The translations under genes and the position numbers were made by a program. A DNA stretch of 42,137 nt from a virus. The DNA lies in the IMG/VR virus record IMGVR_UViG_3300033183_000690, positions 1-42,137 of that record. One strand, given 5' to 3'. Below are positions 1 through 42,137 of this stretch, piece after piece. The notes under the pieces were generated by a model. That model saw only the letters and a list, made by a program, of their open reading frames with translations, had not been told where the DNA came from and made no database searches. Within the stretch, counting starts at the first letter, position 1; every line of letters starts with the position of its first letter.

Positions 1-1032
1 ATGGCTACTTTTCGTGAACGAAATGGCAAATGGCAAGCCGCAGTAATGATAGACGGCTACAGAACCTCAAAAACTTTTGAGACCAAGAAGGCTGCCCAGA
101 TGTGGGCGAAAGAGGTAGAAGCAGGAGGGAAGTCTCGCAAGAAGTTCCCTACTATGCGAGATGTATTGCTGAAGTATATAGATGAACAGCTAGTTCATAC
201 TAAAGCCGCTTACGGCAATATTAACCAAGCAAAGGTGCTGATGCGTCCTCAATGGACAAACAAGCCTTTGGATGAAATAGACACAGAGATACTATGTAGA
301 TGGCGAGACAAACAGTATGAAAGGGTCAAGCCTAAGACTGTTAAGTCTTACTTTGCTACCTACAAGACCGCCATCAACTACTACTTTGGCAAATTCAACC
401 CAGAGACACCCAACAATGTTTTCCGCAGGGTGAAACTAAAGCAGGGCTATGCAAGGGTAGTACAGCGTATTTCTGATGCAGATTTGCAGAGAATAAAAGA
501 CAACAACCCACCATTATCAGGATTAGGGCTAGGGTTTCTGATTGACTTTGCAGTGTCTACAGCAATGCGTAAGGGCGAGATGCTGAAGCTAGAATGGTCG
601 ATGGTTGATTTGGATAGTAAGTGGTTGCACCTTCCTGACCGTATCACCAAGACTGGAAGGCCACGCCAGATACCTCTGACTGAAAAAGCCGAACAAGCCA
701 TAGTGCTGTGGAAGGCTATGGATGATGAAGGTGTAGCTGTGCATCGCACAGGTAAGTTCTTCAAGACAGAAGAAGGACAGAAGCGTGTCTTCAAGATTGG
801 GCATGACCAGCTAGAAGAGATATGGAAGAAGGCCAAGCGAGGTGCTGGTCTGGATTACCTGCATTGGCATGACCTTAGGCATGAAGCTACATCACGCCTG
901 TTTGACTTGGGTTGTACTGTCCCAGAGGCGCAGTCAATCACTGGTCACGCAACTATCGAGGAACTGACACGCTACTCTCACGCATCTGGTGCGTCTGTGT
1001 TTAACAAGCTTAGAGGGGGCGGCAATGACTAA
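1..1032 (+). CDS. int: Tyrosine recombinase (phage integrase), first of a tandem pair
   Basis: This 343-residue protein is a complete phage integrase of the tyrosine recombinase family, which would integrate and excise the prophage at the tRNA-Pro site. The N-terminus (about 1-45) looks like an Arm-type DNA-binding domain with the pattern GKWQAAV then TSKTFETKKAAQMWA. A core-binding domain spans roughly 50-145. The catalytic domain carries the expected residues: R190 in AMRKGE, H290-x-x-R293-H294, H316 in TGHAT and nucleophile Y325. It starts at the first base of the window, so its ribosome binding site and promoter cannot be seen. Its 3' end overlaps the next recombinase gene by 8 bases. Its place at the left prophage end, opposite the tRNA fragment at 41207-41251, suits an integrase next to attL. 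Confidence 0.96.
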   Translation: MATFRERNGKWQAAVMIDGYRTSKTFETKKAAQMWAKEVEAGGKSRKKFPTMRDVLLKYIDEQLVHTKAAYGNINQAKVLMRPQWTNKPLDEIDTEILCRWRDKQYERVKPKTVKSYFATYKTAINYYFGKFNPETPNNVFRRVKLKQGYARVVQRISDADLQRIKDNNPPLSGLGLGFLIDFAVSTAMRKGEMLKLEWSMVDLDSKWLHLPDRITKTGRPRQIPLTEKAEQAIVLWKAMDDEGVAVHRTGKFFKTEEGQKRVFKIGHDQLEEIWKKAKRGAGLDYLHWHDLRHEATSRLFDLGCTVPEAQSITGHATIEELTRYSHASGASVFNKLRGGGND

Positions 1033-1891
1033 GCAGAAATCCCTATTTGACCAAGCAACCCCAGATAACAGCATCAGAGGCTTTGTAAAGCGTGAAGCCA
1101 GAAGGATGTGGCCAAGCAAGGAGCATCGTAAGCGCAGTCTAGCGCAGTTACGGACATTCCTAGCGTTTGACGACTTCGACAAGCGTCCATTACGCCAGTT
1201 CCTGCCTCGTGACATCCATGCTTTCAGTGACTATCTGGAACGGCAGGGCAAGTCCGCCGCTACCATCAATCGCTATCTGTCTACCGTTAGCAAGGTATTC
1301 AGTCATGCTGTTGATGAGCAAGTGATAACGCTAGCCCCCAAGTTTAAGTTCCTAAAGACGCTATCGGAGCGTCCACGGTTCTTCACTGACCATGAAGTAG
1401 CCCTGATGCTATCGTTCTTTGACGAGCGTGGTGATTGGTGGATGTCTGCTATGGTCACGCTGGCTCTCAAGACTGGTATGCGTAAGTCAGAGATACTGGC
1501 CGTAGGAGAAGGCACAGCGTCCATTACAGACTGTGGGCAGTGGATAGACCTACCTGCCGCCGTTACAAAGACAGGCAAGGCTAGAATGGTGTCTATCAAG
1601 CATCCTGAGGCCAACAAAGCCGCACATGCTATCCGTGACGGTCTATCTAGCGAGTACAGTAAGAAGCGATTTGAGTACCGCTGGGGCTTGTGTAAGCGTG
1701 AGTACGCTAGGAATGACGATACCTTCGTATTCCACGTCACACGCCACACAGCGGCTACCAAGATGGCAAATGACCTGCAAGTACCCACAGTCACTATAGC
1801 CAAGGTACTAGGTCACGCCAGTCTATCCACCACAGCAAAATATGTACACGCCAAGGACGATACGCTGGCGGATATATCTTCAAGAATGTGA
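1025..1891 (+). CDS. Second tyrosine recombinase, overlapping the first
   Basis: A 288-residue tyrosine recombinase distinct from the first. The chosen ATG at 1025 has AGAGGGGG just upstream and gives an 8-base overlap with the preceding gene; an in-frame ATG at 989 has no such site. A SAM-like core-binding domain covers about 25-105. The catalytic set is intact: R153 in TGMRKSE, H237-x-x-R240-H241, H264 in LGHAS and Y273. The overlap implies co-transcription and translational coupling. Most phages carry one integrase. Two intact ones could form a heteromeric recombinase, split integration and excision, or include a resolvase or dimer-resolution enzyme; the sequence alone cannot decide. A strong terminator follows at once. 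Confidence 0.94.
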   Translation: MTKQKSLFDQATPDNSIRGFVKREARRMWPSKEHRKRSLAQLRTFLAFDDFDKRPLRQFLPRDIHAFSDYLERQGKSAATINRYLSTVSKVFSHAVDEQVITLAPKFKFLKTLSERPRFFTDHEVALMLSFFDERGDWWMSAMVTLALKTGMRKSEILAVGEGTASITDCGQWIDLPAAVTKTGKARMVSIKHPEANKAAHAIRDGLSSEYSKKRFEYRWGLCKREYARNDDTFVFHVTRHTAATKMANDLQVPTVTIAKVLGHASLSTTAKYVHAKDDTLADISSRM

Positions 1892-1916
1892 CGTGACAAT
1901 CTATCACTGCACCATC

Positions 1917-1945
1917 AGGGGTGTCCTTCGGGATGCCCCTTTTTC
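1917..1945 (+). terminator. Rho-independent terminator after the recombinase pair
   Basis: A 10-bp stem (1917-1926 with 1931-1940, two G-U pairs) is closed by the very stable tetraloop TTCG and followed by a T run. It lies 26 bases after the second recombinase stop and separates integrase transcription from the early region. Confidence 0.92.
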
Positions 1946-2000
1946 TTTGTCTCAATCCTATTTCACACCCAAAAACCCACTTTTCCTGCCCCTTCAGAAA

Positions 2001-2016
2001 CCGCAGAATACTGCGG
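2001..2016. promoter_or_regulatory. Perfect palindrome upstream of phage promoter P1
   Basis: CCGCAG-AATA-CTGCGG is a perfect 6-bp inverted repeat with a 4-base centre. It ends 5 bases before promoter copy P1 in the gap between the recombinase terminator and the early genes. The T run needed for a plus-strand terminator is absent (it is followed by A residues). It could be an operator for an early-region regulator. I found no second copy. Confidence 0.4.
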
Positions 2017-2020
2017 AAAA

Positions 2021-2046
2021 ATAGACCCGACACTTATGTACGGAAG
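2021..2046 (+). promoter_or_regulatory. Putative phage RNA polymerase promoter P1 (early region)
   Basis: This 26-base stretch contains GACCCGACACTTATGTAC and agrees with the intergenic stretch 5386-5411 at 23 of 26 positions. A third copy sharing the core AGACCCGACA is at 15639. All three are in intergenic gaps at the head of a gene block, as expected for promoters of the single-subunit RNA polymerase encoded here; the length matches T7-family promoters. The likely start region GGAAG forms a 5-bp hairpin with CTTCC (2042-2056). If active, this copy would put the polymerase gene under its own control. Confidence 0.75.
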
Positions 2047-2089
2047 TTCTGCTTCCTACACCTCGTCAACTGAAAGAAGGAGAATGTAC

Positions 2090-2248
2090 ATGAGTTCAAT
2101 AGGACACCCAATACCAAAGCAGTCAGCTTCTGAGCGATACGCAACTGAGGCAGCCTCTGTTTACCTTAAGACGCTAGGGCTGAAGCATGAACCTAAGACT
2201 AACCTAAGTACCCTGATTACAGGCAAGAGAGATAGGAGTGGTAGATGA
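2090..2248 (+). CDS. Small hypothetical early protein
   Basis: A 52-residue protein of no recognised family, first gene downstream of promoter P1. AAGGAG at 2077-2082 sits 7 bases before the ATG at 2090, which is preferred over the ATG at 2084 and the one inside P1 at 2036. The product is basic and polar, with a helical stretch ERYATEAASVYLKTLG and a basic tail GKRDRSGR. Its stop overlaps the next start in an ATGA junction, so the two early genes are coupled. Small early genes in this place often encode host-takeover or regulatory peptides, but nothing in the sequence shows a function. Confidence 0.65.
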   Translation: MSSIGHPIPKQSASERYATEAASVYLKTLGLKHEPKTNLSTLITGKRDRSGR

Positions 2249-2481
2249 TAGACCCTAAGCTAATCACAAGCTTCGTGAACTACTGTTACGATTGGTATGG
2301 GAAGGGGGGCATCTATGACCATGATGCCTCTCGTTCTCAGGTCAAAGAGGCAGTGATGTACTACCTCTACAACCCTGATAGATACCTTGAGTTCCAAGGT
2401 GACAGCATGGACAGAGAACAGGTTCGAGAAGTGCTGGAAAGCAAGTTTGGGCTGTCTGAAATCGCCTACACGATGCACTAG
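2245..2481 (+). CDS. Hypothetical early protein
   Basis: A 78-residue protein without a recognised domain. AGGAG lies 6 bases before the ATG and the start overlaps the stop of the upstream gene by 4 bases. The sequence is rich in aromatic residues (FVNYCYDWYGKGG, then VMYYLYNPDRYLEF) and acidic in the C-terminal half, suggesting a small soluble globular protein. It lies between promoter P1 and the RNA polymerase gene. A 143-base structured gap follows. Confidence 0.7.
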   Translation: MIDPKLITSFVNYCYDWYGKGGIYDHDASRSQVKEAVMYYLYNPDRYLEFQGDSMDREQVREVLESKFGLSEIAYTMH

Positions 2482-2483
2482 GG

Positions 2484-2504
2484 GCAGTGATGATTTGTCA
2501 CTGC
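2484..2504 (+). other. Hairpin after the small early genes
   Basis: GCAGTGA and TCACTGC form a perfect 7-bp stem with a 7-base loop, starting 3 bases after the upstream stop codon. There is no T run, so it is more likely an RNA processing or stability element than a terminator. Confidence 0.45.
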
Positions 2505-2516
2505 TCATACATAACT

Positions 2517-2555
2517 GGGGGGTCTGACGAGAGTTTATCGTCATACCTGCCCCCC
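2517..2555 (+). other. Two-tier stem-loop upstream of the RNA polymerase gene
   Basis: GGGGGG (2517-2522) pairs with CCCCCC (2550-2555). Inside, TGACGA (2525-2530) pairs with TCGTCA (2538-2543) across a GAGTTTA loop, leaving an asymmetric internal loop (2 bases against 6). T7-like phages cut early mRNA at RNase III stem-loops between early genes, and this structure is in the equivalent place. That role is inference. No T run follows. Confidence 0.5.
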
Positions 2556-2647
2556 AAAATCCCCATTATACCCATAATACACAATGCAAATCTTCTTCAC
2601 ATTGTCGCCAGAGTTTTGGCATAGTGTTGGAAGATGTAAGGAGACAC

Positions 2648-5374
2648 ATGACAGACACAGATAATGCACAGTCACTGAATGACGCTCGTGAAGCCTTTGC
2701 GATAGACAAGGGTCGTGAACGTGCTGAAGAACGCAGAGAGAAGCAAGCCAAGCAGGGCGACCTTTCTGTGACTAATGCTGGTCAAATAATGGCAGATGAA
2801 AACGTGGTCGGGGTTACCAAGCAGGTAATTGCGTACATGGAGAAGCATCAGGATAGTTCAACAAACCACTGGCCAATAGCATACACACATCTCAGACATC
2901 TTGAATACGATACCATTGCGCTGATTGCCTTGCGTGTCTGCTTAGACAGCGTAGGCGCAAACTGGTCGCTTAATAACACCACAATCCAGCTAGCAAACAC
3001 AGCGAACTCAAACATACTGACGGCAATGCTAAAGCGTAATCGTGAAGGCAGACAGATGCTGAAAGCGATAGCAAAGCGTGTTGACGAAAAAGGTGGTGGC
3101 TCACAGAAGGCAAAGCGTGATTACGCACTGTGGCTAGCAAGCAGAACCATCACAGAGGGACACATCCCAGACCCAGACCCGAAAAAGGCATACGGATGGA
3201 GTGAATGGGATTTGAACACACAGGGCAAGGTTGGCGCACAGATGCTGAACTTTGTCTTAACTGGCTGTGATTTGTTCGAATTGGAATTGGTCAAAGATTT
3301 CTACGAAGATAAACATCCACGCAACGTGCTGGTCTTTACCGAACATGCAAAGGCTGAACTAGACAAGAAGAACAACTTTCTTGATGGCTTGTCGCCACGC
3401 TTCGGACCTATGTTCAATGTACCATGGGCATGGGATGCAGACAGCTTAGGACCTTACGATGATGTTTCGCTGGCCAAGCAAGTGCCAATCGTCAAGAACA
3501 TGGGCAAAGAACAGGAAGAAGCCGTCCAGAAAGCCTTAGAAGAAGGTACAATGGACAGGGCAGTTGAAGCACTCAACATCCTGCAAGAAGTACCTTACAG
3601 CGTGAATGGCTTCATTGTTGAGGCTGTAGCCTACGCTAGAGATAAGGTTCTAGCTGATGATGGTGATACAGAGGTAACCAGTTTCCCCAATCTTGTGACG
3701 CTACCTACGGTTAAACGGCTTTCTCCAGAAGCCCTAGCAAAGAAAACAAGTGGCGAAAAGGCCGATTTCAACAGGAAGATGATTAGCACTGCAAAGAGTA
3801 ATCGTGAGGTTGACGCAAACAAAATGCAGGTCAAGCGCATGATTGAAGAAGCTGAGTTGATACTGAATGAAGAGCATGGTGTAGATTGCTTCTACCTACC
3901 TCACCAATTCGACTTCAGGGGCAGGATTTACCACACAAGCGAGTTTGGTCATCACAATGCTGATTACATTCGTGCGATGTTCAATTTCGCTAACAAAACC
4001 GAAATCACCCAAGAAAACATCAAATACCTGATGCTTCAGATTGCCAATACATTCGGTCAGGGCGTTGATAAGATGAGCCTGAATAGAAGAATGGCATGGG
4101 TGCGCTTGAACAGTCGTAAGATTGCGGCTGTTGGTGCTAACTACAAAGACGAAAGCATCACTTGGGATAAGATTGATTTCGAAAAGTGGGGCTGTAAGCC
4201 TGTTGTAAATGAAGAAACAGGTGAAGTCATTCAGGAAACACCCTTCACCTACTGGGCTACAGCAGATGACCCCTTCCAATTCCTTGCGGCATGTAGAGAA
4301 CTGCACAATGCAATGAAGGCTGCTGAGGAGGGTGAGCCTTACTTCAGTGGCTTGCCAGTAGCTTTAGATGCAACCCAATCAGGCGTTCAGATGTATGCCG
4401 CAATGGGGCGTAATCGAGAGGATGGTGAAAAGGTCAACCTGACAAAGAACGAAAAGCCGGGTGACCTTTACACTGCTGTAGTCAATACAGCCAAAGAGAT
4501 GATTGATGACATCATCGAAGAACTGGAAGCTGAAAAGACACTAGATGAGAAACAGGAACGTGATTTGCTGAACGCTCGTCAGTGGAAAGCGTTTGGTCTC
4601 AAGCGAAAGCATTTGAAGAGGCCAACAATGACAGCTAGCTATTCGGCAGAAGCCTATGGCTTTGCTGACCAGATACGCAAAGACTTGATGGATAAGATAA
4701 CCAAGAGGCTTGCTCTGATAAAAGCCAGAACAGGTGAGGAGCAGGAACACCCCTTCGGTGAAGATAACGGCTTCTCTGCTTCATGGTTTATGGGGCAACT
4801 GGCCGAAGATGCCATCAAGAAAACAGTGAAATCTGCCGCCGAAGGAATGGAGTTTATCCAGCATTGGGCAAATGTATGTTCTGGTTGCAACATGCATCTT
4901 CACTACACAACACCTACTGGTTTTCCAATGATGCAGAATTACAGGAAGCGAAGCACTGCAAAGCGACCTGACATTAGTCTCTGGGACACCAAGAAAAAGA
5001 AGTACGTTGACACAAAGCTGTCACTTCAGCCTTACGGCACACAGATAGATGGAGCAAAGGCTGAACGTGCATGTTCACCAAACTTCATCCATAGCATCGA
5101 TGCTACGCTATTACAGATGGCTGTGCTTCAATGCAAAGAGTGGGGCGTGTCTGACATGATGGTAATTCATGACAGCTTCAGCACCACAATAGCCAACGCT
5201 AAGGCAATGTCTGACGGCATCCATGAAGCGTTTGTTCAGTTGTTTGACCAGAACTGCCCTTACAGCCAACTGAAAGAGCAGACTGTAGCCAGAATAGCTG
5301 AATCTAAAGATGTTCCTAAACGAAGAGATTTGGACATCCAAGAGACTAGACAAAGCGATTATCTAGTCAGCTAA
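2648..5374 (+). CDS. T7-type single-subunit DNA-dependent RNA polymerase
   Basis: A 908-residue phage RNA polymerase, close to T7 gene 1 in length (883). The ATG at 2648 has AAGGAG 4 bases upstream; a GTG eight codons earlier lacks a site. Catalytic residues align with T7: DFRGR at D422, motif A aspartate D574 (T7 D537), motif B K657-R658 with Y665 at the same spacing as T7 K631-R632 and Y639, and motif C H841-D842-S (T7 D812). The N-terminal domain is more divergent, with a charged stretch near 15-40. It should transcribe middle and late genes from the promoter motif found at P1-P3. Nothing suggests inactivation. Confidence 0.97.
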   Translation: MTDTDNAQSLNDAREAFAIDKGRERAEERREKQAKQGDLSVTNAGQIMADENVVGVTKQVIAYMEKHQDSSTNHWPIAYTHLRHLEYDTIALIALRVCLDSVGANWSLNNTTIQLANTANSNILTAMLKRNREGRQMLKAIAKRVDEKGGGSQKAKRDYALWLASRTITEGHIPDPDPKKAYGWSEWDLNTQGKVGAQMLNFVLTGCDLFELELVKDFYEDKHPRNVLVFTEHAKAELDKKNNFLDGLSPRFGPMFNVPWAWDADSLGPYDDVSLAKQVPIVKNMGKEQEEAVQKALEEGTMDRAVEALNILQEVPYSVNGFIVEAVAYARDKVLADDGDTEVTSFPNLVTLPTVKRLSPEALAKKTSGEKADFNRKMISTAKSNREVDANKMQVKRMIEEAELILNEEHGVDCFYLPHQFDFRGRIYHTSEFGHHNADYIRAMFNFANKTEITQENIKYLMLQIANTFGQGVDKMSLNRRMAWVRLNSRKIAAVGANYKDESITWDKIDFEKWGCKPVVNEETGEVIQETPFTYWATADDPFQFLAACRELHNAMKAAEEGEPYFSGLPVALDATQSGVQMYAAMGRNREDGEKVNLTKNEKPGDLYTAVVNTAKEMIDDIIEELEAEKTLDEKQERDLLNARQWKAFGLKRKHLKRPTMTASYSAEAYGFADQIRKDLMDKITKRLALIKARTGEEQEHPFGEDNGFSASWFMGQLAEDAIKKTVKSAAEGMEFIQHWANVCSGCNMHLHYTTPTGFPMMQNYRKRSTAKRPDISLWDTKKKKYVDTKLSLQPYGTQIDGAKAERACSPNFIHSIDATLLQMAVLQCKEWGVSDMMVIHDSFSTTIANAKAMSDGIHEAFVQLFDQNCPYSQLKEQTVARIAESKDVPKRRDLDIQETRQSDYLVS

Positions 5375-5385
5375 CCCCCACCCAA

Positions 5386-5411
5386 ACAGACCCGACAGTT
5401 ATGTACAGAAG
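5386..5411 (+). promoter_or_regulatory. Putative phage RNA polymerase promoter P2 (middle region)
   Basis: Second copy of the promoter motif, containing GACCCGACAGTTATGTAC, 11 bases after the RNA polymerase stop and ahead of the replication genes. It matches P1 at 23 of 26 positions. Its expected start region GAAG is the first arm of the hairpin at 5409-5432, so promoter and hairpin are physically merged. Confidence 0.78.
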
Positions 5412-5432
5412 CCCCCCAAGCTGGGGGCTTTT
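5409..5432 (+). terminator. Terminator hairpin merged with promoter P2
   Basis: AAGCCCCC pairs with GGGGGCTT (8 bp, loop CAAGCT) and runs into TTTT. It is well placed to stop host RNA polymerase after the early block, like the T7 early terminator. The same hairpin would lie at the extreme 5' end of RNA begun at P2 and could protect that mRNA. Confidence 0.75.
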
Positions 5433-5465
5433 GTGCGTTTGGAACACTAATAACAGGAGAAAACC

Positions 5466-5639
5466 ATCGACCCACGAGAGCGACTTTTGGGGATAGGGAA
5501 GCTGTACCTAAAACGTGGCGAACCTATCCCAGTTGACCTGCTTGCAGAAGCAGAAGCTATGGGGCTGACCTTATCCGAATTTGGTCTGCCTGAACACAAT
5601 GAAACAGATGATGAAGGAGATAACCATCATGCAGAATAA
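5466..5639 (+). CDS. Small acidic-tailed protein with no standard start codon (possible ATC start)
   Basis: The reading frame from 5466 to 5639 encodes 57 residues that look like real protein: a helical segment LGIGKLYLKRGEPIPVD, then LLAEAEAMGLTLSEF and a very acidic tail. A textbook AGGAG at 5455-5459 lies 6 bases before an ATC codon, with no ATG, GTG or TTG at that spacing. The frame opens at a TAA at 5451-5453. The only internal alternatives are TTG at 5487 and ATG at 5559, neither with a ribosome site. The ORF overlaps the ssDNA-binding gene by 11 bases, a typical phage junction. It is either initiated at ATC, or a recent ATG-to-ATC change or sequence error. Function unknown. Confidence 0.5.
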   Translation: MDPRERLLGIGKLYLKRGEPIPVDLLAEAEAMGLTLSEFGLPEHNETDDEGDNHHAE

Positions 5640-6165
5640 GAAAACAGCGTTCAAAACTGCAAAAGGTACTGCCATGTACCCTTACCTGAACGCCCCTGAC
5701 ACCCAGTTCGATACGGCTGGGCAATACAAAGTAAACCTACGCATGAGCAAAGATGACGCTCAACCCTTGATAGACGCTTGTAAGAAGGCGGCAAATGATG
5801 CGTTTGGTGAAAAGGCGAAAACAGCCAAGCTACCATTCAAGACTGACAAAGAAACTGGTGACTTGATTGTGGTTGCCAAATCGAAGTTCCAGCCGAAGTT
5901 TGTCGATAGCACAGGTGCTACGATACTGGCTTCACATGCGCCACAGATTTACGGTGGCTCAACATTGAAGGCGGCAGGAAACCTTTTCGTTTATTCCGCT
6001 GGGGGAAATCACGGCATTAGCCTTCAGCTTGGCGCAGTCCAACTAATTGAGTTGTCTGATAGCCCATCAGGGCAGGACATTAGCTTTGAAGCTGAGGAAG
6101 GGGGCTTTGTAGCCGCTAACCAGAATGAGGCAACTGAAGCTTCAGGGGATGGCTACGATTTCTAG
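5629..6165 (+). CDS. Single-stranded DNA-binding protein, T7 gp2.5-like
   Basis: A 178-residue replication protein expected to coat ssDNA and coordinate polymerase and helicase. The start at 5629 has AAGGAGAT 7 bases upstream; earlier in-frame starts lack this. The body fits phage gp2.5-like OB-fold proteins, opening with a conserved GTAMYPYLNAPDTQF pattern followed by GQYKVNLRM. The C-terminal quarter is acidic and ends in Asp-Phe. T7 gp2.5 also ends in an acidic tail with a terminal aromatic residue, which contacts polymerase and helicase. It is the first standard-start gene of the middle block, followed by endonuclease I with a short overlap. Confidence 0.85.
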   Translation: MQNKKTAFKTAKGTAMYPYLNAPDTQFDTAGQYKVNLRMSKDDAQPLIDACKKAANDAFGEKAKTAKLPFKTDKETGDLIVVAKSKFQPKFVDSTGATILASHAPQIYGGSTLKAAGNLFVYSAGGNHGISLQLGAVQLIELSDSPSGQDISFEAEEGGFVAANQNEATEASGDGYDF

Positions 6166-6610
6166 ACGCAGACATGCAATGGCTAAAGGCTATCGCAGTG
6201 GTTTAGAAGAAAAGATTTCCAAGCAAATCGAAGAAGCAGGATTACCAGTGTTGTATGAGACTGAGAAGGTTTCATACATCTGGCCTGAGCGGAACTCTAC
6301 CTACACACCTGACTTCATCCTGCCCAAAGGCACTGATGGTCAGATTTACATAGAGACAAAAGGCATCTGGACAGTAGAGGACAGACAGAAGTGGCATCTG
6401 GTGACGCAACAGCACCCAGAAAAGGACTTCCGTCTGGTCTTCTACAACCAGAACGCAAAGCTCTACAAGGGTAGCCCGACTACTTATGCCGCTTACTGCG
6501 ATAAGCATGGTTTCACCTACGCAAACAAAGCCATTCCACAGGAGTGGATGGAAGAAGGAGAAGGCAATGGCACAGAGCCAATACCACCAGATACTCAATC
6601 ATCTGATTGA
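6149..6610 (+). CDS. T7-type endonuclease I (Holliday junction resolvase)
   Basis: A 153-residue homologue of T7 gene 3 endonuclease, which resolves branched DNA and degrades host DNA. RSGLEEK, YTPDF, ETKG, LYKGSPT and YCDKHG are all conserved. From the start at 6149 the catalytic residues are E20, D55, E69 and K71 (T7 E20, D55, E65 and K67); the E20 and D55 numbering is identical to T7, which favours this start. An ATG at 6179, giving 143 residues, remains possible because neither start has a strong ribosome site. It overlaps the ssDNA-binding gene by 17 bases and the next gene by 44. Confidence 0.92.
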   Translation: MATISRRRHAMAKGYRSGLEEKISKQIEEAGLPVLYETEKVSYIWPERNSTYTPDFILPKGTDGQIYIETKGIWTVEDRQKWHLVTQQHPEKDFRLVFYNQNAKLYKGSPTTYAAYCDKHGFTYANKAIPQEWMEEGEGNGTEPIPPDTQSSD

Positions 6611-6767
6611 CCACGATTCAATCTCAGGGCTTGAGGCAGCTGAACTGTACAGGGTCAGAGCGTTACCTAGACGCATCAAAGACTTGAAGGAAGCTGGCTT
6701 TGAGATTGTAGATGAGTGGCGCACAGACCCACTGGGTCAGCGTTACAAAAAGTACCGACTAGCTTAA
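6567..6767 (+). CDS. Small helix-turn-helix protein
   Basis: A 66-residue protein in a frame overlapping the end of endonuclease I by 44 bases. The ATG at 6567 has AAGGAG 6 bases upstream; earlier in-frame ATGs are inside the upstream gene. The fold pattern is a winged helix-turn-helix like the short phage HTH_39/HTH_55 proteins: QILNHLIDHDSISGLEAAELY, then RALPRRIKDLKEAGFEI, then a basic C-terminal wing RYKKYRLA. A paralogue lies on the other side of the primase-helicase gene. It is a candidate DNA-binding regulator, but no operator is identified. Confidence 0.78.
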   Translation: MAQSQYHQILNHLIDHDSISGLEAAELYRVRALPRRIKDLKEAGFEIVDEWRTDPLGQRYKKYRLA

Positions 6768-6783
6768 GGAGGAGAGCGAACCG

Positions 6784-8463
6784 ATGGCCGTCAGAAACCA
6801 CGAAGAAAGCACCTTCATCCGTCATGAGCCTTGTGATGCTTGTGGCAGCTCAGATGCCAATTCCTACTGGTCTGACGGGCATAGGTACTGCCATTCCTGC
6901 CTGAAGTACACCCCACCAGAAGAAGGAGATGCAGTGACACAGACTAAACAACAACACCATCACAATACTAATCTTCTGCAAGGTAACCCTAAAGCAATAC
7001 CTGCTAGGGGTCTCACAGAAGAAGACTGTCGGAAGTTTGGCTACCACATCGGCAAGAAAGCCAATGGTGAGCCAGTTCAGATAGCACAATACAGAAACAA
7101 GAATGGCAAGATTGTCGCCCAGAAGATAAGGGGGCGAGATAAGTCATTCTCGATGATAGGTAACAGCAAGGACATCACACTGTTCGGAAGTCATCTCTGG
7201 AGCAATGGTAAGAAGCTTTGCATCACTGAAGGCGAGATAGACGCTATCAGCCTGTCTAAAGTGTTTGGCCATAAGTACGCAGTGGTGTCTTTGCCATCAG
7301 GCGCACAGTCTGCTGTCAGAGCAATCAAAGCAAACTTTGAATACCTTAACGGCTTCAGAGACATCATCATCTGTACAGACATGGACAGGGCAGGGCGTGA
7401 AGCGGCTCAGGCAATAGCTGAGATACTTCCAGTAGGCAAAGCGTTCATCGCTACTCTACCTGCTAAAGATGCCAATGAAGCACTCATGCAAGGTAAGACC
7501 AATGATTTGATTCAGGCGGTCTACCAAGCAAAACCATACAGACCAGATGGCATAAAGACAGCCTCTGACTACAGAGACACAATTACTGTAGATGAGGAAG
7601 CTAGTGCTATCACATGGCCGTACAGCCAGCTTAATAGCGTTCTGAGAGGTCTTAGACGCTCAGAGCTTTGTGCAGTGATAGCAGGGAGCGGAACAGGAAA
7701 GTCCACCTTCTGTAAAGAGGTCATTCATCACCTGTTGATGTCTGGCCAGAAGGTTGGTGTGCTTGCTCTGGAAGAAAGCAATAAGAGAACACTCTTAGGG
7801 CTGACAGGCATCCACATGTCTAAGAACCTGCTGGTTGATAGGCAGGATGTAACTGACGATGAGATACTCCGAGCATTTGATGACCTGTTCACAGATAGAA
7901 CCTGTGTACTGTTTGACAGCTTTGGCTCTAACGACATCGACACCATCATCCAGCGCATACAGCACATGGTTCGTAGTCATGGGTGCAAATACATCATCCT
8001 TGACCATCTGAGTATCCTTGTCAGTGCCACTGAAGGCGATGAGAGAAGGATGCTAGATGCCGCCTGTACCAAATTCAGAACACTGGTACAGGAGTTGGAC
8101 ATAGGCATGATAATGGTGTCTCACCTCAGCAGACCATCTGGTGACAGAGGTCATGAAGCTGGAGCAGCTGTGCGTTTGAACAGCATTAGAGGCTCTCATG
8201 CTCTGGCTCAACTAAGTGATGCTTGCATAGCGTTACAGGTAGACCCAGACGAGCCTGACAGCGACATCAGACACTTAAGAATACTGAAGAATCGATACAC
8301 TGGCGAGACTGGTGATGCAGGTACTTTGGTTTACGACAGGGAGACAGGACGGCTTCTAGAAGAAGAACTGTCACACCTACTTCACGAAACCCTAGAACAA
8401 GGAGACCCAGAAGATGAAGAACAAGACATCACAACTGGAAGCAATACTGAACCATCTGCTTGA
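6784..8463 (+). CDS. T7 gp4-like primase-helicase
   Basis: A 559-residue bifunctional replication protein, close to T7 gp4 (566). The N-terminal primase zinc motif has C17, C20, C36 and C39. The TOPRIM primase domain shows ITEGE at 147-151 and D199-M-D201. The DnaB-type helicase domain has Walker A GSGTGKST (K306), Walker B IILDHL (D407) and the later motif RGSHALAQLSD. The C-terminus is acidic, as in T7, where it docks the polymerase. AAGGAGGAG precedes the ATG. A second in-frame start, GTG at 6934 with perfectly placed AAGGAG, would give a form lacking the zinc domain. The gene is flanked by two helix-turn-helix paralogues. Confidence 0.96.
   Translation: MAVRNHEESTFIRHEPCDACGSSDANSYWSDGHRYCHSCLKYTPPEEGDAVTQTKQQHHHNTNLLQGNPKAIPARGLTEEDCRKFGYHIGKKANGEPVQIAQYRNKNGKIVAQKIRGRDKSFSMIGNSKDITLFGSHLWSNGKKLCITEGEIDAISLSKVFGHKYAVVSLPSGAQSAVRAIKANFEYLNGFRDIIICTDMDRAGREAAQAIAEILPVGKAFIATLPAKDANEALMQGKTNDLIQAVYQAKPYRPDGIKTASDYRDTITVDEEASAITWPYSQLNSVLRGLRRSELCAVIAGSGTGKSTFCKEVIHHLLMSGQKVGVLALEESNKRTLLGLTGIHMSKNLLVDRQDVTDDEILRAFDDLFTDRTCVLFDSFGSNDIDTIIQRIQHMVRSHGCKYIILDHLSILVSATEGDERRMLDAACTKFRTLVQELDIGMIMVSHLSRPSGDRGHEAGAAVRLNSIRGSHALAQLSDACIALQVDPDEPDSDIRHLRILKNRYTGETGDAGTLVYDRETGRLLEEELSHLLHETLEQGDPEDEEQDITTGSNTEPSA
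6923..6936 (+). promoter_or_regulatory. Internal ribosome binding site and GTG start for a helicase-only form
   Basis: AAGGAG at 6923-6928 is followed after 5 bases by an in-frame GTG at 6934 (codon 51), just after the zinc-binding motif. T7 gene 4 likewise makes gp4B from internal codon 64, which lacks the zinc domain. The predicted short product has 509 residues. The spacing is as good as that of annotated starts here. Confidence 0.6.
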
Positions 8464-8615
8464 TGGTCATTCAATCACACAGCTACAGGCACTAAAGAAC
8501 TTCGGTTGTCTACGCCTGTCAGCAATCAATCTACACCCTTCGCAAAGAAGGATACCCCATCACCACCACACTGGTTGGTGACAGCAAATACGCAAGATAC
8601 GCATTAGGTCGCTAA
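8414..8615 (+). pseudogene. Helix-turn-helix paralogue interrupted by a +1 frameshift
   Basis: Translation from the ATG at 8414 (AAGGAG 9 bases upstream) gives QLEAILNHLLDGHSITQLQA and KNFGCLRLSA, matching the helix-turn-helix protein at 6567, then drifts into unrelated sequence and stops at 8581. Reading in the +1 frame from about 8526 gives IYTLRKEGYPITTTLVGD and KYARYALGR, the expected second half, ending at a TAA at 8613-8615. Skipping one A near 8525, within GCAATCAATC, would restore one 66-residue protein. It is therefore a recent one-base disruption, a sequence error, or a programmed +1 shift. The short frame would give 55 residues. The 5' end overlaps the primase-helicase gene. Confidence 0.72.
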
Positions 8616-8630
8616 GAAGGAGACATACAC

Positions 8631-9044
8631 ATGCCAGAGATTAAAGACGAACAATTCGATTGGGTTGATGAGCTGGATTGGCCAGAGGAAGCAATGAGCT
8701 TTGAAGACTACCAAATGCAAGCGATGGAGTTTGCTTTCTACCCAGATACTGTTCTGTACCCAGCATTAGGGCTTTGCAGTGAAGCAGGTGAGGTAGCAGA
8801 CAAGCTAAAGAAATACTTTAGGGATGGTGAAGTAGATGAGGTCAAATGTCACGATGGCATGATGGAACTACCACTTAACCTAAGAATTGGCTTGGCCAAA
8901 GAATTAGGTGATGTGCTGTTCTACGTTACAGCGATTGCCACAGACATTGGCTACGACCTAGAAGAGATTGCGGCCATAAACATTGGCAAGCTTCAAGACC
9001 GAAAAGACCGTAATGTGCTGACAGGTTCAGGTGATTACAGATAA
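8631..9044 (+). CDS. MazG-like nucleotide pyrophosphohydrolase
   Basis: A 137-residue all-helical protein of the MazG/dUTPase-like NTP pyrophosphatase superfamily. The metal-binding motif is visible as LGLCSEAGEVADKLKK followed, after an insert, by KELGDVLFYVTAIATDIGYD, giving the E-x2-E ... E-x2-D pattern. The final AAINIGKLQDRKDR is also typical. Such phage enzymes hydrolyse dNTPs or (p)ppGpp-like nucleotides and are common in marine phages, where they may tune nucleotide pools; the substrate here cannot be read. AAGGAGA lies upstream of the ATG. Its stop overlaps the DNA polymerase start by one base (TAATG). Confidence 0.85.
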   Translation: MPEIKDEQFDWVDELDWPEEAMSFEDYQMQAMEFAFYPDTVLYPALGLCSEAGEVADKLKKYFRDGEVDEVKCHDGMMELPLNLRIGLAKELGDVLFYVTAIATDIGYDLEEIAAINIGKLQDRKDRNVLTGSGDYR

Positions 9045-10804
9045 TGCGCTTAGTCTGGGACGTTGAAACCAACGGCTTCCTAGACCAGCTTACAAAGATA
9101 CACTGTCTAGCAGTGTTAGATGTCGATAAGGATAAAGAGCCACGCATTTTTCATGGTGACACCTTAGAGACAGGCATCAAAATGTTGATGAAGGCGGATG
9201 AACTCATTGGCCACAACATCATCAACTTTGACATTCCAGCAATCAAGAAAGTTTACTCATGGTTCAGTACGGATGATGTACTGGTCACAGACACGCTTGT
9301 TCTGTCTAGGCTCATCCGCTCTGACCTGAGAAACGAAGACTACGCTAAGGGGTACACACACGAACAGCTACCACGAAAGCTTCATGGCTCACACAGTCTC
9401 AAAGCCTATGGCATGAGGCTAGGTGTCCATAAAGGTGAGTTCGGGGATGAAGGCTGGGAAGAGTGTACGCCTGAGATGCTGGAATACTGTAAGCAGGATG
9501 TAGCCGTTAACTACGCACTGTGGAAGCGACTTGCTCCACATGAGTGGTCACAAGAAGCGATAGCGTTTGAACATGACATCGCCAAGATTTGTAATGAGAT
9601 TGGTAATGCTGGTTGGACATTCGACATTGAGAAAGCACAAGCACTTCACGCTGAGTTGTCTTCACAGAAGATAGCCATCGAGCAAGAGCTTCAGGAGCTG
9701 TTCCCAGCGTGGACGATAGAGACAGAGTTCATTCCAAAGGTAAATAACAAGACCAGAGGGTATGAAAAGGGTGTCCCATTCATCAAGGAAGAAGTTGTCC
9801 ACTTCAACCCCAACAGCAGAAAACACATCGAGTTCTGTCTAAGGCGTAAATACAACTGGAAACCTAAAGAATTTACCTTCACTGGTGATGCTAAGGTTGA
9901 TGAAAGCGTCCTTAAGTGTCTGCCCTTCCCAGAGGCGCAGAAACTGGCACGTTCTTTCATGCTACAGAAGCGATTGGGGATGCTGTCTGATGGCAATGCC
10001 GCATGGCTTAAGTTAGTGGATGATGATGGTAAGATAAGACACACCATCAATTCACTAGGAACTGTCACAGGCAGGGCATCAAGCTTCGCACCAAACCTAC
10101 AGCAAGTACCAGCTACCAGAGCTGAATACGGCAAAGAGTGCAGGGAGCTGTTCACTGTGCCTGAAGGCTACAGTCTGGTCGGTGCTGACCTTAGTGGCAT
10201 TGAACTGAGATGCCTCGCCCACTTCCTACAAGATGGGGGTAAGTACGCTGACATCATCTTGCAAGGTGACATTCACCAAGCTAACGCAGATGCCGCTGGC
10301 ATCAGCAGAGATGAAGCCAAGACCATGATTTACGCACTTTGCTATTCAGCAGGTGACGCACGTTTAGGTCAGATTCTAGGCAAAGGGGCAGCCGAAGGCA
10401 GGAAGCTAAGAGATAACTTCTTCAAGGCTAATCCTGCATTTCCAAAGCTACTGAAGCAGTTGAAGCGTGTGGTTGAGAGTAGGGGGCATCTCTTCGGTCT
10501 TGATGGAAGATGTTTACATGTGAGAGGTCACGCACACCTCAACGTGTTGCTCCAATCAGCTGGCGCACTAATCGCAAAGAAGTGGGTGCAACTCATCCAC
10601 AACGAAATCAAACAACAACAGCTAGACGCAACCATCATAGCGTGGGTTCACGATGAGGTGCAGATAGCGGCAAAACCAGAGGAGGCAGAGCATGTCGGTT
10701 TACTCGCTAGACGAATGGCGACGGAAGCAGGGAAACACTTCTCGTTCAAAATCCCAATCGAAGCAGAACACACCATCGGACGCACATGGGCAGACACCCA
10801 CTGA
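9044..10804 (+). CDS. Family A DNA polymerase, T7 gp5-like
   Basis: A 586-residue replicative polymerase with both expected domains. The N-terminal 3'-5' exonuclease starts at once with D6-x-E8 (VWDVETNG), followed by HNIINFD and YCKQD. The polymerase domain has motif A VGADLSGIELR (D382), motif B RDEAKTMIYALCYSAGD and motif C VHDEV (D537, E538). It is about 120 residues shorter than T7 gp5 (704), so the region equivalent to the T7 thioredoxin-binding insert may be reduced or absent; I did not align it residue by residue. The start overlaps the MazG-like gene. The 3' end overlaps the next gene by 113 bases. Confidence 0.96.
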   Translation: MRLVWDVETNGFLDQLTKIHCLAVLDVDKDKEPRIFHGDTLETGIKMLMKADELIGHNIINFDIPAIKKVYSWFSTDDVLVTDTLVLSRLIRSDLRNEDYAKGYTHEQLPRKLHGSHSLKAYGMRLGVHKGEFGDEGWEECTPEMLEYCKQDVAVNYALWKRLAPHEWSQEAIAFEHDIAKICNEIGNAGWTFDIEKAQALHAELSSQKIAIEQELQELFPAWTIETEFIPKVNNKTRGYEKGVPFIKEEVVHFNPNSRKHIEFCLRRKYNWKPKEFTFTGDAKVDESVLKCLPFPEAQKLARSFMLQKRLGMLSDGNAAWLKLVDDDGKIRHTINSLGTVTGRASSFAPNLQQVPATRAEYGKECRELFTVPEGYSLVGADLSGIELRCLAHFLQDGGKYADIILQGDIHQANADAAGISRDEAKTMIYALCYSAGDARLGQILGKGAAEGRKLRDNFFKANPAFPKLLKQLKRVVESRGHLFGLDGRCLHVRGHAHLNVLLQSAGALIAKKWVQLIHNEIKQQQLDATIIAWVHDEVQIAAKPEEAEHVGLLARRMATEAGKHFSFKIPIEAEHTIGRTWADTH

Positions 10805-11036
10805 TGCAGAGATGGATGGCTTGAAGGCAATCCTAATGCTTCTGACAATAGCCAGAATGAAGCCCTTCACGACCAAAAGTACACTGGCACGAGATGCCGC
10901 TACAGAGATAGCTCTGTGTGCGATTGAAGGGTTACTTACTACCAAATTAAACGACACCACCTACAGCAATGTATGGATGGTTACACAGCAAGGATTGGAT
11001 TACATAGAGGAGTTCGAAGATGTTTTTAGCACTTGA
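10692..11036 (+). CDS. Hypothetical protein with long overlap into DNA polymerase
   Basis: A 114-residue protein of unknown function. The first 113 bases lie inside the DNA polymerase gene in another frame. The start is supported by AGAGGAGG about 6 bases upstream. The overlapped part encodes a polar, low-complexity N-terminus (KQGNTSRSKSQSKQN). The unique part is a helical domain with DGLKAILMLLTIARM and AATEIALCAIEGLL, ending in an acidic segment. Its stop overlaps the exonuclease gene by 17 bases. It sits in the replisome block, so a role in replication is likely by context only. Confidence 0.75.
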   Translation: MSVYSLDEWRRKQGNTSRSKSQSKQNTPSDAHGQTPTDAEMDGLKAILMLLTIARMKPFTTKSTLARDAATEIALCAIEGLLTTKLNDTTYSNVWMVTQQGLDYIEEFEDVFST

Positions 11037-11751
11037 TACGGACATTCTTGCGTACAAGGCGGCATCTTCTGCTGAGATGGAGATAGACTGGGGTGACGAC
11101 ATTTGGTCACTTCAGTCTGACCTCAAAGACGCAAAGCTGTCATTCAAGACGCAAGTGGATGTCATAAGAGAAAGAACAGGGGTGTCTGAGTTCGTCTGCT
11201 GTCTATCGGACAGTGGCGAAAACAACTTCAGAAAGAAGGTCTACCCCGACTACAAATCAAACCGAAAGAAAACACGCAAGCCTGTCGGGTACAAAGCTTT
11301 AGTTCAATGGATTGAAGATACATACCTGACACTTAAGAAGGCTACACTTGAAGCAGATGATGTCATGGGCATCATAGCAACCAAGCCAGAGAATGAAGGT
11401 AAGTGCATCATCGTTAGTGATGATAAGGACATGAAAACCATTCCATGTCAGCTTTATCAACCAACCAATGATGAAGCCCTGACACTTACAGAACAGGAAG
11501 CCGACAAATACTTCCTAATGCAGACACTGACTGGCGACACCACAGATGGATACAAGGGTCTGGCTGGCATAGGTCCTAAGAAAGCGGAAGCAATCTTAGG
11601 TTCACGACCAGCGTGGTCAGTAGTGGAACAAGCATACATTAAGGCTGGATTAACCAGAGACGATGCCATCCAACAGGCACGTCTAGCGAGAATACTACGC
11701 TGGACTGACTGGGATGAAGATAAAGGAGAAGTAAAACTGTGGACACCATAA
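11020..11751 (+). CDS. 5'-3' exonuclease, T7 gp6-like (FEN/PIN family)
   Basis: A 243-residue flap-endonuclease-type nuclease, expected to remove RNA primers and degrade duplex DNA 5' to 3'. The N-terminal PIN core starts LALDTDILAYKAA with a metal-binding aspartate, followed by NFRKKVYPDYKSNRK, LEADDVMG and VSDDKDMK. The helix-hairpin-helix DNA-binding element is TTDGYKGLAGIGPKKAEAIL. This arrangement is that of T7 gp6 and the polymerase I 5' nuclease. GAGGAG precedes the ATG. The gene overlaps both neighbours (17 bases upstream, 13 downstream). Confidence 0.93.
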   Translation: MFLALDTDILAYKAASSAEMEIDWGDDIWSLQSDLKDAKLSFKTQVDVIRERTGVSEFVCCLSDSGENNFRKKVYPDYKSNRKKTRKPVGYKALVQWIEDTYLTLKKATLEADDVMGIIATKPENEGKCIIVSDDKDMKTIPCQLYQPTNDEALTLTEQEADKYFLMQTLTGDTTDGYKGLAGIGPKKAEAILGSRPAWSVVEQAYIKAGLTRDDAIQQARLARILRWTDWDEDKGEVKLWTP

Positions 11752-12185
11752 CCCCAGAACAACAGGAACTGTCCAGATTACACGATGTGATGGTTCTGAA
11801 GAAGAATAGTTACTACGCAGTCAAGGAAGACGGTAAAGCAAAGACTAAGGCACTCAGGGAATACCTCAAGGCACAGTCTGCTTACGAAGAGCTTCGTGTG
11901 CAGTTGGCTCGAAAGTCAAAGATACACGAGCATCATGACCCAGACGGTGAGATTGTAGTTCTCAAGAAAGAAGACATGGTGGAGCAACCACCACACTACA
12001 ATCAAGGTGAGATTGAGTGCATAGACGCAATCAAATCTGCCGCAGGTGAGCATTTTGTCTACCACTGTACCAGTACAGCCATGAAGTACCTTTGGCGTTG
12101 GGATAGCAAGGCTGCCCCAGCCGAAGACCTCAAGAAAGCTAGATGGTACATAGATAAAGCCATCGCAGAGATTGAGGATGCTTAG
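11739..12185 (+). CDS. DUF3310 / T7 gp1.7-like putative nucleotide kinase
   Basis: A 148-residue protein read from a GTG at 11739, with AAGGAG 10 bases upstream inside the exonuclease gene. The C-terminal 65 residues are a DUF3310 domain with its hallmark pattern PPHYNQGEIECIDAI, then AMKYLWRW, then DLKKARWYIDKAI. T7 gp1.7, a dTMP/dGMP kinase, belongs to this domain family, so nucleotide phosphorylation is plausible but not shown. The N-terminal 75 residues are helical and charged (a coiled-coil-like linker). Its stop lies inside the start of the methyltransferase gene. Confidence 0.85.
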   Translation: MDTITPEQQELSRLHDVMVLKKNSYYAVKEDGKAKTKALREYLKAQSAYEELRVQLARKSKIHEHHDPDGEIVVLKKEDMVEQPPHYNQGEIECIDAIKSAAGEHFVYHCTSTAMKYLWRWDSKAAPAEDLKKARWYIDKAIAEIEDA

Positions 12186-13050
12186 GCATGTTGACCTATG
12201 CAGTGGCATAGGAGGATTTGCACTAGGGTTTGAGTGGGCTGGGTTATCTCAGCCCATTCTCTTTTGTGACACAGAAGCTTGGTGCAGAAAGATACTGAAA
12301 CAGCATTGGCCAGATGTGCCAATCACAGAAGATGTAAAGGAATTAGCGAATGAACCAGACGGAGTGCCAGACTGTGACATCATCACAGCAGGATACCCCT
12401 GTCAGCCCTTCAGTGTCGCTGGGAAGCAAGAAGGCACAAAAGATGACCGCCACATCTGGCCGTACATTAGCCAAATTGTTGCACACAAAAGACCCACTTG
12501 GGTTGTTCTCGAAAATGTTTATGGCCACATCGCACTGGGTCTCGACCAAGTGCTATTTGACTTGGAAGCCGAAGGTTACACCTCAAGGACGTTTGTTGTG
12601 CCAGCTTGCGGTGTCAATGCCCCCCACAGAAGAGATAGACTCTTCGTTATGGGCTACACCGACCTTCTGGGCAACCCCAGCGGCGGCAGACTGCGAGGGG
12701 TCGACAGGCGGAGGGCAGGGCAGAAGCCTTCGGACGGATGTTCGGATGTGGCCGACACCAACCCATCGGGACTACAAGGGGATGTCAGGCAAGGGCAGAC
12801 AGGAACGCAAGGGCAATCCAACAGACACGCTTCCGAACGCAGTGAAGGGGTCACTGAACCCCGATTGGGTGGAATGGTTGATGGGCTATCCGTATGGATG
12901 GACGAACCTGAAGACATCCCAAGAGTAGCTACAGGTGTTCCTGACAGAACCCACAGAATAAAGGGACTAGGCAATGCCATAGTACCCCAAATCGCATTAC
13001 AAATCGGACTAAGCATTAAAGCAGTCGAAGACAAGAAGGCTGAGGTTTGA
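12178..13050 (+). CDS. C5-cytosine DNA methyltransferase (Dcm-like)
   Basis: A 290-residue DNA (cytosine-5) methyltransferase. Motif I is DLCSGIGGFALGFEWAG, motif IV AGYPCQPFSVAGK with the catalytic cysteine, motif VI VLENV, motif VIII PHRRDRLFVMGY, and motifs IX-X near HRIKGLGNAIVPQIAL. No restriction enzyme gene lies next to it, so it is probably an orphan phage methylase that protects phage DNA or alters host marks. The ATG at 12178 is preferred over a TTG two codons earlier; its ribosome site is weak, and it overlaps DUF3310 by 8 bases. The target-recognition region (about residues 165-260) is polar and low in complexity. The same bases encode a second, homologous-looking protein in another frame at 12350-12928. 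Confidence 0.93.
   Translation: MLRHVDLCSGIGGFALGFEWAGLSQPILFCDTEAWCRKILKQHWPDVPITEDVKELANEPDGVPDCDIITAGYPCQPFSVAGKQEGTKDDRHIWPYISQIVAHKRPTWVVLENVYGHIALGLDQVLFDLEAEGYTSRTFVVPACGVNAPHRRDRLFVMGYTDLLGNPSGGRLRGVDRRRAGQKPSDGCSDVADTNPSGLQGDVRQGQTGTQGQSNRHASERSEGVTEPRLGGMVDGLSVWMDEPEDIPRVATGVPDRTHRIKGLGNAIVPQIALQIGLSIKAVEDKKAEV
12350..12928 (+). CDS. Gene nested in the methyltransferase, +1 frame (WPTPT...VEWLMG family)
   Basis: A 192-codon ORF lying wholly inside the methyltransferase gene. Its translation is not random: CYLTWKPKVTPQGRLL, then SLWATPTFWATP, MWPTPTHRDYKG and LNPDWVEWLMGYPYGWT. I recognise these from a phage protein family, often annotated as hypothetical or methyltransferase-associated, with repeated WPTP-type motifs and a terminal VEWLMGFP signature. 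The ATG has AAAGGA 8 bases upstream. Both frames look constrained: bases 12749-12781 read VADTNPSGLQG in one and WPTPTHRDYKG in the other. Function unknown. The alternative is a former C-terminal part shifted out of frame, but the methyltransferase keeps its own conserved C-terminus. Confidence 0.65.
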   Translation: MNQTECQTVTSSQQDTPVSPSVSLGSKKAQKMTATSGRTLAKLLHTKDPLGLFSKMFMATSHWVSTKCYLTWKPKVTPQGRLLCQLAVSMPPTEEIDSSLWATPTFWATPAAADCEGSTGGGQGRSLRTDVRMWPTPTHRDYKGMSGKGRQERKGNPTDTLPNAVKGSLNPDWVEWLMGYPYGWTNLKTSQE

Positions 13051-13070
13051 CGACCTCAGTCTTTTTTTTT
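13040..13070 (+). terminator. Rho-independent terminator after the replication module
   Basis: CTGAGGT pairs with ACCTCAG (7 bp, loop TTGACG), followed by TC and nine T residues. It overlaps the methyltransferase stop codon and ends the middle transcription unit. Confidence 0.92.
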
Positions 13071-13072
13071 CT

Positions 13073-13100
13073 TTGACTCATGTTCTGCTTTTGTTCTAAT
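13073..13100 (+). promoter_or_regulatory. Possible host sigma70-type promoter for the ribonucleotide reductase
   Basis: TTGACT (13073-13078) and TCTAAT (13095-13100) are separated by 16 bases, directly between the terminator and the reductase start at 13124. No copy of the phage promoter motif is present here. The reductase may therefore be expressed by host RNA polymerase as its own unit. Confidence 0.45.
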
Positions 13101-13123
13101 CTAACTTTCTACGGAGAAAACAC

Positions 13124-14842
13124 ATGAACATGATAAAAAACACGCCTGATTTCGGGCCACAGATGCGCTTGTCCGAAGAGATAGACGCAATCAAATACAG
13201 ACAACAAGGCGAAGACTTTGATTCAAAGTGTGTACGCATAGCAGATGCACTCAAAGACAGCCCCAACCACTTCGAAGCATTAAAGGCAATACTGAGACAG
13301 CAGAGGTTCTTACCTGCTGGGCGTGTGCAGAACGCAATGGGGTCAACACGAGAAACCACAGCATACAACTGCTTTGTCAGCGGTGTGGTGGAAGATAGCA
13401 TGGAAAGCATCATGGGTAAGGCTACTGAAGCTGCCGAAACAATGCGAAGAGGTGGGGGCATTGGCTTCGACTTCAGTCGCATCCGACCTCGTGGTGACAG
13501 GATTAAGTCACTGGACAGTAAAGCGTCAGGACCTGTCAGCTTCATGCAAATCTTTGATGCTGTGTGTCAGACGATTGCATCCAGTGGTCATAGACGTGGC
13601 GCACAGATGGGTGTCTTACGCATCGACCATCCAGACATTGAGACATTCATCACAGCCAAACACAACAGTGATAAGCTAACAGGGTTCAACATCTCCGTTG
13701 GTGTTACAGACCAGTTCATGAAGTGTTTAGAGCAAGGTAAGCCATTCCCATTGGTGCATGATGGTGAAATCTACAAGGAGATAGACCCACAAGCACTGTG
13801 GGACATGATTAACCGTGAAACATGGGACTATGCAGAGCCGGGCGTTCTGTTCATCGACAGAATCAACGAGATGAACAACCTGCATTACTGCGAAACCATC
13901 GAGGCTACAAATCCCTGTGGTGAACAACCACTACCACCTTACGGTGCTTGCTTGCTCGGTAGCTTTAACCTCACCAAATACATTGATGTTGATAACCATG
14001 CGTTCCTGTACGACATGTTCCAAGATGACATTCGTGTAGTGGTTAGGGCGATGGACAATGTGATTGATAGAACCATCTACCCACTTCCACAGCAAGAGAA
14101 GGAAGCTAAAGCTAAGAGACGCATGGGCTTAGGTGTCACTGGTCTAGCTAATGCCGCTGAGATGGTTGGGATGCCTTACGCTTCTGACGAGTTCATGGGC
14201 TTCACTGAGATGGTGTTGTCTACCTTGAGAGATGAAGCATACAGTGCATCAAGTGATTTAGCCCAAGAGAAGGGCAGCTTCCCTCTGTACGAATGGGACA
14301 AGTACATGGAAAGTAACTTCATCAAGACACTACCAGAATGGCTACAGCAGAAGATTGAGACACAGGGGATGCGTAACAGCCACCTGACATCAATCGCTCC
14401 TACAGGCACAATCAGCCTTACAGCAGATAATGTGTCTTCTGGCATTGAGCCACCATTCATGCACTTTTTTGAACGCACCATACAGGGTTTTGATGGTGCA
14501 TCAGTAGAACGAGTAGAGGACTACGCTTACAGCCGTGGTGTCAAAGGTCGCACAGCTAACGAGATTAGCGCACAGGAACACCTAGCGGTCTTGGCACTGG
14601 CACAGAAGTTTGTCGATAGTGCAGTAAGTAAGACATGTAATGTGGGTGACCATGTGACCTACGATGAGTTTAAGCAGTTGTACTTCGATGCGTGGAAAAT
14701 GGGCTGTAAGGGCATCACGACCTTCAGAGCCGCTGGTAAACGCTACGGCATCCTCAATGAAGCAAACAACGACAACGCCACTGAAGGCAATGCTGAAGCT
14801 TGCTACATAGACCCAGAGACAGGACAAAGGAGCTGTGAGTAA
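13124..14842 (+). CDS. nrdJ: Class II (adenosylcobalamin-dependent) ribonucleotide reductase
   Basis: A 572-residue ribonucleotide reductase making deoxyribonucleotides for phage replication. Class II identity is inferred from the single-gene layout without an NrdB partner, the absence of an N-terminal ATP-cone, and sequence such as NCFVSG, the active-site segment ATNPCGEQPLPPYGACLLGS, PTGTISLTADNVSSGIEP and a C-terminal redox pair in ACYIDPETGQRSCE. Class II enzymes need vitamin B12, so the host must make or import it. They are frequent in marine phages. GGAGAA precedes the ATG. The gene forms a unit with the zinc-ribbon gene, closed by terminators on both sides. Confidence 0.94.
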   Translation: MNMIKNTPDFGPQMRLSEEIDAIKYRQQGEDFDSKCVRIADALKDSPNHFEALKAILRQQRFLPAGRVQNAMGSTRETTAYNCFVSGVVEDSMESIMGKATEAAETMRRGGGIGFDFSRIRPRGDRIKSLDSKASGPVSFMQIFDAVCQTIASSGHRRGAQMGVLRIDHPDIETFITAKHNSDKLTGFNISVGVTDQFMKCLEQGKPFPLVHDGEIYKEIDPQALWDMINRETWDYAEPGVLFIDRINEMNNLHYCETIEATNPCGEQPLPPYGACLLGSFNLTKYIDVDNHAFLYDMFQDDIRVVVRAMDNVIDRTIYPLPQQEKEAKAKRRMGLGVTGLANAAEMVGMPYASDEFMGFTEMVLSTLRDEAYSASSDLAQEKGSFPLYEWDKYMESNFIKTLPEWLQQKIETQGMRNSHLTSIAPTGTISLTADNVSSGIEPPFMHFFERTIQGFDGASVERVEDYAYSRGVKGRTANEISAQEHLAVLALAQKFVDSAVSKTCNVGDHVTYDEFKQLYFDAWKMGCKGITTFRAAGKRYGILNEANNDNATEGNAEACYIDPETGQRSCE

Positions 14843-15027
14843 TGGACATCTACCCAATGTGCTGTGACAAACTGATGTCTCAGATAAGTTCAATCACAAC
14901 AGATAAGTTCGCTGACATCAGCACCTACAGGTGTGAGCGATGTGAATCTGAGGTTGTGATGAGAGAGACTGGACGCAGTAAGATGGCTAGAGAAGCTAAC
15001 AAATACAAAGATAACACTTGCCGATAA
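14842..15027 (+). CDS. Small zinc-ribbon-like protein
   Basis: A 61-residue protein whose ATG overlaps the reductase stop codon (TAATG), with AGGAG upstream. C7-C8 and C31-x2-C34 (YRCERCES) resemble the knuckles of a treble-clef or zinc-ribbon fold. The C-terminus is basic (RSKMAREANKYKD). It is likely co-translated with the reductase. It could be a small metal-binding regulator or reductase accessory; no direct evidence. Confidence 0.72.
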   Translation: MDIYPMCCDKLMSQISSITTDKFADISTYRCERCESEVVMRETGRSKMAREANKYKDNTCR

Positions 15028-15053
15028 CATTAAGAAGGCGCACACTTCACCTT

Positions 15054-15089
15054 CTAGCTTGATGAGTGACCATCAATCTAAATTGCTAG
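15054..15089 (+). other. Nested stem-loop in the 3' leader before the terminator
   Basis: TTGATG/CATCAA (15059-15076, loop AGTGAC) lies inside an outer CTAGC/GCTAG pairing (15054-15058 with 15085-15089). It is 5 bases upstream of the terminator stem. It may stabilise the 3' end or be part of a small RNA. No further evidence. Confidence 0.35.
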
Positions 15090-15093
15090 TCGA

Positions 15094-15139
15094 AAGCCCT
15101 GAGAGACCCCCCTGCAATGTTCTCTTGGGGCTTTTTTTT
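15094..15139 (+). terminator. Strong terminator after nrdJ unit
   Basis: AAGCCC-TG-AGAGA pairs with TCTCT-TG-GGGCTT (13 bp including two G-U pairs) and is followed by eight T residues. The T run ends inside the stop codon of the convergent minus-strand gene. Confidence 0.93.
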
Positions 15140-15449
15140 ACTTCTGCATCATATAAAGGTAGACGTTACATTGTAAGCGAATTGGAACACTATTATTGAC
15201 ATCTAGTCTAAAAATAGCAGAACCTAAATTATCATATTTATAAAGGTAATACGTTTCACCCCATTCATCAGTCATTGCTTTGTGGATTTCAATTCCTTTG
15301 GCTCTAGCTTCAAAACACTTATCAATCGGTGCTTCTTCCACCCAATCCCCATAGAAAAGTTGTGTAGTTTCATCAGACCAATGTTTTATGCTCTCAGCTG
15401 ATAGTTGAAATGGAAGTAGAAGTAAAATCCCAATGACTAATGAACGCAT
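15138..15449 (-). CDS. Exported small protein (moron 1)
   Basis: A 103-residue protein on the opposite strand from all lytic genes around it. The N-terminus MRSLVIGILLLLPFQLSA is a clear Sec signal peptide with cleavage expected after LSA. The mature part is about 85 residues with two cysteines (DKCFEARAKG and LQCNVYLY), suggesting a disulphide in the periplasm. GGGAG lies 7 bases before the ATG. No family is recognised. A single inverted gene bounded by a terminator is typical of a phage moron, expressed from its own promoter in the lysogen. Two similar exported-protein genes are at 36326 and 38397. Confidence 0.8.
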   Translation of the reverse strand: MRSLVIGILLLLPFQLSAESIKHWSDETTQLFYGDWVEEAPIDKCFEARAKGIEIHKAMTDEWGETYYLYKYDNLGSAIFRLDVNNSVPIRLQCNVYLYMMQK

Positions 15450-15638
15450 GACGTTGCTCCCTAGAAATGCTTAACGGCCAGACCCACCATAAGCTGACGG
15501 ATACATGACCGCTAAGACTTTTACACATATATAGCTGTGTATGAGGTTCATTCCCTTATTCAGGGAAATCATCCCATTGTCTATAAGATACTATTTCCAT
15601 GCCAAAGTTACAAGTGTGTCTTGATTTACAGCAGTTCT

Positions 15639-15664
15639 ACAGACCCGACAGTTACGAGGGATAC
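15639..15664 (+). promoter_or_regulatory. Putative phage RNA polymerase promoter P3 (late region)
   Basis: The first 16 bases, ACAGACCCGACAGTTA, are identical to P2; the downstream part diverges (CGAGGGATAC). It is intergenic and on the plus strand, ahead of the structural genes. AGTTAC and GTAACT (15650-15674) can pair around the expected start. The weaker 3' match could mean a different strength from P1 and P2. Confidence 0.62.
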
Positions 15665-15975
15665 TAAAGTAACTAAGGTTTCCATCTACAACAACCTATG
15701 TCTAATCCTAATAACTTAAGGACGAAGGGTCTTAAGTAAGTGTCCCGATTTGAAACTAAAATTCTAATGTCTGACGCAATAATTTTCAGACAACGCCTAA
15801 TGTCTTGGTAAGCATAGCTGCCATTGTGATGTGATTGAAAGTCACATATCTATAAAAAGATAAGTAATTCAGTTGTTTGATTACGATTACTATCTTCACT
15901 CACAATCATGTGTCTGAAATCTGACCCCCAGTGGGTCTGAAATAATGCGATTTCAAAATATGGGGCTTAAAGGTC

Positions 15976-15998
15976 GTTGTTGTTGTTGTTGTTGTTGT
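15976..15998 (+). repeat. GTT microsatellite (seven units)
   Basis: Seven perfect GTT units plus GT, 26 bases before the start codon at 16025 and upstream of its GGAG site. Tracts like this can change length by slippage. It lies in the 5' untranslated leader, not in a coding frame. Confidence 0.85.
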
Positions 15999-16024
15999 CT
16001 GGCTTTTATCAACGGAGTTAGCCA

Positions 16025-16930
16025 ATGGCACTTGAGACCAACGTCACTTACATTGATGACCTCGTAGCCTCGAACCCAGTGGCTACAGACGCATTAAGCC
16101 AAGCAGACGACCACCTAAGATTAATCAAAAGTTCACTAAAGAACACATTTCCTAACATCACAGGCGCAGTTAATGCGTCTCACACAGAGCTGAACATAAT
16201 CGATGGCTCAACTTCAGCTACCGCCACCACCCTAGTCGATGCAGACCGCATGGTAATAAATGACGATGGCACAATGGCTCAGGTAGCCCTAAGCGACCTA
16301 CGCACCTATCTAGGCTCTAACCTGACTATCACCAGTTCAATGGTTCAGAATGGGGCTATCACAGCCGCTAAACTCGCTACAGGTGCGGCATTTGTCGCTG
16401 GTATGATTATGCCATACGCTGGCACTACAGCCCCCACAGGTTGGCTTATGTGCTACGGACAAGCTATTGACCAGACAACCTACGCAGACCTGTATGCCGC
16501 AATCGGCAGTACCTACGGCTCTTCAGGTTCTAACTTCAATGTGCCTGACCTTCGTGGGCGAGTAATCGCTGGACAGGACGACATGGGCGGTACTTCAGCC
16601 AATCGTCTTACATCACCAATCAATGGTGACACTCTGGGTGCGGCAGGTGGTTCACAGAGCCATACGCTGACTACCTCTGAGATGCCCTCACACAACCACA
16701 AGATGTTCACTACGAAGACTAGCAATGGTGTACCACCAGCAGTAGGTGCAAACTCTAGTGTGGCAACAGAGAACCAATATCCTTACACGCAGGGTGCTGA
16801 GATTTTCTCATACGAACTGCGTGGTGAATCATCCACACCGACATTGGGTATCACCAGCTCTGTAGGTAGCTCAGGCTCTCACAACAACGTACAGCCTACC
16901 TTTATCCTGAACTATATCATTAAGACATAA
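16025..16930 (+). CDS. Tail fibre protein with phage tail-collar domain
   Basis: A 301-residue structural protein and first gene of the late block. Residues 1-125 form a stalk region including SQADDHLRLIKSSLKNTFPN and repeated turns, typical of fibre bases. The C-terminal half is a tail-collar domain: GMIMPYAGTTAPTGWLMCYG, then FNVPDLRGRVIAGQD, then GSQSHTLTTSEMPSHNH and a final VQPTFILNYIIKT. Such domains form trimeric receptor-binding tips. GGAG lies 8 bases before the ATG. It is well separated from the other fibre genes (31596-36183), so receptor-binding parts are encoded at two places. Confidence 0.9.
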   Translation: MALETNVTYIDDLVASNPVATDALSQADDHLRLIKSSLKNTFPNITGAVNASHTELNIIDGSTSATATTLVDADRMVINDDGTMAQVALSDLRTYLGSNLTITSSMVQNGAITAAKLATGAAFVAGMIMPYAGTTAPTGWLMCYGQAIDQTTYADLYAAIGSTYGSSGSNFNVPDLRGRVIAGQDDMGGTSANRLTSPINGDTLGAAGGSQSHTLTTSEMPSHNHKMFTTKTSNGVPPAVGANSSVATENQYPYTQGAEIFSYELRGESSTPTLGITSSVGSSGSHNNVQPTFILNYIIKT

Positions 16931-16944
16931 CGAGGTACTGTCCT

Positions 16945-18570
16945 ATGGCAAGCACGACATTACCCATCAGGGGCTTAGGGGACACAGGTATCCTTACAGA
17001 CCCCAACCCCTACAACATACCAATCACTGGTTTCACTCGTGGAAACAATGTGCGCTTTGATGAAGGTAAGGTGAAACGTGCGCCTGTATTCAGAACGGTC
17101 AAAGACAGTCTTGGGTTTGACCCAAGAGCCGCTTTTGGCATCGTTCCTAATTCTGGCTTCGACACAGTGTTGATTGTATCAGATGAATACGAAATTAAAG
17201 AATACGCTAATTCTACTATCACTGATGTCAGTGGTTCAATAACTGCATCAACTGACCCCAGAGCCTTTACAATCTCATCATTAGCAGATGTGGTCTACAT
17301 CAACAGACCCGACAGAGTTCCAGTGTACAGATTACCTACAGGAACTAACTTTGCTGACTTAAGTAACTGGGACAGTAACTGGCGTGCTGTATCCCTGAGA
17401 CCCTTTGGAGACTTCCTACTTGGTCTTAATATGACCGAAAGCAGTACGAACTACGCCAACAGGGTACGCTTCTCTAATCTGGTGACAGCCAACAGTATCC
17501 CAGATAGCTGGGATGCAACTGATACAACGAAGTCAGCGGGCTTCAACGACCTAGTTCAAATGCAGACGGCTATTGTCGATGGATTAGAGCTAGGCACTAA
17601 CTTTGTCATCTACAGCAGTAGTGAAGCTATCATGATGGAGTTTGTAGGTGGTACATTCATCTTCAACTTCAGAAAGCTGTTCAGTGACGCTGGTGTTATC
17701 AACCAGAACTGCATAGTAGAGGCAGATGGAAAGCATTTTGTCTTCGGTAATGATGACATCTACGCACATGACGGAACAACCAAGCAAAGTATCTGCGACA
17801 CCAAGACACGACAGTACATATTTCAAGGGCTAAACCAGTCTAAGGCAGACAGATGCTTTGCCTTGCACAATAAAGTCCTAGACGAAATCTACTTCTGCTA
17901 CGTCAGTGGTGACAGCGATGTGAGTTTCCCCAATACCGCAAGGTGTAACAGGGCAGCTGTCTACAATCTGACCAATAACACATGGTCATTCATGGATTTA
18001 CCGAATGTATCCGCTGGAACGACAGCCAATGTAAACTCAGTGGCTACTTACGCTAGTACGACTGGTGTCTACAACACTATTGGGGGTAGTTATTATGACC
18101 AAGAAGATAGCTATAACCGCCATACTCTTATGGTTGGCGACAGTGATTCAGCAAACTCTATTTCCTCAGCAAAGCTATATGGACTTGACCTGTCTGACAG
18201 AGGTTCAATGTCTTTCAACATTGATGCAGAAGCTACCAAGCCACCTTTTGTTGAGCGAATAGGCATAGATTTAGATGTCATCAGAGAACCATTAGATGGC
18301 TATAAGGTCATCACACGGATGTTACCTCAGATGTCTACTGAAAACTCCACAGACACTACTATCACCATAGATTTCGGTGCATCGGACATACCAAACAACA
18401 CCCCCACATACACGAACACTGCCACTTTCGACATCTCGACAGATTACAAAGTGGATAGCAGGGCTAGTGGTAGGTATCTCAGCTACAAAATGAGCAAAAG
18501 TGCGAGTGATTACGCTGATTTCGACATATCAGGGATGGATTTGGATGTGACTACAACTGGGAGGGTCTAA
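16945..18570 (+). CDS. Tail protein, P22 gp10-like (nozzle / tail stabilisation)
   Basis: A 541-residue structural protein. The opening GLGDTGILTDPNPYNIPITG, then FTRGNNVRFDEGKVKRAPV, and the end SGRYLSYKM...DISGMDLDVTTTGR are the pattern of P22 gp10-like proteins of short-tailed phages, which form the beta-propeller tail nozzle below the adaptor. The middle is beta-rich with repeated NFVIYSSSEAIMMEFVGG-type strands. No membrane segment. Its stop overlaps the next start by one base. A partial promoter-like match at 17303-17315 lies within the gene and is probably chance. Confidence 0.8.
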   Translation: MASTTLPIRGLGDTGILTDPNPYNIPITGFTRGNNVRFDEGKVKRAPVFRTVKDSLGFDPRAAFGIVPNSGFDTVLIVSDEYEIKEYANSTITDVSGSITASTDPRAFTISSLADVVYINRPDRVPVYRLPTGTNFADLSNWDSNWRAVSLRPFGDFLLGLNMTESSTNYANRVRFSNLVTANSIPDSWDATDTTKSAGFNDLVQMQTAIVDGLELGTNFVIYSSSEAIMMEFVGGTFIFNFRKLFSDAGVINQNCIVEADGKHFVFGNDDIYAHDGTTKQSICDTKTRQYIFQGLNQSKADRCFALHNKVLDEIYFCYVSGDSDVSFPNTARCNRAAVYNLTNNTWSFMDLPNVSAGTTANVNSVATYASTTGVYNTIGGSYYDQEDSYNRHTLMVGDSDSANSISSAKLYGLDLSDRGSMSFNIDAEATKPPFVERIGIDLDVIREPLDGYKVITRMLPQMSTENSTDTTITIDFGASDIPNNTPTYTNTATFDISTDYKVDSRASGRYLSYKMSKSASDYADFDISGMDLDVTTTGRV

Positions 18571-18842
18571 TGGCAGTCAATGATAAGACAAATGTTGTCC
18601 TAAATGGCTACACCAGAGGCATTACACCAGTTTTAGAAGAAGGTTTCGAGAAATTCATCCAAGATGAACTCCAAAGAATAGAAGCGTCTATTCGTTCTTT
18701 ACTGGTCGCTGGTATCGAGGTTCTGGATGAACCACCAAAGAACCCAGTCAAAGGAATGGTTAAGTACAATCTCTGGGATGAGTTCGGAGATGGTAGTGAA
18801 CAATTAGTTATATACAACGGAACAGCATGGGTTGCTGTCTAA
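18570..18842 (+). CDS. Small tail-associated protein
   Basis: A 90-residue protein translationally coupled to the upstream tail gene (TAATG), with GGGAGG upstream. A helical N-terminal half (EEGFEKFIQDELQRIEASI) precedes a beta-rich end, KGMVKYN...LVIYNGTAWVAV, that resembles the short beta repeats in phage fibre and baseplate proteins. It is probably a minor virion or tail assembly protein. No specific family can be named. Confidence 0.75.
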   Translation: MAVNDKTNVVLNGYTRGITPVLEEGFEKFIQDELQRIEASIRSLLVAGIEVLDEPPKNPVKGMVKYNLWDEFGDGSEQLVIYNGTAWVAV

Positions 18843-18860
18843 TACCAAAGGAAAATTAAC

Positions 18861-19913
18861 ATGTTTGGAGCAATAGCAAGCGCATTGTCCAACCCCATCG
18901 TTGGCAAAATAGCTGGCTCAATCGGAGGCAGCCTATTAGGTAATATGATGGGAAGGCAGGATAGAGGTGCAGTAGACTACGCTAACCAAATGTCCAATGC
19001 AGGGTATTTGGCGGCTTCACCGTACCTAAATGACTTGTATCAGCGTGGGCAAGGGGCATTGAACAATGCGTTGAACATAGGCGCATATCAAGGTCCTACA
19101 TACGCAGGTATGACCCAGCCACAATTAGATGGCTACAACAATATGGTCAGCTTAGGTAACACTGGTTTCAGCAACGCTGGTAACTTTATGAACCAAGCTG
19201 GTAATTTCGGCCAGAATTACGCTGATTTATACAACCAAGCCTCTCAAGACATGCTGTCTAATGCCACAGCTTACGCAACAGACCCAAATAACTATCAAGG
19301 TCTGGTAGATGCGGCCACCAGAGACGCTAGGCGTAATCTTGAAGAAAACACTTTGAGAGGCATCGACATCAACGCTTCAGGTAGTGGTAATGCTAATAGT
19401 AGTCGTGCAGGTGTTGCAGACGCTATTGCGGCTCGTGGCTTTGCAGACAGAGAAGCAGATATTACCTCAAACATCCAAAGCGATTTGATGAATAGGTCAC
19501 TGCAAGAACAGCAGAACCGATTAGCTAATATGACTACAGCTAACCAGAACCTTGCTGGTCTTTATGGCATGGGCTACGACCAAGCCGCCAATTCAGCAGG
19601 ATTGTTAGCAGACGCAGGACAAGCGTTCCAGACTGACGAGCAAAATCGGATGAATGACGACAGAGCAAGGTTTGAAAGAAATCGTGATTTTGAACTAGAC
19701 CAACTGTCAAAGTACAATGCTGGCATCTTAAATCGTGCGCCAACTTCAGGTTCTCAATATTCACCTAATATGGTCAATCCGACTATGGCTACGCTAAGTG
19801 GTGGAATGTTTGGCGCAGGAATGGGTGGCAGATTTAGCAATGCCATCAGCGATTATTTCTCTCAGAGACAATCAACACCAACATATTCTGTTCCTGTTAG
19901 TTCATATTACTAG
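18861..19913 (+). CDS. Internal virion / DNA ejection protein (gp7-like)
   Basis: A 350-residue protein with a glycine-alanine-rich hydrophobic start (LSNPIVGKIAGSIGGSLLG), a long Asn/Ala/Gly/Gln-rich helical body and a Gly/Ser/Tyr-rich C-terminus. This composition and its place directly before a transglycosylase-bearing ejection protein match the first of the three ejection proteins of P22-like and marine podophages. These leave the capsid with the DNA and form a channel through the envelope. AAGGAAAA precedes the ATG. The assignment rests on composition and order rather than a diagnostic motif. Confidence 0.75.
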   Translation: MFGAIASALSNPIVGKIAGSIGGSLLGNMMGRQDRGAVDYANQMSNAGYLAASPYLNDLYQRGQGALNNALNIGAYQGPTYAGMTQPQLDGYNNMVSLGNTGFSNAGNFMNQAGNFGQNYADLYNQASQDMLSNATAYATDPNNYQGLVDAATRDARRNLEENTLRGIDINASGSGNANSSRAGVADAIAARGFADREADITSNIQSDLMNRSLQEQQNRLANMTTANQNLAGLYGMGYDQAANSAGLLADAGQAFQTDEQNRMNDDRARFERNRDFELDQLSKYNAGILNRAPTSGSQYSPNMVNPTMATLSGGMFGAGMGGRFSNAISDYFSQRQSTPTYSVPVSSYY

Positions 19914-19927
19914 AAGAGGTACAGAAG

Positions 19928-21241
19928 ATGAGTTTAGGCGTACTTGATAATTCAGGTCTGCCTCAGCCCATATTGCTAGATGCTATTAGGTTTGCTGAGA
20001 CAGGCCACCTAGATAATACCAACGCTAGGACAGCGGAAAGTTCTAAAGGAGCTATCGGGCCTTATCAGTTCTTATCTAAGAACCTGCATGATATGGGCTA
20101 CAATATGCCCCAAAACATTAGCCTTCAGGATGTGCAAAATCCAACGACAGCTAGAAACTTAGCTGGTCGATATGTGCAAGGCTACAGCGACTATCACAAC
20201 TTCACCACCCCCTTACAAAAGCTTATCGCTTACAATATGGGGCCTCAAGCTACAGCTAATTGGATAGCCAGTGGTGGAAAGATAGAAGACCTTCCAGCCG
20301 AAACACAGCAATACATAGCGAGGGCGGCAGATTTCATAGATACAAATGCCACCCCACAGACAGGTGAAACACAGATGGCAAACAATAGCCCAACATATAC
20401 AGATGAACAACATCAGGGGTTCGTGTCGGACATCTTGAATCATCTTAATCCAATATCCACAGCACAAGCTAGTACACTTCCCCCAACACTACCAGCTCCA
20501 GCTTTGACACAACCACAACAGCAGTCTACTGGCGCAGGATTACCTATTCTTAATAACTACACACCAGTGACTAACGCTAGGCGTGACCAGTCTAACATGG
20601 CCTTGCCGCCAAAGATTAGCTTAGACGAGATGTTAATCCGTATGGGCGGTAGTGGTCTGAGGGCAGCCCAACAGGGCGGTCTAGCGTCTTTAGGCGCAAT
20701 GGCAGACACTTACGGTCAAATACAAGACATGAACCGAAAGTCTGGATTAGAGGCATACGCCAAATCTGTGAACAACCAGAAAGCAATGCTGGAAGCGCAA
20801 AGTGAAATAACTAACTTTGACGCAACCTTAGACAACTTTGAGAAAGCCGCTGGCTTCTTAAAGGATGGTGGTCTCACAGGATTATTTGAAGGCACAGTAG
20901 GAAGAGCGTTCAACAGATTAACTGGTGATGAGGATGCAAACAAACAGCTTCTGCTGGAAAGATTGCGTGTTGACGACTTGTTGCTAAGAGTTGCTCAGAC
21001 AAAGGGTGCTATCTCAAACAAAGAGATGGAAATCTTTGCCGCACCAGCACCAAAGTTTACTGACGATGACCCTGTATGGGAAGCGTGGGTCAAAGAGCGT
21101 ATCCAAGCAATTAGAAGTGTCAGAAACAAACTGGCGGCACAGAACAACCTACCTCAGCGTGGGGCATATAACCCTAACAGTAACTTCCAGCCATCACAGC
21201 AACAGCAGAGCTTAGTACAGCAGTATCTCCAGCCACAATAG
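19928..21241 (+). CDS. Ejection protein with lytic transglycosylase domain
   Basis: A 437-residue internal virion protein. The first 130 residues form a soluble lytic transglycosylase-type domain: the candidate catalytic glutamate in IRFAETGHLD, then SSKGAIGPYQFLSKNL, then LIAYNMGP. This would open peptidoglycan during DNA entry. A Pro/Gln/Thr-rich linker (about 150-225) leads to a helical C-terminal domain with LGAMADTYGQIQDMNRKSG and a segment LRVDDLLLRVAQTKGAISNKE. AGAGG precedes the ATG. It is the middle gene of a three-gene ejection set. Confidence 0.87.
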   Translation: MSLGVLDNSGLPQPILLDAIRFAETGHLDNTNARTAESSKGAIGPYQFLSKNLHDMGYNMPQNISLQDVQNPTTARNLAGRYVQGYSDYHNFTTPLQKLIAYNMGPQATANWIASGGKIEDLPAETQQYIARAADFIDTNATPQTGETQMANNSPTYTDEQHQGFVSDILNHLNPISTAQASTLPPTLPAPALTQPQQQSTGAGLPILNNYTPVTNARRDQSNMALPPKISLDEMLIRMGGSGLRAAQQGGLASLGAMADTYGQIQDMNRKSGLEAYAKSVNNQKAMLEAQSEITNFDATLDNFEKAAGFLKDGGLTGLFEGTVGRAFNRLTGDEDANKQLLLERLRVDDLLLRVAQTKGAISNKEMEIFAAPAPKFTDDDPVWEAWVKERIQAIRSVRNKLAAQNNLPQRGAYNPNSNFQPSQQQQSLVQQYLQPQ

Positions 21242-21250
21242 GAGCAAACG

Positions 21251-23527
21251 ATGTTCGACCAGAACCAGCTATATACAGCGTTAGAAAACGCTCACAACGC
21301 TGGCAATGCTGACGATGCCAGACAGATTGCTCAGATGATACAACAGCTAGAGCAAGGCGATAAGCAAAGACAAGGTGCAATGGCTCAATCTGTTGACCAA
21401 GCACAACGCTTAGGTGGTCAAGCAGTGCGTTCCGTAGGTTCAATGTTCGACATTGATTACCTCAAGGACAAGGGCAATGAAATCATCGCCCAGCAAGACA
21501 AAGATATTGCTGAAGGTGGGTATGTCTCACCATTAGGCGATATGAAGTTCCTTGAAGCCTTAGATGAAGGCAAAGGTATGCAGTGGATAGCCACTCGTGG
21601 CGCAGAAAATGCGGCTACAATAGCGGCAGTACCTGTAGTCACAGTTGGTGGCGCAGTTGCTACTTTTCTTGGCGCACCGATTGTAGGCACTGGACTAGCA
21701 GTAGGCGGCACAGCCACTGGTATCGGGCTAGGTATTGGTAGTGTCACTGATGAAGCAGAACGAAAAGGGCTTGATGTTGAAGACCAATCTACAGCGGCAA
21801 AGAATGTCGGTTTAGGCGTTGTAGTCGGTGTACTAGATAAAATTGGTGCATCTAAACTTATTCCAAAGAGCAAGCTTGCAGGTATGACCTACGGCCAAGT
21901 GGCTGAAGAAATCGCAAAGAAAAGCCCAAGCAAAGCGAAAGAGTTCCTAAAGAATACCATTCGTGCTGGCTTAGGCGAAGGTTTAACGGAAACCGCACAG
22001 ACAGCCACAGAGATTGGCGGTGTAGCCGCACAAGGTGGCGAGTACACACCAGATGAAGTTATCAACCAAGTAGTAGACAACTTTGTTCTAGGTACATCAG
22101 CAGGTGGAACTATAGGTGCAACCACATCAGCGGCCAAAACAACAAAGGACGCAATCACTGGCGACCCCCAGCTAGTAGGCGATACAGAAGCTGCCTCAGA
22201 CTTGGCTCGTGACTTAGAGCAAGCGGCTGAAGATAACGGCTTCGACCTCAACAATGTTGACCCATCGTCTATTGATGGTGCTAGAGCCACTATGGATGCA
22301 GTTCACAAAGACTATACTAGTACTATCAACAACTTAGTAAATAGTCTTAAGGAACAGCTTGAAATCAAAAAGACTGATAATACTGAACAGCGTGAGCTAA
22401 AAACACAAGCAAAGAACGCTGTAAGTAAAGCTAAGAATAAGACTAAGAACACAGTTTCTCAGAAAGACTTTGAAGTAGTCGAAAAGCTAGTAGGCGATAC
22501 CGAAGAAGGTAAACGCCTGATACAAACCATGAGAAAGACCAATGAACATACAAGGGTTCATAACAACGGTCTCAAGGGTGGTATATCTCGACTGACTGAC
22601 AGGCTTAATCCTCTAGCTAGTAGTGAAGGCTACAGCAACTCCAGAGGTACAGCTAACCCTATTGTGGGTGCATTGTCGGCAGGAGCGGCTTACGGCTCTG
22701 GTGGCGCAACCATCCCAGCACAGATAGGTGCAGTGGTTGGTGGTCGTGCTATTGATGCTGTAACAGGCAGAAGAAGCAGAGTAGCTAAGTTCATTCGTGA
22801 CAACGCCCAAAATGCTGGCATGGACACTCCATCAGGCAATTCAGTGGTAGAACGAAGGATTAGTGACCAGCAGAAAGCTGAACTAGCCTCTATATCTGAT
22901 GCAGAACGCAAAAAGCAGGAAGCTTCAGATAGAAGAGCTTTGAATAGAGAACTTGGTTCAAAGGGGGCAGCCCCTACACCAGATTCACCTCAAGACATTA
23001 TGCAAAGGTCAACTGGCCTAGATAAAGGTGGCGTAGCCACTATCATGCGTATCATTGAGCGTACCAATCAAAACCCAGCTATCACAAAGGCAATCCAAGA
23101 GTATCGCATCAGCATTGATACTGGAGGCAAGATAGGCAATGAGATGCTGTCTCCGCTTATCAGAGCAATCAATCAGATTGTAGATGGCCAACAGCAATTC
23201 AAAGATATGCGTATTGCAGAGCCAGATAGAGGTGAGGGTGGTGAGCTAACTGAAGCCCAGCAAAGAGCAAGGCAAGGTAAAGCTAATAACCGCAAGGCTG
23301 TTCAAGAACTGCAAGATGCAGTGAACAATGACCCCAACATTTCAATATCTGACAAAGCTGTGCTGAACCAAGCACTTGCAGAACTGTCAGGCTCATTAGG
23401 GTCACGGCCAATAGAAGCGGCTTTTGACATCATATCTGATGCAGAGGCGAAGCTAAGGAACAAACCTTTAGCTGAGAAGTATCTACTTCCATACCTCACA
23501 CGCATCAATAGACAACAAAGGGGCTAG
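21251..23527 (+). CDS. Large internal virion / ejection protein
   Basis: A 758-residue protein, third of the ejection set. Residues about 115-175 are strongly hydrophobic and Gly/Ala/Val-rich (VPVVTVGGAVATFLGAP, then VGTGLAVGGTATGIGLGIG), and further membrane-compatible stretches occur near 180-205 and 480-500. Between them are charged helices likely to form coiled coils (KEQLEIKKTDNTEQRELK). Such architecture suits insertion into the host inner membrane after ejection. AGGAG precedes the ATG. The stop codon TAG shares the palindrome CTAG with the stop of the convergent minus-strand gene. Confidence 0.82.
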   Translation: MFDQNQLYTALENAHNAGNADDARQIAQMIQQLEQGDKQRQGAMAQSVDQAQRLGGQAVRSVGSMFDIDYLKDKGNEIIAQQDKDIAEGGYVSPLGDMKFLEALDEGKGMQWIATRGAENAATIAAVPVVTVGGAVATFLGAPIVGTGLAVGGTATGIGLGIGSVTDEAERKGLDVEDQSTAAKNVGLGVVVGVLDKIGASKLIPKSKLAGMTYGQVAEEIAKKSPSKAKEFLKNTIRAGLGEGLTETAQTATEIGGVAAQGGEYTPDEVINQVVDNFVLGTSAGGTIGATTSAAKTTKDAITGDPQLVGDTEAASDLARDLEQAAEDNGFDLNNVDPSSIDGARATMDAVHKDYTSTINNLVNSLKEQLEIKKTDNTEQRELKTQAKNAVSKAKNKTKNTVSQKDFEVVEKLVGDTEEGKRLIQTMRKTNEHTRVHNNGLKGGISRLTDRLNPLASSEGYSNSRGTANPIVGALSAGAAYGSGGATIPAQIGAVVGGRAIDAVTGRRSRVAKFIRDNAQNAGMDTPSGNSVVERRISDQQKAELASISDAERKKQEASDRRALNRELGSKGAAPTPDSPQDIMQRSTGLDKGGVATIMRIIERTNQNPAITKAIQEYRISIDTGGKIGNEMLSPLIRAINQIVDGQQQFKDMRIAEPDRGEGGELTEAQQRARQGKANNRKAVQELQDAVNNDPNISISDKAVLNQALAELSGSLGSRPIEAAFDIISDAEAKLRNKPLAEKYLLPYLTRINRQQRG

Positions 23528-23877
23528 TACCGACCTTGACTGAGCATATAAAGGAAGTTTTCGTCTGAGACACCTTCTGCACCGAAAAGCTCTATTTGCA
23601 AGGTAAAACTAGTTCCGAATGTAACTGCTAAGGGCAACCAGAAAGCAAACTGAGAAAACAGGTTGTTATCATCATATTTGTAATCTTCTCCTATAGTTAG
23701 CTTAAAGATTGTTCCGATAAAAGTGGCAGCTACAATCCAGATAAAGCCATGCAAAAGGACAAAACAGAAGAGGACGGAAATAGGTGTTTCCATAATGCCA
23801 ATGTCTGTTGTAGCCCAAGCAAGAGGTTTCATAAAGAAATGCCAAACAAGGGAAACAATAATGTCATTCAGTGTCAT
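23524..23877 (-). CDS. Inner-membrane moron protein
   Basis: A 117-residue minus-strand protein set between ejection and terminase genes. The ATG at 23877 has AGAGGAG at a good distance; an in-frame ATG eight codons upstream lacks one. Two clear membrane helices are visible (about 34-58, VLFCFVLLHGFIWIVAATFIG, and about 75-95), with a weaker one near 5-24. The loop between them is acidic (GEDYKYDDNN). No family is recognised. Orientation and single-gene insertion mark it as a moron. Membrane morons can block superinfection, but this is inference. Only 26 bases separate its start from the divergent small terminase gene. Confidence 0.78.
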   Translation of the reverse strand: MTLNDIIVSLVWHFFMKPLAWATTDIGIMETPISVLFCFVLLHGFIWIVAATFIGTIFKLTIGEDYKYDDNNLFSQFAFWLPLAVTFGTSFTLQIELFGAEGVSDENFLYMLSQGRY

Positions 23878-23903
23878 CGTTTTCTCTCCTCTGGAAATCA
23901 TCT

Positions 23904-24389
23904 ATGAAAAACATACGAAAACCAAGAGCAAAATCTAGCAAAACTCCTAGATTTCCTCAGAAAGCCCCTAAGAATAACTACTTTGCGACCCTCAATGATA
24001 CTCCAGAGGGTCGTGAATTACGCAGACAGTGGTCTAACAAGCCACGAAAAAATGCAGGTCGCCCCAAAGGTGTGCCTGATGGATATACGAAAGCTCAGAT
24101 AGAGCCTCTTCGTGCAAAAGCTAAGAAGGAAGCAGAAATATTGGTGAATATTATGGCAGACAAATACGAAATTGAAGACGACTACAGTCGTGAAGCACTT
24201 CAGACTGCTGTAGAGATAATGAGAGTTCCGGGCGAAACCAGAGAACGCTTGTCAGCGGCTCGATTGGTGTTGGATTTCACAAAAAGCCGCCCAGCTTCAA
24301 AGTCAGAAGTTGCCATATCTAAAGCCGAAGACTTCCTAGCAAGCCTTCTGGAAGAAGATGATGGACAAGAAACTACAAGCAATTCGTAA
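23904..24389 (+). CDS. Putative small terminase subunit
   Basis: A 161-residue protein directly upstream of the large terminase. The start at 23904 (GGAAAT upstream) is preferred to one 11 codons earlier, which overlaps the divergent moron. A basic N-terminus (RKPRAKSSKTPRFPQKAPK) and the segment KNAGRPKGVPDGYT suggest DNA binding. The C-terminal helices (EAEILVNIMADKYEIEDD, then TRERLSAARLVLDFTKSRP) resemble oligomerising small-terminase helices. It would recognise the packaging site and load the large subunit. The identification rests mainly on position. It overlaps the next gene by 29 bases. Confidence 0.7.
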   Translation: MKNIRKPRAKSSKTPRFPQKAPKNNYFATLNDTPEGRELRRQWSNKPRKNAGRPKGVPDGYTKAQIEPLRAKAKKEAEILVNIMADKYEIEDDYSREALQTAVEIMRVPGETRERLSAARLVLDFTKSRPASKSEVAISKAEDFLASLLEEDDGQETTSNS

Positions 24390-25932
24390 ACGCCTTTACT
24401 CTGACTTTCCCTTCTACAGCCAATCTGCATTATCAATAAGAACAAAAAATGGTGATATTTCCCCACTTGTTCTGAATGAAGCACAGAAAATCCTAGATGA
24501 TGCCGTACAGAAGCAACTAGCTTCTGAAGGTAAAATCCGCATCATCATCCTCAAAGCCAGACAGCAAGGCTTGTCCACCTATGTTGGTGGTTACCTATAC
24601 TTCAATGTATCTCAACGCAAAGCAAAGAAAGCGATGGTTATCGCTCATACTGCTGATAGTACTCGTGCGCTTTACGACATGACTAAGCGATTTCATGAGA
24701 ACTGTCCTGAGATATTGAAGCCTCACACCAAATACTCATCCAGACGAGAACTTAGTTTTGATGTGTTAGATAGTAGCTACGTTGTGGCTACGGCTGGTGG
24801 GGATGCTGTTGGGCGTGGTGAGACACTATCTCATGTTCATGCCTCAGAGCTGGCTTTCTGGCCTCGTTCTACTCAAGAGGAAGTATGGAATGGCTTAGTA
24901 CAAGCAGTTCCCAATAGCCCAGACACCGCTGTATTCATCGAAAGTACAGCCAATGGGGTAAGTGGTGTTTTCTATGACCTCTGGCGTGGTGCAGTGGATG
25001 GTACAAACGGATATGTGCCTGTGTTTATCGCATGGTTTGCAGATTCAACGTACCGAGAGCCTGTTCCAGCTAACTTTGAGCGAACTCCAGAGGAAGAAGA
25101 ATTAGCAGAGCAATACAATCTCGATGACGAACAGTTGATGTTCAGAAGAAGAAAGATTGCTCAGAACGGCTTGGACAAATTCAAACAGGAATACCCAAGC
25201 AATCCATCAGAGGCGTTCCTAACCACAGGTCGTCCTGTGTTTAACCCAGAACAACTAACACAATGCCTAGAGGAGACTAGAGATGTCGATGAGCGTCTTG
25301 CTCTGGAAGGCGATGAGTTTGTCCACAACAGAAGGGGTGAACTCACCACATACTACAAACATGAAGAAGGTGAAAACTATGTCATTGGCGCAGATAGCTC
25401 AATGGGCATCCAAAATGGCGACTACTCTGTGGCACAAGTCCTCGACAGTAAGAAGCGGCAAGTGGCTATCTGGCGTGGTCACGTCCATCCAGACTACTTT
25501 GCAGATGTTCTTTACGCTTTGGGCGAATATTACAACACAGCTCACATCATCGTTGAGAACAATAGTCACGGCATACTCACTTGCACGAGATTGGGTAAGG
25601 ATTACGCATACCCTAATATGTATCTGGAAACGCAAGTCGATAAGATTACTGACAGGGAAACGATAAAGCTTGGCTTTACAACCACAGCCAAAACCAAGCC
25701 CCTAATAATTGACCAACTACGAGCCTCAATGCGTGAGGGCGAGTTGGAACTAAACGACAAAACCACAATAAGAGAGATGCTGACCTATGTGGTCACTGAA
25801 AGCGGAGGCATGGAAGCCGAGCCAAGTTGCTTTGACGACTGTGTGATGGCTCTAGCTTTAGCCAATCACGTCCACGAGGGTGTGTGGCAACCAGTCGAAA
25901 CCCCTCAAGAACTTTACATACAAATGGTGTGA
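24361..25932 (+). CDS. terL: Large terminase subunit (packaging ATPase-nuclease)
   Basis: A 523-residue DNA-packaging motor protein. The ATPase domain has a Walker A-like segment ILKARQQGLST (K65 onward) and a Walker B region HVHASELAFW with the acidic pair partner, then IESTANG (coupling motif). The RuvC-like nuclease domain has VIGADSSMG (D345), IIVENNSHG and FDDCVMALALANH, supplying the metal-binding acidic residues. Two adjacent ATG codons exist (24358 and 24361); the second is better spaced from GGAAG. Terminase, portal, scaffold and capsid follow in the usual order. The type is unlike T7 gp19, showing that packaging genes have a different origin from replication genes. Confidence 0.95.
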   Translation: MDKKLQAIRKRLYSDFPFYSQSALSIRTKNGDISPLVLNEAQKILDDAVQKQLASEGKIRIIILKARQQGLSTYVGGYLYFNVSQRKAKKAMVIAHTADSTRALYDMTKRFHENCPEILKPHTKYSSRRELSFDVLDSSYVVATAGGDAVGRGETLSHVHASELAFWPRSTQEEVWNGLVQAVPNSPDTAVFIESTANGVSGVFYDLWRGAVDGTNGYVPVFIAWFADSTYREPVPANFERTPEEEELAEQYNLDDEQLMFRRRKIAQNGLDKFKQEYPSNPSEAFLTTGRPVFNPEQLTQCLEETRDVDERLALEGDEFVHNRRGELTTYYKHEEGENYVIGADSSMGIQNGDYSVAQVLDSKKRQVAIWRGHVHPDYFADVLYALGEYYNTAHIIVENNSHGILTCTRLGKDYAYPNMYLETQVDKITDRETIKLGFTTTAKTKPLIIDQLRASMREGELELNDKTTIREMLTYVVTESGGMEAEPSCFDDCVMALALANHVHEGVWQPVETPQELYIQMV

Positions 25933-25935
25933 TAG

Positions 25936-27963
25936 ATGGCAAAGAAAGATTACCAAAAGCTGGATGATAGAGATATTGTCAAACTCGTAGAGGACAATAT
26001 ACGCACTTCAGTTGGCTACTACGATAGTGAACTTTCACGAGAGAGAAAGCGCACTATGGAGTATTATCAAGGCAAGCTGCCGAAACCAGCGCACGATGGA
26101 AACAGTAAGTACATCTCACAAGATGTCTACAATGCTGTGAACTCAATGCAAGCGGCACTCCTAGAGACATTTTCCGCAGGTAACCGTATTGTACGCTTTG
26201 CTCCTCAAGGTCCTGAAGATGTTGAGACAGCAAAGATTTGCTCTGCATATACAGACTACGTTCTGTTCAGACAAAATGATGGTCACTCCATATTTTCATC
26301 AGTTATTCACGATGGCCTGATGGCAAGGGCAGGGTGCTGTAAAGTATTCTGGCAAGACAGCCAAGAGATGGAAGAACAGGAGTTTAGCGGCATCACACAA
26401 GACCAGCTAGACATGGTTTTAGCTGAAGATGGTGTGGAGCTGATAGACAGCGAAACTGATGAGTTTGGAATGGTGTCTGGCACGATAGGAGTACCAATCG
26501 ACACATCTCAAGTAGTCATCGAAACTATTCCACCAGAAGAACTAATTGTCGAAGCGCAATGTAAGTCGCTAGAAGAAGCGGCTTTTGTAGCCCATCGCAC
26601 ACGCAAGACATTATCTGAATTGCGTGAGATGTACCCAGATAACCCTGACATCGACACGATAGGCGACCACGAAGATGTGGAGATGGAGACTGACCCCGAA
26701 ATCCTAGCTAGATACGATGGCGTGGATATGGGTAGGGGCTTCGGTAGTAACAGCTACCAAGACCAAGTTCGTCACATCATGACCTACGAAGCCTACATAC
26801 TTCTGGATATAGAAGGCGAGGGTATCGCCAAGCTATATCGAGTTGTCAAAGCAGGTAATGTGCTACTGGACAAAGAGGAAGTGGACAGAAGACCATTCTG
26901 TGTCTTTACACCACTACCCATCCCACATTCATTCTACGGAAGTAACTTTGCGGACAAACTATGCGCTACGCAAAATGCAAGAACAGTCCTTACAAGGTCA
27001 ATCCTCGACCATGCAATGATAACCAACAACCCAAGATATATGGTCGTCAAAGGTGGTCTCACAAATCCAAGAGAACTGATAGACAACAGGGTAGGGGGAT
27101 TGGTGAATGTGTCTCGACCAGACGCAATCAGCCCAATGCCTCAAGCACCTCTGAACCCATTTGTGTTCCAGACGCTTCAGCAACTGACGCAAGACATGGA
27201 AGATACAAGTGGGATTAGTGAGCTATCAAAGGGTTTGTCGAAGGATGCACTAAGTAAGCAAAACAGTCAGGCAATGGTCGAGCAGTTGGCAACAATGAGC
27301 CAACAGCGACAGAAGATTATAGCCAGACACTTCGCAAATTTCATCAAGCATCTGTTCCATGAAATCTACAGATTGGTGGTTGAGAATGAAAGTCAGCAGA
27401 AAATCATTGAGATTGCTGGTGGCTATGTTCAGGTCAACCCACAAGCATGGAAAGAGAAGCGTGATGTAGTCGTAGAACTGAAGCTAGGCTATGGAGAAGC
27501 TGACAGAGAAGCCCAGAAGCGGCTTGCTTTGCACCAGCTATTCAGCCAAGACCCAACACTTCAGCCAATGTACAGCCTAGAAAACCGCTACGCATTGGTG
27601 AAATCAGTTCTTGAGCAACAAGGTATTCTCAATGTCGAAGAATATCTGACACCACCACAAATGCTTCCACCACCACAACCAAATCCAGCGGCTGAACTTC
27701 AGACGCAGATGATGGTGAAGCAAATGGAAATCCAAGACAGACAAACAGCAGTAGCTGAACAGAAAGCTATGGCAGACGCACAGATAGCGGCTCAGAAGCT
27801 ACAGCTTGACGCTGAGAAAGCACAGGCTGCCCACGCAATCCAGTCTGACAATATGGATTTGAAAGAAGCTGAGTTCCAGCACAAACAGCGCATTGACGAG
27901 GGTGAATTAGACATCCTTAAGCGCACTGACGATGTGCGAGGAATTGTTAGCCCAACAGGATAA
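25936..27963 (+). CDS. Portal protein
   Basis: A 675-residue portal, the dodecameric ring through which DNA is packaged and ejected. The start MAKKDYQKLDDRDIVKLVED, the segment SQDVYNAVNSMQAALLETFS, then DGLMARAGCCKVFW and the region PHSFYGSNFADKLCATQN...TRSILDHAMITNNPR match portal proteins of non-T7 marine and P22/SU10-like podophages, which are larger than T7 gp8. The last 120 residues are a Gln/Ala-rich helical barrel-like tail (QMMVKQMEIQDRQTAVAEQK). It begins 3 bases after the large terminase stop and has only a weak ribosome site, suggesting coupling. Confidence 0.92.
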   Translation: MAKKDYQKLDDRDIVKLVEDNIRTSVGYYDSELSRERKRTMEYYQGKLPKPAHDGNSKYISQDVYNAVNSMQAALLETFSAGNRIVRFAPQGPEDVETAKICSAYTDYVLFRQNDGHSIFSSVIHDGLMARAGCCKVFWQDSQEMEEQEFSGITQDQLDMVLAEDGVELIDSETDEFGMVSGTIGVPIDTSQVVIETIPPEELIVEAQCKSLEEAAFVAHRTRKTLSELREMYPDNPDIDTIGDHEDVEMETDPEILARYDGVDMGRGFGSNSYQDQVRHIMTYEAYILLDIEGEGIAKLYRVVKAGNVLLDKEEVDRRPFCVFTPLPIPHSFYGSNFADKLCATQNARTVLTRSILDHAMITNNPRYMVVKGGLTNPRELIDNRVGGLVNVSRPDAISPMPQAPLNPFVFQTLQQLTQDMEDTSGISELSKGLSKDALSKQNSQAMVEQLATMSQQRQKIIARHFANFIKHLFHEIYRLVVENESQQKIIEIAGGYVQVNPQAWKEKRDVVVELKLGYGEADREAQKRLALHQLFSQDPTLQPMYSLENRYALVKSVLEQQGILNVEEYLTPPQMLPPPQPNPAAELQTQMMVKQMEIQDRQTAVAEQKAMADAQIAAQKLQLDAEKAQAAHAIQSDNMDLKEAEFQHKQRIDEGELDILKRTDDVRGIVSPTG

Positions 27964-27984
27964 ATCTAATCAAGGAGAGTAACG

Positions 27985-28260
27985 ATGCAGAATGATAATG
28001 AACTGCAACTCATACAAAAGGGGGAAGATGCCGAAACTTTACTGGCATCTGATGCCTTCAACGACACAGTCAACACACTGGTAGACAGCACATTCCAGTC
28101 CTTCGTCAACTCTAACCCAGCCGACAAGGACAAGCGTGAAGCCTACTACAACCATTACCGAGCATTAGTCGAGATAGTCTCCACTCTACGAGAGCGAGTG
28201 GCCGTAAAGGACGAAATCAAAGCTAAAGCTGACGATGATAACAATCGAGAGGAAGCATAG
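27985..28260 (+). CDS. Small hypothetical protein between portal and scaffold
   Basis: A 91-residue, acidic, entirely helical protein (DAETLLASDAFNDTVNTLVD, then YYNHYRALVEIVSTLRERV) with AAGGAGAG before its ATG. A small gene at this place is common in related podophages. Its role is likely in head assembly, by context only. No motif is recognised. Confidence 0.72.
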   Translation: MQNDNELQLIQKGEDAETLLASDAFNDTVNTLVDSTFQSFVNSNPADKDKREAYYNHYRALVEIVSTLRERVAVKDEIKAKADDDNNREEA

Positions 28261-28264
28261 CACT

Positions 28265-29272
28265 ATGGATAACGTGCAACAAACAACCTCAACACCACTA
28301 AAGCCTATGAATATGGACGATGTGGAAGATGCCATCTTAGCACGTTGGGAGGACGCTGAAGAGCTATCCGAAAACGAAGAAGAGGCGAAACCTCTGGTCA
28401 CCGAAGAAGAGACAGAAGGTGAACTAGAGTATGAAGAAGTAGATGACGATGAATACGAAGCCGAAGAGGAAGTAGAAGACCAGTCAGAAGATGAAACTGG
28501 CGACCAAGATGACGAAGTAGAAGAAGTCGAACTAGATGATGACTTCGAAATTGAAATCATGGTTGACGGTGAAGCACAGACTGCACCTTTGAAAGACTTG
28601 AAGCGGTTATTCGGACAAGAGGCATCACTCACTCGTAAGTCTCAAGAAGTTTCAGCCAAGCGAAAAGAAGCTGAAGAAACAATTACCAAAAGCCAAGTCA
28701 TCTTTGACAAGCTAATCAAGCAAGCTGAAGAACGCTACAAGCCATATCAGGACATTGATATGCTGGTAGCTTCACGTCAGATGGAAACAGAAGACTTCGC
28801 ACTGTTGCGAAAAGAGGCACAGCAAGCAAAGGAAGATTTAGACTTCCTGACCTCAGAAGCTGATGGGTACTTTAACGACATAGCCAAACAGCAACAAGAA
28901 CAACTGCAAAAGCAAGCAGAAGAATGTGTGAAGGTTCTGCAAGATGCCATCCCAGAATGGTCAAACGAGATGTACAACGAAATCCGTGCATACGCCATTC
29001 AGCAAGGGATGCCTGAAGAGCAAGTCAACGTCATTGTAGACCCAGTGGCCATACAGATTATCCAAAAGGCACGTCTGTATGACGAGGGAAAGCAAGTCGC
29101 TACCGTTAAGAAGAAACAAGCGGCAAAGAAGAAGGTGCTTCGTTCCAAGAAGTCACCACCTTCAGAGACATCTAAGCGCAAAGTATCTCAGGCCAAGATG
29201 CTAGAGAAGCTTAGAACCTCTCGTGATGTAGATGATGTGGCAGATGTAATTCTTTCTCGCTGGGCTGAATAA
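28265..29272 (+). CDS. Scaffolding protein
   Basis: A 335-residue protein immediately before the capsid gene. The ATG at 28265 has GAGGAAG upstream; an earlier in-frame ATG overlaps the preceding gene. Residues about 25-95 are extremely acidic (runs of Glu and Asp), the middle is charged coiled coil (SQEVSAKRKEAEETITKSQ, then LQKQAEECVKVLQDAIPEW), and the C-terminus is basic (VKKKQAAKKKVLRSKK). Acidic body plus basic capsid-binding tail is typical of phage scaffolds. The segment VEDAILARWEDAEE near the start is echoed by VADVILSRWAE at the C-terminus. Confidence 0.85.
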   Translation: MDNVQQTTSTPLKPMNMDDVEDAILARWEDAEELSENEEEAKPLVTEEETEGELEYEEVDDDEYEAEEEVEDQSEDETGDQDDEVEEVELDDDFEIEIMVDGEAQTAPLKDLKRLFGQEASLTRKSQEVSAKRKEAEETITKSQVIFDKLIKQAEERYKPYQDIDMLVASRQMETEDFALLRKEAQQAKEDLDFLTSEADGYFNDIAKQQQEQLQKQAEECVKVLQDAIPEWSNEMYNEIRAYAIQQGMPEEQVNVIVDPVAIQIIQKARLYDEGKQVATVKKKQAAKKKVLRSKKSPPSETSKRKVSQAKMLEKLRTSRDVDDVADVILSRWAE

Positions 29273-29299
29273 ACCCAATAGCCAAGAAGGAAAATAACA

Positions 29300-30193
29300 A
29301 TGGCAACCTATACATCCTATTCGCAGATTGGTCGTGCTGAGGACGTTCAAGATTTAATCGTGAACATCAGCCCAACCGACTGCCCCATGTACTCTATGAT
29401 TAAGAGCCAGAAGGTTCATTCTCGTGTGTACGAGTACCAAGAAGATACGCTAGCGGCCGCCGCTGACAACAAAGCGGTTGAAGGTGCAGACCCAACAATG
29501 GCAACACTGTCGCCTACCACAATGCGTACTGGTAACACCCAAATCCTCACCAAAGCCTTTCAGGTATCAGCTACAGCCGATGCTATTAAGACATACGGTA
29601 GAGCGAAGGAAACTGCGTACCAGCTTGGTAAGGCACTAAAAGAACTAAAGCGTGATATTGAATTTGCGTATGTCGGCCAAGACAATGCTGGCGTAACAGG
29701 TTCATCATCAGTTGCTCGTGAGATGGACAGTGCATCACAGCTAATCGTGTCTGGTAACACCATTGACGCTGGCTCAAATGCCACTGACCCACTAACAGAA
29801 GCAAAGCTACTTGATGCTCATGAAGCTTGTTATAACGCTGGTGGTGAGCCATCAGTGTTCATGATTAAGCCAGCAGACGCAGAAATCGTAGCAGGTTTCA
29901 CAGGCTCATCAGGACGTACTCGTAACTTTAATGACGGTACAACCACACTGACAAATGCCATTGATGTACTAGTAAATCCATACGGTACTCTGAAGGTGAT
30001 GCTTAACCGCCACCAGATGACTACACATGCGTTCCTACTAGACCCATCAATGTGGCGCAGTGCAGTGCTTCGTCCAACAACTCGTACACTTCTGTCAAAG
30101 ACAGGTGATTCAGATAAGCATTTCTGTGTGTACGAAGGCGGCTTGATGCACCTAAATCACTCTGCATCAGCGCAGATTAACGGCCTAAGCTAA
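29300..30193 (+). CDS. Major capsid protein, DUF5309 / SU10 type
   Basis: A 297-residue HK97-fold capsid protein. The pattern GRAEDVQDLIVNISPTDCPM...VHSRVYEYQEDTL, then TGNTQILTKAFQVSATADA, then DIEFAYVGQ, and DVLVNPYGTLKVMLNRHQM...FLLDPSMW are hallmarks of the DUF5309/SU10-type capsid family, which differs from T7 gp10. It follows the scaffold with GAAGGAAAA upstream and is followed by a long stem-loop. It would be the most abundant virion protein. Confidence 0.93.
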   Translation: MATYTSYSQIGRAEDVQDLIVNISPTDCPMYSMIKSQKVHSRVYEYQEDTLAAAADNKAVEGADPTMATLSPTTMRTGNTQILTKAFQVSATADAIKTYGRAKETAYQLGKALKELKRDIEFAYVGQDNAGVTGSSSVAREMDSASQLIVSGNTIDAGSNATDPLTEAKLLDAHEACYNAGGEPSVFMIKPADAEIVAGFTGSSGRTRNFNDGTTTLTNAIDVLVNPYGTLKVMLNRHQMTTHAFLLDPSMWRSAVLRPTTRTLLSKTGDSDKHFCVYEGGLMHLNHSASAQINGLS

Positions 30194-30209
30194 GGCCAGA
30201 CAGTTAGGA

Positions 30210-30259
30210 GTGAGGGGAGCAACAGTTGGGTTTCGCTCTCCTTACCGACTGCCCCTCAC
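30210..30259 (+). other. Long stem-loop after the capsid gene
   Basis: GTGAGGGG (30210-30217) pairs with CCCCTCAC (30252-30259), with an inner CAGT/ACTG extension (30223-30226 with 30248-30251) across a 5-base bulge. There is no T run. It may be a partial terminator or an mRNA 3'-end stabiliser that keeps capsid mRNA more abundant than the downstream genes. Confidence 0.5.
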
Positions 30260-30287
30260 ACCTTAATTAACAACATCAAGGAAGATA

Positions 30288-30596
30288 ATGGAAAAGAAGA
30301 CCAATCTTAATGGGGTTGGTCAGCAATTCGACATGGATAGTGGTGGTCTGTTCCTCAGGAATACACAGACAATCACAGACGACTTTCTTAACAACATCAA
30401 AGAACAGCGTAACGCCTCCAAAGATAGGAAGGAAGGCGAGTACATGCGTGTTGCCTCAATCCCAACAATCATAGTCGAGAAGTGGATGCGTGAAGGCTTC
30501 AATATAATGTCTGGCGAACACACAGCGGCTGAAATCGTTAAACGCCTCAAGGCAGAAAACCTAGAAGCGTTCCTCACCACAGAAAAGAGTGTCTAG
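30288..30596 (+). CDS. Hypothetical head protein
   Basis: A 102-residue protein between capsid and adaptor genes, with AAGGAAG before the ATG. It includes IKEQRNASKDRKEGEYMRVA, IPTIIVEKWMREGFNIM and TAAEIVKRLKAENLEAFLT, a soluble helical protein of no named family that I can assign. Position suggests a minor capsid or head-completion role. Confidence 0.75.
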   Translation: MEKKTNLNGVGQQFDMDSGGLFLRNTQTITDDFLNNIKEQRNASKDRKEGEYMRVASIPTIIVEKWMREGFNIMSGEHTAAEIVKRLKAENLEAFLTTEKSV

Positions 30597-30598
30597 CC

Positions 30599-30841
30599 AT
30601 GCCGTACACAGGTTCTAAGAAGTTCAGCAAGAAGGTGAAAACCAAGACTGGCACTAAGACCGTCCGATACGGAGCAAAAGGATACAGCATATCGCCCGGC
30701 ACAAAGAAGGGCGACAGCTATTGCTCTCGTTCTGCTGGCCAAATGAAGAAGCATCCTAAAGCGGCAAAAGACCCAAACAGCCCACTACGCCTCAGTCGCA
30801 AGAAGTGGAAGTGTAGTGGCGAGAAATCACGGAGAACATGA
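30599..30841 (+). CDS. Small basic structural-region protein
   Basis: An 80-residue, strongly basic protein with the segment GYSISPGTKKGDSYCSRSAG followed by QMKKHPKAAKDPNSPLRLSR and KKWKC. I recognise this as a conserved phage pattern (DUF6321-like, from memory). The positive charge suggests contact with packaged DNA or the acidic capsid interior. It starts 2 bases after the upstream stop with a poor ribosome site, indicating coupling. Its stop overlaps the next ATG pair. Confidence 0.78.
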   Translation: MPYTGSKKFSKKVKTKTGTKTVRYGAKGYSISPGTKKGDSYCSRSAGQMKKHPKAAKDPNSPLRLSRKKWKCSGEKSRRT

Positions 30842-30981
30842 TGTCCCTGTACGAGAACATCCACGCCAAGCGCAAATCTGGCAAGAAGATGCGGAGAAAA
30901 GGTGCAAAAGGCGCACCTACAGATGCCGCATTTCGCAGGGCTGCCTTAACAGCAAAGAAGAAGAAACCTAAGAGGACATAA
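30841..30981 (+). CDS. Tiny basic protein (46 residues)
   Basis: An easily missed gene overlapping the upstream stop, with GGAG 6 bases before the ATG at 30841 (an ATG at 30838 is also possible). The product opens MSLYENIHAKRKSGKKMRRK and continues GAKGAPTDAAFRRAA with a Lys/Arg tail. This MSLY...GAKGAPT pattern is common among very small phage proteins next to head genes. Fifteen of 46 residues are Lys or Arg, suggesting nucleic-acid contact. Function unknown. Confidence 0.75.
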   Translation: MSLYENIHAKRKSGKKMRRKGAKGAPTDAAFRRAALTAKKKKPKRT

Positions 30982-30984
30982 GTC

Positions 30985-31596
30985 ATGAATTACGGTGACC
31001 TGAAGTCTCACTTTGAGGCATTACTTAACCGAAGTGACATCACTTCAGCACTGACGACTACCTTCATCGAACAAGGTATTGCAAGAGTGCAACGCCAACT
31101 TCGCACACCACTGAACGAAAACAAAACCACTTACACTGTAACTGGTTCTACATCCTCAGTTACATTACCTACGGATTTCTTAGAAATCATATCCCTGTAC
31201 CAAGACCAATACGAATTACAGCGGATACCTATGTCTATCTACAGGGAATACAACAAGACTGGTGAGCAAGGGATACCAAGATACTTTGTCAGAGAACAAC
31301 AGAACCTGCTTCTACATCCTGTGCCATCTTCAGGCACACTGACACTGTATTACTACGCAGAGTTCCCAGCACTGTCGGCTAATACTGACACCAACAACCT
31401 CACCACAGTATGCCCTGACTTAGCTATCTATGCGGCTCTAACTTATGCGGCAGATTACTACCTAGATGAACGTGCAGGTATCTTTGAGCAAAAGTACAAC
31501 CAGTTCCTGTCTGAGATACAGGAGCAAAGTAATGACCAAGAACTGAACGGAAGCACAAACACCATTAAACCTTCATATTCATATGGAGACTACTAA
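30985..31596 (+). CDS. Head-tail adaptor (gp4-like)
   Basis: A 203-residue protein joining portal and tail. It begins YGDLKSHFEALLNRSDIT and continues FIEQGIARVQRQLRTPLNE, then SVTLPTDFLEIISLY and YYYAEFPALSANTDTNN, the usual pattern of adaptor proteins of P22/T7-like short-tailed phages: a helical bundle with a beta insert, then a long C-terminal helix and flexible end. AGAGGA precedes the ATG, and its stop overlaps the fibre gene start (TAATG). Confidence 0.82.
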   Translation: MNYGDLKSHFEALLNRSDITSALTTTFIEQGIARVQRQLRTPLNENKTTYTVTGSTSSVTLPTDFLEIISLYQDQYELQRIPMSIYREYNKTGEQGIPRYFVREQQNLLLHPVPSSGTLTLYYYAEFPALSANTDTNNLTTVCPDLAIYAALTYAADYYLDERAGIFEQKYNQFLSEIQEQSNDQELNGSTNTIKPSYSYGDY

Positions 31597-32456
31597 TGGC
31601 GGCAACTTCATCCTTCTTCAAATCTACAGGCACAAGTTCAACCCTACAAACCACCTTCCAGCAATCTGTAGCCGATGCACAAGCGGCACAGCTAGCCGCA
31701 GAAGCGGCACAGCTAGCGGCTGAGACAGCTCAGACAGCGGCAGAAACCGCAGAAACAAACGCTGAGACAGCCGAAACTAACGCCTCTACAAGTGCGTCAA
31801 ATGCCTCGTCTTCAGCCTCATCAGCCTCATCAAGTGCATCTTCAGCCTCATCAAGTGCATCCTCAGCCTCGACCTCAGCGGCAACTGCGACCACAAAAGC
31901 CACAGAAGCATCAGGTCATGCCGATGATGCAGAAGACTGGGCTATTAAGACTAATGGTATCGTAGACGGTGATTACGCATCTAAAGCATGGGCTATAGGC
32001 GGCACTGGCGTGACAAACGCAACAGGTGGTGGTGCATCAAAAGAATGGGCTACAGCGGCTTCTACAGGCACTGTAGACGGTACTGAGATGTCAGCCAAAG
32101 CTTATGCTATTGGCGATATGAACAGAGGTTCTGCTGGCGCACACTCAGCCAAAGACTGGGCAAGTTATGTCAATGGTAGCGATACGGTAGACGGTACATA
32201 CAAGTCAGCTAGGAAATACGCTGAAGAGGCAGCCGCATCAGCGGCATCTGCTAGTGGCTCACTATCAAGCTTTCAAGAGGTTTATCTGGGCGATGGCTCA
32301 AGTGACCCAACAACTGGCCATACCGCTGGTGACCTATTCTTCAACACCACAGACAGTAAACTTAAGTATTTCGATGGTACGGATTGGATTGCCATTGAGA
32401 GTGCAACAAACAATGCCTCACAAGGCTTCGCAATCGCTGTGGCTACAGCACTATAG
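31596..32456 (+). CDS. Tail fibre stalk protein with Ala/Ser repeats
   Basis: A 286-residue fibre protein. Residues about 25-100 are low-complexity Ala, Glu, Ser and Thr, with seven-residue-like repeats first of the AAQLAAETAQTAAETAE kind and then runs of SAS and SSA. These should form a trimeric coiled-coil stalk. Next come repeats DWAIKTNGIVDGDYASKAWA, KEWATAA..VDGTEMSAKAYA and KDWASYV..VDGTYKSARKYA, a known fibre module. The C-terminus has LFFNTTDSKLKYFDGTDWI. GGAG precedes the ATG. The repetitive DNA could change length by recombination. Confidence 0.87.
   Translation: MAATSSFFKSTGTSSTLQTTFQQSVADAQAAQLAAEAAQLAAETAQTAAETAETNAETAETNASTSASNASSSASSASSSASSASSSASSASTSAATATTKATEASGHADDAEDWAIKTNGIVDGDYASKAWAIGGTGVTNATGGGASKEWATAASTGTVDGTEMSAKAYAIGDMNRGSAGAHSAKDWASYVNGSDTVDGTYKSARKYAEEAAASAASASGSLSSFQEVYLGDGSSDPTTGHTAGDLFFNTTDSKLKYFDGTDWIAIESATNNASQGFAIAVATAL
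31790..31890 (+). repeat. Ser/Ala-coding tandem repeats in fibre gene
   Basis: Imperfect direct repeats of TCTTCAGCCTCATCAAGTGC and shorter TCAGCC units encode the Ser/Ala stalk. Unit spacing keeps frame, so gain or loss of units would lengthen or shorten the fibre without breaking it. Confidence 0.75.
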
Positions 32457-32468
32457 GAATAAGACATC

Positions 32469-32795
32469 ATGGCACAGAATTTCAGACGCTTAATGCTTAC
32501 TGGCGTAGGCACATCTGTAGCTGACCTACCAGACGGAAGTGACTTCAGCCATTACAACACCATCGTTGGTATCAATCTGAGTAACACCACAGACAACCTT
32601 ATCTTGGGTGATGTGTACCTCAGTGACGGTACGAACAACCACTACATAGTGAAGAACGCTAGCATACCCAGCGGAAGCAGTATTCACATTGGTGGCAAGT
32701 TCGTAGTTCAGTCTGGGGACAGGCTCTACTTCAAGTCAGATACAGCCAGTTCACTGGATGTCATCGTTAGCTTCGTTCAGGAGATTAGCACATGA
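32469..32795 (+). CDS. Small fibre-region protein
   Basis: A 108-residue beta-rich protein: HYNTIVGINLSNTTDNLILG, then DVYLSDGTNNHYIVKN, IPSGSSIHIGGKFVVQSGDRL and SLDVIVSFVQE. This is a jelly-roll-like pattern seen in small accessory fibre proteins of marine phages. AGGAA precedes the ATG, and its stop overlaps the next gene by 4 bases. It probably attaches or caps a fibre. Confidence 0.75.
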   Translation: MAQNFRRLMLTGVGTSVADLPDGSDFSHYNTIVGINLSNTTDNLILGDVYLSDGTNNHYIVKNASIPSGSSIHIGGKFVVQSGDRLYFKSDTASSLDVIVSFVQEIST

Positions 32796-34063
32796 CCTAC
32801 ATAGGTACTGAACCAGCTGCCTCCTACACCACAACTGCAAAGCAGACCATCACAGGTACAGGGGTAGCGACATATACACTGGACTATGACGTAGCTTCTG
32901 AGCAAGACATACAGGTGTTCCTGAATAATGTGAGACAGGAAGGTGGCTCAGGCAAAGCGTACACCGTCAGTGACAATCAGATTACTTTCGCAGATAACAT
33001 CTCTAGCACAGATGACCTTTATGTTTTGTTCACTGGAAAAGCCATTCAGACTTTGGTTCATCCGGCTGGGCAGGACTTACAGGCTAGAGAAGGTACTTTT
33101 AGTGGTGACCTTACTGTAGATACAGATACGCTGTATGTTGACAGCACAAACAATCGTGTCGGTATTGGCACTACATCGCCAACAACAGCCGCATTAGACG
33201 TACACGGTTCTCTAGACGTAATAAAAGCTACTGGCTCAACTGGTAACTCTTTTATTAGGTTTACTGATAGTGACGCTTCTTCTGATTTTTCTATTGGCGC
33301 AGATGATGGCTCTGGTGCTGGTTCTGGTGCTTTTATAGTTTACGATAGAAACAATTCTGCATATCGTGCGGTTATAAACAGCAGTGGCAATGTCGGTATT
33401 GGACTGACAAATCCAGCAGTGCGATTGCATGTGAAGGGCGGCACGAATGAAAACGTAATGATTGTTGATGCCACAGGCACTTCACCAAATTACATTTTTG
33501 ATGTGCGTGACGATGGTACATCTAAATTTAGAGTAACCGGTAGCAAAACTACAATAGGCGATTTATCGCATGGGTCAGGTGGAAATAATACTGCTCTTGA
33601 TGTTAGATATTCAGGTGGTGGCTTTCAGTACGGTGCGAATTTCTTACCAGAGGTTGATAACGCACAGGCTATGGGCTTTTTCAACGCATCGGGTACTGGA
33701 ATTGGAAGTATCTACTTGTCAGCCTCAGGCACAACATATTACACCACATCAGACTATCGCTTGAAAGAAAACGATGTTGACATGACAGGTGCTATTGCTC
33801 GTGTCAAACAATTACAGCCAAAGCGTTTTAACTTTATCGCAGACGCAGACACAACGGTTGATGGCTTTATGGCACATGAGGTGCAGACTGTAGTACCAGA
33901 AGCAATTTCAGGCACACACAATGAAGTAGATGATGAGGGCAATCCTGTTTATCAGGGCATTGACCAGAGCAAGCTAGTGCCGTTGCTGACAGGTGCTTTG
34001 CAGGAAGCCATAGCAAAGATTGAAGCCTTAGAAGCCAGAGTTACAGCATTGGAGTTAGGATAA
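32792..34063 (+). CDS. Tail fibre with S74 intramolecular chaperone domain
   Basis: A 423-residue fibre. Residues 10-90 form a beta module, YTLDYDVASEQDIQVFLNNV...AYTVSDNQITFADNI, also present in the protein at 34882. A repetitive beta region follows (NRVGIGTTSPTTAALDVHG, NVGIGLTNPAVRLHVKGG). The C-terminus is a Peptidase_S74 chaperone: SDYRLKENDVDMTGAIARV, then KRFNFIAD, then GFMAHEVQTVVPEA and a final heptad coil. Such domains trimerise the fibre and cleave themselves off at the Ser-Lys site. AGGAG precedes the ATG. Confidence 0.92.
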   Translation: MTYIGTEPAASYTTTAKQTITGTGVATYTLDYDVASEQDIQVFLNNVRQEGGSGKAYTVSDNQITFADNISSTDDLYVLFTGKAIQTLVHPAGQDLQAREGTFSGDLTVDTDTLYVDSTNNRVGIGTTSPTTAALDVHGSLDVIKATGSTGNSFIRFTDSDASSDFSIGADDGSGAGSGAFIVYDRNNSAYRAVINSSGNVGIGLTNPAVRLHVKGGTNENVMIVDATGTSPNYIFDVRDDGTSKFRVTGSKTTIGDLSHGSGGNNTALDVRYSGGGFQYGANFLPEVDNAQAMGFFNASGTGIGSIYLSASGTTYYTTSDYRLKENDVDMTGAIARVKQLQPKRFNFIADADTTVDGFMAHEVQTVVPEAISGTHNEVDDEGNPVYQGIDQSKLVPLLTGALQEAIAKIEALEARVTALELG

Positions 34064-34326
34064 TGGCACTCACAGAAGAAACACTTAACGACAAAATCGA
34101 AGTCGTAAACAACGGTACTTACAGTTCCGTACAGGTTCGCACAGCTACCATCATCAAACGTGACGGTGAAGAGATTAGCCGTACATTCCACAGGCATGTA
34201 GTCACGCCTGACGCTGACCTATCAGCTGAAGACGCTGATGTAGCGGCAGTCTGCACACCTGTGTTCACTCAAGCAGTCAAAGACGCATATGCAAGCCATC
34301 TGGCTAGCATCGATAGCATCATCTAA
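34063..34326 (+). CDS. Small fibre-region protein
   Basis: An 87-residue protein coupled to the S74 fibre gene (TAATG). It is beta-strand-rich at the start (IEVVNNGTYSSVQVRTATII, then DGEEISRTFHRHVVTP) and helical at the end (FTQAVKDAYASHLASID). Short proteins of this kind are common among fibre genes in marine phages. Function unknown, probably structural. Confidence 0.72.
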   Translation: MALTEETLNDKIEVVNNGTYSSVQVRTATIIKRDGEEISRTFHRHVVTPDADLSAEDADVAAVCTPVFTQAVKDAYASHLASIDSII

Positions 34327-34338
34327 ATGGAGTAGCCT

Positions 34339-34869
34339 ATGGCACTAAGTAAAATAGACAGCCCAGCTATTGCAACGCTGTCGGACAACATCGCCTTCGC
34401 AAGTGGCAAAGGGTTAGACTTTAGTGCTACTTCGGATGGTGGCGGCATAGCCACACAGACTGAGGTTTTCTCCAACTACGAACAGGGAAGATGGACACCT
34501 AGAATTGAAGGTAGTACTACCGCTGGTACAACTACTTACACTGCTCAATACGGTTCATACACAGTCATCGGAAACACATGTACAATAAGAGGCTATTGTA
34601 ATTGGAGTGCCGCAACAGGTACAGGTACGTTACTGATGAAGGGTCTTCCTTATGATATAGCTGTACAGAACAGTTATGAGTATTTAGCGGCAGGTACTTG
34701 CTTTGCTAATGATGTTACTTGGACTTCTGGTTACACCCAAATTAACGCCTATGCGTATACTGGAGACTACTTACAGTTTTATGTAACTCAACGAGCCACA
34801 GCTTGGTCATCCGTTGTGATGAATACGACTGGTGGTTTTATTTTCTCAGTTAGCTACCCTATAGCATAA
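34339..34869 (+). CDS. Putative fibre tip / receptor-binding protein
   Basis: A 176-residue protein starting MALSKIDSPAI, a short fibre-attachment type of sequence, with a C-terminal beta domain: YEQGRWTPRIEGSTTAGTTT, YTAQYGSYTVIGNTCTIRGY and FIFSVSYPIA. This WTP...YG.Y..IG..C pattern recurs in distal tail-fibre domains. GGAG precedes the ATG. Divergent distal beta domains are commonly receptor-binding; the target is unknown. Confidence 0.78.
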   Translation: MALSKIDSPAIATLSDNIAFASGKGLDFSATSDGGGIATQTEVFSNYEQGRWTPRIEGSTTAGTTTYTAQYGSYTVIGNTCTIRGYCNWSAATGTGTLLMKGLPYDIAVQNSYEYLAAGTCFANDVTWTSGYTQINAYAYTGDYLQFYVTQRATAWSSVVMNTTGGFIFSVSYPIA

Positions 34870-34881
34870 TAGGACAATCAC

Positions 34882-35694
34882 ATGTACATAGGAAAACCCC
34901 CAGCCAGCGGCTTATTCAAGAAGCTGGACAGTATCACTGTGTCTAACGGCACAGCCACATACAACCTTCAATACAACTCATCTGCCTTCAAGCCAGCGAC
35001 AGCTGAACAGCTATTGGTGTCGGTCAATGGTGTCATTCAGGCCGCAGGTGACGCATACACAGTTAGCGGCAGCACTATCACATTCAGCGAGAACCTCGTG
35101 ACTGGTGATGTAATAGACTTCATCATTGCTCTGGGCGAGGTGGGTAACTCAGTAGTGCCTAATGATGGCTCTGTAGACATCAACAAGATGTCATCCAGTC
35201 TAATGACTGAAAGCGGTGGAAGCACAACATTTAAGGTAGATAATATCTCCAATTCTTCTGGAACTAGTGCGCTAGAGATTGATAGCAGTGGGCGGGTTAT
35301 CACACCAGCTAGACCAGCTTTTCTTGCAACAGGGGCTTCGGCATATACAGCATACACAGCATACTCAACGATTGCTTTCAATGATGTAACAACCAACGGT
35401 GGCTTTAACATTGGTAACCACTTCAGCACTTCTACATATCAATTCACCTGTCCTGTGGATGGTGTTTATTGGTTTGGTGCTGGTTGTCTTACCCAAACCG
35501 AAGGTGCGCTTGGTATTTTTATTAAAAACAATGACACGTCACAGACTATAAGAGATTACAACTGGGGGAGGTCAGCAACTCCAAATGGTCTGATGCAATG
35601 TAGTGCTGGTGATATAATTGAGGTGCAAGCGGAAGAGGCAACAAGTTACTACTTGGGTGTCTATGGAAGATTTACTGGATATTTAGTGGGGTAA
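34882..35694 (+). CDS. Tail fibre with C1q-like tip
   Basis: A 270-residue fibre. The N-terminal module (about 10-90, TYNLQYNSSAFKPATAEQLL, then VNGVIQAAGDAYTVSGSTIT and FSENLVTGDVIDFI) is a paralogue of that in the S74 fibre at 32792, suggesting both dock to the same site. After a linker (DINKMSSSLMTESGGSTTFK) comes a jelly-roll-like C1q/TNF-type tip: ARPAFLATGASAYTAY, then FTCPVDGVYWFGAGC, then AGDIIEVQAE and YGRFTGYLVG. AGGA precedes the ATG. It is likely receptor-binding. Confidence 0.85.
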   Translation: MYIGKPPASGLFKKLDSITVSNGTATYNLQYNSSAFKPATAEQLLVSVNGVIQAAGDAYTVSGSTITFSENLVTGDVIDFIIALGEVGNSVVPNDGSVDINKMSSSLMTESGGSTTFKVDNISNSSGTSALEIDSSGRVITPARPAFLATGASAYTAYTAYSTIAFNDVTTNGGFNIGNHFSTSTYQFTCPVDGVYWFGAGCLTQTEGALGIFIKNNDTSQTIRDYNWGRSATPNGLMQCSAGDIIEVQAEEATSYYLGVYGRFTGYLVG

Positions 35695-35700
35695 TGACAT

Positions 35701-36183
35701 ATGGCATTAACACGCATAAACAATCAGGCTCTTACTAATGTGACATCCGCTGGTTTGCCTAGCGGTTCTGTAATTCAGGTGCAAAAAGGCACACTGACTA
35801 CACAAGTAGGTAGCTCATCCATTACAGGGGCAACTTGGACAGACACAGGCTTGTCTGTAACAATTACACCTACGTCATCTTCTAGTGATATTGTATTGTC
35901 GATGACAACTAGTGGTCTAGTTAACAATGCAGGTTACGTTGGTATTAGATTAGTTAGAGATAGCACAACATTAACAAACTATTGGGTTTATAATAACACA
36001 GCTAGTTGGATGCCTTGCTTCCCTTCTGTGCATTACGTTGATAGCCCATCTACAACATCTGCTATTACATACAAAATCCAAATATATGTTGGTAATACTG
36101 GTACTAATTTTAGATTTAACTATCCAGCTGCAGGTGGCACAACAACTGAAACTGTAATGACTGCTATGGAGATTGCTGGGTGA
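35701..36183 (+). CDS. Tail fibre tip protein
   Basis: A 160-residue beta-rich protein with the short attachment-like start MALTRINNQALTNVTSAGLP and a distal domain TWTDTGLSVTITPTSSSSDI, VLSMTTSGLVNNAGYVGIRL and SAITYKIQIYVGN. It belongs to the small receptor-binding or fibre-tip type found in several marine phages. Its stop overlaps the start of the single-TM gene that begins the lysis cluster. Base composition is somewhat more AT-rich than the head genes, in keeping with frequent exchange of fibre tips. Confidence 0.75.
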   Translation: MALTRINNQALTNVTSAGLPSGSVIQVQKGTLTTQVGSSSITGATWTDTGLSVTITPTSSSSDIVLSMTTSGLVNNAGYVGIRLVRDSTTLTNYWVYNNTASWMPCFPSVHYVDSPSTTSAITYKIQIYVGNTGTNFRFNYPAAGGTTTETVMTAMEIAG

Positions 36184-36329
36184 TGGACCAAAATGACATA
36201 GCTATCGCCACTGGCGGTATATCAGCCCCTCTGTGGCTACCTGCACTGAACGAGTGGGTAGCCTTTTTTGTTGGGGTCTTATCGCTCATCTACCTTATCT
36301 ACAAAATATGGAATATCAGAAAAGACTAG
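36183..36329 (+). CDS. Single-TM protein, possible T7-type holin
   Basis: A 48-residue ORF whose ATG overlaps the fibre stop (TGATG). It has a polar start MDQNDIAIATGGISAP, a hydrophobic segment WLPALNEWVAFFVGVLSLIY and a basic end KIWNIRKD, the layout of small holins such as T7 gp17.5. It is the first gene of the lysis cluster. Its TAG stop shares CTAG with the stop of the convergent moron. A larger three-TM holin candidate lies at 37765, so which one sets lysis timing is open. Confidence 0.65.
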   Translation: MDQNDIAIATGGISAPLWLPALNEWVAFFVGVLSLIYLIYKIWNIRKD

Positions 36330-36706
36330 CGGTTCAGTTCAAAGATAAAAGATTTAGTTAGCTCCACAATCTCAGGGCGAATTGGTAGTTTTTTATCGCA
36401 ATTCTGAAACAGTGCCTCTATTCGTTTAATGTCACTTTTATAAGCACTATCGTGCTGTGAGTAAAAGTCACCTTTTGGGAATGAAATATTGGTTAAAGTT
36501 GCTGAAGTGTCCCACTCTAACTTAACTTCTATATTGAGTGCTGTAGTTTGGCGAAAATAACCCAGACAGCCTCTTACATGCTTGGCAAATAAAATCCTGT
36601 CATTATCTTCCCACACTTCTATGAGTGTCTTAGATTCCTCAGCTTTTAATATATGTGGTGCAAGGAATATCGACATTAGTATTAGCAGTCTGATTAGATT
36701 ACGCAT
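36326..36706 (-). CDS. Exported protein (moron 2)
   Basis: A 126-residue minus-strand protein within the lysis cluster. The ATG at 36706 has AGAGG 6 bases upstream. MRNLIRLLILMSIFLAPHI is a Sec signal peptide, with cleavage expected after LKA. The mature domain of about 104 residues has two cysteines (RGCLGYF and QNCDKK), suggesting a periplasmic disulphide, plus a beta-like LNIEVKLEWDTSATLTNI. No known family. It shares size, orientation, signal peptide and cysteine pair with moron 1 at 15138, though I see no clear sequence identity. Confidence 0.78.
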   Translation of the reverse strand: MRNLIRLLILMSIFLAPHILKAEESKTLIEVWEDNDRILFAKHVRGCLGYFRQTTALNIEVKLEWDTSATLTNISFPKGDFYSQHDSAYKSDIKRIEALFQNCDKKLPIRPEIVELTKSFIFELNR

Positions 36707-36764
36707 TTCCAACCTCTAACAAATAAGACTACACCCATCTTCAACGAAATGAATGGAGATTTCA

Positions 36765-37250
36765 ATGGTTGACCCCATCACTGCTGGTCTAGCAGGGATA
36801 GCGTTGGTCACCAAAGTCGCAGAGAACATCAAAGCAGGTATTAACGCCTACAACTCTGTTGCCGAATTAGGTGACCAGATAGACGCACTATTCAAAGGGG
36901 AACAGGAGTGCCAGAAGGCACGAAACAAGAAGGCAGGTCAGTTTGACCCATTCAGCACCGAAACTGTCGCCAGAGAGGTTCTTGACCACAAGCTGGCTCA
37001 GGAAAAGCTACAGGAAATAGCCACGCTGGTAGACTTCCGATTTGGGCATGGGACATGGGCTGGCATTTTAGCAGAGCGGCAAAAGCGCATTAGAGAAGCC
37101 AGAGAGCAAGCCAAAGAAGCCGCTAGAATTAAACGACAACGCATACAAGAGATAGAAGACACAGCCAAGACAATAGGGGCTGTAGTACTGGTAGTTGGGG
37201 TCTTCCTCACCTGCCTTTTTGTATATGCGCTAATGATAAAGGATAGCTAA
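36765..37250 (+). CDS. Coiled-coil protein with C-terminal membrane anchor, possible spanin
   Basis: A 161-residue protein upstream of the endolysin. The ATG at 36765 has GGAG 6 bases before it. The N-terminal 35 residues are mildly hydrophobic (TAGLAGIALVTKVAENIKAG). Residues about 85-135 form a highly charged helix (AERQKRIREAREQAKEAARI), followed by a clear TM segment near 134-157 (VVLVVGVFLTCLFVYALMI). Its place beside lysis genes makes an inner-membrane spanin or lysis regulator possible, although the TM is C-terminal, opposite to the usual i-spanin. Its stop overlaps the endolysin start. Confidence 0.7.
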   Translation: MVDPITAGLAGIALVTKVAENIKAGINAYNSVAELGDQIDALFKGEQECQKARNKKAGQFDPFSTETVAREVLDHKLAQEKLQEIATLVDFRFGHGTWAGILAERQKRIREAREQAKEAARIKRQRIQEIEDTAKTIGAVVLVVGVFLTCLFVYALMIKDS

Positions 37251-37672
37251 TGGATAAAAGATTTATCAGGCAGATGCTAATCAACGAAGAGGGCATGATA
37301 TTGACCCCTTACCGTTGTACCGAAGACAAACTGACTATAGGCGTGGGTCGCAATCTTGACGACAGAGGTATTTCAGAAGATACAGCCTATCAGATGCTAA
37401 ATGAGGACATCGACCTCACCATCAACGAACTTAAAGACAACATAGACAACTTCGACAGCTACCCAGTGGATGTTCAATACTCACTAGTTGACCTTTGTTT
37501 TAATATGGGCATCAGAAGGCTCATGTCGTTCAAGAAGATGTTGTCTTACCTAGCCGAAGGGCTGGAGACACGCAACTTCACAAAGGCAGCTGTAGAGTTG
37601 ATGGACAGCAAATACGCCAAACAACTACCCCTACGAGCCAAACGCAACCACGACAGGATATTCAATGCCTGA
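37250..37672 (+). CDS. Endolysin, GH24 lysozyme (T4/P1 type)
   Basis: A 140-residue muramidase that cuts the host peptidoglycan at lysis. The catalytic set follows the endolysin rule Glu-8 residues-Asp/Cys-5 residues-Thr: E14, C23 and T29 in EEGMILTPYRCTEDKLTIGVG. The second acid is replaced by Cys, as known for P1 Lyz-like endolysins. The later helices DLCFNMGIRRLMSFKKML and LPLRAKRNHDRIF are typical. No signal peptide or SAR segment is visible, so it needs a holin for export. AGGAT precedes the ATG in a TAATG junction. Confidence 0.93.
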   Translation: MDKRFIRQMLINEEGMILTPYRCTEDKLTIGVGRNLDDRGISEDTAYQMLNEDIDLTINELKDNIDNFDSYPVDVQYSLVDLCFNMGIRRLMSFKKMLSYLAEGLETRNFTKAAVELMDSKYAKQLPLRAKRNHDRIFNA

Positions 37673-37772
37673 GTGGGTTCAATACTGGTTGGTGGCGATG
37701 GTTACCTTGAACACAGGCATCAATGTCGTGGTGTTCTTCAGACATAGATTCAGGAGCAAGCAAGATGCTTAA
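37665..37772 (+). CDS. Tiny single-TM ORF after endolysin
   Basis: A 35-codon ORF overlapping the endolysin stop by 8 bases and the holin start by 8, with AGGAT 6 bases upstream. It encodes one hydrophobic segment (WVQYWLVAMVTLNTGINVVV) and a basic tail RHRFRSKQDA. Overlapping junctions on both sides and a positive-inside tail suggest a real lysis accessory, but at this length chance cannot be excluded. Confidence 0.45.
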   Translation: MPEWVQYWLVAMVTLNTGINVVVFFRHRFRSKQDA

Positions 37773-38142
37773 CTTACTTATAGGACCTGTAGCTGAACTG
37801 GCAGGAACGTGGATAAAGGGCAGGGTAGAGAAGTCCAAAGCTACGGCAGAGGCGAAGGTGGCTACAGAAGTAGCTAAAGCCGCTGTGATGAAGAAGGTGG
37901 CGGCAGGTGAGATGGATTGGAATCAAGCGTGGGCTGAAGGCGCACAGAAAAGTTGGAAAGACGAGTGGCTAACGATTTTGGTAAGCATCCCCCTCATTCT
38001 GGCCTTTACAGGGTATGAGGATGTCGTACAGCGAGGCTTTGAGGCTCTTGAAGCCATGCCATCATATTATAAGACTGCATTAGGCATTGTCTTTGCGGCA
38101 AGCTTCGGTATTCAGTCGGTTACTAAGATGTTTAAGAAATAA
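37765..38142 (+). CDS. Three-TM holin, GTA_holin_3TM-like
   Basis: A 125-residue membrane protein. The ATG at 37765 has AGGAG 8 bases upstream. After an amphipathic, Ala/Lys-rich N-terminal part (KATAEAKVATEVAKAAVMKK), the segment AQKSWKDEWLTILVSIPLIL, then FTGYEDVV, then PSYYKTALGIVFAASFGIQS fits the holin family first noted with gene-transfer agents: Trp-x-Asp-Glu before a first TM and PxYY before the second. It would release the endolysin. It is the last plus-strand gene of the late operon. Confidence 0.82.
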   Translation: MLNLLIGPVAELAGTWIKGRVEKSKATAEAKVATEVAKAAVMKKVAAGEMDWNQAWAEGAQKSWKDEWLTILVSIPLILAFTGYEDVVQRGFEALEAMPSYYKTALGIVFAASFGIQSVTKMFKK

Positions 38143-38318
38143 ACGGACTGATTACCCACGCCCACACGCTCAATGCGGCTATTAGGCATAACAACCAGAA
38201 TACTATCTTGCCCCAACGCTTCTCTGGCTCACGCTGGTGAGCGTAGGTGGCAAAGGCAGACCCTTCTCTGGGCTTTTGTCTATCAGCTATACTCATACCA
38301 ATTATACCTCAATGCACA
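38143..38318 (+). other. Noncoding 3' region of the late operon
   Basis: No convincing gene. GCTCAC/GTGAGC forms a perfect 6-bp stem with loop GCTG at 38227-38242. A short CCC/GGG hairpin with CTTTT lies near 38263. The main terminator follows. Confidence 0.4.
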
Positions 38319-38347
38319 GGTCAACGGATTATCCGTTGGCCTTTTTT
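38319..38347 (+). terminator. Late operon terminator (copy A)
   Basis: GGTCAACGGA pairs with TCCGTTGGCC (10 bp, one G-U, loop TTA), followed by six T residues. It ends the late transcript before the minus-strand genes. A similar hairpin (AGGTCAA...TTGGCC plus T run) recurs at 38914. Confidence 0.92.
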
Positions 38348-38396
38348 ACTTTTGATGAGTGATTAATTATCACTTTACCAAACCTCTGATTATAAG

Positions 38397-38861
38397 TCAG
38401 TCAATACGTGTGCAAATCGCCTTCCAAGAGACGCTTCTGTCGTTTTTTGGGTTCATAGAATGATATTGAACTACACCCTTTTCTGGTAAAAAATCATACC
38501 AAATGGTTACACCTCTATTATCATCGGCATAACCACCGAAGGTATAAAACCCTGTGACATCGTCATCGATAAAGATTGCCGAAGAATCTCTAATTGCTGG
38601 TTTAATGGACAATTCAGCAATGTCATGTGAACCATCAGTATTCTTTTGAACATAAATTTCCAAAAGCCTTGCTCTTGGTTTTTTTTCAAACATTTTTCTT
38701 TGATAAATGCTGTAATGCATGTCGTCTTCACACATGAATGTCATTGTAAATTCGTCAGGCTGTTTAATATAGTAATCAATCCAGCGGTCTGCGCTAAATG
38801 CTTGTGAAGGCATCGTTAAAAAAGAGCCAAACAGCAAACATATCCTAATAAAATGCCTCAT
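38397..38861 (-). CDS. Exported protein (moron 3)
   Basis: A 154-residue minus-strand protein. The ATG at 38861 has GGAGA 7 bases upstream; an ATG five codons earlier overlaps that site. MRHFIRICLLFGSFLTMPSQ is a Sec signal peptide with a cleavage site near AFS-AD. The mature part is beta-rich with two cysteines (FMCEDDMHYSIYQR and KAICTRID), a segment ARLLEIYVQKNTDGSHDIA and VTIWYDFLPEKGVVQYH. No known family. It is bracketed by two similar plus-strand terminators, as expected for a moron cassette. It is the third exported protein with a signal peptide and a cysteine pair. Confidence 0.8.
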   Translation of the reverse strand: MRHFIRICLLFGSFLTMPSQAFSADRWIDYYIKQPDEFTMTFMCEDDMHYSIYQRKMFEKKPRARLLEIYVQKNTDGSHDIAELSIKPAIRDSSAIFIDDDVTGFYTFGGYADDNRGVTIWYDFLPEKGVVQYHSMNPKNDRSVSWKAICTRID

Positions 38862-38913
38862 TTCACTATCTCCCATAGGACGTTATGGTCTATCACTTCC
38901 CTATCTATCTTTA

Positions 38914-38945
38914 GGTCAATGCGGTTTTACATTGGCCTTTTTTTT
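38914..38945 (+). terminator. Plus-strand terminator, copy B
   Basis: GGTCAATG pairs with CATTGGCC (8 bp, one G-U, loop CGGTTTTA), then eight T residues. It points the same way as copy A although the genes on both sides read leftward. It stops rightward transcription from entering the antisense side of the 687-residue gene. The minus-strand reading of the 5' arm includes TTGACC, a possible -35 for moron 3. Confidence 0.85.
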
Positions 38946-38946
38946 C

Positions 38947-41010
38947 TTAATGTTTGGTCTCTGCGTAGTGTGCTTTGATGTGCTTAATTATCTTGTTATG
39001 CCATGCACAATATTCGTAAATCTTTTTGCCTCTCAAGTCCTTTAGATTGCTTGGTACATCTGGACAAGTCTGAGCAAAGTCATCAAACTTTTCATATTGG
39101 CTGAGACCAGTCTTTAAGAGCCAACGATTTTTGTTCTCGCCCTTTTGTATTACTTCAATCGCAATCACGCCAGTGGTGTTTGTAGCAGGAAAAAGAACCA
39201 TAACTTGATTTGCTTCTTCGTCCATTCGGTCTAGGACTTCAACTTCAATATATTCCTTATTGTTGGTATTAATTCCGCACCGAAGTGCTAACATCTCCTT
39301 GTCATGTCTGTCTTTGTTGTTAAGGACAACTTTGTATGTTTTGCCTACTAATTCCCCAAGGCGATGGTTTTTATTCAAATACTCTACGGCTTCTGTAAAC
39401 CAAGGCTTTGGGTTTTTGGCAGGGGGTTTTTTCGTTCTCTGGCTAATTTCCACACTTAAAGCTTCTTGCATGGCTTTTATCCTTGCTTCAGCTTTCTTGG
39501 CGATATTGTCTTCTTCAGTGTAGGCAAGAAGCTGGTCTTTAGCCTCTGCGAGGAAGTCATCTGTCTTTTTAGCCGCTGGAACTACATCAGCCTGTGCTTT
39601 AGCTACAATGTTGATTGCCATCGAAGCACTTGCTTCAACTATTTTTCCTGCTTCACCCTTAGCTTCTACCCCAGTGACTTGGACGGTAGTATCTTCTACC
39701 TCGTCTAGATATTCCCAGCCTTCTATTCTAGGCATTGCCACTGCAACTTGCAGTTCAGCGGCTCTTTTGCCTACTTCAAGTTCTAGCTTTTTCTTTGCGT
39801 CTTTGGCTTCTTTGGTAAGCTGTCTGACTTCTTTGTTATGTGCGTCTAGTTCGTTCCTAAGACTTGCTACATCATCATCAAACTTCGTAATTATCTGCTG
39901 GCGAGTAATGCGTAGTTCCTTCAGCCTTACTTGCTTGTCCAGAAAATCCTTCTGTTCCCACCAGTCCATTGTGCCTTCGAGACTGCTTTGGAAGTCTTGG
40001 GCAGCCATTGGGTCATCAGCTTCAGAGGGCTGACCAATGATGAGGTCAGGCCAAACACTAGCTGGAATGATTTCGGCAAACTCATTTTCTAGGGCTGTGA
40101 TTTCAGAAGATACAGACAATAGTTCACTTTGGTGTTCCTGCTGTTGGTTAACCAATGTCTTTTGCATCTCTTGGATGCGTTTTCTAAACCTTGCTAATGT
40201 ATCTAGCTTTCTATTGGCTTCATCCACCAATACCTTGATTTTGGCTTCGTGCTTCTTAGCTTGAGCCATGCGCTTGTCGTAGTTCTCTGCCTCTTCGTTG
40301 AGGTACTGCAACTTGTCTTGGGCTTCCTGCCAAGAACGCTTCATGGCTTCTTCTGAAATTTCGTCCCAGATGCGCTGTTCAGCTTCAGCCTCAATAGCAT
40401 CGATTTCGTCTAATTCTTCTAATGCTTTCAACTGGTCTTCAGAAAGTAGGTGCTTAAACTCCTTGCCATCAAACATAGCTTGGATGGCTTCTTTCGGAAT
40501 GTCTCCCAGATGCTGACCGAACTGTGTTATGGCCTCTGAAGCTTCAGGATATTCGTTTGGCTGGATGTGCAGGGCTGGAGAACCGTTTAGCTCGTACTTT
40601 TGGATTATCTGTTCCAAGTCGGTACAATGCTTCTGTAATTCCCATACTTCTTTGGTGAATTGCAGTCTTTCGACCCAGAAGATACCCACAGTGTTTGCAT
40701 AGAAGGTGAGGGTGCTACCGACAATTTCTTTCCGTGCTTTGATTTCGCTAGCGCAGAACTCAAGCATCTTAGGGTCAGAAATATCGTAATACATCGCAGA
40801 CTGAAGGAAGTCGATTCGGTTCATATTACGTTGAACCTCTTTCACCTCATCTTCGAAACCTGACTTAGTAAGTTCTTCGTCAAGCCCATTAAGGATTTTC
40901 CGTAGGCTAGTTATCCTTTTGTAAGACAAAGGGTAGTCGTGCTTGGCCTTAATTAGCCTAGCCTTTGCGTCTTTGCCTTCAGGGGTGTTAAGAAAATCTT
41001 CAGGTGACAT
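38947..41010 (-). CDS. Large coiled-coil protein, unknown function, next to attR
   Basis: A 687-residue minus-strand protein, the largest accessory gene. No family is recognised and no signal peptide or TM segment is seen. Charged helices likely to form coiled coils cover about 20-70, 190-330 (EEAENYDKRMAQAKKHEAKI, NQQQEHQSELLSVSSEIT) and 370-440. A helical Ala-rich part lies near 465-540. The last 150 residues look globular (HRLGELVGKTYKVVLNNKDR, YIEVEVLDRMDEE, VMVLFPATNTTGVIAIEVIQ) and end KIYEYCAWHNKIIKHIKAH. It has no clear ribosome site, and a predicted promoter puts transcription start at the ATG itself, so it may be a leaderless mRNA. Being beside attR and opposite to lytic genes, it is a good candidate for lysogen expression, for example defence or superinfection exclusion (inference). 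Confidence 0.82.
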   Translation of the reverse strand: MSPEDFLNTPEGKDAKARLIKAKHDYPLSYKRITSLRKILNGLDEELTKSGFEDEVKEVQRNMNRIDFLQSAMYYDISDPKMLEFCASEIKARKEIVGSTLTFYANTVGIFWVERLQFTKEVWELQKHCTDLEQIIQKYELNGSPALHIQPNEYPEASEAITQFGQHLGDIPKEAIQAMFDGKEFKHLLSEDQLKALEELDEIDAIEAEAEQRIWDEISEEAMKRSWQEAQDKLQYLNEEAENYDKRMAQAKKHEAKIKVLVDEANRKLDTLARFRKRIQEMQKTLVNQQQEHQSELLSVSSEITALENEFAEIIPASVWPDLIIGQPSEADDPMAAQDFQSSLEGTMDWWEQKDFLDKQVRLKELRITRQQIITKFDDDVASLRNELDAHNKEVRQLTKEAKDAKKKLELEVGKRAAELQVAVAMPRIEGWEYLDEVEDTTVQVTGVEAKGEAGKIVEASASMAINIVAKAQADVVPAAKKTDDFLAEAKDQLLAYTEEDNIAKKAEARIKAMQEALSVEISQRTKKPPAKNPKPWFTEAVEYLNKNHRLGELVGKTYKVVLNNKDRHDKEMLALRCGINTNNKEYIEVEVLDRMDEEANQVMVLFPATNTTGVIAIEVIQKGENKNRWLLKTGLSQYEKFDDFAQTCPDVPSNLKDLRGKKIYEYCAWHNKIIKHIKAHYAETKH

Positions 41011-41016
41011 GAGCCT

Positions 41017-41046
41017 AGTGTATCACATTTGGGTGTGTCTTCTCAA
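41017..41046 (-). promoter_or_regulatory. Predicted leaderless promoter for the coiled-coil gene
   Basis: On the minus strand TTGAGA (41041-41046) and TACACT (41017-41022) are 18 bases apart, with TG one base before the -10 (extended -10). Six bases after the -10 comes the ATG at 41010-41008, so the expected start site is the A of the start codon. Confidence 0.55.
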
Positions 41047-41090
41047 CTTTTATGTTCGTCTTTTGTTCTCTTTAGATGACTTGGCGAGTG

Positions 41091-41112
41091 CTTGGCGCAA
41101 TCTTGGCGCAAT
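41091..41112 (+). repeat. Tandem 11-bp repeat near attR
   Basis: CTTGGCGCAAT occurs twice head to tail, with a third partial copy CTTGGCGAGTG at 41080-41090. It is about 95-130 bases inside the right attachment site. Short direct repeats at this distance are typical of integrase arm-type or excisionase sites. Confidence 0.6.
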
Positions 41113-41206
41113 CTTATGTAGACATACGGTTCGTTCTGTGTCATAGTATCCATAAGAAGTCACTTGAATCAGGTACTTAGGTGTCGGTAAAATGTCCAAA
41201 AGTCGC

Positions 41207-41251
41207 TTTGGGACCAGAGGGCCGGGAGTTCGAATCTCTCCACTCCGACCA
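41207..41251 (+). tRNA. 3' fragment of tRNA-Pro(UGG), right attachment site (attR)
   Basis: The segment starts at an anticodon loop TTTGGGA (anticodon UGG). It continues through the 3' anticodon strand CCAGA, a 5-base variable region GGGCC, T arm GGGAG-TTCGAAT-CTCTC, acceptor strand CACTCCG, discriminator A and encoded CCA. Upstream bases (AGTCGC) cannot pair with CCAGA, so the 5' half is missing. CACTCCG-A-CCA matches alphaproteobacterial tRNA-Pro. The crossover core is therefore expected within the 45-base 3' half; the complete tRNA should lie just left of position 1. Confidence 0.85.
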
Positions 41252-41390
41252 TTTTTCCAAAAAATTACAGGTGCTGATGGCTGTGTGTTTGTAAGCTTTT
41301 TTATGCCATCAACACGGATAGCTATATTTACGACAGCTATGTTATCTGTCATGCTCTGTCTAACAGCAGACAGGGTCATGAGGCGTGGAA
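41252..41390. other. Host intergenic region
   Basis: Between tRNA-Pro and the dehydrogenase. GTG-C-TGATGGC (from about 41272) and GCCATCA-A-CAC (ending about 41317) can pair over a T-rich loop and may terminate the tRNA transcript. No gene seen. Confidence 0.4.
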
Positions 41391-42137
41391 ATGTTATCAC
41401 TCACAGGAAAGCGGATATTTGTTAGCGGCGCGGCGGCTGGCATGGGACATTCGGTTGCTCGCCATGCGCTTGATGCAGGCGCTGAAGTTGTTGCAACAGA
41501 TATTTTATCGGATGGGCTAGATTTGCTGTCTCAGGCAGGTGCATCTACCGCTATCCTCGATGTCAGTGATGCAGATAAGGTAAAACAGTTTTTTGAAACT
41601 GAACAAGGGTTTGACGGGCTTGTAAATATGGCTGGCTGGGTGCATCACGGCACAATTCTGGATGTTGATTACAGTCAATGGCAGAAATCATTCAGCATCA
41701 ATCTCGATAGCATGTTTTTCGTAATCCAGTCTGCCTTGCCAAAAATGATCGAAAAAGGGGGCGGGTCTATTGTGAATATGGCATCTCTTGCATCCTCTGT
41801 AAAAGGCTTTCCCCAAAGAGCGGCTTACAGCGCCTCCAAAGCAGGGGTAATCGGGCTTACAAAGTCAGTTGCTGTTGATTTTATGGATAAACATATCAGA
41901 TGTAATGCGCTATGTCCGGGCACTATCGAAACCCCGTCTCTGCATGGCCGCATGGCACAATTAGCAGAGAAGCTGGGGAGTATGGAAAAGGCGCAGGAAT
42001 GGTTTGTATCGCGCCAGCCGATGGGCAGGCTTGGACAGCCAAATGAAATTGCGATGATGGTGATATATCTCCTTTCTGATGCAGGGGCATATGCCACTGG
42101 TCAGCCTTTTATAATTGATGGCGGAACAATCGCGTAA
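41391..42137 (+). CDS. Short-chain dehydrogenase/reductase (host gene)
   Basis: A 248-residue NAD(P)-dependent oxidoreductase of the classical SDR family, the first host gene beyond the prophage. The Rossmann cofactor motif is G13-x3-G17-x-G19 (VSGAAAGMG), with an acidic residue after the second strand (VVATDIL), favouring NAD. The segment NMAG replaces the usual NNAG. The catalytic Ser is in VNMASLASS, with Y146-x3-K150 (AAYSASK). The C-terminus ATGQPFIIDGGTIA is typical. The substrate cannot be read; sugar-acid or hydroxyacid dehydrogenases of this family look similar. The ATG at 41391 is preferred over a GTG two codons earlier. It ends at the last base of the window. Confidence 0.93.
   Translation: MLSLTGKRIFVSGAAAGMGHSVARHALDAGAEVVATDILSDGLDLLSQAGASTAILDVSDADKVKQFFETEQGFDGLVNMAGWVHHGTILDVDYSQWQKSFSINLDSMFFVIQSALPKMIEKGGGSIVNMASLASSVKGFPQRAAYSASKAGVIGLTKSVAVDFMDKHIRCNALCPGTIETPSLHGRMAQLAEKLGSMEKAQEWFVSRQPMGRLGQPNEIAMMVIYLLSDAGAYATGQPFIIDGGTIA

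Follow-up and report, generated by a model that had tools for sequence, protein, structure and literature searches.

A reading frame nested in a phage C5-cytosine methyltransferase gene probably encodes a second subunit carrying motif IX

Introduction

In monomeric C5-cytosine methyltransferases, the helix of motif IX braces the target-recognition domain (TRD). M.EcoHK31I (YGGCCR) from Escherichia coli HK31 is a C5-methyltransferase made of two polypeptides (Lee et al. 1995, cited in PMC3404938); its large subunit has motifs I to VIII, motif X, and the TRD, and its small subunit has motif IX only (PMC3404938). The enzyme is part of a restriction-modification system (accession X82231; PMC6174562). 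In M.AquI (CYCGRG), the small subunit has motifs IX and X together with the distal part of the TRD (PMC3404938).

Here we describe a phage gene with two overlapping readings, both of which bear motifs of this enzyme family. We analyzed a stretch of viral DNA of 42,137 nucleotides (IMG/VR record IMGVR_UViG_3300033183_000690, positions 1 to 42,137), referred to below as the window, and compared one of its loci with relatives from phages and bacterial genomes. We call the outer C5-cytosine methyltransferase open reading frame (ORF) alpha and the inner ORF nested within it beta. Paenibacillus larvae phages and phage K1G have the same nested arrangement, and some of their records annotate both frames, with the inner product labeled methyltransferase, hypothetical, or "Mte8-like." In the excerpted text of the P. 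larvae phage paper, methyltransferases are listed and the overlap is not discussed. Our literature search found no paper that called the phage overlap a two-subunit enzyme or the inner product a motif IX subunit.

Results

The outer gene and its genome setting

The genome in the window is that of a phage or prophage of the T7 type, and it encodes an integrase, a single-subunit RNA polymerase, endonuclease I, a family A DNA polymerase, a DUF3310 protein, and ribonucleotide reductase. Two tandem tyrosine-recombinase-like ORFs, the first of them PF00589, lie at its left edge (1 to 1891), and a short-chain dehydrogenase lies at its right edge (41385 to 42137). Both edges point to a temperate prophage of the T7 type whose end includes some host DNA. 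Elsewhere in the window, a 114-codon ORF (10692 to 11036) overlaps the end of the DNA polymerase gene by 113 bases in another frame. Alpha stands alone within the phage replication module, next to the DUF3310 ORF and ribonucleotide reductase, and no restriction gene was seen among its neighboring genes. Its features are as follows.

12172 to 13050, plus strand: alpha, C5-cytosine methyltransferase ORF, 292 codons counted from TTG
12199 to 12219, plus strand: alpha motif I, CSGIGGF
12391 to 12414, plus strand: alpha motif IV, GYPCQPFS, with the catalytic Cys, within the overlap
12508 to 12528, plus strand: alpha motif VI, LENVYGH, within the overlap
12619 to 12648, plus strand: alpha motif VIII, APHRRDRLFV, within the overlap
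12964 to 12996, plus strand: alpha motif X, GLGNAIVPQIA (GN.v.p), 3' of the beta stop

Translation of alpha more likely starts at the ATG at 12178 than at the TTG at 12172. Alpha matched PF00145 (DNA_methylase; E = 1.3e-36) over amino acids 5 to 164, and it matched phrog_363 with E = 4e-68. Motifs I, IV (PCQ), VI (ENV), VIII, and X were all found in it. The match to M.HhaI and other solved enzymes was confined to amino acids 4 to 163 of alpha, that is, to motifs I to VIII.

Position, start, and contents of the inner ORF

Beta is open over 579 bases that lie entirely within alpha and are thus read in two frames, with the following features.

12336 to 12341, plus strand: Shine-Dalgarno sequence AAAGGA for beta, ending 8 bases before the ATG
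12344 to 12346, plus strand: in-frame TAG just 5' of the beta start
12350 to 12928, plus strand: beta, nested ORF of 192 codons starting with ATG, in frame +1 to alpha, with a C-terminal motif IX
12455 to 12607, plus strand: conserved N-terminal core of beta, modeled by AF2 as a helix and a two-stranded hairpin
12650 to 12781, plus strand: W(A/P)TP repeat modules of beta, beginning at 12650, 12668, and 12749
12851 to 12904, plus strand: beta motif IX, SLNPDWVEWLMGYPYGWT, aligned by hhalign to canonical motif IX

The initial annotation, made from these letters alone, had reported a 192-codon second-frame ORF with a good ribosome site inside the methyltransferase gene, and both the ORF and the AAAGGA site were borne out. 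It had placed the ORF in the target-recognition part, which proved too narrow; beta does cover the TRD, but it starts 41 bases before alpha motif IV and covers motifs IV to VIII as well. The two motif pairs that it had read in both frames are present, with some coordinates corrected. WPTPTHRDYKG lies exactly at 12749 to 12781, as reported, and the same DNA of this third repeat module reads VADTNPSGLQG in alpha at 12748 to 12780. Near the beta end, the pair that had been given as 12863 to 12904 consists of VEWLMGYPYGWT in beta (12869 to 12904) and PRLGGMVDGL in alpha (12859 to 12888).

Because of the TAG in the beta frame at 12344 to 12346, read-in from further upstream is excluded. Two AAAGGA sites placed in this way occur in the window, versus 0.48 expected by chance. 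Among homologous loci, 123 of 133 have a Shine-Dalgarno sequence of at least 4 nucleotides ahead of the best beta start, versus 75 of 133 for internal control starts.

In profile searches, beta matched phrog_1008, a family labeled DNA methyltransferase (E = 7.2e-32, amino acids 4 to 162), and phrog_26627 (E = 6e-10), and it matched no family in Pfam or NCBIfam. The copy number of the W(A/P)TP modules varies among homologues.

Both reading frames are conserved across many phages

Relatives of the inner protein turned up in 89 phage records at an E value of 1e-3 or less, and also in 450 stretches of viral contigs and 281 stretches of genomes; the nested arrangement recurs across hundreds of phages and prophages. 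We scanned 188 sequences with profiles, namely the window and 187 fetched loci, one of which was the window's own record. The inner frame was +1 to the overlapping alpha in 188 of 188, across many phage and bacterial groups. The kind of homologue in which the inner frame carries stops while the methyltransferase is intact was not found among the relatives, apart from a few cases with indels or truncations. The initial annotation had named such homologues, or a lack of protein hits to the inner translation, as refuting dual-frame selection; hits to the inner translation do exist (phrog_1008). Most loci were gathered by inner similarity, which favors intact inner frames, and the samples gathered by the outer gene first were smaller. 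We therefore added tests that depend less on inner similarity.

In the first of these, the codons of 133 nonredundant loci were shuffled synonymously 50 times with the alpha amino acids held fixed. The inner frame had 0 stops, versus 517 expected, and an inner profile score of 213 bits, versus 65 for the shuffled sequences. All 111 of the 111 loci outside the profile training set scored above every shuffle. The other frame behaved as expected under the same shuffle (1,698 stops versus 1,717).

Synonymous divergence told the same story. Over 72 related pairs, the divergence of alpha at fourfold third positions was 0.379 upstream of the overlap, 0.131 within it, and 0.410 downstream, and the ratio of position 3 to position 1 was reduced inside the overlap in 71 of the 72 pairs. 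When the window was compared with its relatives, divergence was 0.668 before, 0.418 inside, and 0.663 after the overlap. The drop persisted at lower identity and was weak across 15 GC-rich nested loci. We had considered that the constraint relaxes once motif IX enters alpha and dropped this idea, GC-rich nested loci being likewise weak (0.56/0.52/0.72 versus 0.52/0.45/0.64). Dual-frame selection, proposed in the initial annotation, is thus supported by three kinds of result: frame conservation at a fixed geometry, the synonymous-shuffle null, and synonymous suppression bounded by the inner ORF. These data strongly support dual coding, with purifying selection on both frames.

Motif IX lies in one frame or the other

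The alpha frame of the window has no motif IX. By profile comparison, the C terminus of beta, SLNPDWVEWLMGYPYGWT, aligns in exact register with canonical motif IX, the consensus of which is about RLTPREAARLQGFPD. The HHalign match is short (18 columns) and had a probability of 35% (P = 4e-4), versus 1.0% or less in 30 column-shuffled controls. A profile of canonical motifs IX to X matched 51 of 52 ordinary enzymes, with both motifs covered in nearly all of them; on nested alphas, the same profile covered the motif X part alone.

We also ran the alpha profile alone against 408 genomes and sorted 75 distinct loci by the frame of motif IX. Of these, 53 had the motif in the alpha frame, 21 had it in the +1 frame only, 0 had it in both frames, and 1, a short ORF, had it in neither. 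Canonical relatives lack the +1 ORF. Among the 133 nested loci, motif IX was in the +1 frame only in 129; the exceptions were two loci with indels (L152 and L170), one cut by the contig end (L062), and one broken in alpha (L032). Across the relatives, motif IX thus comes from either the alpha frame or the +1 frame.

Rearranged relatives

In some relatives, the parts are distributed differently. In L151, beta and motif X form one +1 chain and alpha ends after motif VIII, and motifs IX and X are likewise joined in the +1 frame in L281, which is of the actinophage type. In the actinophage relatives L092 and L272, motifs IX and X are both in alpha, and the WPTPT-type modules and TRD are still open in +1. 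Since the +1 frame stays open there despite motif IX in alpha, beta may have a role beyond the supply of this motif. In L295, L297, and L299, the modules and motifs IX and X are all in the alpha chain, and a short +1 ORF remains. These arrangements suggest that TRD and motif frames have been swapped recurrently by indels, although single metagenome cases may be assembly errors. The actinophage-type loci L270 to L318 vary in which frame carries the WPTPT modules together with motifs IX and X.

Structure prediction

Input alignments for AF2 were built without rows from annotated phage records. The model of beta had low confidence (mean pLDDT of 63), with a better core at about amino acids 40 to 90, and its helix at amino acids 171 to 178 coincides with motif IX. 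The beta profile had no match among PDB sequences, and a fold search with the beta model (pLDDT of 63) gave no meaningful match. The model of the fused-type actinophage protein L295 matched the M.HhaI fold (4e-12) with its TRD undefined, and this model therefore cannot place the WPTPT modules. Donation of motif IX alone does not explain the N-terminal core of beta and its WPTPT modules.

Comparison with known enzymes

By its published description, M.EcoHK31I resembles this locus in having motifs I to VIII and X on the large chain and motif IX on the small chain only. Beta is nested inside alpha in another frame. This trait is shared with M.EcoHK31I, whose small subunit is reportedly encoded inside the gene of the large subunit in another frame. 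Unlike M.EcoHK31I, the locus described here has no linked restriction endonuclease, and we regard such linkage as belonging to the EcoHK31I system and not to the enzyme type. Three nested loci from E. coli were considered as candidates for EcoHK31I itself and turned out to be prophage-like genes. The window also resembles M.AquI in having motif IX on a second polypeptide, but its motif X remains on alpha, whereas L281 and L151 show a split of the M.AquI type. The monomeric enzymes M.HhaI and M.HaeIII share motifs I to VIII and X with alpha but have motif IX in the same chain.

Discussion

On this evidence, we consider it very likely that the locus encodes a C5-cytosine methyltransferase in two pieces, with beta as a nested second subunit that carries the missing motif IX. 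Alpha would be the catalytic domain, with motifs I to VIII and X. Beta would be translated from its separate ribosome start at 12350 and would supply motif IX and probably also part of the small domain. The two chains would then assemble as a heterodimer into an active enzyme, as the subunits of M.EcoHK31I do, and both would be needed for methylation. For the phage, the role would probably be self-methylation against restriction. The initial annotation had described two conserved protein families in the same bases; this holds as an observation, but with beta as an apparent second subunit bearing motif IX, the two "families" are more likely halves of one system.

More tentatively, the overlap could be an ancient, phage-wide target-recognition cassette that is read in both frames; this wider idea strikes us as possible but on balance doubtful. 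Its modules would be gained and lost as units, motifs IX and X would move by indels, monomeric, EcoHK31I-like, and AquI-like forms would interconvert, and both readings would take part in DNA recognition. The repeat modules of this cassette would be read as elements of the VADT type in one frame and of the WPTPT type in the other.

The two-piece enzyme has to be weighed against other explanations. It is improbable, in our judgment, that overprinting on the methyltransferase happened to create a genuine gene, beta, whose product has a role of its own, such as regulation or anti-restriction. Such a gene could account for an N-terminal core that is conserved and unrelated to any methyltransferase motif and for the persistence of the +1 frame where alpha has its own motif IX. 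It fits poorly with the strictly complementary distribution of motif IX over the two frames, with relatives in which the frame-shifted beta reading continues into motif X, and with the absence of any beta away from alpha among the 188 sequences, where we looked for one.

Still less probable is that the inner peptide is a programmed +1 frameshift extension of alpha without a start of its own. In L295, L297, and L299, a single chain does hold the parts, so a frameshift could yield a complete enzyme; however, the start of beta is conserved, as is the Shine-Dalgarno sequence before it, and motif X remains in the alpha frame, 3' of the beta stop. Selection also spans all of beta, including the part before motif VIII, where a shift after motif VIII would need none.

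There is hardly any likelihood that a conserved outer protein and codon bias produced the inner ORF by chance: a +1 overlap with conserved motifs does force some similarity, as in the 65 bits of the shuffles, but observed scores beat all shuffles, the 517 expected stops are missing, and synonymous divergence falls threefold within the bounds of the inner ORF. Just as negligible is a monomeric methyltransferase decayed by frameshift into a pseudogene with conserved-looking parts, since motif-displacing indels occur in few relatives (L152, L170, and L032), and both frames are intact and selected, with separate starts, in almost all of them.

The nested split methyltransferase appears to be of a known kind and far commoner in phages than the one or two characterized examples suggest. 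If the two-piece enzyme is real, the locus would represent a long overlap of phage genes on the same strand that is conserved very widely and has a functional reason, namely two enzyme halves locked into the same DNA. It would also account for the "methyltransferase," "Mte8-like," and hypothetical annotations of inner ORFs in phage genomes. Gene callers often drop one subunit, so a cloned alpha alone may look inactive. With both split and fused methyltransferases among them, the relatives would provide a natural series for the study of how overlapping genes originate and for split-enzyme tools.

Individual phage records treat the two readings in different ways. In Salmonella phage S9-5 (L319, positions 963 to 1697), the +1 reading spans nearly the entire cytosine methyltransferase gene, beginning 4 bases after the alpha start codon and ending in the same motif IX, and alpha only is annotated. 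In Xanthomonas phage FoX4 (L085), the beta frame alone is annotated, as hypothetical protein gp11, and alpha is missing from the annotation. Mycobacterium phage Jarcob (L089) has the methyltransferase as two annotated genes, gp69 and gp70; the second is in another frame and contains motifs VIII, IX, and X.

Follow-up and report, generated by a model that had tools for sequence, protein, structure and literature searches.

Directly across its attachment site from two tandem integrases, the provirus described here carries a 687-residue orphan gene that is oriented against the lytic genes and is probably an accessory gene expressed in the lysogen. This gene, herein called cc, occupies positions 38947–41010 on the minus strand of the window, that is, the whole stretch of DNA analysed, whose 42137 bases make up one virus record. 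Its assignment as a lysogen-expressed accessory gene draws on its position, strand, insulation, and turnover, all read from sequence. The fuller reading, namely that of a quickly exchanged accessory gene in an attP-side slot that is expressed in the lysogen and acts on incoming phages, is put forward tentatively and with less than even confidence.

The window, a prophage of an uncultured bacterium, opens on the left with an integrase start codon and extends on the right to a short-chain dehydrogenase, the latter being taken as host DNA. The first tyrosine integrase, int1 (1–1032, plus strand; Pfam PF00589, E 6.9e-22), is overlapped by a second one, int2 (1025–1891, plus strand, open frame from 989 with the ATG at 1025; PF00589, E 8.3e-18). 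A T7-type RNA polymerase, a primase-helicase, and a family-A DNA polymerase are recognised by profile matches. The recognised structural genes, meaning those for the DNA ejection protein, portal, capsid, and terminase, are grouped on the plus strand. The nearest portals are those of the Pseudomonas phages UFV-P2 and NV1 and of Aeromonas phage LAh_8 (28–30% identity), and the nearest capsids those of uncultured spring phages (39–40%). A marine lineage that infects SAR116 and has LUZ24-like structural genes is discussed in excerpts of PMC10386132. The host of the provirus is uncertain, since the dehydrogenase points in two directions: its best segment is 82% identical to the metagenome-assembled genome (MAG) UBA2954, an alphaproteobacterium, and its best E-values belong to Rhodobacteraceae-labelled genomes at 69–70% identity.

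The layout resembles that of the temperate T7-like phages LUZ100, HTVC019P, and Pasto, in which, according to excerpts of PMC10134795, a tyrosine integrase likewise lies upstream of the single-subunit RNA polymerase and which share the T7-type primase/helicase and the family-A DNA polymerase. Unlike these phages, the window has two tandem integrases, no adjacent MarR-like regulator among the open frames scanned, and a large minus-strand gene across attP, and its nearest portal (UFV-P2, NV1, LAh_8) and capsid (uncultured spring phages) are other ones.

The open frame of cc comprises 691 codons and yields, started at its ATG, a protein of 687 residues. Because an in-frame TGA lies just 5′ of this ATG, no earlier start is possible. 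The codon usage fits the phage's own genes, with a mean log-likelihood of −1.015 compared with −1.002 to −1.133 for the 14 phage genes behind the codon table and −1.22 for two shifted frames of cc. GC content at cc is 43–45%, slightly under that of most of the window. An earlier note on this DNA had described the gene as unlike any recognised family, and this holds throughout. Nothing above chance is found in Pfam, PHROGs, NCBIfam, PADLOC, or the PDB. No homologue was returned by tblastn against phages and plasmids, by searches of viral contigs with the whole protein, its first 200 residues, or its last 164 residues, or by a search of genome contigs; the same result was obtained for 40 related viral records (from 80 portal loci kept) in a search that ran without a positive control. 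The scans of related loci rely on exact octapeptides and hence miss distant kin. Three matches in 136 genomes of UBA2954's order (E 0.05–0.07) were judged to be chance, as was one in 385 genomes of its class (E 0.007), where the open frames are response-regulator-like, and a PADLOC line to Cas2_IIIa (E 0.011 over 42 residues). No P-loop of the type GxxxxGK[ST] is seen by eye, and the literature searched yielded no description of the gene.

The same note had described the product as a coiled-coil protein with a C-terminal globular part. The coiled coil stands for two stretches, residues 221–250 and 371–411, where the heptad signal exceeds that of shuffled sequences in a crude scan of our own. 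An AlphaFold2 model of the whole protein, computed from the single sequence with no alignment, places long helices at residues 220–312, 350–425, and 453–523 and strands at residues 558–639, all at a pLDDT of 50. Its poor confidence offers no basis for a fold search. Hydropathy peaks within the predicted strands, at residues 603–621, with a 19-residue Kyte-Doolittle mean of 1.65. The usual membrane cut-off is 1.6, and a membrane stretch at this position is possible.

The right attachment site lies next to cc, as the earlier note had proposed. Its core (41207–41251, plus strand) consists of 45 nt from the 3′ part of a tRNA-Pro(TGG), and its assignment follows from matches in bacterial genomes, ARAGORN calls, and a shared attP in a related phage contig, IMGVR_UViG_3300017913_002157 (L182). 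The core is exact in 31 of 136 genomes of UBA2954's order and present with at most two mismatches in 57 of the 136; it was not found in the MAG UBA2954 itself. Of 12 loci fetched, five were scanned with ARAGORN, which calls it tRNA-Pro(TGG) in these. In the window, the tRNA lacks its 5′ half, and attL lies outside the window. In L182, identity with the window runs over 49 nt, and phage genes flank the core on both sides, which identifies the L182 core as attP. Taken together, the sequence comparisons establish attR as real. The start of cc is about 200 bp away from the core. In between, three 11-bp direct repeats beginning with CTTGGCG (41080–41112, plus strand) are seen by eye and are absent from the listing of the repeat program; in L182, comparable 11-bp direct repeats of different sequence (3105–3182) likewise lie between the core and the large gene on the minus strand. 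In both phages, these repeats are possible arm-type integrase sites. In one bacterial genome (G172, contig C28), an int2-like fragment (78–524, 30% identity) is located about 1.2 kb from a tRNA-Pro(TGG) core with one mismatch (1731–1775) and may be what is left of a related prophage integrated there.

Upstream of cc, a match to a host-type promoter is found on the minus strand. It consists of a −35 box, TTGAGA (41041–41046), an 18-nt spacer, and the −10 box TACACT, with a TG one base ahead of the −10, the extended −10 reading TGATACACT (41017–41025). The −10 ends 6 nt before the ATG, and hence the predicted transcription start coincides with the A of the cc ATG (41010). At this predicted spacing, cc falls under the definition of a leaderless gene as one with its +1 at most 5 nt from the start codon. 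The claim that an extended −10 promoter places the start on the ATG was thus borne out as a sequence match. An equally good promoter at leaderless spacing occurs at only 3 of the 1653 ATGs (0.18%), namely at cc, at 2634 (plus strand), and at 38057 (minus strand). The absence of a Shine-Dalgarno site is likewise upheld: the anti-Shine-Dalgarno energy is −1.8 kcal/mol, which ranks 33rd among 39 starts, compared with a mean of −2.5 for random 20-mers. Six starts have weaker energies still, including those of the portal gene and of the open frame at 38876 as listed, so that the missing site at cc alone is not distinctive.

A leaderless start of the cc mRNA is therefore a fair prediction, drawn from the spacing of the −10. 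The alternative, which we regard as unlikely, is that the promoter is a coincidence and cc either is not expressed or has a transcript that starts at an unrecognised site further upstream, with weak initiation. It concerns the start and not the function of cc, and it may hold together with any reading of the latter. For it speak the number of promoter-like sites between 36100 and 41500, which is near chance (13 compared with 9.5, sd 3.0, in shuffles), the two other ATGs that score equally high, the six weaker Shine-Dalgarno energies, and the fact that the arrangement is not conserved in L182. Against it, only 0.18% of ATGs match as well, and the long intact open frame with phage-like codon use implies that cc is expressed. 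The mRNA of lambda cI, which the earlier note had taken as a parallel, is leaderless with its +1 at the ATG and is expressed in the lysogen. No repressor domain is matched in cc, the leaderless state of which is predicted only. Leaderless transcripts are not rare in alphaproteobacteria: for Zymomonas mobilis, a member of this class, excerpts of PMC7566282 give 119 leaderless cases among 2,675 pairs of transcription start site and gene. The likeness to cI hence carries little weight, and a leaderless start neither proves nor suggests a role in defence.

The phage's own polymerase probably uses other promoters. A 28-nt motif, AGACCCGACA(C/G)TTATGTAC(A/G)GAAG, occurs in two full copies, both on the plus strand, one after int2 (2019–2046) and one after the RNA polymerase gene (5384–5411), where none is expected by chance. 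From their location, these copies are candidate promoters of the phage polymerase. A partial copy lies near 15637 (plus strand). With up to three mismatches allowed, 0.13 copies are expected per window and four are found. A copy matching at 15 of 17 positions (2508–2524, minus strand) is directed leftward into the integrases; during the lytic cycle, it could drive transcription antisense to int, or it may be a chance match. Scanning of the window revealed no copy at or ahead of cc. L182 carries two copies of a related motif after int2, at 5528 and 5574, and no copy of this pair ahead of its large minus-strand gene. Scored with the window motif, a minus-strand stretch at 2207, inside that gene, reaches 17.5 of 28, slightly more than the 16 of the L182 pair; it lacks the exact TATGTAC(A/G)GA shared by the pair and was taken as chance.

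Two terminator-like hairpins with T runs on the plus strand, one after the lysis genes (38318–38342; −16.9 kcal/mol, z −5.0) and one just past the stop codon of cc (38913–38938; −11.2 kcal/mol, z −3.8), should halt plus-strand transcription before it reaches cc. Such sites number 11 in the sequence scanned, compared with 5.9 (sd 2.5) in shuffles. Given the plus-strand location of both full motif copies away from cc and the two predicted terminators, host RNA polymerase should transcribe cc against the lytic programme. By sequence, cc is hence its own transcription unit, opposed to and insulated from the lytic genes, in agreement with the opposition claimed before. Read on the minus strand, the hairpin past cc lacks a T run, and the cc transcript may therefore run on into a gene for a 154-residue protein with a signal-peptide-like start (38397–38861, minus strand; second ATG at 38861 with GGGAG ahead, open frame from 38876). 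This protein (38397–38876) shows no family at E ≤0.05 in Pfam, PHROGs, NCBIfam, or PADLOC. It is one of three small minus-strand proteins whose starts resemble signal peptides by eye, the others being encoded at 36326–36712, for which the same four libraries give no match at E ≤0.05, and at 15138–15449, which was scanned with PADLOC only.

L182 was reached by the searches with int1 and with the lysozyme alike. Its gene order is lysozyme, a 121-residue gene, a 693-residue gene on the minus strand, attP, int1, int2, and RNA polymerase. The 693-residue gene thus has the slot, strand, and size of cc; the sequence differs. Compared with the window, the L182 neighbours show identities of 69% (lysozyme), 41% (int1), 73% (int2), 34% (RNA polymerase), and 68% (primase), whereas cc and the 693-residue protein show no BLAST similarity (BLASTP E 0.65). 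The content of the slot has thus changed more than any neighbour compared, as is expected of exchanged cargo. The 693-residue gene has a Shine-Dalgarno site (−5.6 kcal/mol), and its best promoter at leaderless spacing scores 8 points compared with 10 for cc; by these sequence measures, leaderless expression is not kept in the counterpart. Its protein has a heptad signal not above that of shuffles, matches no family in Pfam, PHROGs, or PADLOC, and finds nothing in phages or in the 136 genomes and only itself among viral contigs.

The close pair of int1 and int2 is shared only by L182 among the loci fetched, other relatives showing int2 alone. In 14 relatives that have int2 and in which no int1 was found, the slot between lysis genes and integrase measures 0.4–3.0 kb, and its longest opposite-strand open frame encodes 42–161 residues. 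A large minus-strand slot gene is therefore present in both phages with a close int1, the window and L182, which are close kin, and in 0 of the 14 relatives in which only int2 was found. This tally covers 15 loci including L182; L190 was omitted as the same contig as L182, and L169 for want of a recognised lysozyme. The lysozyme of L165 is a different one, and the figures are equal within the pairs L197/L201 and L199/L200, whose members may be near-copies. The other seven loci from the int1 search (24–39% identity) show no clear counterpart in their open frame lists (five, and two more judged by frame size). One candidate, a 574-residue frame in L185 (10946–12670, minus strand), was rejected; it faces the integrase end, is strand-rich and without family, and reaches at best E 2.5 to cc or the L182 protein. 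In L187, a 1027-residue frame (309–3392, minus strand) lies beside a cut-off integrase, a remoter relative of int1. In three known phages with similar integrases, the part inspected upstream of the integrase contains no opposite-strand gene above 125 residues. Content and presence of the slot gene thus vary among related phages at the same site.

Whether cc and the L182 protein share ancestry was assessed by their C-terminal parts of about 155 residues, which align end to end at 21% identity in a region picked after both sequences had been viewed. Herein, hhalign gives a probability of 0.1 (E 0.45) for the two proteins. In comparison with natural protein ends, the last 150 residues rank 7 and 11 of 2500 by global score, and a longer C-terminal part ranks 4 of 1729 and 1 of 2103; by local alignment, the ranks are 37 and 28 of 2500. 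The 150-residue score is reached by 21 (plain) and 38 (local-window) per 1000 shuffles, the longer one by 7 and 32. The N-terminal score is reached by 103–194 per 1000, meaning no signal, and that of the whole protein by 17 and 81. Under three scoring schemes with 300 shuffles, the local score is reached by 110, 137, and 21 and the global score by 3, 2, and 7. A structure model of the C-terminal pair has a pLDDT of 45.5, likewise too low to support a fold search. The two-row C-terminal profile finds nothing in 385 genomes, only its source record among 30 viral records, and at best E 0.12 in the PDB. Homology of the two proteins is hence suggestive only.

The best explanation of this arrangement is that cc is a lysogenic-conversion gene filling a cargo slot next to attP, the phage being temperate and equipped with a T7-type RNA polymerase and tandem integrases. 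Once the phage is a prophage, the sigma70 RNA polymerase of the host would read cc from the gene's extended −10 promoter, which lies some 160 bp inward of attR, and the mRNA would begin at the ATG or within a base or two of it. The plus-strand terminators and the lack of a phage-polymerase promoter would separate cc from the lytic programme. The product may be an elongated oligomer, helical in its N-terminal part and continuing in long stretches of coiled coil, with an α/β domain of about 150 residues at the C-terminus as the likely working or recognition part. It would sense or block a component of an incoming phage and thereby protect the lysogen. Prophage accessory loci commonly act on incoming phages.

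Accessory genes of prophages are often strongly expressed in lysogens, as described in excerpts of PMC7067206. One of these, bstA of the Salmonella prophage BTP1, is like cc a single gene of unclear function that is on in the lysogen, which for cc is predicted. According to the same excerpts, bstA shares the cI transcript, whereas cc has its own promoter beside attR; their sequences were compared through profile libraries only. Tha, the HEPN defence of a Staphylococcus prophage, would be a further parallel if the reading is right, being one prophage gene that guards the lysogen (PMC11087260, in part); no HEPN or other Pfam domain is matched in cc. Against the reading as accessory or defence gene stand the lack of any match to a defence family, a structure, or the literature, the fact that this type of slot is known from two instances, and the L182 counterpart, which by sequence is not leaderless and shows no heptad signal beyond that of shuffles. 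The PADLOC models give no convincing match for cc and none for its L182 counterpart, and fast divergence of a slot gene alone does not mean defence. The earlier note had singled out cc as an undescribed defence system. What stands is an orphan gene at the att side that is probably transcribed by the host; defence, with no defence model matching, is a possible role guessed from position.

The presence of cc follows int1, which makes a role as integrase partner the main rival. Herein, cc and int1 would form one module, in which cc, a partner in lysogeny or recombination that binds attP/attR DNA, the integrases, or the phage polymerase, sets the direction or timing of integration or represses the lytic genes, replacing the MarR-like regulator of other temperate T7-like phages. 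Since cc and the L182 gene both occur with int1, both could serve integration or its control. The tally of two of two against 0 of 14 int2-only relatives fits this proposal, as do the start of cc about 200 bp from the core behind repeats resembling arm sites and the lack of a MarR-like or CI-like regulator beside the integrases in the subset of window open frames scanned. GInt islands, as described in excerpts of PMC5385486, require a fourth, non-integrase gene besides three recombinases, and the LUZ100 MarR-like regulator is cotranscribed with the integrase (PMC10134795, in part). ginD of GInt and TnpC of Tn554 are, like cc, non-integrase genes tied to tandem tyrosine recombinases; however, GinD is a small protein that shares an operon with its three recombinases (PMC5385486, same excerpts), whereas cc has 687 residues and is divergent from two. 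Against the partner role, cc lies on the strand opposite to int, its divergence from the L182 protein far exceeds that within the int1 pair (41%) and the int2 pair (73%), a DNA-binding domain is not matched, and only two phages, both close kin, carry the combination. The window also encodes a winged helix-turn-helix protein (6486–6767, plus strand; HTH_39, E 2.3e-13), a candidate regulator that could itself fill this function. The partner role is not likely on present evidence.

The anatomy of the locus would be identical if cc were cargo for host fitness other than defence, namely a scaffold that changes the physiology of the lysogen, possibly in concert with the secreted-looking 154-residue protein. 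Possible cotranscription with 38397–38861, the intervening hairpin lacking a minus-strand T run, is in line with this. However, no enzyme, transport, or metabolic family is matched in cc, and L182 has no second minus-strand gene after the counterpart, the plus-strand 121-residue gene ending beside its stop codon; this role is rather improbable.

Finally, a late or virion protein on the other strand, for instance one injected with the DNA, is highly improbable: size and coiled coil like those of cc are common in virion proteins and a weak PHROG tape-measure line exists (phrog_167, E 0.16), but this tail line is the best structural one, the PDB gives none below E 0.05 (so that the virion match named in the earlier note as contrary evidence was not found), no phage-polymerase promoter copy reads cc, terminator-like hairpins set it apart, and the recognised structural genes, including that for the DNA ejection protein, lie together on the other strand.

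Returning to the accessory reading, if cc protects lysogens, prophages of uncultured bacteria would keep a slot for defence cargo beside attP, the proteins of which escape the defence models searched. If its role is instead with the paired integrases, the temperate T7-like phages would gain a further controller, their lysogeny control having so far been a MarR-based hypothesis (PMC10134795, in part). It is a doubtful, more general proposition that phages with paired integrases carry, across attP, quickly replaced and largely helical proteins of about 690 residues that have a C-terminal α/β domain, are read by the host polymerase, and form a new lysogen-borne phage-exclusion system or integrase-coupled lysogeny controller unrelated in sequence to described ones. 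Whether cc serves protection or the integrases, the slot provides a rule for finding more such genes, which is to look across attP from int1.
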